DNA of 64,000 nucleotides from Clytia hemisphaerica (lineage: Eukaryota > Cnidaria > Hydrozoa > Leptothecata > Clytiidae): assembly GCA_902728285.1 (NCBI GenBank), contig CACVBU010000603.1, positions 313,808-377,807 of the forward strand, in the 5' to 3' direction. Positions 1-64,000 of this stretch are shown here, one piece after another (positions within the stretch are counted from its first letter, which is position 1; every line of letters begins with the position of its first letter). The notes under the pieces were generated by a model. The model made no database searches, was not told the origin of the DNA, and saw only the letters and a program-made list of their open reading frames with translations. The position numbers were made by a program, and so were the translations under genes.

Positions 1-2795
1 AGCAATGCGAGGAGAAAAAAATCAGTCAGAAAATATATCGTTTAGCGAAAATGCATAACGCAATAAATCATCATTGATTGCACCCTCGACTCCAAGGCTT
101 ATCTAACCCCCTTACGCTATTGATGATTCTGATGGACGCGTTGATGGGGGATATAAGCCCTGGTGCACTTTAAAAACGAAAGTACTTTTAGGCATGTACG
201 CGAAACGTATGTCGATTAGCATAATCCCGCCATTTTACAAATTCCGAGAATTTGAAAAATCAAAACAAACTAGATGTAATTTGTGTAATGAATGGCTGAT
301 ATAGATAGTAAATTTAAAAGTCAAGGACAGACTCTCAACATGAAGAAGTTGAAGTATGAAGAACTCTTGGCAAACCAATCAATTGACAAAATTGCAAAAT
401 GTCATTTAAATGAAACTTGATTGGCAGAGAAAGATACTACGAGACCTTGATAAGCAGTCTATTCCTGCACTGAGCGAACTGGAACTGCTTGTAAATCGAT
501 TTTTTACAGAAAGACAAAATGACTATAGAAAATAGTTTAAAGATTCACTCGAAAAGACCCTCTGCTGTCCACATATAATTGTTTTGCTTGAACTGCATGA
601 TTTCCAACAGCAATCTTGCATGTTTCTTTATAATCTGATCACTCGTGATGAATGACTGACTGATGTTTATACATTTTGACATCTATCTTGTCCATGACCA
701 TGGGCATCAGGAGTATGAAAAAGAAAAAAGCATACATCTCCAGTGATTGCTTGACTGGTAGTCAAAATGAACTGATCGGTGAAGAAGCTTTTTCAGAAAA
801 ACTCGAGACTAATTACAATACAATCTCACTGCAAAAATGTTCTGGTTATGGTTTATACAATTAAAAGCTTGGCAATTATGTGAACAATTTTAATAAACTG
901 ATGAATGTGTAAAAGCAAGAAACTTCAAGTATTGAAAAAGAAATAAATTTGTTTCTTTAATGTTTACCATGAAACAATTCTTTAAACATATCCTATTACC
1001 AGACTGAAAATTTATTTATATTGACCATAAATGTCAATTTAAAGTATACAAACTAGTATGGTACAGTGTGTAAATTGGACTAAATTTGAAAAAAAATGTT
1101 GAGGCTGGAAGTAGTTTTTTTATCGGGATAAAATTTATGCAAACATATAACAAATCTGTCATCTAGATTATCAATTATGACATGTTAGACTTTTTTGGAT
1201 TTCAGTTGAATTTATTCTGACCTAAAGATTATGTTTCACTGTCGTCATCATGTTCTGATTTGCTACATAACAGAATTTTTGGAAAGTTTTCCATAGAGTC
1301 TTCAGTTTTTAACCTATTTTTGAGGATAAAATCAAATAGAAGTACAGTCATCTAAAGTAACATTGACAGATTTTTTTTCATAAGCTGTATTAAGTGTCAA
1401 ATTTTATTATTTTATAGATAAATATTTCTGGACATTGTTTCAAAAGATAGCAATCAACTACATTTTGGTCAAAATTCCAGAATAGAACTTTAAGATTATA
1501 TATGTCTTTTCAGTTCAAGTTCTGTTATTTTGATACAAAATGATTGAGAAATTTACTACAAAAAATTGAATACATATCTCTGCTTTTTTTTTGTAAATGT
1601 CACATTTTCTTTGGAGCAAAGCTGTTTCATTTTAAAGCATCTGATACTTTGAAGCTGAAAGGACTGATAAAACAAGATTAATTTTTGGAACTTTTTTCAA
1701 TCAAAAATTAGGAACCATTAAAGGCAAAAATAAAATTTGGAATTATTGTACTTTACCTTCACTGTTCTCGAGACTTGACAAAATTGATAATAATACCTTG
1801 CAGGAATTTAATTTGGCGGGTGGTTGAAAAAGTTTTTTCAGAGGAATTTAATTTGGTGAATTGCTAGAAAAAAGAAATTAGGCGAGAATTTAATTTGGCG
1901 GTTGAAGGAAATTTTTGTTACCAAATAAGCAAAAACCTGTTTTCAAGGCCTGAAATAGCACAAATTTGGAGAATACACGAGATAAATTAAATTTGGCGGG
2001 AATTTAATTTGACGTATGGTGGAATTCCTGGTAAATCCGCCAAATTTTATTTCCGTCATAATTTATTCCTTTAAGGTTGTCCTTGATTACAATCGACTTC
2101 TTTTTTTAATATTGAAATTCAACAAAATATAATATTATTTTCAAGCCTTTCCCATGAACATTTTCCATAGGACCAGTAAATATTTCTAACTTTTTTTGTT
2201 AATTGAATAAAACGAAATGTTCCAAGTTTATTAAAAGAGTTTCATGTAAAATGTATTCCTGCAGATTTCTTTTGATCATCTGCCAAATCTCTAAAAAACT
2301 TATTACACCATGTTTTTATTATCAAAACCCTGAGTTGAAAATCGTTTAAAGATTCACAAGAAAAATCTTAAAAATGGCACGTATAAAGATTCACACAAGA
2401 ATATCAAATTCATTTTACTAGTCAGAAAACTCTTATTAATTAGAATTTAATTCCAAACTCAATACAATGATTCATAGCTAGCATTAAAATTTTCATAAAA
2501 TTTCAAATGGGTGTTTTACATAATTCAATGTGTTCTCTAAATAAATAAATTCTTAATGAATGATGATATAGTAACAGAACAAAATTCACCAAAATTAGTT
2601 ATCGCCAAAATTGAAAGAATTGCTTCCTCACCCTGCCTCACCATAATAAGGGCCCCTAATAAGTTCTTACCAGAATTAAAATTTCCAGTGATTTTCCTAA
2701 GGGGCCGTCCACATAGTATGTACGCACTAAGGGGGAGAGGGGGTGTCTTCTCAAAAGCATATACTTGCGTACAGAGGGGAAGGGGAAGGGGAGGG
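1..2795 (+). repeat. Direct duplication block, copy 1 (left edge cut by window)
   Basis: This block recurs almost unchanged at 6514-9318. By eye I find about a dozen substitutions and four small indels, the largest an 11-bp insertion in the second copy near 8430. The copies are AT-rich and contain no convincing gene; the short open frame at 676-864 is low-complexity and I do not support it as coding. A cluster of GAATTTAATTTGGCGG-type motifs lies at about 1800-2040. Homology ends at 2795, inside the G-rich left end of a MITE. The left limit is unknown because the window starts inside the block. Two nearly identical copies 6.5 kb apart mean either a recent segmental duplication or an unmerged haplotype in the assembly. 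Confidence 0.95.
2701..2795. mobile_element. Truncated left end of the same MITE
   Basis: Same left terminus as the MITE at 9224, preceded by TAA at 2698-2700. The similarity stops at 2795, at the end of a G4-A2-G4-A2-G4-A-G3 run (2776-2795). The rest of the MITE and its right terminus are missing. Unrelated sequence carrying the BEN-like frame follows directly. Confidence 0.85.
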
Positions 2796-3607
2796 ACGTT
2801 CCTACATTTGATGTGTCCAATGAGTACCCCAACAATTGTAATTTACGGGAAGAGATCAAAAGGCTGCGCGGAGAGGTTGAATCACTGACTACTGTTGTAA
2901 AACGTCAATCAGAGGACATCTCAGCAATCCTCCAGATAGTGAAATCACAACAAGCATTACCGGACCTGGGTAATTGCCAACAATCTTTGGGTGACCTAGA
3001 AGATAACAATTTAATTTATAACAATTTGAATAGTTCGTATTTGGATGAGGTACTTCAGATTAATGGTATTTCAACAAACAGAAACAACAACAACCAAGCA
3101 ATAAATCGATTTGCTCAATCATCGATACACCCCTAAGACAACCAAGCAATAAATCGATTTGCTCAATCATCGATACTCCCCCAAGACAACACCCGAGCAA
3201 CAACTCGATTTGCTCAATCATCGATACACCCCCAAGACAACACCCAAGCAACAAATCGATTTGCTCAATCATCGATACACACCCAAGACAACACCCCCCG
3301 ATTGGTGAGGAACAACCGAAGCGAAGAGTTGAAGAGCACTGAAGTTGAGAAAATAGCTTTGCGTGGCTTAGCATTAATGAAAACCGAATTCCATGCTTAT
3401 GAATTAAAAACTGGCAATATAGGCGGAGGTAATGGGCTTGTGAAGTTGAATGAGGCACGTGTCCGGATCGTTTTTGCACAGCTCAAGGAAGAGTTTAACC
3501 TTGAGCCTGGGTTTGATTTCAACAAAGGGCATGTTGCCTCAAAATTTGGTGAGATAATGAGACAGTACCGAAAGCACATCAAACTGCCACCAGCCTCAAA
3601 TCCCTAG
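2765..3607 (+). pseudogene. Coiled-coil / BEN-like protein with coding minisatellite, one in-frame stop
   Basis: One reading frame runs from 2765 to 3607 with a single TAA at 3134-3136, where neighbouring repeat units have CAA. The first part is hydrophilic with a predicted coiled coil (residues about 35-60, heptad-like LREEIKRLRGEVESL). It continues into a 16-17 residue repeat (RFAQSSIHPQDNTQATN-like, four units). The C-terminal 90 residues have the spacing of the second half of a BEN domain: an FH-YEL-TGN turn, a basic KLNEARVR helix and a closing IMRQYRK helix. BEN domains are DNA- or protein-binding modules of chromatin and transposon proteins. The BEN assignment rests on pattern only. 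The frame starts in MITE-derived sequence, so the true start or upstream exon is missing. The lone stop could be a mutation or an error. Confidence 0.45.
3091..3295 (+). repeat. Coding minisatellite, four units of 48-51 bp
   Basis: Four tandem units share the core AAATCGATTTGCTCAATCAT. Units start near 3103, 3151, 3202 and 3253; all unit lengths are multiples of three, so the repeat keeps the frame of the BEN-like protein. The unit also contains ATCGAT palindromes. Confidence 0.9.
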
Positions 3608-4002
3608 ACTGCACTTTGATCTGATACTTTTTGCAAGACTTTAGTGGGTCCAAAAAAAACAAAAAAAAAACTGAAAATGCATTTGTTCTTCAATCTGATA
3701 AAAAAGTCCATCTTGCAAAAAATTTATCTAATCAAAGTACACACTTTTTACAAGAACAATTTTGTATTACTGGGTTTTCTAGAAATAGGTGTAAAGTTTT
3801 AAAAATAAGTAATAATATAGCCCTTTTGAAGAATTAAGATGTTATAAGCCTATTGCCTTTGACTTGTTAGCTGCTTAAAATCCACTTTATTTTTGAAAAG
3901 TTAATGCAAATCGTACAAGTGACGAGGTTTATTTCGAAATTTGAAGTATAGTTTGAATCTAATTGACTTTCTTTAATCAGGTTTGGTATCCGTGATATTT
4001 TA

Positions 4003-4692
4003 TAAAGTCTGTCTCGAAATAATTTGCAGCTGGAGACAAAAATGGCTGTAACTTTTGATAGAATTCGAATCAAGATGCGATTTTGTGCTCGTTAAAAAGA
4101 TATTTGCGAGTGGAATATTATGAAGTAAAAAATTTGAGAAAAAAAAGGAAAATGAAAATGAAAAATGAAGAAGAAAAAAATCAACTTCTTGTAGAAATGT
4201 GGTATAATTACCATTTTCACAGGAGTGACTCTTCAATCTTAGATCATCATCACTGTCAAAAAATTTTTCAAAAATATTCATTCAATCAAAAGATATCGAA
4301 CAAAGTTTATTGCTGGTTGATCGACAAAAGGCTGTTTTTTTGTCGTTTTTTACTACTTTATAGTGTTTATAGAGTCAACCAGCAATAAACTTTGTTTGAT
4401 ATCTTTTGATTGAATGAATATTTTTGAAAAATTTTTTGACAGTGATGATGATCTAAGATTGAAGAGTCACTCCTGTGAAAATGGTAATTATACCACATTT
4501 CTACAAGAAGTTGATTTTTTTCTTCTTCATTTTTCATTTTCATTTTCCTTTTTTTTCTCAAATTTTTTACTTCATAATATTCCACTCGCAAATATCTTTT
4601 TAACGAGCACAAAATCGCATCTTGATTCGAATTCTATCAAAAGTTACAGCCATTTTTGTCTCCAGCTGCAAATTATTTCGAGACAGACTTTA
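4003..4692. repeat. Near-perfect inverted repeat, 318-bp arms, 54-bp loop
   Basis: The left arm 4003-4320 and right arm 4375-4692 are reverse complements; I found one mismatch (near 4299). Every arm coordinate pair sums to 8695. The loop 4321-4374 can itself form a short CGACAAAA/TTTTGTCG stem. Both arms give the same open frame when read inwards, which is a consequence of the symmetry and not evidence of a gene. A transcript would fold into a hairpin of more than 300 bp. No clear target duplication is visible at the outer ends. Confidence 0.97.
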
Positions 4693-5560
4693 GATTAAGA
4701 TGCATCGTAATGTTCGTTCTTAAATTTCGTGAATCTCAAAGAAAAACTTACCTCTACAGGTTCCAAATAACCGCATCCTCGTTTACATTGTATGTGTCAG
4801 CCATGTTATGTAGCTGTTCCAATGTCTAAAAATAGTAAAAAAGGTTATTTAATTTAATTTAAGCCAGAAACTTTGACTTTTGAATCCATATTTTAAATTC
4901 TCAGATTTTTAAATCAATATTTGCCACTTTTCAAACCAATTGTCCAAGAAACTTCTATTGAGCAATTTTGTAGTTCATTCTTATTCTTGGTTAACATATT
5001 TTTTTCTTGAATTAAAAAACAATTTACTATCTAATTTTTTAAATCGTCTAAAGTCTAGATCTCCTTGACCTGAACCATTTTCAAAGTTTTATTTTCTAAG
5101 ATTCAACTCAAACTAGAAGTTTTGTTTGTTTAAGTTTGATTACAGATCATAATTGTAAATTCTTTATGCAAGTTGAGCAGGATGGGAGTGTTTGTTTTTG
5201 ACACCATTCATGTATTAGTCCAGTTCAATTAGTTATAATTTTTCATTATGTCAGATTATGTTACTTGTGAATAATTTTGCTGGAAAATCTTTGGGAATAA
5301 CTAACATTTTCACCCCCAAGACAACAACACAATGTAATAATTTATTTAGCCAAACCAATAATTTTAACTTTTGTTTGAGTTCTAGTTTCTACCTCTCAAG
5401 GTGAAGGTAAAAGTAAAAAGGATTCTTCGAAAGAGACGGTCAAAATTCAAACTGCCCATGCTTTCAGACTAAAATGCGGAACGTAATGTCACAATAAGAT
5501 CTTCCGTTTCCATTCCATTCTGCAATTTATCAACATTTGTTTTGATTTTGTCGGCTCTGT
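4693..5560. other. Stretch without a supported gene
   Basis: AT-rich sequence. The only structured item is a possible 74-bp minus-strand exon at 4752-4825, which I did not accept (see rejected items). Confidence 0.6.
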
Positions 5561-5760
5561 AAACCGGGTTGACACGGTTCCAAAACCAGTAGAGATCGCT
5601 TTTCAAACCGTTTTGCACCGGTTTGTATGTAAAAATCAACAAGCTCGAGATACTCAATTTTAGAAACTTTGACACCGATTTCTCAACCGTTTTAAACCGG
5701 TTTAAGTCGGGAAAAACCGATATCAACCGGTGTGTTGCGAGTCAAAACCGGTGTGTGTTT
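5560..5760. repeat. Cluster of ACCGGTTT motifs
   Basis: At least six copies of AACCGGTT/AAACCGGT variants occur in both orientations within 200 bp, including AAACCGGTTT near 5694. They can pair with each other, so the segment resembles a small decayed palindromic element. No ends could be fixed. Confidence 0.5.
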
Positions 5761-6194
5761 TTGCTGTATGGAAATCGCTTGGCAGGAGACATATTTCTAC
5801 AGTGAAAGAAATATTAAACCTTATTTATATTACCATTGCATTTTATATTGCCTAATCGCGTTTTTGGACACAATATCTGAAACGAGAATTGGGACTCAGT
5901 CAAAAATTAAACATGAAATGTGGACATTCTACATTCCAGAAATTGGGGTTTTCCAGAAAACAATTGAATAAGGGGGGAGGATATAACATTTCTGGGAAAT
6001 TTACCCCCGGACATAGTGACTTTTGACTCCTCCCCCTCCAGACAGTAGGTCTAACCTTCTGGGGCCTAAGAGGATTTTTCTTATTTTTATGATATTGGCA
6101 ATTATTGGTTTTCTTGAATCCTTGGCTTACAGGGTGAAGTAGTGAAAACTGTTCAATCTAGAAAAAATAAAATTTTCCTATGAAATAAACTTAC

Positions 6195-6458
6195 CTTTGA
6201 CCCCTTCTGTTTTCGCAAAAACCTTTTTTTGATTTGCATTTGGTTGATCTTCGTATTGTTGCCTCAGTGACCTTTGTTCCTCCTGTGTGTAAAGCTCACC
6301 GGACGTTTCGTTTTCGTTTTTGCCACCAGCGAGGTCTGTAGACTGTGTTAAAATGTGGTCTTCGCGGAAAAACTTTCTGCTATCCGTGTAGATGGTCTTT
6401 CTCATCTCCTTAACATATTTTCCTTCAGTTGGACACCACGGGCATGTTCGGATACCAC
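6195..6458 (-). pseudogene. tnp2-family transposase exon (zinc-binding CPWC segment)
   Basis: A minus-strand exon-like segment with an acceptor (CGTAG) just above 6458 and a donor (AAAG/GTAAG) just below 6195, open for 88 codons. It reads GIRTCPWCPTEGKY near its start and FAKTEGVKGK at its end. In tnp2 (CACTA/EnSpm-type) transposases the equivalent region is a GCxxC turn, then a Y-P/Y-T-x-S segment, then a VKG(I)KGPS motif, and the order here agrees. The rest of the transposase lies at 12184-13145 on the same strand. The 5.7 kb between them contains the duplicated block and other repeats, so any linking exon is lost or unrecognised. Confidence 0.5.
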
Positions 6459-6513
6459 CTACGAAAAAACAAGCTAGATGCTGAATGGACCTACCTGATG
6501 ATGAAAGTTAGAT

Positions 6514-9318
6514 AGCAATGCGAGGAGAAAAAAATCAGTCAGAAAATATATCGTTTAGCGAAAATGCATAACGCAATAAATTTATCATTGATTGCACCCT
6601 CGACTCCAAGGCTTATCTAACCCCCTTACGCTATTGATGATTCTGATGGACGCGTTGATGGGGGATATAAGCCCTGGTGCACTTTAAAAACGAAAGTACT
6701 TTTAGGCATGTACGCGAAACGTATGTCGATTAGCATAATCCCGCCATTTTACAAATTCCGAGAATTTGAAAAATCAAAACAAACTAGATGTAATTTGTGT
6801 AATGAATGGCTGATATAAATAGTAAATTTAAAAGTCAAGGACAGACTCTCAACATGAAGAAGTTGAAGTATGAAGAACTCTTGGCAAACCAATCAATTGA
6901 CAAAATTGCAAAATGTCATTTAAATGAAACTTGATTGGCAGAGAAAGATACTACGAGACCTTGATAAGCAGTCTATTCCTGCACTGAGCGAACTGGAACT
7001 GCTTGTAAATCGATTTTTTACAGAAAGACAAAATGACTATAGAAAATAGTTTAAAGATTCACTCGAAAAGACCCTCTGCTGTCCACATATAATTGTTTTG
7101 CTTGAACTGCATGATTTCCAACAGCAATCTTGCATGTTTCTTTATAATCTGATCACTCGTGATGAATGACTGACTGATGTTTATACATTTTGACATCTAT
7201 CTTGTCCATGACCATGGGCATCAGGAGTATGAAAAAGAAAAAAGCATACATCTCCAGTGATTGCTTGACTGGTAGTCAAAATGAACTGATCGGTGAAGAA
7301 GCTTTTTCAGAAAAACTTGAGACTAATTACAATACAAACTCACTGCAAAAATGTTCTGGTTATGGTTTATACAATTAAAAGCTTGGCAATTATGTGAACA
7401 ATTTTAATAAACTGATGAATGTGTAAAAGCAAGAAACTTCAAGTATTGAAAAAGAAATAAATTTGTTTCTTTAATGTTTACCATGAAACAATTCTTTAAA
7501 CATATCCTATTACCAGACTGAAAATTTATTTATATTGACCATAAATGTCAATTTAAAGTATACAAACTAGTATGGTACAGTGTGTAAATTGGACTAAATT
7601 TGAAAAAAAATGTTGAGGCTGGAAGTAGTTTTTTATCGGGATAAAATTTATGCAAACATATAACAAATCTGTCATCTAGATTATCAATTATGACATGTTA
7701 GACTTTTTTGGATTTCAGTTGAATTTATTCTGACCTAAAGATTATGTTTCACTGTCGTCATCATGTTCTGATTTGCTACATAACAAAATTTTTGGAAAGT
7801 TTTCCATAGAGTCTTCAGTTTTTAACCTATTTTTGAGGATAAAATCAAATAGAAGTACAGTCATCTAAAGTAACATTGACAGATTTTTTTTCATAAGCTG
7901 TATTAAGTGTCAAATTTTATTATTTTATAGATAAATATTTCTGAACATTGTTTCAAAAGATAGCAATCAACTACATTTTGGTCAAAATTCCAGAATAGAA
8001 CTTTAAGATTATATATGTCTTTTCAGTTCAAGTTCTGTTATTTTGATACAAAATGATTGAGAAATTTACTACAAAAAATTGAATACATATCTCTGTTTTT
8101 TTTTGTAAATGTCACATTTTCTTTGGAGCAAAGCTGTTTCATTTTAAAGCATCTGATACTTTGAAGCTGAAAGGACTGATAAAACAAGATTAATTTTTGG
8201 AACTTTTTTCAATCAAAAATTAGGAACCATTAAAGGCAAAAATAAAATTTGGAATTATTGTACTTTACCTTCACTGTTCTCGAGACTTGACAAAATTGAT
8301 AATAATACCTTGCAGGAATTTAATTTGGCGGGTGGTTGAAAAAGTTTTTTCAGAGGAATTTAATTTGGTGAATTGCTAGAAAAAAGAAATTAGGCGAGAA
8401 TTTAATTTGGCGGTTGAAGGAAATTTTTGGCCAAAAATTGTTACCAAATAAGCAAAAACCTGTTTTCAAGGCCTGAAATAGCACAAATTTGGAGAATACA
8501 CGAGATAAATTAAATTTGGCGGGAATTTAATTTGACGTATGGTGGAATTCCTGGTAAATCCGCCAAATTTTATTTCCGTCATAATTTATTCCTTTAAGGT
8601 AGTCCTTGATTACAATCGACTTCTTTTTTTAATATTGAAATTCAACAAAATATAATATTATTTTCAAGCCTTTCCCATGAACATTTTCCATAGGACCAGT
8701 AAATATTTCTAACTTTTTTTGTTAATTGAATAAAACGAAATGTTCCAAGTTTATTAAAAGAGTTTCATGTAAAATGTATTCCTGCAGATTTCTTTTGATC
8801 ATCTGCCAAATCTCTAAAAAACTTATTACACCATGTTTTTATTATCAAAACCCTGAGTTGAAAATCGTTTAAAGATTCACAAGAAAAATCTTAAAAATGA
8901 CACGTATAAAGATTCACACAAGAATATCAAATTCATTTTACTAGTCAGAAAACTCTTATTAATTAGAATTTAATTCCAAACTCAATACAATGATTCATAG
9001 CTAGCATTAAAATTTTCATAAAATTTCAAATGGGTATTTTACATAATTCAATGTGTTCTCTAAATAAATAAATTCTTAATGAATGATGATATAGTAACAG
9101 AACAAAATTCACCAAAATTAGTTATCGCCAAAATTGAAAGAATTGCTTCCTCACCCTGCCTCACCATAATAATGGCCCCTAATAAGCTCTTACCAGAATT
9201 AAAATTTCCAGTGATTTTCCTAAGGGGCCGTCCACATAGTATGTACGCACTAAGGGGGAGAGGGGGTGTCTTCTCAAAAGCATATACTTGCGTACAGAGG
9301 GGAAGGGGAAGGGGAGGG
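6514..9318 (+). repeat. Direct duplication block, copy 2
   Basis: Second copy of the block at 1-2795, same orientation. Its left boundary is sharp at 6514, about 55 bp beyond the tnp2-type exon at 6195-6458. Its right boundary falls within an intact MITE (9224-9640), whose copy-1 counterpart is truncated. Copy 2 therefore looks closer to the ancestral arrangement. Confidence 0.95.
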
Positions 9319-9640
9319 GTCGAAAGAAAAAGTAAGTACGCAGAAAAAAAAATTCACAGCCCTTTTTTTGCTTGTAAAATTGGTTGAAAGAGAATAAAAA
9401 GAGAATTATTATTCGCTTGTTCCTTACAAAATATCAGCTGTTTCTTACTCATAGAAAAAGGGGAAAACCCAAGCCTTTTGACTTTGATTTTTTTTCAGCC
9501 AGGGGGGGGGTGTGAATAAAAAAAGTACGTACTCACCAGGGGGTATAGCTCTATTTGCATCTGCTTGCCTATAGGGGGAGGGGTATATTATATACTCAAT
9601 TTTTAACATTTTAGTGGGTACGTGCTATGTTGACGGCCCC
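9224..9640. mobile_element. MITE, PIF/Harbinger-like, TSD TAA
   Basis: The ends are inverted repeats: GGGGCCGTCCACATAGTATG at the left and its near reverse complement ending in GGCCCC at the right. Each end is flanked by a direct TAA (9221-9223 and 9641-9643). A 3-bp TWA target duplication is characteristic of PIF/Harbinger elements. The element is about 417 bp and non-coding. It has G-rich and C-rich subterminal tracts, including runs of four Gs near the left end. Confidence 0.75.
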
Positions 9641-9644
9641 TAAG

Positions 9645-11100
9645 TAACCCCAAAGTTCTATTTGAAACACTAATTTTTTAGCATAAAAGAACCACTTTAT
9701 ATACTGTGCTATTTGCCCTGAATTAGTTTTTGCCAAAATTAAAAATTGAATTTTTTCTTCAAAACCACATTTATAAAAAATTCTATTTTATTTAGCTCCT
9801 TGCCAAAATAAGTTCTCTCCAAAGTAATTGTATTCCCAAATTCTTATTTTCTCGCAATTTTTGCCTCTTGCTGATTTCACCATTTTATCTCCATTTGTCC
9901 CTTTTCGTTAAATAATTGTTTTTCAGTGAAGTGAAAGTAACAAAGATCAAGCATTTTCACTCTTAATTGTTACACAGTCCATAAAGTGTCCATCAATCTT
10001 TTCTTTCTTAATATTTAAACCAGTTAAACATCATAACAGTGGCCAAATGTTTAAAATTAACTTCAACTGACACTGATGACTGAGCAATGCATTTAGTTAT
10101 TTAGCATCCTGGAAGACCAGGGCTTACAAATAGTGCAATCTCTCAGAGTTTTTATAGCTCATGCTTATTCCAATCAGCCAATTAGTCACAAAAGCAAGAT
10201 GCAATGATGATGTTGAGGACATGATACTTTTCATGTTTTTACACACAAAAACATTATGTTGTTGAATTCATCCTACTGCTACTGTCACTGTCATTCATCG
10301 TTCCCAGCTGTGGTGACATGATATGGGTGGACAATTGGAGTTTACGTTCTTGAGGCTGGATATAAAAATTCTATCGGCTACTTTTTGGATGAGCAGCATC
10401 AGCAGAGTCAGCAGCAAAGCATTAGAGCTGTTGAAAATATTTTATTTATTTTTCCCATAATCTAAAAGTGAGAAAGAAAGCAATAATTTCAAGGTTGAAA
10501 TTTCTTTAGATTTGCTGAGTGTGTTTAAAGCCAGTTAATTTATAGTTTTAACTGTTTAAGACCAGTCCACAGCAGTTTTCTGCACAACCCTAAAACTTCA
10601 CCACAAAAAAAATATCCATATCAGAGAGCCAAATTTAAAAAACTTAATTGGAAGTTGAGACTTATTGCAAGGCTACTAATTTATTTTGAGCCAGTAAAAA
10701 AAACATTAAAAGACAGAGGAAAGCCATTCTCTATTCCAAACAACAAACACAGTCATTTTCTACTTGCATTTCCCTTCCAAATGTCCAAATCAACATTATT
10801 TTCTTTTCCCATGCCAAATGGCCATACGGAGAAGAACTATTTACAGCATTTTGATATAAATTATTTTAGTAAGTGTGCTCGCAGCTCAGCTGTACTTGTC
10901 TTCGCAACATATTGCCCACACTCAAGCTGCCAGAGTCCAAAGGTCGAAAAATATCAAGATTCTTGATATTTTCTCTTCTAAAGTACCAGGGCCCTAAACG
11001 ATTCCCCCAATTATACGGTACTGGCCTCTTTAAGTCGCAGAATCGTTTATCGGCCCTGGCTCGCGAGGGTGCATTGATTGTTGATGGGGGGAGAGGGAAG
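9645..11100. other. Stretch without a supported gene
   Basis: AT-rich, with only short open frames that lack codon structure or recognisable motifs. I see no RNA gene or element boundary in it. Confidence 0.6.
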
Positions 11101-12012
11101 GGTTGTAGGGAAAAATTAATAGAAAGTTCTGGTCGCAAAAATCAGTTTTATTGACAATTGAATCATGCTTGATGGTGAGCATTGTTATCAATAATGTTTT
11201 TGTGTGAAGAACATAGAAATACAAGGAAAACATATAATGAAAATTTCCGGCATTTTCAACCGGAAAAATTTTTTTCTCAAAAATTGAACTCGGCCATGTT
11301 TTGAGCATTGCAAATACGCATCTTTCTGCAAAAAATCAGAAAAAGCTAAAGATGAAAATTCGAGAAAATGTAAAAAAAAAACGGTTTTCCGGCATATTTC
11401 TGGCATTTTCGGCCGGGAAAAAATATTTTTCGAAAATCGGGCTCCGTCACATTTTAGGTATTGTCATATTGTGCAAAATTTCATGAAAAAATATAGAGTA
11501 CAGCTCGAGAAATTCAAGAAATACCGTTTTTCCGGTGAAAATAGGCTGTTCCGGCGATTTTTAGAAAGTTCCGGCTTCAAAAATCACTTTTATTGACAAT
11601 TAAACCATGCTTGATGGTGGGCATTGCTATCAATAATGTTTTTGTGTGAAAAAACAACGAAATATAAGGAAAAAGTCCGATGAAAATCTGCAAAAACGGC
11701 GATTTCCGGGATATTTCCGGCATTTTCAGCCGGAATAGAATTTTTCTCAAAAATCGGACTAGGCCATGTTTTAGACATTGTTAATACGCATCTTTGTGCA
11801 AAAAATCAGAAAAAACTAATGATGAAATCTCGAGAAAATGCCAAAAAACCGGTTTTTCCGGCATATTTCTGGCATTTTCGGCCGGAAATGAATTTTTTTC
11901 GAAAATCGGGCTCCGTCACATTTTGGGCATTACCATTTTGCATCTTTGTGCCAAAAATTAGGAAAAACTAATGAGCCAATCCCGAGAAAAGCTAGTAACG
12001 AACGGACGAACG
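11100..12012. repeat. Tandem pair of ~450-bp units rich in TTCCGG motifs
   Basis: The segments starting near 11120 and 11575 share a long colinear stretch. Each begins with CACTTTTATTGACAATT-like sequence, then a CATGCTTGATGG block, then two TTTTCGGCCGG blocks and a GGGCTCCGTCACATTTT block. The second unit ends in a CGAACGGACGAACGGACGAA microsatellite at about 12000. Both are non-coding and diverged by substitutions and small indels. Confidence 0.85.
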
Positions 12013-12183
12013 GACGAACAGAGGTTAATTTATAGGACCTACAGCCCACCGGGGTAGGTCCAAAAAGTTAATTACGAAAGGTTTCATCTAAATTTCTTAG
12101 TTTTTGTCTTAACCAAAATTTCCCAAAAGAATATCCCTATTAACATGCTCAGTTCCTTTTTAATTGATGAAGAAGTTCCTTAC

Positions 12184-13145
12184 CTTGTCCCGGGCTTTGC
12201 AAAACTTTGGCCATAGCAGGGAAGTCAAACATTTCTTCGCCTCATGTGTTTCATTCGCCGGTATAATACCCAACATATGTATTCCAGAGAACGATCTGCG
12301 AAAGCTGGAGGAAAGTTGAGGATTTGCACAAGCATTGGAACCATGCTGTAGCTTCGATTTTCCTGCCTAAGTGGATTCACACCATCAGCACAAAAGGACA
12401 AACCAACACCTAAAGCGAGAGATAAAAAATAGTGTCGATTGTTGATAGTACATTACACGGTACAAAAGATTTTATTATCAAAGAGAACTGGGATTTATTC
12501 ACTATAAACGACAACGGCTCACCGATGCGACCACGAAATGCTCCGTCATCACTAAACCACTCTGTCGTCCACGTTTTGGATGTCACCAATGAAATCTCCA
12601 CTATCTGACTCCTTGAAATTCAGCAAATGGGACAGCTCTTTACTTCCGTACAACCTGGCAATTATTTTCATGGAAAATATTTAAAGGTCCGTCGAGTATG
12701 ACCAGTTGAGTCTTTTCGCTTTTCTTTGCACTTGCTGCATTCCTGCAAAGATTCGTATTGACCACGGAAGATTAAACAATCGTTGACGCAAAGGTCATAC
12801 GTTTCCAGTGGTAGAAGGAATGGCTTGATTAAGGCTAAGGCTTGGTCCAAAGACTCTGGAAAATTATTTTCCTTTGGTAATAGGAAATGATTGGCGTTAC
12901 GAAACATTTCACTAATTTGGGTTTTGGAAGCGTATCCAAGACTGTAACATCCGATCCTGCATACAATTTGGTTGTAGCGATTGTGGATGTCTCGTACAAT
13001 GTATTATCAAAACGAATCCGGCGAGCGTATTCGGGGATTTTTAATGTTTCCTTCCTTTCATTTTTCAAATTTTCCAGATCCTTCTACGTCTGGTCTTCCA
13101 ATCTTCCACCACACATGTTCGTTTTGCAGAAACATTGTTTCATGT
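12184..13145 (-). pseudogene. tnp2-family (CACTA/EnSpm-type) transposase, central region, decayed
   Basis: Read on the minus strand from 13145: a CFCKTNMCGG zinc-like motif, a stop, an LYAGSDVTVLDTL segment, a frameshift near 12906, then YDLCVNDCLIFRGQYE with a CSKC pair, RRTFKYFP, another shift, FSDDGAFRGRIG, and after an intron (about 12413-12518) GLSFCADGVNPLR and LVQILNFPP. After a further shift comes MLGIIPAN and a donor site at 12184. This order (zinc motif, YD-C-C-LFRG, KYFP, S-DG-NP, ILNLPP, GIIPGP) is the tnp2 signature, including the first catalytic Asp in the ADGVNP block. At least three frameshifts and one stop make it a pseudogene unless several are assembly errors. It belongs with the segments at 6195 and probably 13619 and 16184. 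Confidence 0.7.
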
Positions 13146-15514
13146 GTCCTATGAGAGAAATTAGGACAAAGTTGCTCCGATATCATTTACTCAGGGCAGG
13201 GAGCCCTTGTAAAAATTTGAATTTTTTTCCAACAAGCTAGATCATTTTGTATATGGCTGATGGTAGTACGCAAGAAACTTAAAGTACTACAAAAAATTTA
13301 AGTTTTGAATTTTTGTTTTGTTATAAGGCTTCTTCTGGTAGAGCACTTTGCTGTTGTTGTTGACAATCATTTTCAATATTTGATATTTTAAAAGTAGGCT
13401 TATTTGTTAAAAAACGGTTCAATTCTTATCGAGATAAGTATAGTAATTTCTTTGGAATACGTTTTGATCAAAAAAGATTTTCAAAAAAGAGTGGTATTTT
13501 TACACAAAAAAATATACAAAAGTTGATCAGGAAACATCAACGAATTTTGTTTTGCTGTCTAAAATATAATTTCTCGTGTCTTGATATAATACAATTTACG
13601 AGAAATAACGAAACTTACCTTCAGACCATCCATCACCCAATTCTTCATCTGATTCATCTGATTTTTCCGACTCCAAAATGACTCTCTTAGGTTTTTGGGT
13701 CGAAGTCTTTGACAAAGATGACATTATACTTGTCATTTCAAAATCATCTACCGATTCGGGCATATATCTTTCTTCTGAAGCATGAGACGCACCCAATTTA
13801 TAGCCCTAACAAAATAGAAATTAGATGACTATTTTGAAAAAATCATAAGGAATCTTACTTTGTAAATTGTGTCATTTAAAAAAATAATAGCTCTGAGGAA
13901 TATTCAAAAGATAAAATTTCCCTTGGGCTTAAGCTGTGATACTCCCAATAAGTAATTTAATTTTAAAGGGTCCCAAATCCCAAAATTAATGTTTTGAATG
14001 GCATTAGGCAAAAAATTATACAAATAAATTAATTGAATTATAATATAGATCTTACCGTAACCAATAGTTTTTGGGATGTTATTGAGTGCTTTTGAAGGCA
14101 TGTTAGAGTTCCTCTACTCAAAGGCAAATCCTGGAAAATAAGGAATAAGATAATCTTTAAGCAAAGGGGCTACCGGCTCGGTTTTATCTGGGATAAGGCT
14201 TTAGCTCTTGATGGCGATGTATCTCAAGCCATATCCAGAGTTAAACTTCTCCATCACTCAAAAAAAAGAGATTTAACTCAAGGACGAGTTTTCTCCTATG
14301 ATTTGAAGAAAATAGATGAAAGCATTCTAGCACATCAAAAAAGCTGCTTAATTTTCTGATAGCCATTAGATGTTTTTGTTGCAACTCCCGCTTATTTCTT
14401 TTCGCAAAAATGCCAATGGAATTTCCTGATTTTGCATTAAATCCTCTGTACCCTATTTTAATATTTTTCATTTAGGATATTCTTGTTCCAAACCCTGTAT
14501 CTTGGCTTGTCTGCAAAATTTACTGATTTTAGCTTAAACGCTCTTCTGTAAGTATTATTACCTCGAAATCATTGTCTCCATTAGATGTAAATTAACTTGA
14601 ATCGCTGCTATTATCATCAGAATTTTCGTCACATGGTGCTAGAATAATATGATAGTAATAATATATGATATGAACTGTAAGGTCGGGTCGTAGACAAAAA
14701 GGCTGTATTTTTAAGGTAGGCCATTTTGGAGGGCCATAGAGGTAGGCCAGGTTCTCAATTGACCCCGACGAAGGGATTATCACGATAACCCATTTTTACG
14801 ACTTAGATCATGAACATACAAACGACTAGACATCCCTTTTTTATTCCTTTTGAAAAGAGCTTAATGGTCGCCTAGTTCCAAATTTACTATTAAAAAAACG
14901 ATAAAACTCTAGTCAGAAAATCCGCCGTATACTACTGATTTGAATGATGGCGCTGCGATAGGACGTCAGTGGGAACCCCTCGACAGTTGTCTGTCGACGC
15001 ATGCATCAACTTTTGAAAATAATTCAAAATTGCGCAATATCCGTGGTTGTTTAGTTAGCCCCTAGTTAAAAATAAAATGGCTGTATTGTTTGTCTTTAAA
15101 TAATGTTTTTATCTTAGTGAGAAAAACCACAGCTTAATTATTAATTTTGCCTAACTGCCGTTCAAAACAAAATCTAATTCCAAGAATCTGAAAGTTTATA
15201 AAGCAATTCTACAGCTAAGATCTAAAAGAAGAAAATCAATCTAATCACATTGAGAAAAATGATTGACAGGTGCGGGTTTGCTCGTGCGGGTTAGAAATTC
15301 CCGTGAGCAATCTCGTTATTTATCAGCATGTGTTTGTTTTTTTTTTCTGCCATTTTAGAATGAATAATTATGGTGTCAACCGCTCTAATTATGCGAAGAC
15401 CATAGTTATTAATTAAAAAAAGAGGGAATTCTGATTGGTCTCAATTTTGGAATTTGGTGTGACAGTTAATAGTTTCAGTTACATAATAAAACCCCGACAC
15501 AAATTTTTTCACAT
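13146..15514. other. Stretch with no supported gene beyond the exon at 13619-13805
   Basis: AT-rich. A weak minus-strand exon-like piece with an acidic DENSDDNSSDSS end lies at about 14595-14640 after a CTAG acceptor, but it is too short to support. Nothing else is recognised. Confidence 0.5.
13619..13805 (-). pseudogene. Possible N-terminal exon of the tnp2-type gene
   Basis: Minus-strand segment bounded by TTGTTAG above 13805 and a GTAAG donor below 13619, open for 62 codons. It is acidic and serine-rich (SEKSDESDEELGDGWSEG). tnp2-type proteins often have such an acidic linker near the N-terminal zinc motif. The placement rests on strand, order and splice sites, not on a domain. Confidence 0.35.
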
Positions 15515-15790
15515 GCTCTTCGCTATTCTAGCTCAACGTTTTACGACTTAAAGTTCAATTTTTAAATTTTTTTAAAGTTTCTTTTCAAATCACTTTTATT
15601 GCTTAAAATATTTTTTTACGACTAGACACAATGGCATATTAAAGTAGAAAAGTTGCTCTTCGCTATTCTAGCTCAACGTTTTACGACTTAAAGTTCAATT
15701 TTTAAATTTTTTTAAAGTTTCTTTTATTCAAATCACTTTTATTGCTTAAGATATTTTTTTACGACTAGAAACAATGGCATATTAAAATTA
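15515..15790. repeat. Tandem duplication, ~140-bp unit, two copies
   Basis: The unit starting GCTCTTCGCTATTCTAGCTC at 15515 repeats at 15655, with a few substitutions and a short insertion in the second copy. It is non-coding. Confidence 0.93.
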
Positions 15791-16183
15791 TATATATTTG
15801 ATAGACTTTGGAACAATTAACCAGAGTTTTGATAGGCTGACGGACATTTGGTCTTTTTTATCTGTATAGTAATAGGAAATAAAATAGTTGAAAAGAATTG
15901 AACAACAGATAATTCTGTGGAAGTTTTATCATCATCAATAAAGTATTCCAAAGAGGTCAGTAAAGTGTATTATCTCATTTTACGATTTGAACAAGCGGCA
16001 ACAAAGCTAGCTATAGCTTTTTATATAATAAAGGTAAAAACAGGTTGTTGTCCAGTCGTTGATATGTTCACGCTAAAGCAGCCCTCATATCTATGTATCA
16101 TCTCACTGAGATTAGTGAGAATGTTTAAAAATAACGTTGAAATCGTTTTGCAATGAATGATGGTACTTATAAAAATTATATAC

Positions 16184-16303
16184 CTTGATCTACTTTTAGA
16201 AGCTCATCTTTGATCGCTTCAATTATACTTTGAAACTCATTCAGATTGACGGGAACTGTTGTGGTCTCATCCAGGGCCTCAGCAGGTTCAACATCGTAAT
16301 TTT
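16184..16303 (-). pseudogene. Possible further upstream exon, minus strand
   Basis: A 120-bp segment with an acceptor (TTTCTAG) above 16303 and a donor (AAG/GTATA) below 16184. Its one open frame reads NYDVEPAEALDETTTVPVNL and continues into an amphipathic helix ending in LLKVDQ. No domain is recognised. It is placed with the tnp2-type gene only because of strand and order. Confidence 0.3.
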
Positions 16304-16544
16304 CTAGAAATGAAAGAAAGGCACATGTATGATTAACATTACATCAAAGAAACATGAAAGTACTGACGAAATTTGTAAACAAACCGTATGCAGCGGGATA
16401 CAGAATCAAAACAAATGTCACATGTCAAAATAAAATATCAAAACAAATATGGCTGATTTTGATTGTTTCAATTGTGAAAAAAAATTCAATGTTTACAAAC
16501 ATTCCTTCTCCAAGTTTAACAATAAACTATTGCAACTCTTGAAA

Positions 16545-16765
16545 TACCGTGATATCGGGTAACTTGCATGAGTGTAGGCTAACATGCATAGCCTTCAAAT
16601 GAATGATCTGGCTGGTCATTAAAATACAAAGTTAAATCAAAACAAAAATGGTAGAGTAGAGCTGCGAAGTTCATTTGTTTTGAAATTTTGCTGCTTTGAT
16701 TGGTCAGTCATTTGATGGCTATGCAATTTACCCTCCACTGATGCAAGTTACCCGACTTCACGGTA
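16545..16765. mobile_element. Palindromic MITE with TA flanks
   Basis: The left end TACCGTGATATCGGGTAACT matches the reverse complement of the right end (ATGCAAGTTACCCGACTTCACGGTA, ending at 16765) with few mismatches. The symmetry continues inwards through GCATAGCC-TCAAATGA and AATCAAAACAAA blocks, so nearly the whole 221 bp is a hairpin. TA at each end suggests a TA target duplication. Confidence 0.85.
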
Positions 16766-16769
16766 AAAC

Positions 16770-18060
16770 ATCTAACAAGATGAATATAATGTCAAGATTT
16801 CAGTTATTAATGTGATCATAAAGTTTCAGTTGTAACATAATTACCTCCATTATTATTCTGAATCGATTGCTCGTGTTTAAAACATTAACAATTTTGTAAT
16901 AAAAAATTATGTTTTGTTTTAAGGTTGCACTCACAGACAACAACATCAAAGAATTCTAAATTTCTATATAGGCTTTTACAGGAGAGTTTCTAAACGTCGA
17001 CCAGAAATGACCATCACCCGAATAAACCGTGATTGGGAGAAGAGTGTAAACATTTTTTCTTGTAGATTTTACATTGATTAGCTCAATTTGGCTTTTTTAT
17101 GGATGCAATTAACTTGAATTAGAACTTTACTTTGCTCATTTTGCAAAAGAACACCAGAAGAAAGGCTCCCCGCACGGAAACTGTTAAAAGTTAAAAGCTA
17201 CATTCTACCTTCATTTAATTTATTTCATTAGATCAAAACTTTCAACGAACAGCATCACTGGCACATCGTCACCATCAAGGAGGGGTTGAGTTCTAGTGTC
17301 TTGGTACCTCTGATGTTGCTGAAAATTTCATCAACGATGAAAAGATTAGTGCTGCTATCAAGGACGCTTTTGAGCCTCATTTTAAAAGAGGTAGGGTTTT
17401 GTTCATTTGCATTACTATTACTACATAAGGTAGGCTCGATTAATTCGTTGTTGCAGATTTGCCGTTAGAAAATTATGAATCGTAGAGTAAAAAATGAACT
17501 TTTCATGATTTAAAGTCGGTATTTTCAATGCGAGGCCGAAACTTGTGAGTGCAACAGCACGTCACAATACCTGCTATTCTACTATACCCTTGTATCAGAA
17601 TAACAGTATCCAATCCCTCTCACATGCCATGCGTTGACCTAGGCAAAGGTACATTTACTTGCAAAGAGCATGATAACCACTATACTACTACTCGCTATGT
17701 AAAACTTCTTGTGGTGGAAGTTCAATAATACTTTCTTTTTCGTTAGCAAAGAAAGAGAGCTGACCGCAAAGTTAATTTGCTAAGGGCATTTTTCTGATTA
17801 AGTTTTTCAATTTTATGAAATTCAGGAGAAATGAAAGAAACAGCTCCGGTGATGATGAAGCACCTCTGGCAAAGTTTGATGTGCAGCTAAATGAAGAGGA
17901 AGTGAGACCTCTATTAGCCTGCCTCACGAACTAGAGGAATACGCAACGAAGTATGTGACCATCTGACCAATTTCTTATACATAACCATAATTCTAGAATT
18001 TTATTCAAATCCAAAAGATCCATGTATGCTTCGGTATATAGTATATTTTAATTTTTTTAA
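16770..18060. other. Stretch without a firmly supported gene
   Basis: Two weak plus-strand coding-like pieces are visible (about 17330-17400, ISAAIKDAFEPHFKR; about 17825-17930, DDEAPLAKFDVQLNEEEV), the second after an AG acceptor. They have no recognised domain and stops surround them. A tRNA-like relic is listed separately. Confidence 0.45.
17610..17695 (-). other. tRNA-like relic (possible SINE head)
   Basis: The minus strand contains AGTAGTATAGTGGTTATCAT, which resembles a tRNA D-arm and internal A box (TRGYNNARNNG). The region where a B box is expected (GGTCAACGCAT) matches poorly. It is probably a degenerate tRNA-derived SINE or tRNA pseudogene, not a working gene. Confidence 0.3.
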
Positions 18061-18499
18061 TACAGTATATGGCCCCCAAAACGGAGACGGCCCCCAAAAC
18101 GGAGACGGCCCCTAAAACGTAGGTCGTCATTAAAATGAGGATTCTGACCTGTAGATTTATCAGAACTAGACGATTTTTGTTTATTTTGAAAGAATGATGA
18201 TCATGCTTAAAAATGAGCATGTTTTTGGAAATATTTCAACACCGAAATTAAAAAAAATTGTATATAACTCACTCTAGCTCCTTGGATATTGAAAATAATT
18301 TATGAAAATGGGGTATAGGAAACTTTCTACACCTAATGCCGTTTAGAAAATGCAGATACATCTGTGACTTCAGAGAATGGGTAACACAGGAAAAATTTTT
18401 CGATTTCCAAGGTTGGAAATTTCAAGTTTTCTTAGTTGGAAAAAAGATAAAATCCAATGGAAAATCCAACCTGAAAATGTGGGACATTGTCCAAGGTTG

Positions 18500-18930
18500 G
18501 AAATGTTGCATTTTCCATGGCTTGGAATTTTTGAAAATTCAGTTGGAAAAAAGCCAAAATCCAAGCTTAAACAAGGTTGGAATTTTTAAAAAATTCAATT
18601 GGAAAAAAGCCAAAATCCAAGCTTAAACAAGGTTGGAACTTTCCAAAATCGAGGTTGAAAAAAGCCAAAATTCAAACTTAAACAAGGTTGGAATTTTCGA
18701 AAATCGCGGTTGAAAAAAGCGAAAATCCAAACTTTAACAAGGTTGGAATTTTTTAAAATTCAGTTGGAAAACAAGGTTGGAATTTTCGAAAATCTAGGTT
18801 GAAAAAAGCCAAAATCCAAATTTAACAAGGTTGGAATTTTTTAAAATTCAGTTGGAAAAAAGCCAAAATCCAAATTTAACAAGGTTGGAATTTTCGAAAA
18901 TCTAGGTTGAAAAAAGCCAAAATCCAAAAA
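18500..18930 (+). repeat. Minisatellite, ~58-bp unit
   Basis: About seven units of the form CAAGGTTGGAATTTT, then an AAAATC/TTCAG variant, then GTTGAAAAAAGCCAAAATCC. It forms the left arm of the nested palindromic element. Confidence 0.88.
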
Positions 18931-19309
18931 GTGATGGTCGAGATGTGGAAAAGAGATCTTAAGCAAGGTTATTGTTTTTGTGAACAGTCACTCGCTAGCC
19001 TAGGCTCGATTGCTCCCGGTCAATCTCTCGTTATTGTTCGCACAGATACGTGGTTGATCTTAGATCACTCACACAGCTCAGCAGGGCGCTATTTGAAACT
19101 ATGACACAAGTACCCTATGTGCTTCACTGTGCGAACTCACTGCGATTGACCGAGGCCGCTCCGAAGCGACGCCTCACCTGACGGAAACTTACAGCTTGAC
19201 TGCTCACATTATAGTCTAATATCCAGGTTTGCTATACATCAAAACAGTTTTGAGCGAAAAATCGCTTGTGGTTTTCTCAAAGGAGCATGCGCAGAAAATG
19301 ATTAGAAAA

Positions 19310-19830
19310 ACGTAATTTCCACATGGATTTTTAACGTTTTCCAAACTGTTTGGAGAAACACAAATTTCCAACCCAAAAAGTCTAGTTTTCCAATCGAAAG
19401 GGTTTCAATTTCATAAAAATCTAATTTCCACATGGATTTTTAACGCTTTCCAAACTGTTTGGAGAAACACAAATTTCCAACCCAAAAAGTCTAGTTTTCC
19501 AATCGAAAGAGTTTCAATTTCATAAAAATGTAATTTCCACATGGATTTTTAACGTTTTCCAAAGTGTTTGGAGAAACACAAATTTCCAACCCAAAAAGTC
19601 TAGTTTTCCAAGAAAAGGTCTCAATCTTATAAAAATGTAATTTCCACATGGATTTTTAACGTTTTCCAAACTGTTTGGGAGAAACACAAATTTCCGACCC
19701 AAAAAGTCTAGTTTTTCAACCTGAGGTATCAAATTTACAAAAATATGTATTTTCACATCGATTTTTGACCTTTTTTTCAATTTCCAAACTGTTTGGAAAA
19801 TAAAAATTTCCCACCCAAAAAGTCATGTTT
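19310..19830 (+). repeat. Minisatellite, ~110-bp unit
   Basis: Four to five units containing TTTCCACATGGATTTTTAAC, CAAACTGTTTGGAGAAACAC and CCAACCCAAAAAGTCTAGTT. It forms the right arm of the nested palindromic element. Confidence 0.88.
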
Positions 19831-20984
19831 TCCAACCAGCCTTGGAAAATTGTCATTTCTACATTGTTTTTTTTTCACTTGATTTTTCAAGCCCATTGGT
19901 TTATTCTACAAAACCTATGGGTAATTTACGTTTTCCAAATCACTTTAAAGTAATCGCTCAAATTTCCAACCTTCAATTATAAAACCAAAATTTCCAACCC
20001 AAAAATATCGAATTTCCAACCTTGGAAATCGAACATTTTTTCCTGTGTAAAAGATATAGCATCTTAAGGTCAACCAGTATTTTGGGGCCTTAGAATCAGC
20101 ATTGATAAAACTGAAAATTCAAAATATGAGAAACAGCAAAAAATCTTGGAATTCAATACCTATCAGCTTGAGTTAATAGTTTAAAACAAAATATTTAACA
20201 TTATATATAAAAAATTTCGCTGAATCAGCAAAAACGGCAAATTATGTATTTTTTTTTTTTTTTGCAAAATATAAGAGAAAAGTACATCTAAAGCTTAATA
20301 TTCTCAGTTTCAGTTGAGCTGTTTTTCTAAAATTTTCACAGCATATTCCATACATGAATGGAACTATTTTCAAATAAGAGATTTGAAAATTTTCAGTTTG
20401 GACTTTGAAATATCGAAAATCTTGATATATTCTATAAAAATCATGAATTCTACATCCACTGGGTCGTAAATTTAAGGGAAAACACAGATATCTTCATAGT
20501 TTCTACCCCTATTACCACTGGGCTTAATAATTTGATTTTAACAACACCTATGTTTTGGGGGCCCCAAACCTGCGTTTTGACCACCAGGGGTATACTGTAA
20601 AAGTTTTATCAAACAAATTTATGCCTAAAACCCACTAAATCACATTTCCAAACTATGGTCAAAATTGTGTATTCACATCTTAAAGATATCTCGAGAAATC
20701 GCTAAAATTGCAAACCTCCGTTTTGGGGGCCATTAGAAAAAAGCTCCCTATCTCTAAGCAATTGAAAAATATTGTTGAAATTGAAAATTTTGAAAAAGAA
20801 CTCCCGGGAAATAAAGTAGAGATGTTAAAGTTTTTCATGCAGCAAAAATTCTTATACCTCTTTTCCTCTAGATTTGAGAGAAATTTTAAATTTGATCGAC
20901 GTTTCGGGGGCCACATACTGTACCAACTTGTATTTAATTTCTCTTGTATATTACGTGAACGCTTGAGCGAAAAAAGAACCGAAG

Positions 20985-22687
20985 ATGAAGTATGCCACCA
21001 AGCACTTTTCATATAAGGCATTCAAAGACAAGATTTTAACAGAATGCCCTGTCCCCACAAATGTGGATAAACCACCTAAGTTGGACATTTGTACAAAAGA
21101 GCTAGTCAATGAAACATTGAAAAGAGCCAAAATCCTACGCATAGATGGATACATTACCCATATCCAGCAGTAAATAAGAAGTATTATGGGTCCTGTGGCT
21201 CAAATCTGGATGTCAGGGGCAGAGGAGAGAGAGAACTTAGTTGCCACCATTGATACCAACTCTGAAGAAGCAAATCTCAAACATCCTTTATGGAAGAAAG
21301 TGAAAACTGTCACATGGTTATGGAAAAGTCCAGAGATTTTATCTGGCATGCAAGGGCTACTTTTATGCTTGATGAAGATCGAAAAATTGCTCAAAAGATT
21401 TCCAAAGGATTGCTTCCCTCAGAATTTAAGGAGGTTGATGACATATTAGATAAGAAACTTGATCCAAACACACATCTATACGTCTATCTCGTTAAATTCA
21501 AAGGTCAAGTAGGAAAAGAAGTTTGGTTAGACTCGTCATGTTTTGATAAACTATTTCAGTACGGCAAGAGAGGTGGACTGAAGGTTTCAGATTCTTTATT
21601 TGCTGACGAAGGACTCAAAGATTCAAAAAAGGTGAATGATATATCGAATTATTTTCAAAAGAATCCTAATCAGCTGAGGAAAGCCAACACTTCATCAAAG
21701 AATGAATCTGAACACAAAGGCACTGCACATTCAACCACTCAAAAAGAACAGTCTGGTAAATCCAAAACACCACAAAGGAAACGAAAATCCGACAACAAAC
21801 CAACGAAAAAACTTCCCATCAAAAGCAGAAAAATTGAATCCACAAAAAAGACTACATGTAAAAGATCTGCAGAGGCTTCCTCTAATTCTAAGGGTAAAAA
21901 ACTGAAAATTTTAAAATCAAGTGTTGATTTCCTGCAACGATTTTCTTGTGAACCAAAATCGACCGCCAGTTGGTGTTCTTCTAGTAACAAGGAGAAATCT
22001 TCAAAGGAGGAATTGATTGCCTTATCCGATGATGATATTGAGAGTGTAGCTGTCCCAGGTTGTGATAAAATACGAACTGATGTTTTTGATTGGAATGTAG
22101 GTGATGACAGAAGGATCTGTAATGGTAGTTGGATGTCTGATAACATTATGAATAGAGCCAGAATAATGCTAAAAATGCAGTTCCCCAATTTGAAAGGTCT
22201 TCAAGAGACACTTAATAGCATCAAAGATCCTGCAAATGCGTCTAGATTCCTTTCATTCAAGGAAGATCGGATCCAGATGCATCATGACGGTGAGCAGCAC
22301 TGGGCCCTTTCAGTCTCAAAAGGGAGTAAGGTTATGATGCTTGATAGTTCGAAAGAGGAACCAACAGAAAACCTCAAAAATCAACTTCTTGAGTGTTATA
22401 GAAAATATTTAAAAGATGGAGAACTGGATGTTGAATATCAAAGTGTATGTCGTCAAACAGGGTGTAATGATTGTGGGCTTTTCGTGATTGCATTCTCCAC
22501 TGAGCTTGCTTTTGATAACGATCCAGTTGACATTTGGTATGATCAAACTCGATTCCGTCGTCATCTGAAAGAATGCTTTTCATCAGGAAAACTATCGCCT
22601 TTTCCTCGTCTGTCAAATAATACTGCCATCAAAAGAATGAGTCTGCATATTGTAAAAATTCAAGATTCCAATGTTAAAATTGATTGA
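20985..22687 (+). pseudogene. Chromodomain + Ulp1/SENP-type cysteine protease (C48), two lesions
   Basis: From 20985 one frame runs 62 codons to a TAA at 21171, continues open in the same frame, then shifts by one near 21300 into a 465-codon frame ending at 22687. In that frame, residues about 48-86 (EVDDILDKKLDPNTHLY, YLVKFKG) resemble a chromodomain. Residues 125-260 are a lysine/serine-rich linker. Residues about 330-425 are an Ulp1-like peptidase with H337 (QHW), D352 (LDSS), Q389 (RQTG) and C395 (NDCG), the full catalytic set of C48 enzymes that cleave SUMO-like conjugates. The protease part is undamaged. Chromodomain plus C48 is unusual for cellular SENPs but fits transposon-associated proteases. 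The frameshift and TAA, each a single change, may be decay or sequence error. Any upstream exon lies beyond the element ending at 20922. Confidence 0.7.
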
Positions 22688-23019
22688 TCTTACCAAAAAG
22701 TTCACATCTGTATATCTGATCTTTATTTCTGCTTCGTTCTGAAATTTTCCATTCTTTTCATTTCGGAATTTCGGTTTTTACTACCATTATTTGTTTAGAA
22801 ACTCAAGCTTGTACCAGAGCCAACTTTCTGCTTGTCTTGATCTTGAAATTTGCTGTTTTTCTTTACGAGTCATGGAAACTGCAATATTGGCAATTGAATG
22901 CATTACTGTTGTATACAGATACTGGTTCGTTGTTACATTGAAGTATCAGTTCTGTATTTTAACGCACTTATTACAGATACTTTTGTAATTCAACCAATAT
23001 TATCATGGCCTTGAATGTA

Positions 23020-23410
23020 TTTATGCTGATTGTTCCAGATTTACTTCAAAGATTATGCATTATGGATCAAGCTCCTGAGATGTTGTTTCCTGAATACGTT
23101 CTGTGTCATGAAATATTGGTTCTTTGTTACATTGGAGTATCGGTTCTTCATGTTAATGTGTTTTAACCGATGCTTTTGTAATTTAACCCATATCATCTTG
23201 GCCCCGAATGTATTGCTGCTGATTGTTTCAGAATGACTTCAAAGTTTATGCATTATGGATCAAGCTTCTGAGATGTTGTTTCCTGAATACGTTCTGTGTC
23301 ATGAAATATTGGTTCTTTGTTACATTGGAGTATCTGTTCAGTATGTCAAAGTATTTTAACCGATGCTTTTGTGACCAATCCTCTCTTGAAAGTGCTGTTC
23401 CTGATGGTTC
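23020..23410. repeat. Tandem duplication, ~195-bp unit
   Basis: Two copies (from about 23025 and 23222) of a unit containing TATGCATTATGGATCAAGCT and GAAATATTGGTTCTTTGTTA. A more diverged third copy may lie at 22840-23020. Confidence 0.88.
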
Positions 23411-24019
23411 AAGATTGACATTTAGTTCCTGAATTGTTGTGATGAAACATATGTTCCGGTACGTTTATCTAGACGTGGCATTTGTTTTTGCTGCATAAAC
23501 CTTTGGTCTTGGTCTATCGGTAGTTTTGCTTGGCTTCAGTTTCCAGTGTTTTTCAGTTATTTTCCTTGGTTGTATCAGATCGTTTCCTGTATAGAGATTT
23601 CAGTTTTCAAGATTGTGTAGTTCTCTTATTGGCAGCTTCTTGATATTGGTTTTTAAAGTTTGCTAGATTGAAAAAGGCTCCACGGTTTTTTCTCTCCTAA
23701 TTAGCCATTGCATTTGATTTAAAGAGAATAGCAGACCCGTTTCTTTCGGTTAGAGAAGAGAGTTTTTTATCCGAAGAGCCTGGATCACCACCAAAAAGGT
23801 AGATGATCCCTATTTAGTAAATGGTACACAATCTTGCAAAAGGGACCATCAGTAGGACAGAATGTTACTTTTAAAGCTTCTCACTGTCACATTATTAGCA
23901 GCTCGTTCTCTTGCTAAATTGTTATTGGAAAGCCGTTGGTAATTTGTTTGAAATTATTTATGTATATATAGTTTCTTTATGCCAAAGGCCGTTTGGTATT
24001 TTATTTAAAATTATTCCTG

Positions 24020-24440
24020 TATAGTTTCTTTTGCTTCAAGCCAGATATGAAATCTTTTTTGTATTGATAACCGTTGGTATTTTGTCTTTTGCTTCAAGGC
24101 AGATATGAATTCTTTTTGGATTGGAGAACCGTTGGTATTTTGTCTTTTGCTTCAAACCAGATATGAAATCTTTTTGGATTGGAGAACCGTTGATATTTTG
24201 TTTTAATTGATTCCTGTATAGTTTCCTTTGCTTCAAGCCAGATATGAAATCTTTTTTGGATTGGAGAACCGTTGATATTTTGTTTTAATTGATGCCTGTA
24301 TAGTTTCCTTTGCTTCAAGCCAGATATGAAATCTTTTTTGGATTGGAGAACCGTTGGTATTTTGTTTGAAATTATTCCTGTATAGTTTCCTTTGCTTCAA
24401 GCCAGATATGAAATCTTCTTTGGATTGGAGAACCGATTGA
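24020..24440. repeat. Minisatellite, ~58/85-bp units
   Basis: Six units contain GCTTCAAGCCAGATATGAAA followed by TCTTTTTTGGATTGGAGAAC and CGTTGGTATTTTG, with or without a TTCCTGTATAGTTTCC spacer. Confidence 0.9.
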
Positions 24441-25179
24441 CTGATTGACAATTCAACGCAGACTATTTCATGAAGGAAGTAATGCATCATAAACTCTCGA
24501 CGCCTAGATATTTTTCAATTTATTGTACTCTTATTAGATCAATATAATTCTATCATTATTTTTTTTTAAATACGTGGAAAAGATATACCTTAATTAGTCT
24601 CTCGTCATCTTGGTTTGGGAGGTGACGAATATATCTGAGCCAAAACCGAAAATAGACCCTTAGAGAGGTAAAATTTACTTTTTTGGGAACCCTTGGAAAG
24701 ACTTTTCCCTAAATTTTGGTCGATTTTCACCAAGTTTGTTCGAAATTTCTAGGAATTTTGACCCTTTCTGTGGGAAACTCTCGATTTTCGTGATTTTGGA
24801 ACCTTTTCTCCATAGACTAACTTATAAATCTACATTCCATTCGTGAGACTTTTTAGGTGTGAAAAAAGATATCCTTTTGGCTCGCACATACCCGTCTCCT
24901 GTTTTGGCCAAGTGCACCCGGTGGGCTTCTTTGCTATGCTATCAAAATGTTCGAATAGTGCCTTCAAAATTCCCAATAGCCAGAACATTCAGATTTGGAG
25001 AATTTAAATAGACTTCTAAAGTATTGTTTTCTCCACAGAAGGGCCATTTGCGAACTTTCTACTTGATTTTCGACCTTTGAATAAGTATACGTCTGTGATA
25101 GATTCTCATGGCGTTATACTCTGCAACTATCGTCACTTGAAGGACTACCAAATGCCAGAGCCAATAGTGCTATATTTTC

Positions 25180-25600
25180 ACCTCTTTTCAGCTGGAAATA
25201 CAGTGCCGTTCCCATTAAATACTGTAATGATTCTAGGCAATTTTGGGATAGTTATTTTTGCATTTTTATTTCCAGCTGGAAATAGAGAGCCGTTCCCATA
25301 AAATATCTATATTGCTCTGACATTTTTCCTTTTTTATCTCCAGCTGGAAATGGAGAGCCGTTCCCATAAAATATCTATATCGCTCTGACGTTTGCTACAT
25401 TTATTTTCCTTTTTCATCTCCAGCTGGAAGTAAAGAGCCGTTTCTATAAATTTTTATATCTCCTCCTGGCAAATGTGAACGGCTATTTTAAGGAAACGGT
25501 CGACACTTTTTTTTGAGAGCTGTTCCCGTACAATGTGTTCCATTTTCCTGGCATATTGTTCTTTTCCAGCTGGAAATTTGGAGCCGTTCCGGACAACCTG
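25180..25600. repeat. Dispersed tandem repeat with CCAGCTGGAA core
   Basis: Five to six units spaced about 70-110 bp apart share CCAGCTGGAAATAGAGAGCC and GTTCCCATAAAATATC. CCAGCTGG is itself palindromic. Confidence 0.85.
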
Positions 25601-25934
25601 ATTATGTTCATTTTATAGAAATTTTCTCCTGGCTGGCAAAAAGGAACGGCTTTTTCGTGTTTTGCCTCGGTGGCTGCTTCTGAAAATACTATTCTGTTTG
25701 GATTTTATATAAAAAAAAATAAAAATGAATAAAGATCAACTAAAAAAGAATAATTAAAAAAGCTCTTCCGGTTCTTGAGATATTTCAGTTTATGTTAGTT
25801 TGTTAAACAATAGATTTTCATGGAAACGAGGTCGGGCTTGATAAAATTCTTTTTATGAGAGGTTTGACCGTTAAAACAAAGAAATAGAAGAAGCCATAAA
25901 AAAAGAACTGAAAGAGCTTTTGATCTCAAATTTT

Positions 25935-26718
25935 CAGCCAAGGTCTTGCATAATAAAAGCTTCAGAATGTTTTATTCCAAACTGAAGACGCAAAAAATAC
26001 ATTATCACAGGAAAGTCACTATCATTGTGAGAAAAATTATGAATATAAGATGAAGTAAATTGCTTCCAAGCAGATGGGTCATTGAGTATATAGCATGAAG
26101 TAAGTCGGATAAATGTTCGAAAGTGAAAATATACCGCGACAAATGTAACACATTCCCACATGGATTTGATCTTGGCATCATGAGTTGTGCGTGGGTCACA
26201 CTGTTAAACGCGACATTGATAAATGTGTCTTCATCCAACACCTCCATGCCTATGATGTACCGCGTAATAGTGCTGGCTTTTTCACTTTTATCTAATCCAT
26301 CGAAAAATCTTTTCAAGAAATCAATAACACGCTCTTCATGGGGATCACTCGGTTCACTTTTTAAAATCGCCTTGATAAGTTTCCCCCGCCGGTTTTAGAC
26401 CTTTTATGCGGCGGGCAAAAGATTTCTCACTGGTGGGCCACACCTTCCTCGAAATGTTACGCAAGAAGAACTATGGTTTGATGATCATCTCGACATGGCC
26501 GAGATCAAGTAGAAATTGTTTGAAACTATGAGGCTCTGTAAGCCCTCGTATTTGAAACGATGTAAAGATTGTTAATAATGTAGCTTTCATTGTGTGATCG
26601 AAGACCGAGATATCGAGAGCTTGTTTGAGGTTCGCGTTCCAAAAAACAAGCCAAAAAACTTTGAAGCACCATTTCATCAGACGGCATTTCAGTTGTCAGG
26701 ATCGTGTAGAGTTGAGTC
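25935..26718 (-). pseudogene. HECT-type E3 ligase-like gene, C-terminal part
   Basis: Read from 26718 downwards: MPSDEMVLQSFLACFLERE, a shift, then LKQALDISVFDHTMKATLLT and a stop-broken stretch containing RRIKGLKPAGETYQGDF. It ends in LMMPRSNPCGNVLHLSRYIF, then FEHLSDLLHAIYS. The last part has the order of the HECT C-lobe end (LP-A-TC-N-L-LP-Y----L---L--AI), in which the Cys forms the ubiquitin thioester; here it lies in NPCGN. There are several shifts and stops. It belongs with 28496-28739, from which a LINE separates it. These genes are multicopy in cnidarians, so a transposon-linked copy is plausible. Confidence 0.55.
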
Positions 26719-28495
26719 TTTTTTTTTTTTTTTTTATTTCATTTATTTCAAGTTAGTTTACCATAGAAAAATATCTAATTTACACCAACAACAAAAAAAA
26801 AGTTCAAAAAATAGAGTTCAGTAAATTTTGCAAATATTACAAGTACAGAGATCTAAAAGTTTAAGCTTAAGCAAACTAGATTTAAACGTGGAAATATCTT
26901 TGGAATTCTTAAGGTCATTCGAAAGTTTATTCCACAAGATACTAGCTCGAAATGGGAAAGAGTTAAAGCCATGGCGTACCGTCAAGACTTTTTTACGGCC
27001 TGAAAGAAGATTTTTGGAACGAAGGTGACGTTCGATCTTCCGGGACGGAAACAGCCATGACATGAAGACAGGATTTCCAAGATTCTGAGATTTGAAGACT
27101 TCAGAAAGTAATTGGCGAAGGTGTAATTCATGAATAGTCGTGGGATTTCGTAAAGGCACATCCTCTGTTTCGGGAGGGATTAAATTGAGAATTTTTGCTC
27201 CACGCTCAAAAACCTTCTGAATTTTTAGGTAAAGTGTTTTCATACAAAACATCCAAACAATAGGGGCATACATAAATTTTGAAATGATAAAAGCATTAAA
27301 TAATAAAATAGATTGTTTGTAGCTGATTAACTTTCTGATTCTATTGAATCTGATGACATTGTAGTTTGCTGAATGGCAAAGATTTGTCCTTTGATGTCTG
27401 TCGCTAAGATAATTTTTTATAAGACGTAAACTATGAAAATTTAAGCCATAAGCTGATAATTTCGCAATAAGTAGGTCGTGATCTAGTGTGTCAAAAGCTT
27501 TGGACAAATCGATTAAAATGGTTCTAACTTTTCCCCTGTTGTCAAGAGATTTTTTCCACTCAGAAAGAAGACGAAGAAGGGCATGCTGTGTACTATGCTT
27601 TGATCGAAAACCGCACAAAAACACAGAAAAACTATCTTGAAAAAATCCTTCCAGCTGATTATAGATTATTCGTTCAAAAATTTTAGAAAATGCTGGTAAA
27701 TGACTAATAGGTCGATAGTTAGCTTTGTCAAATTTATCATCTTTCTTAAAAACTGGAGAGACCTCAGCCAGTTTAAGACTCGAGGGAAAACTTGCATTGA
27801 TTATCATAGCATTCACGAATTTTGTCAACCAGGGTATAATAATAGAACTTGCAAGTTTAACAAATTTTATTTGGATCTTACCACGGACACTTTTCTTTGG
27901 GTTTAGATTTTTGATAACTTTTTTAACGTCATCCTCTGAGACAGGGGTGAATTGAAAGTGGTTAGAATCGACGGTTTATTTAATTTTTAATACACTTGGG
28001 TGGTTTTCGTATTTCAAAAGAATATTTGTTACTTCGTCATATGCTTCACCAGTATCGTTAGTAGGTTTCCACTGCTCGATGTTGAGATTTTTGGTTATAG
28101 TAGCAAAGTGATCGTTGAATAAAGTTGAAATGAGGCTGTCGTCCTCGATCAGTTCGTCGCCTTCCTGTAAAGAGATTCTTTCGTGGACGATATCTGCATC
28201 AGAGAAGAACGGTTTCATGTTTGACCACATTGGTTGAGAAGTACCAAGCTTAGCGTAAAACTTCTTTCTTGTTGATCGATTTATTGAGACGATAAGATTT
28301 CTCTGGCGTTTATAGAGAGTTGACCAATATGGGTCTTTTGTTTCTTTGCGTTTGTTCTTGTAGAAGCTGCGTAACATGATTATTAGCTATGTAAGGTTTA
28401 TGATTACCTCGAACACGATTAATATCTGATTGAGGAACAACGGAAAGAATCGTTTCAGCTTGAAACTATGCTGAAGGACCCTTCCAACTCTTCGA
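26719..28495 (-). mobile_element. LINE (non-LTR retrotransposon), 5'-truncated, internally deleted, poly-A tail
   Basis: On the minus strand a pre-RT linker frame (from about 28430, then 28377-27976) leads after a frameshift into an RT frame (27828-26818). The RT has FKKDDKFDKANYRPIS, GFRSKHSTQHALL and DLSKAFDTLDHDLL (palm Asp). After RHQRTN it jumps directly to RKLISYKQSILLFNAFIISK, so the segment with the GVPQGS and YxDD motifs is deleted. It ends with a poly-A run (T-run on the plus strand, about 26720-26737). It is probably a jockey/CR1-type element. It is dead and lies inside the HECT-type gene. Confidence 0.8.
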
Positions 28496-28739
28496 TTGTT
28501 GGGATGTTACCCGGCACTGACACAAATCTCTGAAAATTTTCACCTTGCATGTACTTCCTTCACAAACATATCTTTAGTTACGCCGTTGAAGTCGATTGCT
28601 GGCTCTCCATCAAACTCTAAATTCAGACCTTCATCCAAATTAGAGTCATTAATGTATTGAGGCAACACGTAAATCAATATGTTTTCTTGAGAAACAAATA
28701 AATTTCGAACTGATCGTACGGTTTGCAGTTCAGGAAAGC
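28496..28739 (-). pseudogene. HECT-type gene exon, N-lobe part
   Basis: The acceptor TTTTAG lies at 28740-28741. The frame then reads FPELQTVRSVRNLFVSQENI, LDEGLNLEFDGEPAIDFNGV and TKDMFVKEV. The LEFDGEPAID-x-GGx-REFF pattern is typical of the HECT N-lobe start. A one-base shift leads into KYMQGENFQRFVSVPGNIPT, after which the LINE interrupts. The matching C-lobe is at 25935-26718. Confidence 0.6.
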
Positions 28740-30791
28740 CTAAAAGGGAAATATTACAAAAATCACATTATTCAGGTGTTCTAAGGATATACTTTGGAGG
28801 AATAAACTTTCTCTTTCTTCCGTTGGCAATAGAATAGCAATGCTATTATCTGTTGCATTGGGCATGAATGATAACACTTACATATTAAAATCAACTTTTC
28901 AATTTAGAATATTTATATCTGAAACATGAAATAATAATAATAATAATAAAATAAAGCTTTACAGCTGGCAGGCCACCGTGAAGACACATTGGCCTCTATA
29001 AACTGCTCGTACTTTTTACAATGATCTTTAGTTATATTTAGAAATGTTAAATTGTATACGCCAAAGCAAGAACTAGAACCTAGCCTGGATATCCAAGCTC
29101 AAAATTTTAGAAAAAATAAGTTTTACCTAAGCCAGACAAAGTTCTAAAATTATAGAGCTTGGTTCACCTAGAAATCAGGTGAACCCCTGTTGACAGATTT
29201 TCCTGCATGAATACCATGGCTGCAAATAAATGTATGCACATAATGACATGCATAATTTCAAGATGGTACCCCAGCAGTGATAAATCAATTTAGAATGGCA
29301 GCCTTGACCATAAAATACAGACAGTGTGGTGGAAAGTCTGTTAGACAGAAAGTGCAAAGTGATTTTTGGAGAGATTTTTTTTTTCAAAATCGAACCCAAA
29401 ACAGCACTACAAAATTGGCAAAAAAAAAAGAAAAAAAAAAGAATTGAAGCAAAATAAAGATATACCTTTAGTTCTTTACACGATGCAACAAGTCATTAAG
29501 AAGATTAAAACAAGAATATCTAAGCAAGTAATTGAAAAGAAAACAACCAGAACATCTAAAAATTACCATGTTTTGATCTTCACACTTCTTCCCTACCATT
29601 ATTGTTATTTTTATTTGGATGCGTGGTCAAACACCCAAGGGAGATAATTAGGTATTCTATGTCATTTACTCGTGCATTTGCTTCGAAAAAGAAAAATCAG
29701 GGAGAACGCGCCTTGCTGATCGCCCGCGCAGTCCAAATACTTAGGCGAACACATCAAGTCGGTTCGCATAATTTCTTATATGCGCGCCACCATTCAGATC
29801 TCTGATTCGCTTGGACCAACCAATCAGAATATCCGCATAATCATCCTCAGATGAGAATGCAGACGATCTAGGTAAACCAGACCGTAAACATAAGAAATAT
29901 CAAAATCAAGAAAAAAGTTTACGGGCTGGATATCCAGGCTAACTAGAACCCAGCTTTCCAGCCCAAAAATGAAAATTTTCCAACGATAAAAGTTTCAGCC
30001 AAATCGAACAACTTTTGAGGCCTCCAGCATGCCCCAAAGTTTTAGCCTCGTTTTGGCAAAAAAGCTCATCCCAGGCCCCAAAAATGACAATTTTCAATAA
30101 AATAAAATAAACACCCTCAGATATTTACCTAAGGAACAAGTGCACTAAATTTCAGCCGAATCGGACAAATTTTGAGGGCTCTAGCATGCCCCAAAGTTTA
30201 AGCCTCGTTTTGGCAAAAAGACTCGTCCCCAGACCCCAAAAATTAAAATTTTCGAAAAACAGTATGAATGTCTGTTTTTGCGATTTTGAGCGTGTTTCAG
30301 AAATTTCAGAGTTTAATCTAGTTAACCAAATTTGATAAATGACCCATCAAAATTTAAGTTTATCTTTCCTCTTTTAACTAAAGAAAAGTCGATTAAGTCG
30401 ATTATCTAACTAAATACCAAAACAAGTGAATTCAATGAAAGGAAAGTTAATACCTTAAGCAAACGATTTTTTGTTCTAATTTTGAAGTTTTATTTTACGA
30501 TATGGATATGATAAAACAAAATATTTTTCACCTCTTGGGGACGCACACCCCTAAAATCGACCTGGTCTAATATTAAATTTATGCAATTAGAATACAATAC
30601 TTTTTATAAAATGACTTGTTTGACGAGCTTTGACATAAATAATTATTAAACCAAGTACATATCTTGGAAAATCATTTTCGGTTAAATAGATCACCTTTTA
30701 TTTTATTTTATATTCGGTCTCAGGGGTTCGTCAAATGCCAAAAGTTTTTTTGAGTCGCCTGGTATTATGGGCCCAATGAGCTAAGACTTAC
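28740..30791. other. Intron-like stretch with minor repeats
   Basis: It contains a short AAT microsatellite (about 28931-28952) and a tandem pair listed separately. A block at about 30587-30650 resembles the interior of the foldback element at 45829-46444. No coding evidence. Confidence 0.5.
29975..30260. repeat. Tandem duplication, ~155-bp unit
   Basis: Two copies share AGCATGCCCCAAAGTTT, AGCCTCGTTTTGGCAAAAA and GGCCCCAAAAATGACAATTT-like blocks. Confidence 0.85.
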
Positions 30792-30869
30792 AAGCATTTG
30801 TGATGATGGGATTGGTGTCAATTGAATGCGAATTTGACGATGTTCCACCTGCATTTGTTCGGTCAAGAT
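30792..30869 (-). CDS. Duplicated exon copy A of the HECT-type gene
   Basis: A 78-bp exon with acceptor TTTTTACAG and donor GTAAGT, reading DLDRTNAGGTSSNSHSID and ending in IITNA. It is open and a multiple of three. A near-identical exon of 84 bp lies 125 bp upstream on the same strand with matching intron flanks. Serine/asparagine-rich with no domain; placed in the HECT-type gene by strand and order. Confidence 0.45.
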
Positions 30870-30994
30870 CTGTAAAAAAGCAAACCAACATAAACAAACC
30901 TAAAGATTGTGCGGATTAAAAACAAAAGGGCAACTATTTCACATACTAACTTTAACCTCTATTATTTATATGGGTCTAATGAGCTAATACTTAC

Positions 30995-31078
30995 CAGCAT
31001 TTGTGATGATTGGATAACTATCAAGAGACATCGAATGCGAATTTGACGATGTTCCACCTGCATTTGTTCGGCCAAGAT
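30995..31078 (-). CDS. Duplicated exon copy B of the HECT-type gene
   Basis: An 84-bp exon with acceptor TTTTTTCTAG and donor GTAAGT, reading DLGRTNAGGTSSNSHSM and ending in YPIITNA. It differs from copy A by a two-codon insertion and some substitutions. Because both copies are multiples of three, either or both can be included without changing frame. Confidence 0.45.
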
Positions 31079-31801
31079 CTAGAAAAAAGCAAACCAACAT
31101 AAACAAACTTGAAAATTGTGAGGATTAAAAACAAAGGAATGAGATGTTCTTGAATGATCATTGTCTGAGAAATCGGGAATATCTGGAAATGAATAAGTAT
31201 AAAAAGTACAGTTTAACCGAGGGCAGGTACATAATGCATATTGCATAATGCATAATAATATTGTGTAATTTACAGAACGATTTTATATTTTCTAAAACTC
31301 TCCTTTGTAGAGGCTGAAAACGCAAAAACCTCTTTAGAAGAGTTTCTTCAGAGGGAATTCCCTGGACATGATATTTACTTTTCGAATCCGAACGAAAGAG
31401 ATAATATTCGATTCGAATCGTAACAACAAAGGGTTTTCTGTCAGCATAAATAAAAAGAAGATGCAACAAATCAGAAAGGTTCCCCCCTTCTTCTTTCTCA
31501 AAAAAGGTAAACACATAAACTCCCTCATAAACATTCGAATGTAAAAAGTCTATTTTCTTTGATCTAGCTTTCGCATGAAGCTCTTTAATTTATATTGGCT
31601 GGATTGGCTTATCTAACAAAAAGCATTCACATGGTTAATGCTTTGTAAGAGGGAAAACCCGTTGAAATTTATTAGCAATTGTTCGTAAAGATCTCTGAGA
31701 AAACTCAGAATAAAGATCTTGCTATAAAATTTACGTTTTCGAGTTTTCGTTTTCGAAAAGTAATACACGGAGGAGATATTTTCGTGTTTTTTTTTCTACA
31801 C
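31079..31801. other. Stretch without a supported gene
   Basis: AT-rich. A TGCATTATGCAATATGCATTA-type microsatellite lies near 31230-31255; its reverse complement occurs at about 36325-36358, outside the other end of the transposon. A minus-strand open frame (31334-31534) has no recognisable domain. Confidence 0.5.
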
Positions 31802-31907
31802 TATTAGCCAAATTCTGGAGCCGCTCGCTGCGCTGCAGTTAGCGCGCTTGTCGGGACAAAAATCACTTTCGTTTTCGTTTTTAAAAGCGAAAGTGCTGTG
31901 ATTTGTC

Positions 31908-33681
31908 ATGAAGATCAAGAAAGGGGAGGATGTTGGCTCTTTTACCAAAGAACAGGCTGCAAAATGGCTTTGCATGGAATTGCATGTTCTGGGAAGAAAG
32001 AAGACCTGCTCTCAAGGATTAGAACCTACCAAAAATGTCCAAAACTTTTGCAAAAACTCAAACTTCGAACCAAACGTCATGGTGTATTTGCTTCAAGTCT
32101 CACCCAAACAGACATCCCTCCTTCATCAACTAATTGGTCATCAAATGATACCCTCTATCCTAAAGTTTCCCAAGAAATATTCAATGCATATGCCTTGCAG
32201 AAAAAATAAGGAAGTATGGACCAACAGGAGAAGGTTTTTCGTATGCTACAAAGTAGAAAAATTGTGTCTGTCAAAACATTCAAAACAAACACAGACTCCA
32301 GCTTTGTCAAAGCAACTGTTGCTAGATCTTATGGGAGTGCAACACGACCAGTAGCTATCCTATTTCAGAACAGTATACCGAAGAAGGCCCACTGTACGTG
32401 CCCTATTGGAGCTAGTGGATTATGTTGTCATGCTTTAGCTTTACTTCTTTATTTGAAACATTTTACAAAGACCAAGACAAAACTTTTACGTCTTACATGT
32501 ACACAGCAACTTCAAAGATGGCATCAAACTAGTAGCAAAGGCTCAGTACCAATGATGAAACTAAATTTACTGAAATTAACATCAGCCAAGAGGAAAAAAT
32601 ACATCAAAGCTGCTGATCCACAGAATGATTTTGATTCAAAAAGAAATGTTAATTTGATAATAGACAGTATCAACAACCAGCTCAATAAAATGAAGCCTGT
32701 TACAGACCATGTTCACAGTGTGCTTTTAAAAAGTGAGGTCGGTCGAAAATCATCAGTTGGAATTTAAAGTTGAGAGCCTTGCAGATCACAAATACTGTGA
32801 AAAAAAGACTTTCGAGGAAAATGCTTTGGGATACAAATTTGAGAAGGAGAAGAAAATAAAGGACAAAATCAATGAACTTCTTTATGGTCAAAAATTCTTG
32901 AATGATGTAAAAGATCTACAACTAAATGAAAATGTTACAAAATCTATCCTTGAACAAGAGGATATGGATATCGAGTTAGTGAAATTTCAATCTGTTTATC
33001 ACACTAATTACCCTACAACAACTGTTAAAAATGAAATAAACTGGTTCTCGAGTTAGTGCACTACTGGGATTATTTGGCCCTAAAAAATTCAAATCTTATT
33101 GGAATATTGTAAAATCAGGTCAAACAGAGAAAAACATGTCAAATATTCCTAACATTGCTAGAGGACACTATTTTGAAAAAGATGGAGTGAAATATTTCGA
33201 GAAAATGTCAAAAAGTTCGACAAAAGTATGTGGATTTTACAATCACCCTTCTAGAAAGTTGTTTGGTTGCAGCCCTGATGCATTAGGACCAGCAGGTATA
33301 ATTATTGAAATCAAAACCAGGGCAAAAGACTCAGAGAAACCTCTTGAAAATTTGAAAAAGTGTAGAAATTATTTTCTCCAATGTCAGCTACAAATGGCAT
33401 GTACAGATGCCCATACAAGCATTTTAGTGTCCTACCTTCCCGAAAAGAAAATTGGAAATTATTTTGTTATTCAGAGAAATGATATGCTTATTGAAATTGT
33501 TCTTGATGTATGTGAAAGTATATATAATAATGAGCCATTTACATCTACATATGGTGAAAATAACGAGGTTATTGACACACTATGCCAAAAACTGAAACCA
33601 TTGATTGCTTATGTAACTGAACTTGTAGAAAAAGTCCCTCAGGCAAAATTTATTGACAGTGTTGACTTAAAAAAATATTGA
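31908..33681 (+). pseudogene. SAP-SWIM-YqaJ exonuclease-like protein, several frameshifts
   Basis: The order of domains is clear although the frame changes. SAP: FTKEQAAKWLCMELH, then after a shift near 31985 SGKKEDLLSRIRTY; DNA binding. A TAA follows at 32207, then in the same frame a SWIM zinc finger CTCPIGASGLCCHALALL near 32395-32450. Shifts near 32750 and 33035 lead into a YqaJ / lambda-exonuclease-like domain: TGSRVSALLGLFGPKKF, then GCSPDALG (Asp), IEIKTR (Glu-x-Lys) and QCQLQM (Gln). The catalytic residues are all visible, so the nuclease part (33136-33681) is undamaged. YqaJ enzymes are 5'-3' exonucleases; in ISL2EU elements the role is thought to be an accessory to transposition. 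Four lesions suggest the gene is dead, but some could be indel errors. Confidence 0.75.
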
Positions 33682-34129
33682 TGATCGACATCGATAACAA
33701 TTGAAAGCTCTATTGTGATTTTTTGAAAAAAATTATTAGTTATTTAGCCGGTAATGTAAATTTGAATAACACAATTAAAAAAATCTTTGATTATGAAATA
33801 TCTCCCTAAAGAGTCAGGATTTTTTACCAAAATTCTGTATTTTGAAGCAAAATCCCATTAGTTGGACAAAAATTGTGAGTAATTTCTTTGAATCATGCAA
33901 GTTTTAGAAAATTTCTCAAATTTTAGTAGTAAATAATGCCTCATATAATATCAACAAGCATAAAACATAAATTATTTCTCCTGTAAATGAACATAAAAAT
34001 GTAACTATTTTTTCATAAGATAAACTTGTTACATTTTGTTTACTCAGTAATTTGTATTTTGTTGAGTTTATGTTTATATATTTTTTGTAATATTTGCAAA
34101 AAATACTGTTTTCTGAACCCAAATGAGGT
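33682..34129. other. Spacer between the convergent transposon genes
   Basis: 448 bp, AT-rich, no open frame worth reporting; probably both 3' untranslated regions. Confidence 0.6.
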
Positions 34130-35200
34130 TTATTGTTGATCATTCTTTGGACCAATGGGAGGACAAGTTAAGTTAACGATGTGACATAGCATTTGCCAGG
34201 TGGATGTTAACGTATCGATTCTATTCAACGGCCAAATTTCATTAAGTATTCTCCAATTTCGTACTCTGCCAATGAAACGTTCCACATGGATCCTTGTAGC
34301 TGCGATATCAAAATTACGTTGTGTATCCACGCAAGAAAATTGGTCGTTTTCTTTTTGTTTCGGTCGATTGAGCGTAACTCCCTTTTCAGCGCAAAGATCC
34401 TGAATCGAAAATCCTCGATCTGTCATAACTTTATGATCTTTTTCAACGTAGTTCAAAAATTCACTCTTACATGTAATTTCAGTGTCCAAAATTGATCCTG
34501 GATAAACATCAGAAAATTGTATGCCCATTCCATGTGGGGCGATTCCAATTAAAGCTTTCCCTGTGCTATGATTTTTATAGTGGGAGAAAAGTAGACTGTT
34601 AACGTCATAATTTGTTGCAAATTGGAACTTAAATTCAGTTGCATCCAAAACCAAATCAGTTAGACCTTGGCCTGTATCAACAAAGGAAGATGGCATCTTT
34701 TCAAGAAGGAAACCGTGTTCAGGTTTTAAGTCAATTCGATTGAAAACTGTGGCCAAAAATAGGGTCCAATTGTTTATTATTCTTTGCATTGTAGTAATTG
34801 AAGTCCCAAAAACAAAAGCCATGAAATTAGCATGTAAACCGTGACGACAAAGTGTTATCACTGAAAGCAGTTGGGATGGTCTACCGCCATAACTTGGAGT
34901 TGACAATTCACCAGAATCAAGAATTGTTAAATAAGGTTCAACACAGTTTATCAAAATATTGAATTGTTCCAATGTTAGTCCAGTTAACATAAAAAACTTT
35001 TTTGAGTCTTTCTTCAAATTTTCATACGTACAAGAGTTTCGTTCCAGATATAAAATGTTTCCTTCTTGTATAAGGATGTCTGATTCTAGTCTCAGAATTT
35101 TGTCTTTTTGATTTTGAATAGTTTTTAGGAGTTCCTTTCTTTCAAGGTCCCACTTCTCCGGATCAGTCAGTTGCACTACCTTAACCTTCTTTTTAGGCAT
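34130..35200 (-). CDS. Harbinger/ISL2EU-type DDE transposase (catalytic part)
   Basis: Uninterrupted 356-codon frame. Residues 10-55 form a coiled coil. Residues about 70-145 contain a helix-turn-helix (LTLEQFNILINCVEPYL; GTSITTMQRIINNW). The RNase H-like core has D186 (VLDATEF), D261 (TDRGFS) and E307 (HVERFIGRVRNW), the DDE triad of the DDE_Tnp_4 group that cuts and joins transposon ends. All key residues are present. The ATG at 35198-35200 overlaps the end of the THAP frame by 25 bp in the -1 frame. In related elements THAP and DDE parts are usually one protein, so this is probably its C-terminal part, joined by frameshifting or separated by one indel. The stop is at 34130. Confidence 0.88.
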   Translation of the reverse strand: MPKKKVKVVQLTDPEKWDLERKELLKTIQNQKDKILRLESDILIQEGNILYLERNSCTYENLKKDSKKFFMLTGLTLEQFNILINCVEPYLTILDSGELSTPSYGGRPSQLLSVITLCRHGLHANFMAFVFGTSITTMQRIINNWTLFLATVFNRIDLKPEHGFLLEKMPSSFVDTGQGLTDLVLDATEFKFQFATNYDVNSLLFSHYKNHSTGKALIGIAPHGMGIQFSDVYPGSILDTEITCKSEFLNYVEKDHKVMTDRGFSIQDLCAEKGVTLNRPKQKENDQFSCVDTQRNFDIAATRIHVERFIGRVRNWRILNEIWPLNRIDTLTSTWQMLCHIVNLTCPPIGPKNDQQ

Positions 35201-35628
35201 TTTTTCTTTGGTGAAGCACGTACAAGAGGTTTTCGTCTGTGAGATGGATGTAGATAAGATAATACTGTACCCGATGTCAATTGTTCTGCTATTTGAATTT
35301 TTTTCTGCAGTTCACATACTTTTGCCTTTGAACCGTTTTCCTTGATTTTTTTCGTTGCATTGTTGAGTTTTTGCTTTAGCTTACATAGCTGACTTTTTGG
35401 CACAATAACGTCAGGTAAATGTTCTGGGTTATCCCTAACACCGCCACTCCAATGCTCCGAACAAATGTGTCCTTTCTCAAAGTTCATTCCATCAGTCTTA
35501 AACAGTTTTTGATAGGTTTTTTGCAATTCTTCATCACGTGGAAGTCTATAGTATGTCAAAGATTTGTTTTTACTTACAGTTCTGAAATTATTAAAGCATA
35601 AGGAGGAGCTGCAAAACCATTTAACCAT
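35176..35628 (-). CDS. THAP-type zinc-finger N-terminus of the transposase
   Basis: 150-codon frame starting MVKWFCSSSLCF at 35628. C6, C11, C56 and H59 (HICSEHW) give the C2CH THAP signature, followed by the LPDVIVP box. THAP domains bind DNA and in transposases recognise the element ends. Residues about 80-110 form a lysine-rich coiled coil. The frame ends in SPKKKCLKRRLR, 25 bp past the start of the DDE frame, which is in the -1 frame. The overlap has an A-rich run (AAGAAAAAATG). Confidence 0.85.
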   Translation of the reverse strand: MVKWFCSSSLCFNNFRTVSKNKSLTYYRLPRDEELQKTYQKLFKTDGMNFEKGHICSEHWSGGVRDNPEHLPDVIVPKSQLCKLKQKLNNATKKIKENGSKAKVCELQKKIQIAEQLTSGTVLSYLHPSHRRKPLVRASPKKKCLKRRLR

Positions 35629-36412
35629 GTTGCGTTACAATATCATCAGAATATAAAAACCAAAATCAGGTGTGGAGTTTTTAATAATCATCCTGGGCCA
35701 CCATGGAGTCAAAAACCACTTTTTTTATTTCAGTTTGCTTCAGTGATCTAAAAAAGATATGGAATAGTTTGTTTACAAACAGCATCAAAGCATTGAATGA
35801 AAAGATAGGAAGCATATTACAATCCAAAATCACATACAAAGATAACTCCTTCTATTTTGTAAAAAAAAGGCTCCTCTGATTCAAATAAATGAGCCAGGAA
35901 GCTTCAAAGATTATCTTTCAACACTATAAATGCATTGGAATTCCATAAAAAATATTTCAAAACACTAAAATAAGCTTTCTTTTTTGCTTTTTGGGTGAGC
36001 TTGACTGCACTCCCCACGAACTTCATGCAAAAAAACAAGCAATATGGCGGATTTGTTTATTTTTGTCCCGACAAGCGCATCATCGGCAGCGCAGCGAGCG
36101 GCTCCAGAATTTGGCTAATACTACGTTCTGTAAAATATAACTATGAAAATCAAAATGGCGACAAGCATTTTCAGTGGATCATGGATTTTTTTCATCATCC
36201 AAAATTCAAATTTACAGCTTTCTACCCTTTATTTTCTGGTAGAAAATGGTATATTTGTTTTGTTGAAAGTAATATCTTTCAAATTCTCCCTTATTATAGC
36301 CTCTAAAATAGACATTCTCAAATATTATGCATTATGCATTATGCAATATGCATTATGTTTTATTTTGGACCTGTGGGTTTAACCGAACCTATATTGATAC
36401 CTTGTTACCGAG

Positions 36413-36577
36413 GTCTAATTTAGACTGCCTTCCGATGGAAAAGCAGAAAGTCGGCAGACAAAATATCATTGTATTGAAATAAAGAAGTCATTCTATTCAC
36501 TTTAAATAGCCAACTTTCTGTCGACTTTCAATAAGAAAGCAGAAAAATAGACAGAAAGTTAGCGTCTAAATTAGATC
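36413..36577. mobile_element. Small palindromic MITE
   Basis: TCTAATTTAGAC at the left is matched by GTCTAAATTAGA at the right. Inside, AAAGCAGAAAGTCGGCAGAC and its rough complement (GTCGACTTTCAATAAGAAAG) continue the symmetry. About 165 bp, non-coding. Confidence 0.65.
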
Positions 36578-36887
36578 TAAGTGCCCTCTACAAACTGTTT
36601 TTTGTTATGCAAAAACAAACTATTTACAACAATTTTTCTGCAGATTCAAAATTTTAGTCAAAAAGTGTTCTCTTTTCTTTTTGAGTCAATCTCTCCGCTA
36701 GCGCCCTCTAGCGCCCTAGCACCCACCTCTCACGGCTTTTTTAGTTCACTGGATGTAAAAAATGTCCAAAAATGGTAGCTCAAGCAAGCAAACACAAATT
36801 CATTTGTGACGAAGTGCTCTACTGCAATGGGTGTCTTCTGCAGCTAGCTACATTATATTTGAAAGGTTATTAGATCATTATTTTGCA

Positions 36888-37445
36888 ATGGGGAATTCTG
36901 ACAAAAGGTCTAGAAGATTTGGCCCTCACACTCAAACAAACAAAGAAAGTATTGCAGCACAGCCACCATCGACGGCATCAGCATCAGCATTGGTAACCAC
37001 TCCATCATCATCGACGGCATTAGAAAGTAATTCCAAAGAATCTAGCTCTATTAATCATGAAAAACCTAATAATGAAAAGGTGAATCCTTCAAGGACTGAA
37101 GAATTTAACTTTCTAATGAACACTGCCTCATTGACTGAAATTTTTGATTTTGCCCAGACTGAATGTAAGGGTCGCAGCCATACGTCAAACAATAGAACTA
37201 TCAAGGTTGACGCAAGCAGAAAACTTGGTCTCTGTCAACATATCATTATTTCCTGCAATATCGTGTGTCGAATTTTATATCCCTATTTGTGAACAAACAT
37301 GGATTTAACGCTTCTTTTTTTATTGCACCTATTTTAACAACAATCAACTTTTTATTGTCAAGAGTAGGATCAAAAGTTACTATCCGTGATGAATTTGACA
37401 TGAATCTAAATACTTATTGGTTGTTCGTTGGGCTACCTACGACAG
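36888..37445 (+). pseudogene. Fragment of a DUF3987-like / P-loop protein, frame broken
   Basis: From ATG 36888 a serine/threonine-rich region is followed by LMNTASLTEIFDFAQTE. After a frame change near 37250 comes FISLFVNKHGFNASFFIAPI, then DEFDMNLNTYWLFVGLPTTG and a GTAAC donor at 37446. The hydrophobic helix, N-(L/I)-Y-x-V and GLPTTG resemble the region just before the Walker A lysine in DUF3987-type replicase/helicase-like proteins, with the GKS expected in the next exon. I could not find that exon. It is only 1 kb upstream of the RAG1-core-like gene, but I see no splice link. Confidence 0.35.
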
Positions 37446-37446
37446 G

Positions 37447-38363
37447 TAACTTTTCTTTTATTCTTGTTCTATTCGGATTTTATTATTTTATTTTATCTTA
37501 GAATTATTTTAACTGTTTTCTCTCGGTACATTTATTCCTGCGCATTCTTTTCAGATTGTGTAGCCTCACGTTAAGGAATTGTATGAGGAATAGCTTTTTT
37601 GAATTTTGTTTCTTAGTTGTTGGAAAAGTCACGAATTCCGTAGGGCTAATTAAAATAGTGATGAACATTTAAATTTATATTCTCCTTGAAATTACCCTGT
37701 CAACGGTACATAACTTATGCTTCCGTCGCAGGAAATTTAACGTTGCATTGCTGTCAATCGAATGTTTACATTCGAAAATCCGGGGGTAATGTTTGACGAA
37801 AAGCGTGAAGTAGTCTTTTTTTATTATTATGGCTGTCATTCTTTGTACATATCTTTTGCAATATTTAATTTTTTTGAAAAAAATAAAAAGGTCCTGAAAG
37901 ATCAATTATCAAAGATACTGTATCCTATTTTTTTGTCGAAACTCCAACTTCTTCAACACTTTTACAGCCTTTTTCTGACGACCATTTTTGATAAAATTCG
38001 AAAATAAGGTATCTTTTCTTGTACAAATGAAAAATAAACCGTTTATTTTGACAAAACTCCAAAAACATTTTTGGAAGCTTTAATCTTTTGTCTTTCCATC
38101 GATGTATAATAATCATAGGTGTTTCGTTGGAGAAATTAATGATTTTTAGGGTTGAAGATCACCAACCTCCCTCCAACAGCCGTGCCCGTGTTTTGTTTAC
38201 ATTTTTGAATAGAACGTTTTTGACCAATAGTGTAATTTGCCGAATGGTCCAAAAATATTTTCCGAGGCAGAAAAGGTCAGAGAAAAATATTCTGCAATTT
38301 ATTTTGGCTCAATTCATTAAAAAACTCTTGATTTTGAGGCCTCAACTTCGAGTAATTCGAACG
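37447..38363. other. Stretch without a supported gene
   Basis: AT-rich. A CCAAT sequence lies at about 38223 and a CpG-containing block at 38160-38280 may belong to the promoter of the gene starting at 38468. Confidence 0.5.
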
Positions 38364-38371
38364 TGACGTCA
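38364..38371. promoter_or_regulatory. TGACGTCA (CRE-type) site upstream of the RAG1-core-like gene
   Basis: A perfect 8-bp CREB/ATF-type palindrome 97 bp before the ATG at 38468. The same palindrome lies 120 bp before the ATG of the convergent chromodomain gene. Function is inferred from position only. Confidence 0.4.
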
Positions 38372-38467
38372 GTATCCTAGGTATTTACAAAAACAAATCC
38401 CAGGAATTAGACGGGGCGTCACAATAACACAAGAAAGCCCAACTCAGACATTTTTTTTATAAGAAAA

Positions 38468-41400
38468 ATGGCCTACATCAATTCGGTTAACTGTGTCACA
38501 GGCTCACAAAAATTAAATACAGAAGATAAGCTAGAATTGAGGGGAGATCTTGTGGAAGTGGTTGGGGAGAAAAGTTTTAAGGAGGCAGCGGATTTCCTGA
38601 ATAAACAAATTTTGGCCAACGGTTGGGTGATCAAAGTCACTAACAATATGTACAAATCAGTGAGTCAAACTGGGAGGTTAATTAAACAAAAATTGAAGGG
38701 GAAGAATTCTAAACAACGATATCAAATCATAGAAAAATGGCTCTCGTTTGGGCTGAGGGAGAAAGCTGTACGATTGGAAACCCCTTCGCCCAAGGTAAAC
38801 TATATCATAACGTTTTTAGCAAAGTTTCGCCTGGATTATCGACATGAGAGGATAAGAATTAATTTGATAGAGAGGTTTGATTTCCTTTTCTGGGATGTAT
38901 TAATAAAACAAAAAAACTAATTATACAGCGTGTCCGGAACAAATACTATATAGATAAAAAACTTATTCATGCAAGTTTAGATAAAATACTACGTGTGTAT
39001 TTTTCGTTCCAAGCGGTTTTAAAAAAAATATTAGGTCATAATATAAATTGCGAACAACTGGTGAAATTTACTTTTCGTAACACAGGATACACCAACCACC
39101 AAGAAAAGAAAGAAAGAGTTTGAGGAATTGGGAGAAAGACAGAAATTTCGCCGTCTAGCAGAATTAAAGTGAGTTTTCATTCCATCCCATTTATTTTAAA
39201 CTGATCCGCAAAACATGATTGATAATCACAGGGCAAATTCTGAAATCTATATTGATAAAATAAATTACCCTGATAAAAAATATATCTAAAATGACGAAAA
39301 TGATGCAAAAGGATCTACAGTAAATTCTTCAGTTTCTTTCATTTTAAGGGACAAGTGTAGAAAAATCGCACAAGATGCTGGGGTAGAGCCGAAAACATTG
39401 ACCATCGTCACACCAAAAAACGAGGAGAAAATTAGTATAAAATTTAGACAAGGTATGCCCTTCCAGGCTCCGTAGATGGCTCTATAAATGACCCTTGTTA
39501 CGTAATTGTTCGACTTTTTCCAGCCCCCTGTCTTTTGAGATTCCTCTAATCTGAAGAAAGTCCCTTCCTGGTTTTAGTCTATAATCATACAACTTTTAAT
39601 TTTAAGGCTTTCTCTCCAAGCAATTAAACCCACTTTTAATGATTGTTTCGTAACGAAGAAAAGGGCATGGTTTAGCTTTGTAGAAAATAGTCTCTAAACA
39701 ATTATAAACTATACTAAATATCTAGATTCACAAGAAACGCAATCGTCAAACGAAAACGAATCCACATCACAATTGTTGGATGAACCCACGCCCACACAAT
39801 CGACAACTCAGCTATCGTCTGATGAAAATTCGCAAACGGAAAACGACACGTCAGATGAAGATTCAGAGGACACCATTTCTTGGACGAGAGGTGAAGATTA
39901 AGTACTTTCAAGGTTTGGCCCATCTAATGGGCTCGTCAATCGTCAACGTTGTTTGTTTCAAAATTTGCTACTTCTTTCTTGATGTAGGTTCGCAATTGTC
40001 TGAGGAAGAAAAGAAAAAGGCATTGATATTTATTTTGGATACACACAACGTCTCACTGGAGGCGTACCATGAGATCAGTCAAATCGCAACAGACTTGCCA
40101 CGGACCCATACGCTAAAGTCAACCCAGAAAAGGATCAACGATTCATTTAACATTGAAGATGAATCAGGAAGCAATTATGCTGCGACGTCACTGATAGAAG
40201 AATTGAAACAGGACCGGAGATTGGCGTCACTAGGAAGCGACGATGTGTTGGTACGGACATCACTATTTGTTATTTAGTAATATCGCATGTCTTACCGTTA
40301 GCTCATTTATTCAGTACAGAAAGCCCTTAACGTACTCATTTTGCCTTAGTACCCCCTTTCCCTGGGTGGACGATTAATCTGGAAATTTCCTCTTTATTTT
40401 AAAGATCAAAATCAGTGGAGACGGGACCAAATTGACTAGGACCACCAACCCTATTGTTTTATCCTACGCAATTTTAGAAGAAACTAAATCGTATTTCACG
40501 AGCTCAGGTGAGTGTTTAAATCATGCGAAAATTAATCCTTTCAAAGGCATGTATTCTTTCGTATAACATCTATCTAATTGGTTTTTCATATTCTCGATTT
40601 TTACCAGGTAACACTGCAATTGCTCTGGCAAAGGTTGAGGAATCATACGAATCATTGAAAGAGAGTTTCAAAACCACAATAACTGAAGTGAATCAACTTC
40701 ATGAAGAGAAATCTTTATTGGCCTTTGATCAATCATTCAACACAACTGTTTTGGTTGGAGGAGACTACAAGGTATAAAGACCATTCTATAGTAATGATTT
40801 TAATGGTTTGATAAGTTAATTTAATCAGATAAGAAAAATTGAACTGGCTTCGCTTTCAATGATTTCACCTTATGTTTTTCTTACCTTGTAGTTCCTTTTG
40901 TTGGTATTGGGTATGAAAGCAGCAACATCCAACAACGCTTGCATTTATTGTGACATCTCTAAGAAAGACAGGTACTGAAATTAAATTCTGCAGTCTTTGC
41001 TTGAAAGGCCTCCTTTTTTGTCCCTTGTCCAACTAGAACTACATATGGTGTAAGAGGAAAGGACTAAAGGGCTAGTTCAACAGATGAGGCGGGAGAGATT
41101 TAGTTTTGTATCTATTTATATTTCAGACAAGACCCTGAAAAAAAAGGCAAAAAGAGGCAGATGGGAAAAAATTGGAAGAGACAGCCCGGATGCCAAAACG
41201 ACCCAATTTTCAACGAGAGTATCCCCCTGGAGAACTACGTCATTGATGAGTTGCATCTATTACTCAGGATAACTGACAGACTGGAGGATGGCCTCATCCA
41301 TTCCGTTATTGATAAAGATGAGGTAATGTTGACTACATTGATAAAATAATTTACTAGCTAGTGTGCCTGTGTATGTATCAATCCAAGCCCTATGTTCAAT

Positions 41401-42534
41401 TTATCATGACATTGCTTAGATTTAAACTTTCTCTTCGCAGAAAACTTCAAACACTGAACACGAAGAGAGATTGTTGGACTTTGCAAGACAATGTGGAGTG
41501 TGCCTCAAAATTTGGAGAAATAAAACAAGCAAGAAGATCGAATGGACCAGTCTGATGGGCCCAGACAAGAAAAAGCTGTTAGCAAAATTGCCGCAGTATT
41601 TCGAGGAATTTCTATCAAAAGAAGAAGCTGAAGCAACTAGAGTTTTATGGAATGTAAATATATTTTGTTAGGCATTATCCAATAAAAATGAAACTCTAGT
41701 TGTAATGTTTTAAAAAATCATTGGATGAGAGCAAAAGATGAACACCTAAGAAAATTTGCAAAATTCGTAACTTTCTTACTTGTTTTAATCATAGAAATTC
41801 AGCTTGTTGTACAAAACAATTGGACAGGACAGCTTCACAGAAGAAGAAATCCAACAATACGAGTGTGATGTAAGTGTTTCAATAACCTACATACAAGAGA
41901 AAAATTGCACAGTTAGAAAACTTTTATTGCTGTCTTAGTCTTATTTATTTTTCAAAATTATGGACCAAATTATTCAATGAAGTGAATACAGTCGGTCCCA
42001 TGATATGCGACTGTATTCACATGATATACGACTGTATTCACATCATTGACATAAGAGAGTAAATTCATGACAAATCATTTATTTTTCCTAAAGGCCAAAG
42101 CTTGGATCAATTTATTGAAAAGAATGAACGGATGTGGTTACGATTGGGCAAATCCTGTCACGCCATATATACATATTATGGCGAAACATGTTGGCGATAT
42201 CATCAGAAAATGGGGCTCCCTCAAAATCTTTAGTGGTCAAGGTATGTACGGAACATTTCATTCTGATAATACAGATAATATTGAGTTTGTTTTTTCTGGA
42301 TGCTGGTTATGGTTTATTCAGTTCATTTTAAAGTCTAATCCTATTATATTTGACAAATCTTTTTTATACATAGGTGTCGAGAAAAAGAATGATACAATGA
42401 GGCAGTTTTACCACCGCAAATTGAACAAGAAAGATGCATGTGCAAATTTGCTGAGATTGGAGAAGCGATGTAATAAATTGAATATCTCGGGGTATGGGAG
42501 GCAAAGAAGAAAGTACACAAAACACGAAGACTGA
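38468..42534 (+). CDS. RAG1-core/Transib-like DDE recombinase candidate, 13 exons, 693 aa
   Basis: Exons: 38468-38794, 39086-39168, 39349-39452, 39726-39890, 39988-40250, 40405-40507, 40608-40771, 40892-40971, 41127-41322, 41441-41653, 41795-41869, 42094-42241, 42374-42534. All 12 introns are GT-AG, all phases agree and the 2082-nt join has no stop before TGA. The start AAAAATGGC fits Kozak context. Residues 1-227: helical basic N-terminus, then an acidic Ser/Thr/Gln linker. Core: D320 (ISGDGTK), D401 (GGDYK), C420/C423 (CIYCD), DELH 470-473, H618/H623 (HIMAKH), E643 (GVEKKND). Mouse RAG1 has D600, D708, C727/C730, H937/H942, E962. The steps 401-420, 420-423, 618-623 and 623-643 equal RAG1's 708-727, 727-730, 937-942 and 942-962. 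I infer an RNase H-like, zinc-bound DDE core acting in the nucleus. The family (VIDELHLLLRITD, GQGVEKKND) is, as I recall, common but uncharacterised in cnidarians. No RING or nonamer-binding domain seen. Confidence 0.85.
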
Positions 42535-42585
42535 TTTTTTTATGAATAATGCTTTTATACATACCACTGTAAATAGGAGAATTGT

Positions 42586-42890
42586 TCTTTCAAGTCCATT
42601 TTCGTATATGTTTCTTGTTCAAGTCCATTTTCGTACACGCTTCTCGTTCAAGTCCATTTCTGTACACACTTCTCGTTCAAGTCCATTTTCGTACACGTTT
42701 CACGTTCTAATCCATTTTCGTACACGTTTCACGTTCTAATCCATTTTCGTACACGTTTCACGTTCTAATCCATTTTCGTACATGTTTCACGTTTAAGTCC
42801 ATTTTCGTACACGTTTCTCGTTCAAATCCATTTTCGTACATGTTTCTCGTTCAAATCCATTTTCGTACTCGTTTCTTGTTCAAGTTGTAT
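42586..42890 (+). repeat. 29-bp minisatellite, about ten units
   Basis: Units of TTCAAGTCCATTTTCGTACA followed by CGTTTCTCG, with CTAATCC and CACG variants, start about 50 bp after the stop of the 13-exon gene, so they probably lie in its 3' UTR. Units are separated by no unique spacer, which excludes a CRISPR-type array. Confidence 0.93.
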
Positions 42891-43325
42891 TGTGCCAAAA
42901 CATAAAAAAAGAAAAGAGATGACAAAGAGATCAATCATTCCTTACCAACCAAGTCACTACTGAGTTTATGTATTTGCACTTTTGAGGACGGTAAAGTGAC
43001 TGAAGCGATTTGGAATAACCCGCAATTCTGCCCCGCAAAATCGAGGACGGTAAAAGTGCTGATTTATTGTCGTCCTCAGTTGGTCATGATCTAGTTAAAT
43101 TAGAACCTTACCGTCTCCGTCGCTGAAAAACACACATACATAAACTCGGTACTGTTTCTAAGGGAGAGAGGGATTGTGAAAAATCCTTGGCCAAAAATAA
43201 TACATAGAGGGCTAGCTTTTCCTTTTTTGATAACTTGCATAACTCCACATTCACTGCAAAACGTGCAAGTGATTTTGTGAAATGTATTCTGAAAAAATAA
43301 CCCTATCAAATGTACAAATTTAGAA
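42891..43325. other. Intergenic spacer between two convergent genes
   Basis: Contains two GAGGACGGTAAA motifs (about 42983 and 43043) and a related CCTTACCGTC near 43107. No gene recognised. Confidence 0.55.
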
Positions 43326-44272
43326 TTAGCTATTGTAAGTTTCTTTGAAAAAACTGATTTTCATTCTCTGTATCAAGCGTGGTTTTTTATCCACAATCAC
43401 ATCAAATTTGTTCTTAGAGAAAAGTTTGGGTGATTTGGATAAAACTGAACGCACGATAACAGGAAATGTAATCACTCTCTTAGTTCCTCTCTCATTTATA
43501 AGGCTGACATACCAATCTTTAGGAAACCAATGGCGGTCAAAGTCCTTTTTCTGTAAAACTTTAACACCCCTTGGTTTATCCTCTCCTCTCCCGTTAAATA
43601 GGAATCTGTAAATGGCAATAGGAAAGTCTATCTGCCTTTCACTTTTCAGCCTATTTTTGAGAGCAGCCTCAATGCAAGAGAGAAACCTCTCAACATGGAA
43701 AGATACTTGCCTGATATCTGGCATTGGTTTTTCCCAGAGATCCAAAAGTCTTTGGTCCAAGATGTTCTCCACAGGTTCCCATGTCGATGTTTCGCTTCCC
43801 CAGCCATGCCATTTAACTAGGTAGTGGGTTCTTTTTCCAATCTGTTTGAAAAACAAAAAACCAAACTCTTTAAAAAGAATCAAAGTAAAAATAATTTTTC
43901 TATTCATGAATGAGACATAAACAAAAGCACACAAACAAAAGCTAACTTTCATAACAATGTCTAATTTTTTCTAATCCGATTCACGTACACCAGAAAACTT
44001 TCTGGAAATTTCCGAGAATTTAATAATAACCTCCTCTCACAAAGAGAAGAGAACTTTACACAAAAAAAGTGGGGGAGGGGAAAGAGTAAACATCCCAGAA
44101 ATATACAGAATAAACCTACCTTCTTTTCGGCTAGCACTTCTTCAGCTTGATATACATCTTTCTTGCTTCTTTTTCTCCTCAACTCATGAATGATTTCATG
44201 GTCTGTTGCTGTAGAGGATTCGTGTAAAAATTTGTATGAAAATCGAGCTTTTCTGCAAGACTTCTTTTCCAT
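43326..44272 (-). CDS. Chromodomain protein, 2 exons, 222 aa, complete methyl-lysine cage
   Basis: Exon 1 is 44272-44120 (51 codons, [15 protein letters not shown]...), ending AAG/GTAGG. Exon 2 is 43841-43326 after acceptor CAAACAG and ends in TAA. The splice joins in phase 0 and the product has no interruption. Residues 40-88 are a chromodomain: [11 protein letters not shown], then [11 protein letters not shown] and [18 protein letters not shown]41, W62 and W65 match the aromatic-cage spacing of Polycomb (Y26, W47, W50), so binding of trimethyl-lysine on histone H3 is a fair inference. The 135-residue C-terminal part is basic with [16 protein letters not shown] and [15 protein letters not shown] motifs; I do not recognise it. 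The gene is convergent with the RAG1-core-like gene (stops 791 bp apart). The start is the first ATG after a CRE/CCAAT promoter-like block. Confidence 0.85.
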
Positions 44273-44372
44273 TTTTCTTGTGACCCACCAGTTCAAGAGT
44301 TTTCTTCGAAATGTTTCAGAACTCAGTCGAAAACGTGACTTGTAAAACGCGCGCGAAAAAATGTTGCATCAG

Positions 44373-44399
44373 CCAATCAGATCGCGATGATTGACGTCA
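44373..44399 (-). promoter_or_regulatory. CCAAT + TGACGTCA promoter-like pair for the chromodomain gene
   Basis: CCAAT at 44373-44377 and a TGACGTCA palindrome at 44392-44399 lie 100-127 bp upstream of the ATG at 44272. A CG-rich run (ACGCGCGCG) is at about 44346-44354. CCAAT and CRE elements close to a start are typical of animal core promoters. Inferred from sequence only. Confidence 0.45.
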
Positions 44400-44793
44400 T
44401 CAAAACTTCTTTTATCGAATCAAATTGCGTAAATGCATTTTCATTTGGGCAGCCCGAGTGTAAACCCCCGGATCGCTATCAAAACAAAAACAAAACAGAA
44501 AAAGAACATGACAGTGACCGTCAACCAAATTTCCTGCGACGCTCTATAAGAATCGTTTAAAGGCGAGTGGAATGATGATGCAGCAGAAAGGAAACTAGAA
44601 ATATAATATTTTGAAGAATTTATTCATTATAAAAGTCCTGGGGACTATATCTCTAATTAATTCCGGAGTGTACGGAGTGCAGACGTGTAGCAAACTTTGA
44701 ATTTTGATTATTTATTTTGGTTTTTAAATTTTGGTTTTTAAATTTTGGTTTTTAAATTTTGGTTTTTGATTTTTGATTTTGATTTTTTTGTAA
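44400..44793. other. Stretch without a supported gene, simple repeats
   Basis: Includes a TTTTTAAATTTTGG simple repeat at about 44715-44770 directly before a MITE. No coding evidence. Confidence 0.6.
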
Positions 44794-45171
44794 GGTGAGA
44801 CCAATTTAATTTGTTGTTCTACGGACAGATCGTTAGAAAAATATGGGTCGGTCGGTCGGCAAAATAAGAATAAATTTTTCATTTATCAGGGTTGGTAAGG
44901 TACCGAGAAAATTTTCCAAAAAGTATCTGGATCAAAAATTCACTTTGTTTTTTATCTTCGATGAAGATCATAATAACATTTTAGTGTATGGAATGCTTTT
45001 TACGATTTTTCAATTTCTTGAATTAATTTTCAGCTTTATTCAAATTTAATTCTTACAAATAACTAGTGTGTAAAATATATTGTAGTGGAAATTCGATATT
45101 ATTATTTTTTTGATTTTAGCAAAAAAAGGGTCAGTCTGGCCCGTAGAACAACAAATTAAATTGGTCTCGCC
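44794..45171. mobile_element. MITE, PIF/Harbinger-like, TSD TAA
   Basis: The left end GGTGAGACCAATTTAATTTG, continuing TTGTTCTACGG, is matched by the reverse complement of the right end with one or two mismatches in over 30 bp. TAA flanks both ends (44791-44793 and 45172-45174), the 3-bp duplication typical of PIF/Harbinger. Length 378 bp; it has a weak internal open frame but no domain. Confidence 0.88.
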
Positions 45172-45491
45172 TAAATGCAACACAATGAGTGAATTTTTTT
45201 TACTTGAAAGGATGTTTATTACGGCTTTTCCGGCAAAAATTGGCTTTTTTTGAAAAAGTTATTGACGTTAGCGTTTTTCTTCATAACTTTTGATTTAGAA
45301 AAGTAAGCATAATGAAATTTTCTGTGATTGTTGCTCGTACATATGTCATGGCGAAGCCGAAAAAATATCCGGAAAAAACATTTTACTTTTTCTTATGTCA
45401 GCAAAAACACTACGTAAAAACGTTTTTTTTTTAATCTACCGACAAGAAGTTCTTTTAAAAACGACTAAAACTCTAAGAAGATATTTAGAGA

Positions 45492-45828
45492 ATGCTAAAA
45501 GATAGCTGTAAGCATTCTTTAAATTATTTTGAAAAAATAAACGAGATAACCAAATTATTCCCGAGGATATATGCTAAAGTTTCGAGGCGGGTTTTTTTAT
45601 TTCAACCATCTTTTGACGAATTGAAGTCAGTTTTTTCTACTATTAAAAGTAATATTGATATCTTACAAATGTTTCACGTTAAAATACTACTAGCATATTT
45701 TCTCTATCTACAACTACCGCACCTGAATAATATACTTAAAACGAATACCTATCAGAGCTGTAAAGGCTTACTATTGACTCAACATTCGTGCCCATATTTT
45801 TCAAACTTTAAAAAGATCAACTCCTCTA
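45492..45828 (+). pseudogene. 5' part of a Penelope-like RT element, interrupted
   Basis: A plus-strand frame opens at 45492 and runs without a known domain until it enters the foldback element at 45829. The RT core follows on the same strand on the other side of that element, so I place this as the upstream part of the same retroelement. Weakly supported. Confidence 0.3.
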
Positions 45829-46444
45829 CCGGGTGACCCACGAAAAAGTTCCGACCTTTCTCGGCGTCTTGAGGCCGAACAAATGTCCAAAAGTGCTCGG
45901 AATTTTGGTATTTAAAAAGTAGATATCCTAACTTAAAATTTGAGCCATCACTTTTTAAATTTGACCAACTAGTTCTCTACTTATGACCTTTTAAACTCAA
46001 AATTCACTTTTCGGAAAGTGTAAAAAAGAGGTATTAAATTAATGCAATCAATTAGAAAATCTCTTATAAATTGACTTATTTAACGAGTTTTATGACATTA
46101 ATAATTATTAAAAACACCTTTGAAAGTAGTTTTTGTTTAAAACAAGACTAGTTTTTATCAAAATTGGCACTTTCAAGGAATTTTCTCAAAAACTGTATAT
46201 CAAAAACGTCTAAAAATACCTAATTTGATACCCCTTTTTTACCTGTTTTTTACACTTTCCGAAAAGTGAATTTTGAGTTTAAAAGCTCATAACTAGGGAA
46301 CTTGTGCATCAAATTTAAAAAGTAATGGCTCGGATTTTAAGTTAGGATATCTACTTTCTAAATAATAAAACTCCAAGCACTTTGGGACATTTGTTCGGCC
46401 TCAAGACGCCGAGAAACGTCCGAACTTTTTCGTGGGTCACCCGG
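45829..46444. mobile_element. Foldback MITE, ~210-bp arms, TA duplication
   Basis: CCGGGTGACCCACGAAAAAG at the left is matched by CTTTTTCGTGGGTCACCCGG-type sequence at the right. The symmetry continues through a GGCCGAACAAATGTCC block, a TTAGGATATCTACTTT block and a TTTTCGGAAAGTGTAAAA block. TA lies at 45827-45828 and 46445-46446. It sits inside the Penelope-like relic. A related interior sequence occurs near 30587-30650. Confidence 0.9.
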
Positions 46445-46649
46445 TATAAGGAGCATCTTGACATTTAAAAAAAGACTTCGGTGCTTATTTGAAGAAATAC
46501 GGTATCTAAATAGTATGCAAGAAAAAAAAATTCAATTGTTAAATATTATCGAAAGCCCTAAAATAGGTCGCTTTATGCCAAATTTTTAGAACCGTTAAAG
46601 AAAATTTTTTCATTACAAAATTTGAACCTTGAAAGAAAGTGACGGCATA

Positions 46650-47299
46650 ACTAACCGCTCTTTAAAGAAGCACTTGAATACCTCATGAGCAATTGCTATT
46701 TCACATTTGGTAATAAAATCTTTAGACAAACAATATGTATTCCAATGGGCTCGGACCCAGCTCCCTTTATGGCTAATTTGTTCTTATATCATTTTGAAAG
46801 TCAATGGGTGAAAAGCCTCAAGAAAGAAAATTTACAAAAAGCAAGGCGCTTTTCAAACACTTTTCAATTCATGGACGATCTTTTAACCATCAATGATGAC
46901 AATTTATTTATGGAAAACTATAAAGAAATCTACCCTCCTGAACTTCAGCTCAATACTTTTCTGGATCTCTCATTAACCAATGACAACGGTTACATAGATG
47001 CAAAACTCTATGACAAAAGAGATAACTTTCCTTTTTCGATTGTTCGTCTTTTATTTGCGTCGAGAAATATTCCATCTCGGATGTTTTATAACTGTGTGGG
47101 AGCTGAGATTTTGAGGATTGGTAGGGTCTGTTCCAGTGTGAACAATTTCATTGGTGCAAGTATGTCTCTCATTGATAGAGCAAAGAAGCAAGGAGCAAAG
47201 ATTACACGGTTGGAAAAAGTTTTGAGGAAAATGTATGGTCGCCATCAAGTTTTGAGAACCTTTTTCAGTAATGTGAAAAAATTTTCAGATTCATTACGG
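46650..47299 (+). pseudogene. Penelope-like reverse transcriptase core, 3' end split by a MITE
   Basis: The frame reads FKEALEYLMSNCYFTF, IPMGSDPAPFMANLFLY, FQFMDDLLTIND (palm DD, with M where Y/A is usual), LNTFLDLSLTNDNGYIDAK and DKRDNFPFSIVRLLFASRNIP. The (G/C)IPMGS-AP-ANLFL and FxDDL blocks and the DKRDxFPF tail match RTs of the Penelope-like type. Upstream fingers motifs are decayed (many stops between 46447 and 46640). The frame enters a MITE at 47297; beyond it (48194) three codons remain before a stop. No GIY-YIG domain is seen here. Confidence 0.6.
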
Positions 47300-48184
47300 T
47301 TTGTGTAAACAGCAGGTTACAGGTTAAAGGTTACAGGATACAGGTCAGTGATGACAGGTTGACTCTAATCAATGTCATTGCAGAGGAAAATGTTTGGAAA
47401 ACACAAAGAATTATCAAAACATAATTCTCAAGCAATTTCATCCATATAAAACCATTTCAAACATCAAAATTTAACCATGTGCTTTTATCGATCTTTTGCA
47501 GTTTGCGCTGTGTATAACGCAGACCAGAAAATATTTGAAACCATATTATACGTATAACAGGTATATTACATATTGTAATGTTTGTAATGTTATATGATGG
47601 TTACATATAATAAAACACATCGCTTTAAAACTACCTTCTCGGTTAACTCACGAGCTTCTGATTGGTGTAATTTTATATCCAGCCATATTGTTATCATCCT
47701 ATTCGGTATGCTAAATATTTTTAGTGTTTTTCTCTTGTAAGACATGATATTTTGTGATTATGTCAATATTTTTGTCAAAAATTGTCACTAAGTCATTAAA
47801 ATAACAATTGAATAATTAATTAGTTTCATCCTACTAAAACCACTCTCTTAGGGACCTCACAGGCTTCTGATTAGTGCACTTTTATATGCATTCACACTAT
47901 CAACATCACATTCTGTATTATAAATATTTTTCGTGTTTTTGTCTTTTTAGGCATCATATTTTATGTTTTTGTAATTAAGTGTCACTAGGTTGTTATTCTA
48001 TTCGATTGTCATTTTATAATATCTAAATAACATGTATTACTTTTTTGTAATTTAATGCGTTATGTATTGCTGTTATGTTATGTATATGTTATGATCTTAT
48101 TATCTTTTTTACGGTCTGCACTTTGTTGACCTGTAACCTGCGACCTGCGACCTGCGACCTGCGACCTGCGGTTTACACAAACCG
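47297..48184. mobile_element. MULE-like MITE with 9-bp TSD
   Basis: The termini CGGTTTGTGTAAAC and GTTTACACAAACCG are perfect 14-bp inverted repeats, followed inside by CAGGTTACAGG / CCTGTAACCTG with GCAGGTC repeats at the right. GATTCATTA is duplicated on both sides (47288-47296 and 48185-48193). A 9-bp duplication is characteristic of Mutator-like elements. The 888-bp interior has two diverged copies of a ~190-bp segment (about 47632 and 47838). No coding capacity. Confidence 0.93.
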
Positions 48185-48193
48185 GATTCATTA

Positions 48194-49199
48194 CTCCATA
48201 ACTAAACAACAACAAAATTTTGGTCACTGTTCCCTTTACTAATTTACTAATTTTCATTTCATTTTAATCGAGTCGTTTTATATTTTAATGTATCTTTTTC
48301 TCTGTCCAGTATATTTGTAGTTTGTGTCTAAGTTTGTTGAGTTTGTCTCATTTCCTAATTCGTTTCCAATGTGTACGGCCACTCGGTTACGGGGTTCCGA
48401 ACCTAGACGATGTTATAGTCCGTTACAGTGATAGTAAAGGCGGGAAAATATAGTGGTATGGCGTTATGGCGGTATACGGGGAAAAATCGGTGGGAGAGTT
48501 TCGAAGAAACGGACGATAACTCTTTGGCATAAAAAATATTTTGCAGTTTTGCTTGGACTAACCAGTGAGACTGGTTAGTCACTCGGTCCGTGGTGAAAAG
48601 CGCCTAAGTTTAAAGGCCGAGCTTGGTTCAAACGATCAAAAACACGAAAATAGCTGTGGTTTTTCTGTGAATCCAGCTCTTTATGGGTTTTTTCTTCTTG
48701 GTTCATTCGTTTTATTGTAGACTACAAGATAACTTAGTGTAAGGGAGTACCCTTTCCTCAAGTCAAGTATTCTTTTGTAGAGGCTGTTTTTTAAATGATT
48801 TTTCAACTGAAGTCTACAAAGACAATAAATATAAAAGGTAAGTCACTTGTGTATTTCTTATGAATACTATGAATCACAGGTATTGTTTCATTAGATATGT
48901 GAATACCCTCATATCTCAACCCTTAAAAGATTCTTTCCATCTGGATGTTAGTAGTTCTTTGTGGACTTTAAAACTGCTTTTACCTCTTGTTAGACAACTT
49001 TCACATTTCCTCAAAAATTTGGCTTTCTAATTTTGATTTGAATGTCGAGAAGTTCATTACCTAGTTGAAAATTCAAGTTTTAGGTACTCTGTGAAAATTA
49101 TCAGAGTATTTTTCCAAATTTTTTTAGGTAAGAATCAGAAATTGGATGCATGGGAAAATAATGAGAACATGTGTGGCAGTAATTTGCAGAGAGCACAAT
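48194..49199. other. Stretch without a supported gene
   Basis: It contains a perfect small hairpin at 48556-48580 (GACTAACCAGT / ACTGGTTAGTC, loop GAG). A more GC-rich block at 48370-48540 has no recognisable gene. Confidence 0.5.
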
Positions 49200-49745
49200 A
49201 CCGAAATGAAATATTTGGCACACTATCCTGGTATATTTTTGAGATTACAACTTGCAATATTTCACGTGATGTCCTGGTATTATTATTTGCTGAGAAAATG
49301 CCTTGCAATATTTCACTCAACGTCCTGGCTGTCTGGGTATAATTTGAGATTATAACTTGCAAAATTTCACTTCGCGTTCTGGTATAATTTAGGATTATAA
49401 CTTGTAATATTTCACTTGACGCCCTGGTATAATTTGAGATAATAACTTGCAATATTTCTCTTGTCGTCCTGGTAAAATTTGGAATTAGAACTTGTAATAT
49501 TCACCTGACGTCCTCGCATACAATTTGTGATTATGACTTGGAATGTTTCACTTGACGTCCTGGTACAATTTGAGATTATGACTTGGAATATTTCACTTGA
49601 CGTCCTCGTACAATTTGAGATTATGACTTGCTGACTTGGAATATTGCACTTGACATCCTCGTACAATTTGGGATTATGACTATTTTACTGACGCCCTGGT
49701 ATATTTTGCTTGAGATTATGACTTGGAAAATTTTACACAAGCCTT
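49200..49745. repeat. Minisatellite, ~43-bp unit, about a dozen units
   Basis: Units combine TTGAGATTATAACTTGCAAT with ATTTCACTTGACGTCCTGGT and ATAA, varying at a few positions. Period 40-50 bp. Confidence 0.92.
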
Positions 49746-50699
49746 CTGGAATAAGTCGAGACTATAATATGGTACTGCGTCAGAGAACAGTTTAGAATCA
49801 TATCTTTAGTTTATCATGGTAGAATTATATACCTATTTATCAGTTATTTCATATAAGAAATTTAGTGTCATTTTAAATCTTCCTTACTGGGGTTTTTATA
49901 CTACTGATTGGTATTTTTCAATTAAACTTTATAATTTCTTGGGATTTCTTAACATGGATGATTCTCCTTTCATCCTCGTTTCTTTTTCAATGTCTCCAAA
50001 ACTTTTTGGGTAGAAAGAAATTCAAGCTCAAATCAAAGCAAGATCGACATACTGCAAAAGCTATTTACAATTTACAAGCTGGGACTTTTTTACTTCTCCC
50101 TGCAAAAATTATCATGAGATTTTTTATCACAAATTGCAAGCATTTATACTTTAAATAATTTTTATGTTTGCTTTTGTCTTTGAGCAATGGTGGTGGGGTA
50201 AGATACTAAAACTTTTTATTTTCTTAAAATTGACTTTTTCATATAAAAGAAATAAAAATAAGGATTATAATCCTCAGGCAAAAAATAAACAAAACAACAA
50301 ACTTATGATTTCATGTTTTCAAGGAATCTTATAAAGCTTATGGTAGCTAGATATTCGTGTTGCAAAGAAATTACAAACTTTTAAAAAAAATGACTGTTGA
50401 TAAAAATTTGTTATTCTTAGAAAAGAAAGTGTAGTTACCAAGAAAATATAAAGGGAATAAATGGGAGAGGGTATCCAAAAAGAAAGATATTATTTCTTGG
50501 AATCTCAGTTTCTCTCTCCGGCCTGTTTTTACTTTGTTTTGATTTTTTCGAATACCGAACACGGCTGGCCTCGCATACAGAAACTCAAATTCATACGATT
50601 TTGGCTGTTTTTGTATTTTGCGCCAAAATCGTTTAGTCTAAGACTGGCAACTCTACCGACTGTAAACTCTTTTCAGCAAAAAAACCCTACGCGATTGGT
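49746..50699. other. Stretch without a supported gene
   Basis: AT-rich, short open frames without motifs. The LINE truncation point lies near its right end, around 50700. Confidence 0.5.
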
Positions 50700-52457
50700 C
50701 TTCTTCCCTTCCAGGAACTTCTACAGGAACATTTGAATGAAGTTCCCGTAAAAAGTGTTGCATTTGCTGACGACCTTGCTGGAGCTGGCAAACTACACGA
50801 TCTCGTATTATGGTGGAATGCAATAGTTCATCTTGGTCCACTCTTTGGGTATTATCCGAAAGCCTCCAAATCGTGGCTTATTGTGAAGGACGATGGTAAA
50901 ATGAATGAAGCCAAGCAAATTTTTTCTGAAACAGAAGTCAAGATCACTTGTTCAGGTAGAAAATATCTAGGAGGTACTATTGGTGATGAAGCCCACAAAA
51001 CAAACTACATCAAGGATCTTATATCGAAATGGGTTGACCAGATCAAGACCCTAAGTGACATCGCAAAGTCTCAACCTCAATGTGCTTATAGTGCATTTGT
51101 GGGTGGGTTTGTACATAAATTTACTTTTCATCTCAGAGTACTTGAGGACATTCAGCAGTATTTGACACCTTTAGACCATGCCATAGACAATTATTTGATT
51201 CCTGCTCTTACACAGGGTCACCATTGTAGCCAAGTTGAACGCAGACTTCTTGCCCTGCCAGTACGATATGGGGGTCTGGGTATACCAATCCTTTCCGAAA
51301 TTGCTGATTATGAATTTGAAAATTCAAAGAAAGTATCCAAGGAACTGACTGAGAACATAATAACCCAACGAAAAGAGTTTAGAGGAAATGACAACAAAGG
51401 AAAGTATACCATCTTGAAAGAAAAGGAGGAGAGACACAAGAATTCCCTGGTTGAGATCCGGAATGACCTAACGATCGACGAGAGAAAAGCCAATGATATA
51501 GCACAACTCAAAGGGGCATCTAACTGGCTTACAGCCAAACCTCTTAAAAGTGAACATTTTGACCTCACAAAAAGGGAATTTTTCGATTCAATTGCTATCA
51601 GATATCGCTGGCAGCTCAAGCACCTACCAAGCATTTGCGCATGTGGTACAAAGTTTTCTGTTGAACATGCTTTGTCTTGCCCCAGGTGGCTTCATATACC
51701 AGCGCCATAATGAGATCAGAGACACTTTGGCCATGACACTAAATGAAGTCACCAAGGATGTCACCATTGAACCGCAACTGGAACCCATCACCGGAGAATG
51801 TCTTGGTCGAGGTGTAATCAAGGAGGATGGTGCCAGAGCTGACATAAGCGCAAGGGGATTCTGGACTAGAGGCCAGCGGGCATTTTTTGATGTTAGGGTA
51901 TTCAATGCCTACGCCCAACGGTACTCTAGGGTGAGTCCTACTTGTGCTTTTGAAATGAATGAAAAGGAGAAAAAGAGACAATACAATCAGAGGATAATCC
52001 AAGTAGATGGAGGCTCCTTCACACCACTCATTTTCTCGACAAATGGAGGTGCAGGCAGAGAGGCCAAAATTTTCATTAAAGCCCTAGCTGCTCTCTTATC
52101 AGAAAAAAGGGATGAACTCATGTCAATGACTTTAAATTTTCTGAGAACAAAGATTTCTTTTGCATTGGCAAGGTCAACTGTCCTATGTATCCGTGGCAGC
52201 AGAATTCCAAAGAACAGCATCACAATGGTTGAAAATCAGGACATTAAAATAACTGAAGCTATACGCTATATTTGAGTTGTTGTTTTTTTTCTTATTATTA
52301 TTCCAACAGTATTTTGAAGTCAATTTTTTCAATACTTTTTGAAGTACTTTTGTCCACTTTTGTTTTTTCGCCTAAAAGAATACTTTCTGTATTTTATTCT
52401 AGGATTAATCTTTTAAAGATATATTTTCATTATTCAAAAAAAAAAAAAAAAAAAAAA
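50700..52457 (+). mobile_element. R2-like LINE, 5'-truncated: RT end, CCHC, restriction-like endonuclease
   Basis: The frame 50733-51710 begins inside the RT at VAFADDLAGAG (palm DD), continues through the thumb (GRKYLGGTIGDE; LLALPVRYGGLGIP) and ends in CACGTKFSVEHALSC. One base is missing near 51684. The next frame (to 52275) continues with GGFIYQRHNEIRD, then ADISARGFWTRGQRAFFDVR and NEKEKKRQYNQRI. C-x-C-x7-H-x4-C followed by RHNxI and a D...DVR core is the layout of the zinc knuckle and PD-(D/E)xK endonuclease at the C-terminus of R2-group LINEs. A 3' tail of about 160 bp and a poly-A run (about 52437-52457) end the copy. Apart from the 5' truncation there is one frameshift. Confidence 0.75.
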
Positions 52458-52738
52458 CCCGTTTGCGAATTTTCTTCGGCTTTGGGCTTTTTTCTTAGAT
52501 AGTGATTCGTCTTAGACTATAACTTAGTCTTTTCCGAACCGGGCTCTCGGTCAACCTTTCAACTTTTTCTCTTTCTTTCTGCTGTACTATACTGTATGGT
52601 CAGAAATTTTTTGTTTACAATTTGTTTTATTTTAATCCCTTTACTCTGTTTTTTTATGTACGAAATAGTGTCTGATCAACGGGTGGCTCGCGGGCGCCAG
52701 AGAGTGCTTACTCTTGATACCACACCTGACTCTAGGCT

Positions 52739-52885
52739 TGTTATGTCTATTTGTTATGTACGCGAACGGTATTATATTTAGTAGCGTACGCGTATAGGAT
52801 TGTATATAGTATATCGAAGGAGCTAGAATATTCCAAGATGGCGTCATGAAAACACATGCTTTTACTCTTTTTTCTGAACATAACA
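52739..52885 (+). repeat. 5' LTR
   Basis: 147 bp, TG...CA ends. It contains ACGCGAACGGTATTATATTT and a mirror-like GTAGCGTACGCGTATAGG segment. Paired with 58320-58466. Confidence 0.95.
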
Positions 52886-52887
52886 TT

Positions 52888-52905
52888 TGGCGCTGCTAGA
52901 GCAGG
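52888..52905 (+). promoter_or_regulatory. Primer binding site
   Basis: TGGCGCTGCTAGAGCAGG begins two bases after the 5' LTR. The TGG start fits pairing with a tRNA 3' CCA end. I did not assign the tRNA. Confidence 0.6.
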
Positions 52906-52969
52906 ATTTTCGCTGCTATTCTTCTTCTACTGCCATACGATCCAGATTGGATTTTTTTATTTCTTCGAG

Positions 52970-53880
52970 ATGGCAAAAGCAATTGATATTTCTGCACCAA
53001 AAGGCTTCACTATCCATCATGACCCTACGAATCTGGGTGCCAACTAGAAAAAATGGAAACAAAATTTTGAGGTTTACCTTATTGCTGCTGGTATTAATGA
53101 TGAGAATCAAAAGAAAGCTTTGTTATTACATTGCGCTGGTGAAGCCATGATAGAACTGCATAACACTTTACCAGAAATTGAGATACCAAATACCCCACAG
53201 AATACACAAAAACTGTTATAAAGTTGGACAACCGTTTTATACCAAAACAAAACAAGCGATATGAACGTCATGTATTTCGGTCTTGTTCACAGAATAACAC
53301 TGAATCAACTGGACAATATGTGTCAAGGCTCCGACAGCTTGCTACAACATGTGAGTTTCATGATACGCAGGATGAAATCGTCGACCAAGTAATCGGTGGA
53401 TGCAACTCAAAGAAATTGAGAAAACGATTATTGAAAGAGCATAACCTATCTTTAGACAAATTGTTAGAAATTGCTCTTGTCTTAGAAACCGCTGATCACC
53501 AATCCGTCAAATATGACACTGACAAACCGCATCAACATAATAAACCTGTTGAGGAGGAATCCGATGATGGCGATGGAGACAACGTCAACAGAATTTCTGA
53601 CCGTCGACCACCACGTTATCCTAAAAGTAGAATATCGAAAACACCACATACTACCAGAAAACTAACATGTTATCGTTGTTGAAGTGATCACTTAGCATGT
53701 GAATGCAGAATCGCCAAAGACAAGACATGTTTCAACTGTGGCAAAAAGGGACACTTAAAAACAGTATGTCAGTCAAAACAAAACCCTAACCAGCAAGGAA
53801 ACCCAACAATACGTTACATCACAGTTGAAGATTCATCCTCTGATGATGAATTCGTATTAGCAATTGACAACCCATCGCAT
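52970..53880 (+). pseudogene. Gag of the Gypsy element, nonsense-mutated
   Basis: Starts ATGGCAAAAGCAATTGATAT at 52970. A TAG at 53044 lies where KKW-x-NF context suggests Trp. A one-base shift near 53200 leads to a 152-codon frame with the retrotransposon gag pattern (STGQYVSRLRQLA). Two zinc knuckles follow: CYRC then TGA (53680) then SDHLACEC, and CFNCGKKGHLKTVC. Gag would form the particle and bind RNA. The damage is two stops and one shift. Confidence 0.75.
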
Positions 53881-54528
53881 TCCGCAAATAAACGTCATCG
53901 TATCTTTCCAATCAAAATGAATAACATTACAGTTGAAATGTTGATTGATAGTGGAAGCGATTTAAACATTATCAGTCAAGAAACTCTAACCAAAATGAAC
54001 TTTGAACCCAAACGTTTTCCATACAAGGGGCAAGCTAAATCGTTTAATGCTCCAATTCCATTTAAAGAATGTTGTTATGTAAAAATCAGGGCAGGGAACT
54101 CTGAAACAAATGCCCGATTTATCATCAATCCTCACCCATCCGTTACTATCCTTGGATATGACTCGTCAATTGAATTGAACCTACTTCGTGTCGGACCTGA
54201 TCCAGTTGCAACAACTACCACTACAGAAAGAGTTAATAACATTACTGCTAATTCTTCAAAGATGAATGACATTATTACCGAATATAGTGATCGATTTCAT
54301 AAGGCTTGGGTAAATTAAAAGGTGTTTCATTGAACATTAAGACTGACCCATCTATTCAACCAGTTGCACAGAAACCTCGACGGCTTCAAATATTAATGCG
54401 AAAGGAAGTGGACACAGAACTAGACCGTCTTCTCAAGTTAGGTGTAATTGAACCAGTATCAGATCCACCATCATGGGTCAATCCAATCGTACCTGTCCCA
54501 AAGCCGAACTCTAGCAATATACGTTTGT

Positions 54529-55216
54529 GAGTCTGTTAAATGACGCGCCTTACGCGCCCACGCGCCTTCCATTTATTGACGCGCCCACGCGCCCACGCGC
54601 CCGATTGTATCTCTAAAACTGCCTTTCCCAGTTTTTGCCTTTTGAAAATATTTATCTATTTATATCAAAGGCATCTCATTCGGTACAATTAAAATATTTG
54701 GTGTCATAAAGCTTGCAGGTATCACACTTAAGGGCCTTAAGTAGCTTGTCAAAAGATGTATGTGAGTGGTTACACAACTTTAGTCACAAAAAGTAAACAG
54801 TTTGGCTTGGTTTTCCATGCTTTGCTTTGGGTTTTAAGCTTTTTTTGTCCTATTATTATTTATGATAACAGGCTCAGACTTTTTTTAATTTTTTAACTCG
54901 TACTTTTAATTTGCAACTCTCACTTTTAGATTTGCAACTCGCACTTTTAATTTGCAACTCGCGATTTTTGTGTGTTAAAATGCAACTCGTAACTCGCAAC
55001 TCGCGATTTTATTTTGTTAAAATGCAACTCGTAACTCGCAACTCGCGATTTTATTTTGTTAAAATGCAACTCGTAACTCGTGAAAAGTAACTTGCAACTC
55101 CTAACTCGTAACTCGTAACTCGCATATGAAAAATAGGTGCGTCAAAACTTAATGCCGCGTCGAAATTCAGGCGCGTAAGGCGCGTGGGCGCGTAAGGCGC
55201 GTCATTTAACAGACTC
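54529..55216. mobile_element. MITE with 9-bp TSD inserted in Gypsy RT
   Basis: The termini GAGTCTGTTAAATGACGCGC and its exact complement GCGCGTCATTTAACAGACTC extend further inwards as repeats of the ACGCGCC/GGCGCGT type. TACGTTTGT is duplicated at 54520-54528 and 55217-55225. The RT frame is continuous if the element plus one duplication copy is discounted. The interior contains an array of AACTCGCAACTCGC / AACTCGTAACTCG units (about 54895-55125). A 9-bp duplication suggests a Mutator-like family. Confidence 0.95.
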
Positions 55217-55941
55217 TACGTTTGTGTGTGGACATGAGAGCTGCTAACACTGCTATCACACGGGAACCGTATCAAATCCCAACTCTTGATGAATTATTGC
55301 ACGAATTCAACGGCTGTAAACTGTTCACCAAACTTGATCTAAACAAAGGTTATCATCAAATCGAACTAGATAAAGCGAGCAGAGAGCTTACAGCATTTGC
55401 TACTCATTGTGGTATATTTCCGTACACTCGCCTTCTTTTTGGAATGTCATCTGCAGCAGAGATCTACCAACGTGAAATTGAATTAGCACTCACTGGTCTC
55501 CCAGGAGTTAAAAACATTTCAGATGACATTGTTATTGGCGGCAGAACTGAAGAAGAGCTAATTTCAAGAACAGAGGCAGTATTCGAAAGACTGCGCACCA
55601 AAAATCTTACAGTTAACCCAAAAAAGTGTAACTTTCTAAAAACAGAACTGCTTTACATGGGACACAAATTATCCCAATTTGGTGTATCACCAGATGAAGA
55701 AAAAGTTCGATCGGTCGTTAACCTCCTACCTCCAACAAACATAAATGAACTTCGAAGCTTCTTGGGGATGATTACGTACTGTTCCAAATTTCTCCCAAAT
55801 TTTGCTACCGTCACCGAGCCACAGAGAAATCTACTAAAAAAGGACGTTCCATGGGAATGGACCTCCGTTCATCATAGTACATTCGACAGTTTGAAGGAAC
55901 TTTTACTTGACAGTGAAACACTTGCTTACTTTGATGTGAAT

Positions 55942-56742
55942 GCAGCTGAAACAGATTGTGGTAAGGTATGTTCATACACATAATTAACAAAATCCTCTGT
56001 CACATTACGTTTAACAGTTATATGTTTATCATGATTAGATCGGGATAAATAATCAGCTCCATTGAATTTACCCGGCTGACATACCATTTTGAAATTGTAT
56101 GGCATGGCTTTGATAACAAGATTTTCAATGCGGGGTGTGATTGATTTCATTTGGGATGAGAAAATGGGTACCAGTGGTTTGTGATCAGTTTTAATAGTAA
56201 AATAAAGTCCGTAGAGGTATAATCGAAAACGTTCGAGGGCATAAGTAACTGCAAGACACTCACGTTCTAGTGGGCTATATCTTCTCTCCACTGGTGATAA
56301 TGATCTACTTGCATAGCTGACTGGTCTCCATGTCCCATTCTTCTGTTTCTTGGGTTGTTCTTGGTGCAGTCCTCATGCAGAAACAGAAGAATGGGACATG
56401 GAGACCAGTCAGCTATGCAAGTAGATCATTATCACCAGTGGAGAGAAGATATAGCCCACTAGAACGTGAGTGTCTTGCAGTTACTTATGCCCTCGAACGT
56501 TTTCGATTATACCTCTACGGACTTTATTTTACTATTAAAACTGATCACACCCCGCATTGAAAATCTTGTTATCAAAGCCATGCCATACAATTTAAAAATG
56601 GTATATCAGCCGGGTAAATTCAATGGAGCTGATTATTTATCCCGATCTAATCATGATAAACATATAACTGTTAAACGTAATGTGACAGAGGATTTTGTTA
56701 ATTATGTGTATGAACATACTTTACCACAATCTGTTTCAGCTG
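55942..56742. repeat. Inverted duplication inside Gypsy RNase H/pol
   Basis: The left arm 55942-56350 is the reverse complement of 56379-56742, loop 56351-56378. The left arm keeps a 44-bp segment encoding KPLVPIFSSQMKS that the right arm lacks. The missing segment is bordered by ATCAC repeats. The outer junction lies at CAGCTGAAACA, part of the palindrome GTTTCAGCTGAAAC found at about 56736. Confidence 0.95.
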
Positions 56743-58307
56743 AAACCATTGCTCACGAGCAACACAGGGACCCAGACATCAAGAGTATCATAGATTTTAT
56801 CACTAACGATAAAATGTCATCAAAATGCCAGTACTTCACTATGCGTCACAGTTTCTTCATTGTCAACAACGTTGTCATGTTCAATGACAGAATCTTCATT
56901 CCAAAATCGTTCAGGCAACACATCATTCAAATCGCTCACGAGGGCCACCAGGGTATCGTTCGTACCAAGCAAAGATTGTGTGTTAAGACATGGTGGCCAG
57001 GAATGGGTCCTGATGCTGAAGAATTTATCAAATCATGCCATGGATGCCAAGTAGTTGGACCGCTACCCAAACCAACTCCGCTGGCAACAACAAAAATTCC
57101 AGATGAATCGTGGATACTGCTCGGGTGTGATCTTGTTGGACCGTCCCCAACAGGTGAAAACCTTCTCGTTTGTGTAGATTATTATTCAAAATACCCAGAA
57201 GTGGAATTACTTTACAATGTTTCGTCAAAGTCCATTGCTACGAAATTAAGAAAATTGTTTTGTAGATATGGTGCACCGGATTGTATTGTTACAGACAACG
57301 GTCCTCAATTTCGGAAACACACTGAATTTCGGAAACTATTGAAGGAATTTAATGTTAAGCATCGCAAAGTCACACCCTATCATCCAATGGCCAACGGGGA
57401 AGTTGAACGATTCAACCGAAACCTTAAGAAAACGATTCAAGCATCGATCGCAAAAGGACAGAACTGGAGACAAGCACTTGATAACTTCCTCCTGTCCTAC
57501 CGCACCACGCCACATGCCACAACCGGCAAAACTCCAGCCGAGCTTATGTTTGGACGAGTAATTCGCGACAAAATCCCAAACAACAAGAAATCGAAACCGT
57601 CCGCATCCAGCAAATTGGTCTGTCAACGGGATCAAAACAAAAAGATTCTTGTCAGACATCACTATGACCTCAAACACAAAACAAAGCCGCACGAATTTAA
57701 AGTTGGGAATGAAGTTCTCACAACGAATGTTACTAGCAAGAGAAATAAAACCACACCTAAATGAAACACTAATCCAGGAACCGTTGTTAAAGTTAAAGGC
57801 AACAGTTTAATCATTCAGCAAGGCGCTCAGCCAACCAATCGAAGCAATACAAACGTCCAGTATTGCAAACTCATCTTAAATCCAAAAGAACTACTAGTAA
57901 CAGTTGTAGTTCCTCTGATGATGACTACTTTTCCGGTACAGTTGATGTTCAACCGACAGCAGAAAATCCCAACGAAAACGAGAATGTTGCAGTTAACGAC
58001 TCAACATCATCTGATGCAACAATCCCATACAATGAAGAGGACAATGACCCAGAACCTCTTTTTATTCCAAGACCACAACGTGTAAAACAAGCTCCAGAGT
58101 GGTTATCTAATTACGAACTTTCATGAACATTAAAAAGACTTGAAGTGTTTTGATATTTTACAGAACAATTTACGAACTTCAAAGTGTTGACATTTGTTGA
58201 AGCTGTTATGATTTATGATTTATGAACTTTTTCCAATTAGAGGAGAGATTGAAATGTTTAGCTTAAGCTTTAACTTTATTTTTGACCTCTATCTACTTGC
58301 TATTTGT

Positions 58308-58319
58308 AGTGGGGAGAGA
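58308..58319 (+). promoter_or_regulatory. Polypurine tract
   Basis: AGTGGGGAGAGA directly abuts the 3' LTR, the normal position for the plus-strand primer. Confidence 0.8.
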
Positions 58320-58466
58320 TGTTATGTTTATTTGTTATGTACGCGAACGGTATTATATTTAGTAGCGTACGCGTATAGGATTGTATATAGTATATCAAAG
58401 GAGCTAGAATATCCCAAGATGGCGTCATGAGAACACATGCTTTTACTCTTGTTTCTGAACATAACA
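58320..58466 (+). repeat. 3' LTR
   Basis: 147 bp, about five substitutions from the 5' LTR. It is immediately preceded by a purine-rich tract (58308-58319) that serves as polypurine tract. Confidence 0.95.
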
Positions 58467-58727
58467 AGGCTTTGTCTTCATCTTGCCATTTTCTTTTTCT
58501 TTGTATAGTTGTTTGTTTGAATGTTTTGTCTGTTTTGTATCATATTTGTTGGTATTGTCGGTCAAGCAATTGGGGTGTGATGGTGTTTCAGCTTTTGATG
58601 AGATTATGTTGAGGGTAGTGTTTTGATCCATGAGAGATTTTCAAACTTTTCTTAGATATAAACGCGATGAATAAAAATACATTTCAAGTCATCATTCTTC
58701 GTCTGTTACAGAATCAGTAACATCAGT
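58467..58727. other. Short spacer beyond the Gypsy element
   Basis: T-rich, nothing recognised other than the AGGCT target duplication at its left edge. Confidence 0.6.
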
Positions 58728-60688
58728 TTAGTAGTCCAATTCATCATCAGACACAAAATTGTCATTCACTTCATCGTCTTCTTCATTCTCGTCATCCTAG
58801 ACATCACTCTCGTCATCAAAATCATTTTCTTTATTATCGTTGACGCAAATTCATTTTCACCAAGTAACGCAGCAGCAATGAGAAAGCCCTATCTTTCTTT
58901 GAATGCTTCCAGCACCGCCACCTTACCTGAAGTAGAGAATGGATGAATTACTAATGAAACTTGTAACTCTTGTACCATGTTTTGTGATTAATTAAAATTG
59001 ATGTAAATCAGAAAATCAATATATTTTGAAAGGAAAATCGACGTGTTCCTCAAAGAAGACAATGTATTTTCAAGGAAATTCGGTCAAATCTTAAATTAAG
59101 CGCTTTATTGTTATGAGTGAACTAGATATACCTTTTCCTTTGAATGAGCTAGTTGAGTCACATCCGTTCATCACATGGATGCCAGGCAATACAGGGCAAG
59201 GATATCAACATCTGTATCGATGGATTTTATGACAATTTATGACATGACATTTGAGAATCCAAGACTAAAGGCGAAGTTTGCTGCAAGAAACATTTTTGTG
59301 TCAGCTTCTTCTTGCTTACTGGATAGATTGATTTCTTCAGTGATTTGAGTGACTGAGTTGCTTTACGAGATTTTGTACGTTTTGTCTTCCATTGCACGGT
59401 ATAGCTCTTTTCCGTTGAGCAATATCGAATGTTTAGGATTCGTTGACCAATCTTCAATCAAAAATTGCACTGGATCGATTTTGTTTTGTCGCATTCTAAG
59501 AAATTTGTCAAATTGCTTTGGTCGTTTTTGACTGCGTCTGGATGCTTTCATTCTTATAATGCCAGCGAGATCGGACATCTTTCTTCTTTCCAAAGATTTG
59601 ATTGAATCGCCTTAAATAGTGGTCTGTCTCAAAGAATGACACTCTTCCCGTATGGTTCATGATCTTCTCCAAGACGTAATCGGAGACATCGCCGAATGTA
59701 ACTAGATCACTTGGAAGCTTTTGAAACAATACCAGTCCATCAAAGATTGGCGGCGTATTTTCAGGGACAGTGTCCACAACATGAATGTCATCTTTGAGAT
59801 GGTTAAACAACAAGGACTCTCTCAGAGTGAAGATGTATCAGGATTTGAGAGGGACAGTGGTGAAGGCGAGAACTCGTATTTCATCACCTCTTCCAACGAA
59901 ATATCGCCTTTTTCTCGAATAACAAGAAGCCTCGCAAAGGTTTCGCTGTGTTTTCCTTCTTTGTGTTTGAATTTAATGATCTTCGGCCCACTGTCAAAGG
60001 TTCTGAGTTTTCTCTTCTTGATCGGTGCATAAAAGTCGACCTCATTTGATTCGATGTGTGTCTTGAGAACAATCTTTTCTGCGTTGATTAGATAGTTCTT
60101 GACTTCACCAGGTGCTTCAATTTGGGATGACAAGCCGACAAGCTTTTTATCCTTTTGAAATTCTTTGATGTCAGTGTAGCAACGATTTAACTGCCTCGTC
60201 ATTTTTCATTCTTGACTTCCCAAGATCATTCGCCTTACTTGTGGAGGAATTCAGGTTCAAGTCCCTTTGAAATGACAAGGGAAACGATGCAATTGTATGG
60301 CTGGACAAAATCCATCGCTGGACTGCACCTTCTGAAGTCGTAAATCCAATGATGCCCCCAGAGCCCTTTTGTTCCTTGTTGATGGTTTTGTTCAATGACT
60401 TGGTCTGCAGGCAGCATGTTGAAAGCTCCCGGGGTTCTTCGTACTGAGAAATGGCCGTTCATGAAATTCTAGTATATTGCTGGATGTGTAGTATTTAGAT
60501 TTTCCTGACTTGCCCAGTAGTATGAAAAGTGCCATGAATAATTTTTACAATCGTACATGAGAAACCATTTTATCATTCTCTCTGAGGCTTGCAAGTGGGC
60601 TATCCAATCCACCTTTCTTGTTGATCTGATGAAATCTGGACCATGGTGACGAAGGAGTTCCAAAAGTTTGCCATTTCTCCGTATTGGT
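58728..60688 (-). pseudogene. PIN/FEN1-like multicopy gene, main part, frameshifted
   Basis: On the minus strand from 60688: MANFWNSFVTMVQIS, a helical region, FMNGHFSVRRTPGAFNMLPADQ, IGFTTSEGAVQRWIL, then a 126-codon frame (60202-59822), FDGLVLFQKLPSDLVTFGDV and a basic PKQFDKFLRMRQNK, FLIEDWS. After further shifts come KQEEADTKMFLAANFA, SIDTDVDILALYC and MNGCDSTSSFKGKG, and an acidic tail ending at 58730. The last three blocks have the order and spacing of the acidic motifs of FEN1/XPG-type PIN nucleases (E-AEA, D-DxL, LGSDY---I-GIG), so I infer a degenerate or diverged structure-specific nuclease fold. The family is common and uncharacterised in cnidarians as I recall. At least six shifts or stops; dead. 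The upstream part is at 63607-63690, beyond a hAT insertion. Confidence 0.55.
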
Positions 60689-61299
60689 CAAGAAGCAGGA
60701 GGGGTCAGGGTCCAGGATACCCAACCAGGGCCGAAACCTGACTTTCGAGATTTTGAAAGTAGTAGACACCACCACCCCCTAAATTGGTATCAATACCAAC
60801 TTGAAAACCCAAATTTTCCATAAAAGGGGGGGGCCCACCCCCCTAAATTGGTATCGATACCAACCTGAAAATCCTGATTTTTCTGAAAAAGGGGGGGACC
60901 CACCCACCCCCTAAATTGGCAATCAGTAAAAATGCAAGAAGTTATATGCATAGGATACTGCATACAAGGGACGCTAATCAAAATGTTTTTATTCAAAGAA
61001 CATTCCTCCTATTAATCACTTAAATTATGTATATACTACACTTTAGAAATGAAAAGTTTTTCTCATTCTAACACAACGCAAATTAAGTTTCTTGAACTAA
61101 ATAGGCAAAATGTATCAAATTCATTAAACTAGTTTATCAACTAGTAGTTTTATGAAGATAAAAGACTCAGATAAAAAGCTAGATAAAAACTCATTGTATT
61201 AGGCACGCCTAGAGTCTTTGTAACATAGCCTATATGATGAACGTTATGTACAGAAAAATGTTATCACAACTAAAAAAGTTCTAAGATCTGCTAGGACTG

Positions 61300-63235
61300 A
61301 GGCTGGACTTAAAAAATTATTGGTTTGCCGTCACCCGACCGACCCTAGCTCGAAACCTGCCTACCCAAAAAATTTTATTGCCTTTTAAAGAAGATTTTTT
61401 TTCCTTCAAAAACTTCAAACAATAAAAAATCAAAACTCGTATCTTGTTTGTCTCAAGCATAAGAATCGTAAATTCCCTGCTAGCACTTTTTATTCAAAAT
61501 TACCTAAATGTAAACAAACAGTTAACCCTTCAATGGACGAAAATTTCATAGGCTACGTCATATCTTCCTTTTCGAGCGGAAAATCTACTCTTCGCGCTAT
61601 GACACTGCTCTTGTTTTGAATATTGAAATTCTCCAGATAAATCGCATGCGTATGGGTTTAATGAAACAATAGAGAGTTTCGAAACCTATGCCAATCAGCT
61701 GTGTTTTAAACATTCTTTTATTTAAAATCTCTATTGATAAACATCTTTTGTGTGAATGTTGTCTATTGTGTTTTTTATTTTTGTTTTTTTTTGTTTTTTT
61801 TTCTTATTGAAACAAAAACACGTTACCTACGAACATATTACAAAACATTACTTAAACATAAAATATAGTCCCTCCCCCCGCTAGGAACTAACGTTATATC
61901 GCCAGAGGTACTAGACTATGTAAAAATAAGTAAATAAAGAAAAAATCTTGGAGAAGGAAGCTACAATTGTTAGGTAAAAGCCTATAATAAAGCACCGCTA
62001 AACCTTCCAGTTTCGTTAAGAAATTCAACAACAGAACAAAGAATAGATTTATTTAGATTTGAAGTCAAACTTTCATCCCCATATAATAAAAGCCGACAGA
62101 AAAAAGGAGGGTTAAGCGGCGGATGAAAAATAATGCCTAGGGTCTGAAGTTTGTCGAACAAAGATTGTCTTGCATGGGAATATATAGAGCAGTGCAGAAG
62201 AAAGTGCTGAGTGTTTTCAACAGAGTTAGTTCGGCAACCACAGAAAGGGTCTAAAGTGTCGCGGAAGCCATGTCTAATTTATGCTCGTTGAATGCTGAAA
62301 CCGAACCGAAGTCGATTAAGAAAGATCACTCCTTGAATGTCAGGAACATCATAAACATGAGTTGCTTGGGCTCAAAAATTATAGATTGGCTTTTTTGAAA
62401 GTTTTTATTAAGTAGATCTCGTTATTACCTCCCTAACATTCCTAGATATGCAGTACGGAAAAAAAGTGCTACGGAAACGCTCAGTTCGTATATTAAGAGA
62501 TAAATAGGATTTCTTGTTCTAAGGCCACCTGTGCTGTAAGCTTACTGGCAGGTAGTACTAATACGAAGGGGTAAATGTTAATAATCCATAGAAGAATGTC
62601 ATCTCTGCAAAGCGCCTGTCAGCAAGACTTTCAAGACCAAGGTTCTGAATATAGTTTTTCTTGAGACGTTCCTCGAAAACAGCCTGTTATAGCTAAACAG
62701 GCATTATATTGAATAGATTCAAGCTTCTGCACAAAGGTAGCATTTCCCGGGCGGTCATATACGATATCACCATAATCAAGATGAGGCCTAATGAAAGATT
62801 TATAAATGGTAATTAGAGATCTCCTAGGCACATGCTTGCGAAGTCGATTAATAAGACCAATTCCTTTATTGGCCTTTTTTATCTTCTCGTCTAGATGGCA
62901 ATCAAAAGAAAGTTTTGAATCTAAGATTAGACCAAGATGTTTCTGGTACTCACTGGTCGCGATATTAGAATTATTAAAGGAGATTACTGGAGCATTAGGA
63001 GGAGTTACTACACTATTGTGTTTAAACCTATTAATAAGCAATTCCCGGTGGGGGTCACTAGTGGCCGCCTATAGCAGTGCCTATAGACCAAGAGTAAGGC
63101 CTAAAAGCCTGGATCTGTCTATTGTGTAGACTAAAATTTCATAAATCGCAAAAAAAAAAAAATTCCGACCGACCGACCCACCTCCAAAATCTAGGGTCGG
63201 GTGACGGCAAACCAACATTTTTTTAAGCCCAGCCT
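61300..63235. mobile_element. TIR element nested in the hAT element
   Basis: The left end AGGCTGGACTTAAAAAATTA, continuing TTGGTTTGCCGTCACCCGACC, is matched by the reverse complement of the right end over about 50 bp with few mismatches. ACCGACC repeats follow on both sides. The target duplication is not clear. It carries a LINE fragment, listed separately. Confidence 0.8.
61770..63045 (-). mobile_element. LINE 3' fragment (RT thumb to tail)
   Basis: A minus-strand frame 63041-62631 reads EYQKHLGLILDSKLSFDCHL, KANKGIGLINRLRKHVPR and YKSFIRPHLDYGDIVYD, the region after YxDD in jockey/CR1-type RTs. Lower down, out of frame, FRDTLDPFCGCRTNSVENTQ and HFLLHCSIYSHARQS give the C-terminal zinc-knuckle-like end. 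It finishes near a T-rich run at 61770-61812 (A-rich on its own strand). 5'-truncated and frameshifted. Confidence 0.75.
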
Positions 63236-63606
63236 GATTCAGTTTATCCAACTCTAGTTTTGAATGAATTTTGGTTGATTGAAAGGATTGAGAACAGAAA
63301 TACTTAAAAAAATTTAATTTCAATTATATAATGAAAATACTTATGGAATCGGGGTAAGTGTAAGCAATTCAATTAAGTTATTTACTTACATTTATCCAAC
63401 TTTAAGTCAGATACTAATTTCAAATTCAGCAAAATTAAAAAGGGGGGACCCACCCACTCATTTTGTATCGATATCAATAAAGATTCTCTAATTTTCAAAA
63501 AAGGGGGACCCACCCCGTATCAATACCAAACTTGATTTTGAATTTGAAAAAGAAATTGACACCACCCGGCCCGGGTTTGGTATCTGGATCTGCCCCCGCA
63601 AGAAGC

Positions 63607-63690
63607 TCTTCAAACCTTGAAACTTCTAATACGCTATCCGCTTTGTTACATGTATTGCGGAAGTTGACATTTTGATTAGCTTTCATTTCC
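63607..63690 (-). pseudogene. Upstream piece of the PIN/FEN1-like gene
   Basis: The minus-strand frame MKANQNVNFRNTCNKADSVL, then EVSRFEELL, ends at the hAT target duplication. The frame on the far side (60688 downwards, DQYGEMANFW) continues it without shift, which shows that the 2.9-kb element interrupts one gene. Further 5' exons are not recognised in the remaining window. Confidence 0.5.
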
Positions 63691-63874
63691 GAGACTCCAG
63701 AAAAGAACCAGAACAGCGTTACTTCCGTATTTGGAAATTAGCCACTCCTCAAGGATTCAATCTTTAGCCTCTGAAAAGCTTCGTATGCAATTTTAGTGAT
63801 CTCACGGCTTTTTGTATTGCTCTTTTCACGCTCAATACAGATGAGCAAATCTTACTTATAAAAAAAAAAGAATT

Positions 63875-63955
63875 CCGTAACCCGATTCGAACCATCTCAG
63901 GGAAGATTCAGATGATCAGTACGATAGCACCCTTAGCCACTAGGCCAGACGGCGA
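63875..63955 (-). ncRNA. tRNA-like SINE head or tRNA pseudogene with T-run terminator
   Basis: On the minus strand GCCGTCTGGCCTAGTGGCTA carries a perfect A box (TGGCCTAGTGG), and GGTTCGAATCG a near-perfect B box 50 bp further on. CCGT at the start can pair with ACGG at the end. A run of ten Ts follows 5-6 bp later (63860-63869, A-run on plus), a Pol III terminator. The acceptor and T stems are imperfect and no convincing anticodon arm forms, so a tRNA-derived SINE or a dead tRNA copy is more likely than a working tRNA. Confidence 0.5.
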
Positions 63956-64000
63956 TAGAATTTAATAAATATACCTGTAACAATTCAAGCCACGTCCACG

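Follow-up and report, generated by a model that had tools for sequence, protein, structure and literature searches.

A 13-exon gene of Clytia hemisphaerica encodes a predicted DDE transposase, or descendant of one, with a RAG1-type core

The window analysed here is a 64-kb stretch of DNA from the hydrozoan Clytia hemisphaerica, and the gene under study lies on its + strand at 38468..42534. The spliced reading frame was reconstructed from splice sites and open frames and consists of 13 exons joined across 12 GT-AG introns (2082 nt including the stop codon), giving a product of 693 residues with zero internal stops. Exons 1-5 lie at 38468-38794, 39086-39168, 39349-39452, 39726-39890 and 39988-40250, exons 6-9 at 40405-40507, 40608-40771, 40892-40971 and 41127-41322, and exons 10-13 at 41441-41653, 41795-41869, 42094-42241 and 42374-42534. 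The introns are 97-291 nt long, with a GC content of 32% vs 41% in the exons. When they were read through, stops appeared in 11 of 12; intron 12 (132 nt) contains no stop and its length is divisible by three, so that on the DNA alone its retention is conceivable. P0002, an unnamed C. hemisphaerica protein of 667 residues, has no residues where intron 12 falls. Residues 1-693 of the window protein align to residues 1-667 of P0002 with 45% identity over 695 columns, and aligned residues are supplied by 13/13 exons, the weakest being exon 3 (5/29 identical) and exon 11 (7/25). Since this alignment runs end to end and every exon contributes to it, the gene model is not a chance product, and the intact GT-AG gene without lesion that the earlier note had described from the DNA was borne out. 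No second copy of the gene was found within the window (tblastn, E up to 1).

The N-terminal region (residues 1-226, exons 1-4, 38468..39890, + strand) carries no known domain as judged by Pfam, the Cys/His columns of homologs and structural alignments, and no Pfam domain above its cut-off was found in it. No RING match was obtained for the window protein with Pfam at E up to 10, and the RAG1L protein P0131 does show one. In residues 1-205 of P0002, no Cys or His column among 160 scored reached 60% conservation; the conserved Cys/His columns of the family are five motif residues together with H230, H402 and C428. Because the N-terminus holds no conserved Cys/His, the family has no Chapa-type zinc finger. 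Structural alignments with RAG1 begin at about residue 459, past the nonamer-binding domain, as seen in alignments of a whole model rather than of an N-terminus folded alone. It had been proposed that the protein has neither RING nor nonamer-binding domain; the RING part of that proposal stands (no match, no conserved Cys/His), while for the nonamer-binding part the result is limited to a domain that stays unaligned.

The catalytic and zinc-ligand candidates named earlier (D320, D401, C420, C423, H618, H623 and E643) were all recovered at their proposed positions in the rebuilt product, with spacings of 19, 3, 5 and 20. Using the family profile and profile alignment, the following codons on the + strand were matched to RAG1: D401 (40763..40765) to the second catalytic Asp D708, C420 (40940..40942) and C423 (40949..40951) to the zinc ligands C727 and C730, H618 (42172..42174) and H623 (42187..42189) to the zinc ligands H937 and H942, and E643 (42379..42381) to the catalytic Glu E962. 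An LH motif, D470-E-L-H473 (41245..41256, + strand), was placed by the family and the profile alignment, with H473 corresponding to H795, which is described as an active-site residue of RAG1 (PMC7204232). For the first catalytic Asp, the suggested pairing of D320 (40420..40422, + strand) with D600 is supported by the profile-profile alignment, by a longer alignment whose column confidence is low and by the location of D320, which in the Clytia model lies on a strand of the predicted core; the default alignment with mouse RAG1 begins after D320 and so does not cover the pair. In an 88-row family alignment, D470 and H473 of the LH motif were kept in 88/88 rows. In sixteen rows at least one of the eight key sites is gapped, leaving 72 scorable, and the exact set D,D,C,C,H,H,H,E is present in 70 of these, the exceptions being P0086 and P0108. 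Within those 70 rows the D-C (19), C-C (3) and H-H (5) spacings are invariant (70/70) and the H-E spacing of 20 is found in 66/70; the distance between the two Asp residues is mostly 81 in the family vs 108 in mouse RAG1. Binding of zinc by C420, C423, H618 and H623, and clustering of the key residues, may be inferred from this arrangement.

At least 112 homologous proteins were obtained in the first search, and 18 more (P0113-P0130) were added by an iterated search; the candidates scored were those sharing most words, 7995 in the first and 7999 in the iterated search. P0130, a member of the iterated set at E 3.9e-3, has no Pfam match. The names displayed for homologs were 'uncharacterized', 'hypothetical' or 'unnamed', apart from P0068, 'SAP domain-containing'. 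Among the hosts named are Clytia, many corals and anemones, Haliotis, Rotaria, the sponge Dysidea and two fungi, Rhizophagus and Diversispora; one homolog comes from a bin named Candidatus Thiodiazotropha taylori and is presumably host DNA. At least four related proteins are present in Clytia (P0001, P0002, P0003 and P0006). In a tree of 36 sequences, into which the window protein was entered as residues 226-693 and four RAG1/RAG1L sequences were included, the window protein grouped with three Clytia copies (100/100) and then with Oculina and Desmophyllum (100/98). Branches of 4.1 and 1.5 lie between the family and the four RAG1/RAG1L sequences. The placement of Rotaria and Dysidea, both on long branches, is unsure, and of the 33 inner branches 10 are left open. 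Searches of GTDB genomes and IMG/VR returned no confirmed relative among 45 and 32 pattern matches to the family profile, nor among 93 and 18 pattern matches to a RAG1 query. No description of the family was found in the open-licence PMC literature, a collection beyond which lie Repbase, Dfam, preprints and most subscription papers.

The earlier note had staked its reading on an RNase H-like fold. Structure prediction was performed on P0002, the 45%-identical homolog, in place of the window product, and the reading withstood this check: the predicted fold is RNase H-like, and the DDE, zinc-ligand and H795 positions line up with those of RAG1. Foldseek with this model retrieved 43 RAG1 and 2 HzTransib chains at E up to 0.001 and nothing else; the structural alignment spans RAG1 459-1008 at about 15% identity (14-16%). 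For the model of a second, fungal family member, RAG1 and HzTransib tied as fold matches. P element and Hermes were weaker matches than either, for the Clytia and the fungal model alike. RAG1 and HzTransib appear to be the sole CMCT-clade members with solved structures, in which case fold matching cannot separate RAG1 kin from other CMCT kin. Spurious splicing combined with residues that fell into place by accident was also considered. It would draw on the abundance of GT-AG sites and on the open frame of intron 12, but the homology runs end to end through all exons, the residues are conserved in 70/72 rows and two independent predictions give the fold, results that refute this explanation. 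A chance motif as such was ruled out, since family-wide conservation and fold agree.

Kinship with RAG1 is also seen in the amino acid sequence. The window protein matched the Pfam RAG1 family (PF12940) at E 5.9e-5 and 21.8 bits, below the curated cut-off of 25, with the positive controls P0132 and P0131 reaching 256 and 275 bits; its other Pfam matches were DUF4355 (0.0016) and Maf1 (0.39). At E up to 0.1, Pfam RAG1 was matched by 8/52 and 8/77 members in two sets, with best values of 1.3e-4 and 2.4e-6. The sequence at 2.4e-6, from the 77-member set, may reach the Pfam RAG1 cut-off; the individually inspected matches do not. Other frequent Pfam matches of the family at E up to 0.1 were coiled-coil models, SAP and Rho_N. 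Against PDB sequences at E up to 10, all 15 matches of the window protein were RAG1 (best 0.0072). With the family profile, zebrafish RAG1 was matched at 7.7e-5 and the RAG1L of amphioxus at 0.0014; among the 50 PDB matches listed for it, 12 were RAG1/RAG1L and 38 were other chains, mostly helical or coiled-coil and matched by the N-terminal columns of the profile (best 2d1l, E 7.6e-4). The HMM-HMM comparison with RAG1 that the earlier note had recommended was performed using hhalign, and the family aligned to 33 RAG1/RAG1L sequences with a probability of 94.4 (E 8.4e-8, 370 columns) and all eight residues in register. Against mouse RAG1 alone the value was 91.6. As controls, 40 shuffled versions gave at most 1.6, a reversed one 0.4, five other window proteins at most 0.5 and amphioxus RAG1L 94.6. 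A fragment of an EnSpm element, which is present in the same window, gave 3.1 and aligned at its CxxC. Taken together, the spliced frame, the conserved family, the predicted RNase H-like core and the eight residues in register support the reading of a RAG1-type core.

Whether the protein is simply a known kind of Transib, for example one from the subgroup I that Tao 2022 has nearer to RAG1L than HzTransib, left unannotated in these genomes, was weighed with the same data. HzTransib is the second-best fold match and ties with RAG1 for the fungal model, Transibs occur in fungi and cnidarians (PMC9435367), and between single sequences the window protein scored 18.2 bits with zebrafish RAG1, near the 20.1 bits of mouse RAG1 with HzTransib. 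Against this, HzTransib was absent from the PDB matches of the family profile at E up to 10, a search in which RAG1 was found. A RAG1/RAG1L profile gave HzTransib 49.3 bits and the family at most 30.1 bits (131 sequences, 65 of them scoring at E up to 10), which by this score would place the family farther from RAG1L than HzTransib. The 14-16% identity of the family's structural alignments also falls below the average of 26% between RAG1L cores and Transibs given by Tao 2022. We therefore consider a known Transib rather improbable.

The motif itself is shared more widely. Its order in the window protein and in 70/72 scorable homolog rows is D, D, E with C(2)C, LH and H(3-4)H, which puts the family in the CMCT clade of DDE transposases as far as sequence goes. 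In the motif descriptions of PMC12730594 and PMC4079192, C(2)C, LH and H(3-4)H are common to the entire CMC/Transib clade, so the motif alone is no proof of RAG1 kinship. The claim of a RAG1/Transib relative accordingly held with corrections: the RAG1-type core stood, but the family is neither RAG1L nor, by score, HzTransib-like, and its motif is clade-wide. Models for hAT, MULE, KDZ, Plavaka and EnSpm were rejected as candidates, none being among the 25 most frequently matched of 83 (52 members) or of 85 (77 members) Pfam families, a cut below which single matches could lie.

Chapaev supplies the main rival to a separate lineage, in a comparison made through DUF1280 and published descriptions: the family might be Chapaev in divergent form, its Chapa zinc finger lost or absent from the start, and so already fall under that superfamily name. 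DUF1280 is equated with Chapaev, in one clade with RAG1, in Majorek 2014 (PMC3985635), and C(2)C, LH and H(4)H are given as Chapaev motifs in PMC4079192, the set that the family likewise carries. DUF1280 (PF06918) was matched at E up to 0.1 by 3/52 and 11/77 members (14/129; best 2.5e-4), the match covering D...C(2)C in P0007 and P0009, where its location was inspected, and by score the family would stand about as close to DUF1280 as to RAG1. The window protein, however, has no DUF1280 match at E up to 10, and the individually inspected matches score 13.6-16.1 bits vs a cut-off of 25. Kapitonov and Koonin 2015 (PMC4411706) groups Transib, TransibSU, Chapaev and Chapaev3 and has Chapaevs bearing the Chapa zinc finger, but the N-terminal 205 residues of the family hold no conserved Cys/His. 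A divergent Chapaev is thus unlikely, although it deserves serious attention.

Whether this copy is still mobile was approached through its ends. Ten settings were searched within 2.5 kb on each side and compared with 47-59 random pairs of window stretches; 9/10 settings were unremarkable (random pairs as good in 13/47 to 44/57). Around this single copy, CA...TG ends with a 2-5 bp duplication gave no pair above background within 2.5 kb, and the best candidates for CAC ends with a 5-bp duplication were at background. CA ends with the 8-bp duplication ATTTTTTT reached a score equalled by 0/59 random pairs; this candidate, though still conceivable, was set aside because the duplication is a T run, the arms are A-rich and only 11/16 bases match. 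A domesticated transposase, now a host gene and no longer mobile, would be compatible with our main explanation and would suit the 13 exons without lesion, the lack of convincing ends within 2.5 kb and the single copy in the window, but the at least four related Clytia proteins favour a family that is mobile or was recently so. Up to eleven exons are described for CACTA transposases in PMC4158355, so 13 intact exons are compatible with either a mobile or a host gene. We regard domestication of this copy as a minority possibility.

By analogy with RAG1 and Transib, a dimer would recognise the transposon ends through its own N-terminal region in place of the nonamer-binding domain of RAG1. D320, D401 and E643 would hold two divalent metals and nick the DNA, and the 3'-OH would then attack the opposite strand to leave a hairpin on the flank, the ends being later joined to target DNA. 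C420, C423, H618 and H623 would hold a structural zinc, and H473 would take the assisting part that H795 has in the active site of RAG1. All of these steps, from metal and zinc binding and dimerisation to N-terminal end recognition, hairpin formation and integration, are inferred from that analogy.

In conclusion, the gene is very probably a DDE transposase or a descendant of one with a RAG1-type core, and its family a CMCT lineage adjoining RAG1/Transib and Chapaev and, as measured, inside neither. We tentatively suggest, with somewhat less than even confidence, that the family is a further deep and unnamed RAG1-type lineage, a neighbour of RAG1/Transib and Chapaev that occurs in glomeromycote fungi, rotifers, cnidarians, molluscs and a sponge. 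It would recognise DNA through an N-terminal region of its own, would lack RING, Chapa and nonamer-binding domains, and would be represented in hydrozoans by an intact 13-exon gene that may serve its host. The prevailing view derives RAG1 from a transposon of Transib type, and in what order it acquired its parts is debated. If the family lies outside RAG1L and HzTransib as scored, it is a possible outgroup with a bare RAG1-type core, which would help to sort old features (D-x-x-H, the zinc-bearing insertion, the RNase H core) from later ones (nonamer-binding domain, RING, RAG2 binding). Its intact proteins also offer material for testing how general RAG1-like hairpin chemistry is in the clade.

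Compared with known systems, the family resembles EnSpm/CACTA, Mirage, Plavaka, ESTA and Lanisha by description, these sharing D, D, C(2)C, H(3-4)H, E and a third His in the motif account of PMC12730594, where ESTA is placed in rust fungi with TA duplications and Lanisha appears as a citation. It is unlike EnSpm (Transposase_21) and Plavaka in that no such model is among the 25 most frequent of 83 or of 85 Pfam families matched by its members. With Chapaev (DUF1280) it has in common the C(2)C, LH, H(4)H set and weak matches in some members, and differs in its N-terminus and in the unmatched window protein. From Transib it differs in that HzTransib, missed by the family profile, is closer to RAG1L than the family is; CAC ends with a 5-bp duplication were not found around the window gene. 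A kelch or PHD (RAG2-like) neighbour was not matched in 20/62 window ORFs of at least 100 aa, a search that a spliced gene could escape. Unlike RAG1/RAG1L (vertebrate RAG1 and the RAG1L of amphioxus ProtoRAG), the family is intron-rich, about 15% identical, without a RING match or an aligned nonamer-binding domain, and 81 vs 108 (mouse) residues apart at its two Asp; like them, it has the predicted fold over RAG1 459-1008, with the DDE triad, two Cys, two His and H795 in register and the same D-C, C-C, H-H and H-E spacings.

Three proteins recovered in the homolog searches with the 693-residue window protein and its family stood out in their origin or domain make-up. P0063, a family member recovered in the first search, sits in a bacterial bin labelled Candidatus Thiodiazotropha taylori, a symbiont of bivalves. 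In the tree it clustered with Haliotis with a support of 97/99, and it is probably host DNA within the bacterial bin. P0106 from Rhizophagus diaphanus, also obtained in the first search, combines an alpha-kinase, a VWA domain and the family stretch within a single predicted protein, which represents either a fusion or a gene-model error. The metagenomic protein P0130 (1047 aa), added by iterated search, matched the family profile distantly (E 3.9e-3), and searching it against Pfam gave no match; it is perhaps a member of a sister family.

Around the gene, the window contains repeats and several further ORFs. A 29-bp unit is repeated in tandem (10.2 copies, 42589-42885), beginning about 55 bp past the stop codon of the gene, and is followed by a palindrome-like piece of about 200 bp (42955-43154) with 32-nt arms that are 78% complementary, possibly a small non-autonomous element. 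Close downstream of the gene and on the opposite strand lies a chromodomain ORF (43326-43970, (-); Chromo, E 3.1e-10). THAP and DDE_Tnp_4 ORFs, PIF/Harbinger-like, overlap in different frames at 34130-35634 (-), and a SWIM zinc finger ORF adjoins a YqaJ recombinase-like ORF at 31808-33681 (+). The ORF at 12668-13003 (-) had no match in the Pfam search, but judged by eye it resembles an EnSpm N-terminal piece. The ORF fragment at 6178-6507 (-) gave a weak EnSpm/CACTA match in Pfam (Transposase_21, E 0.0019, below the cut-off), and its CxxC lines up with that of the RAG1-type family.

Outside the RAG1 motif set, the family also conserves Cys/His columns at H230, H402 and C428 (numbering of P0002, a 667-residue C. 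hemisphaerica homolog). DUF1280 was matched by 14 of the 129 family members (sets A2, A3 and A8, E up to 0.1), spanning the D...C(2)C half in the cases inspected, and the RAG1 matches inspected spanned the other half, H...H...E. According to PMC3985635, DUF1280 corresponds to Chapaev.
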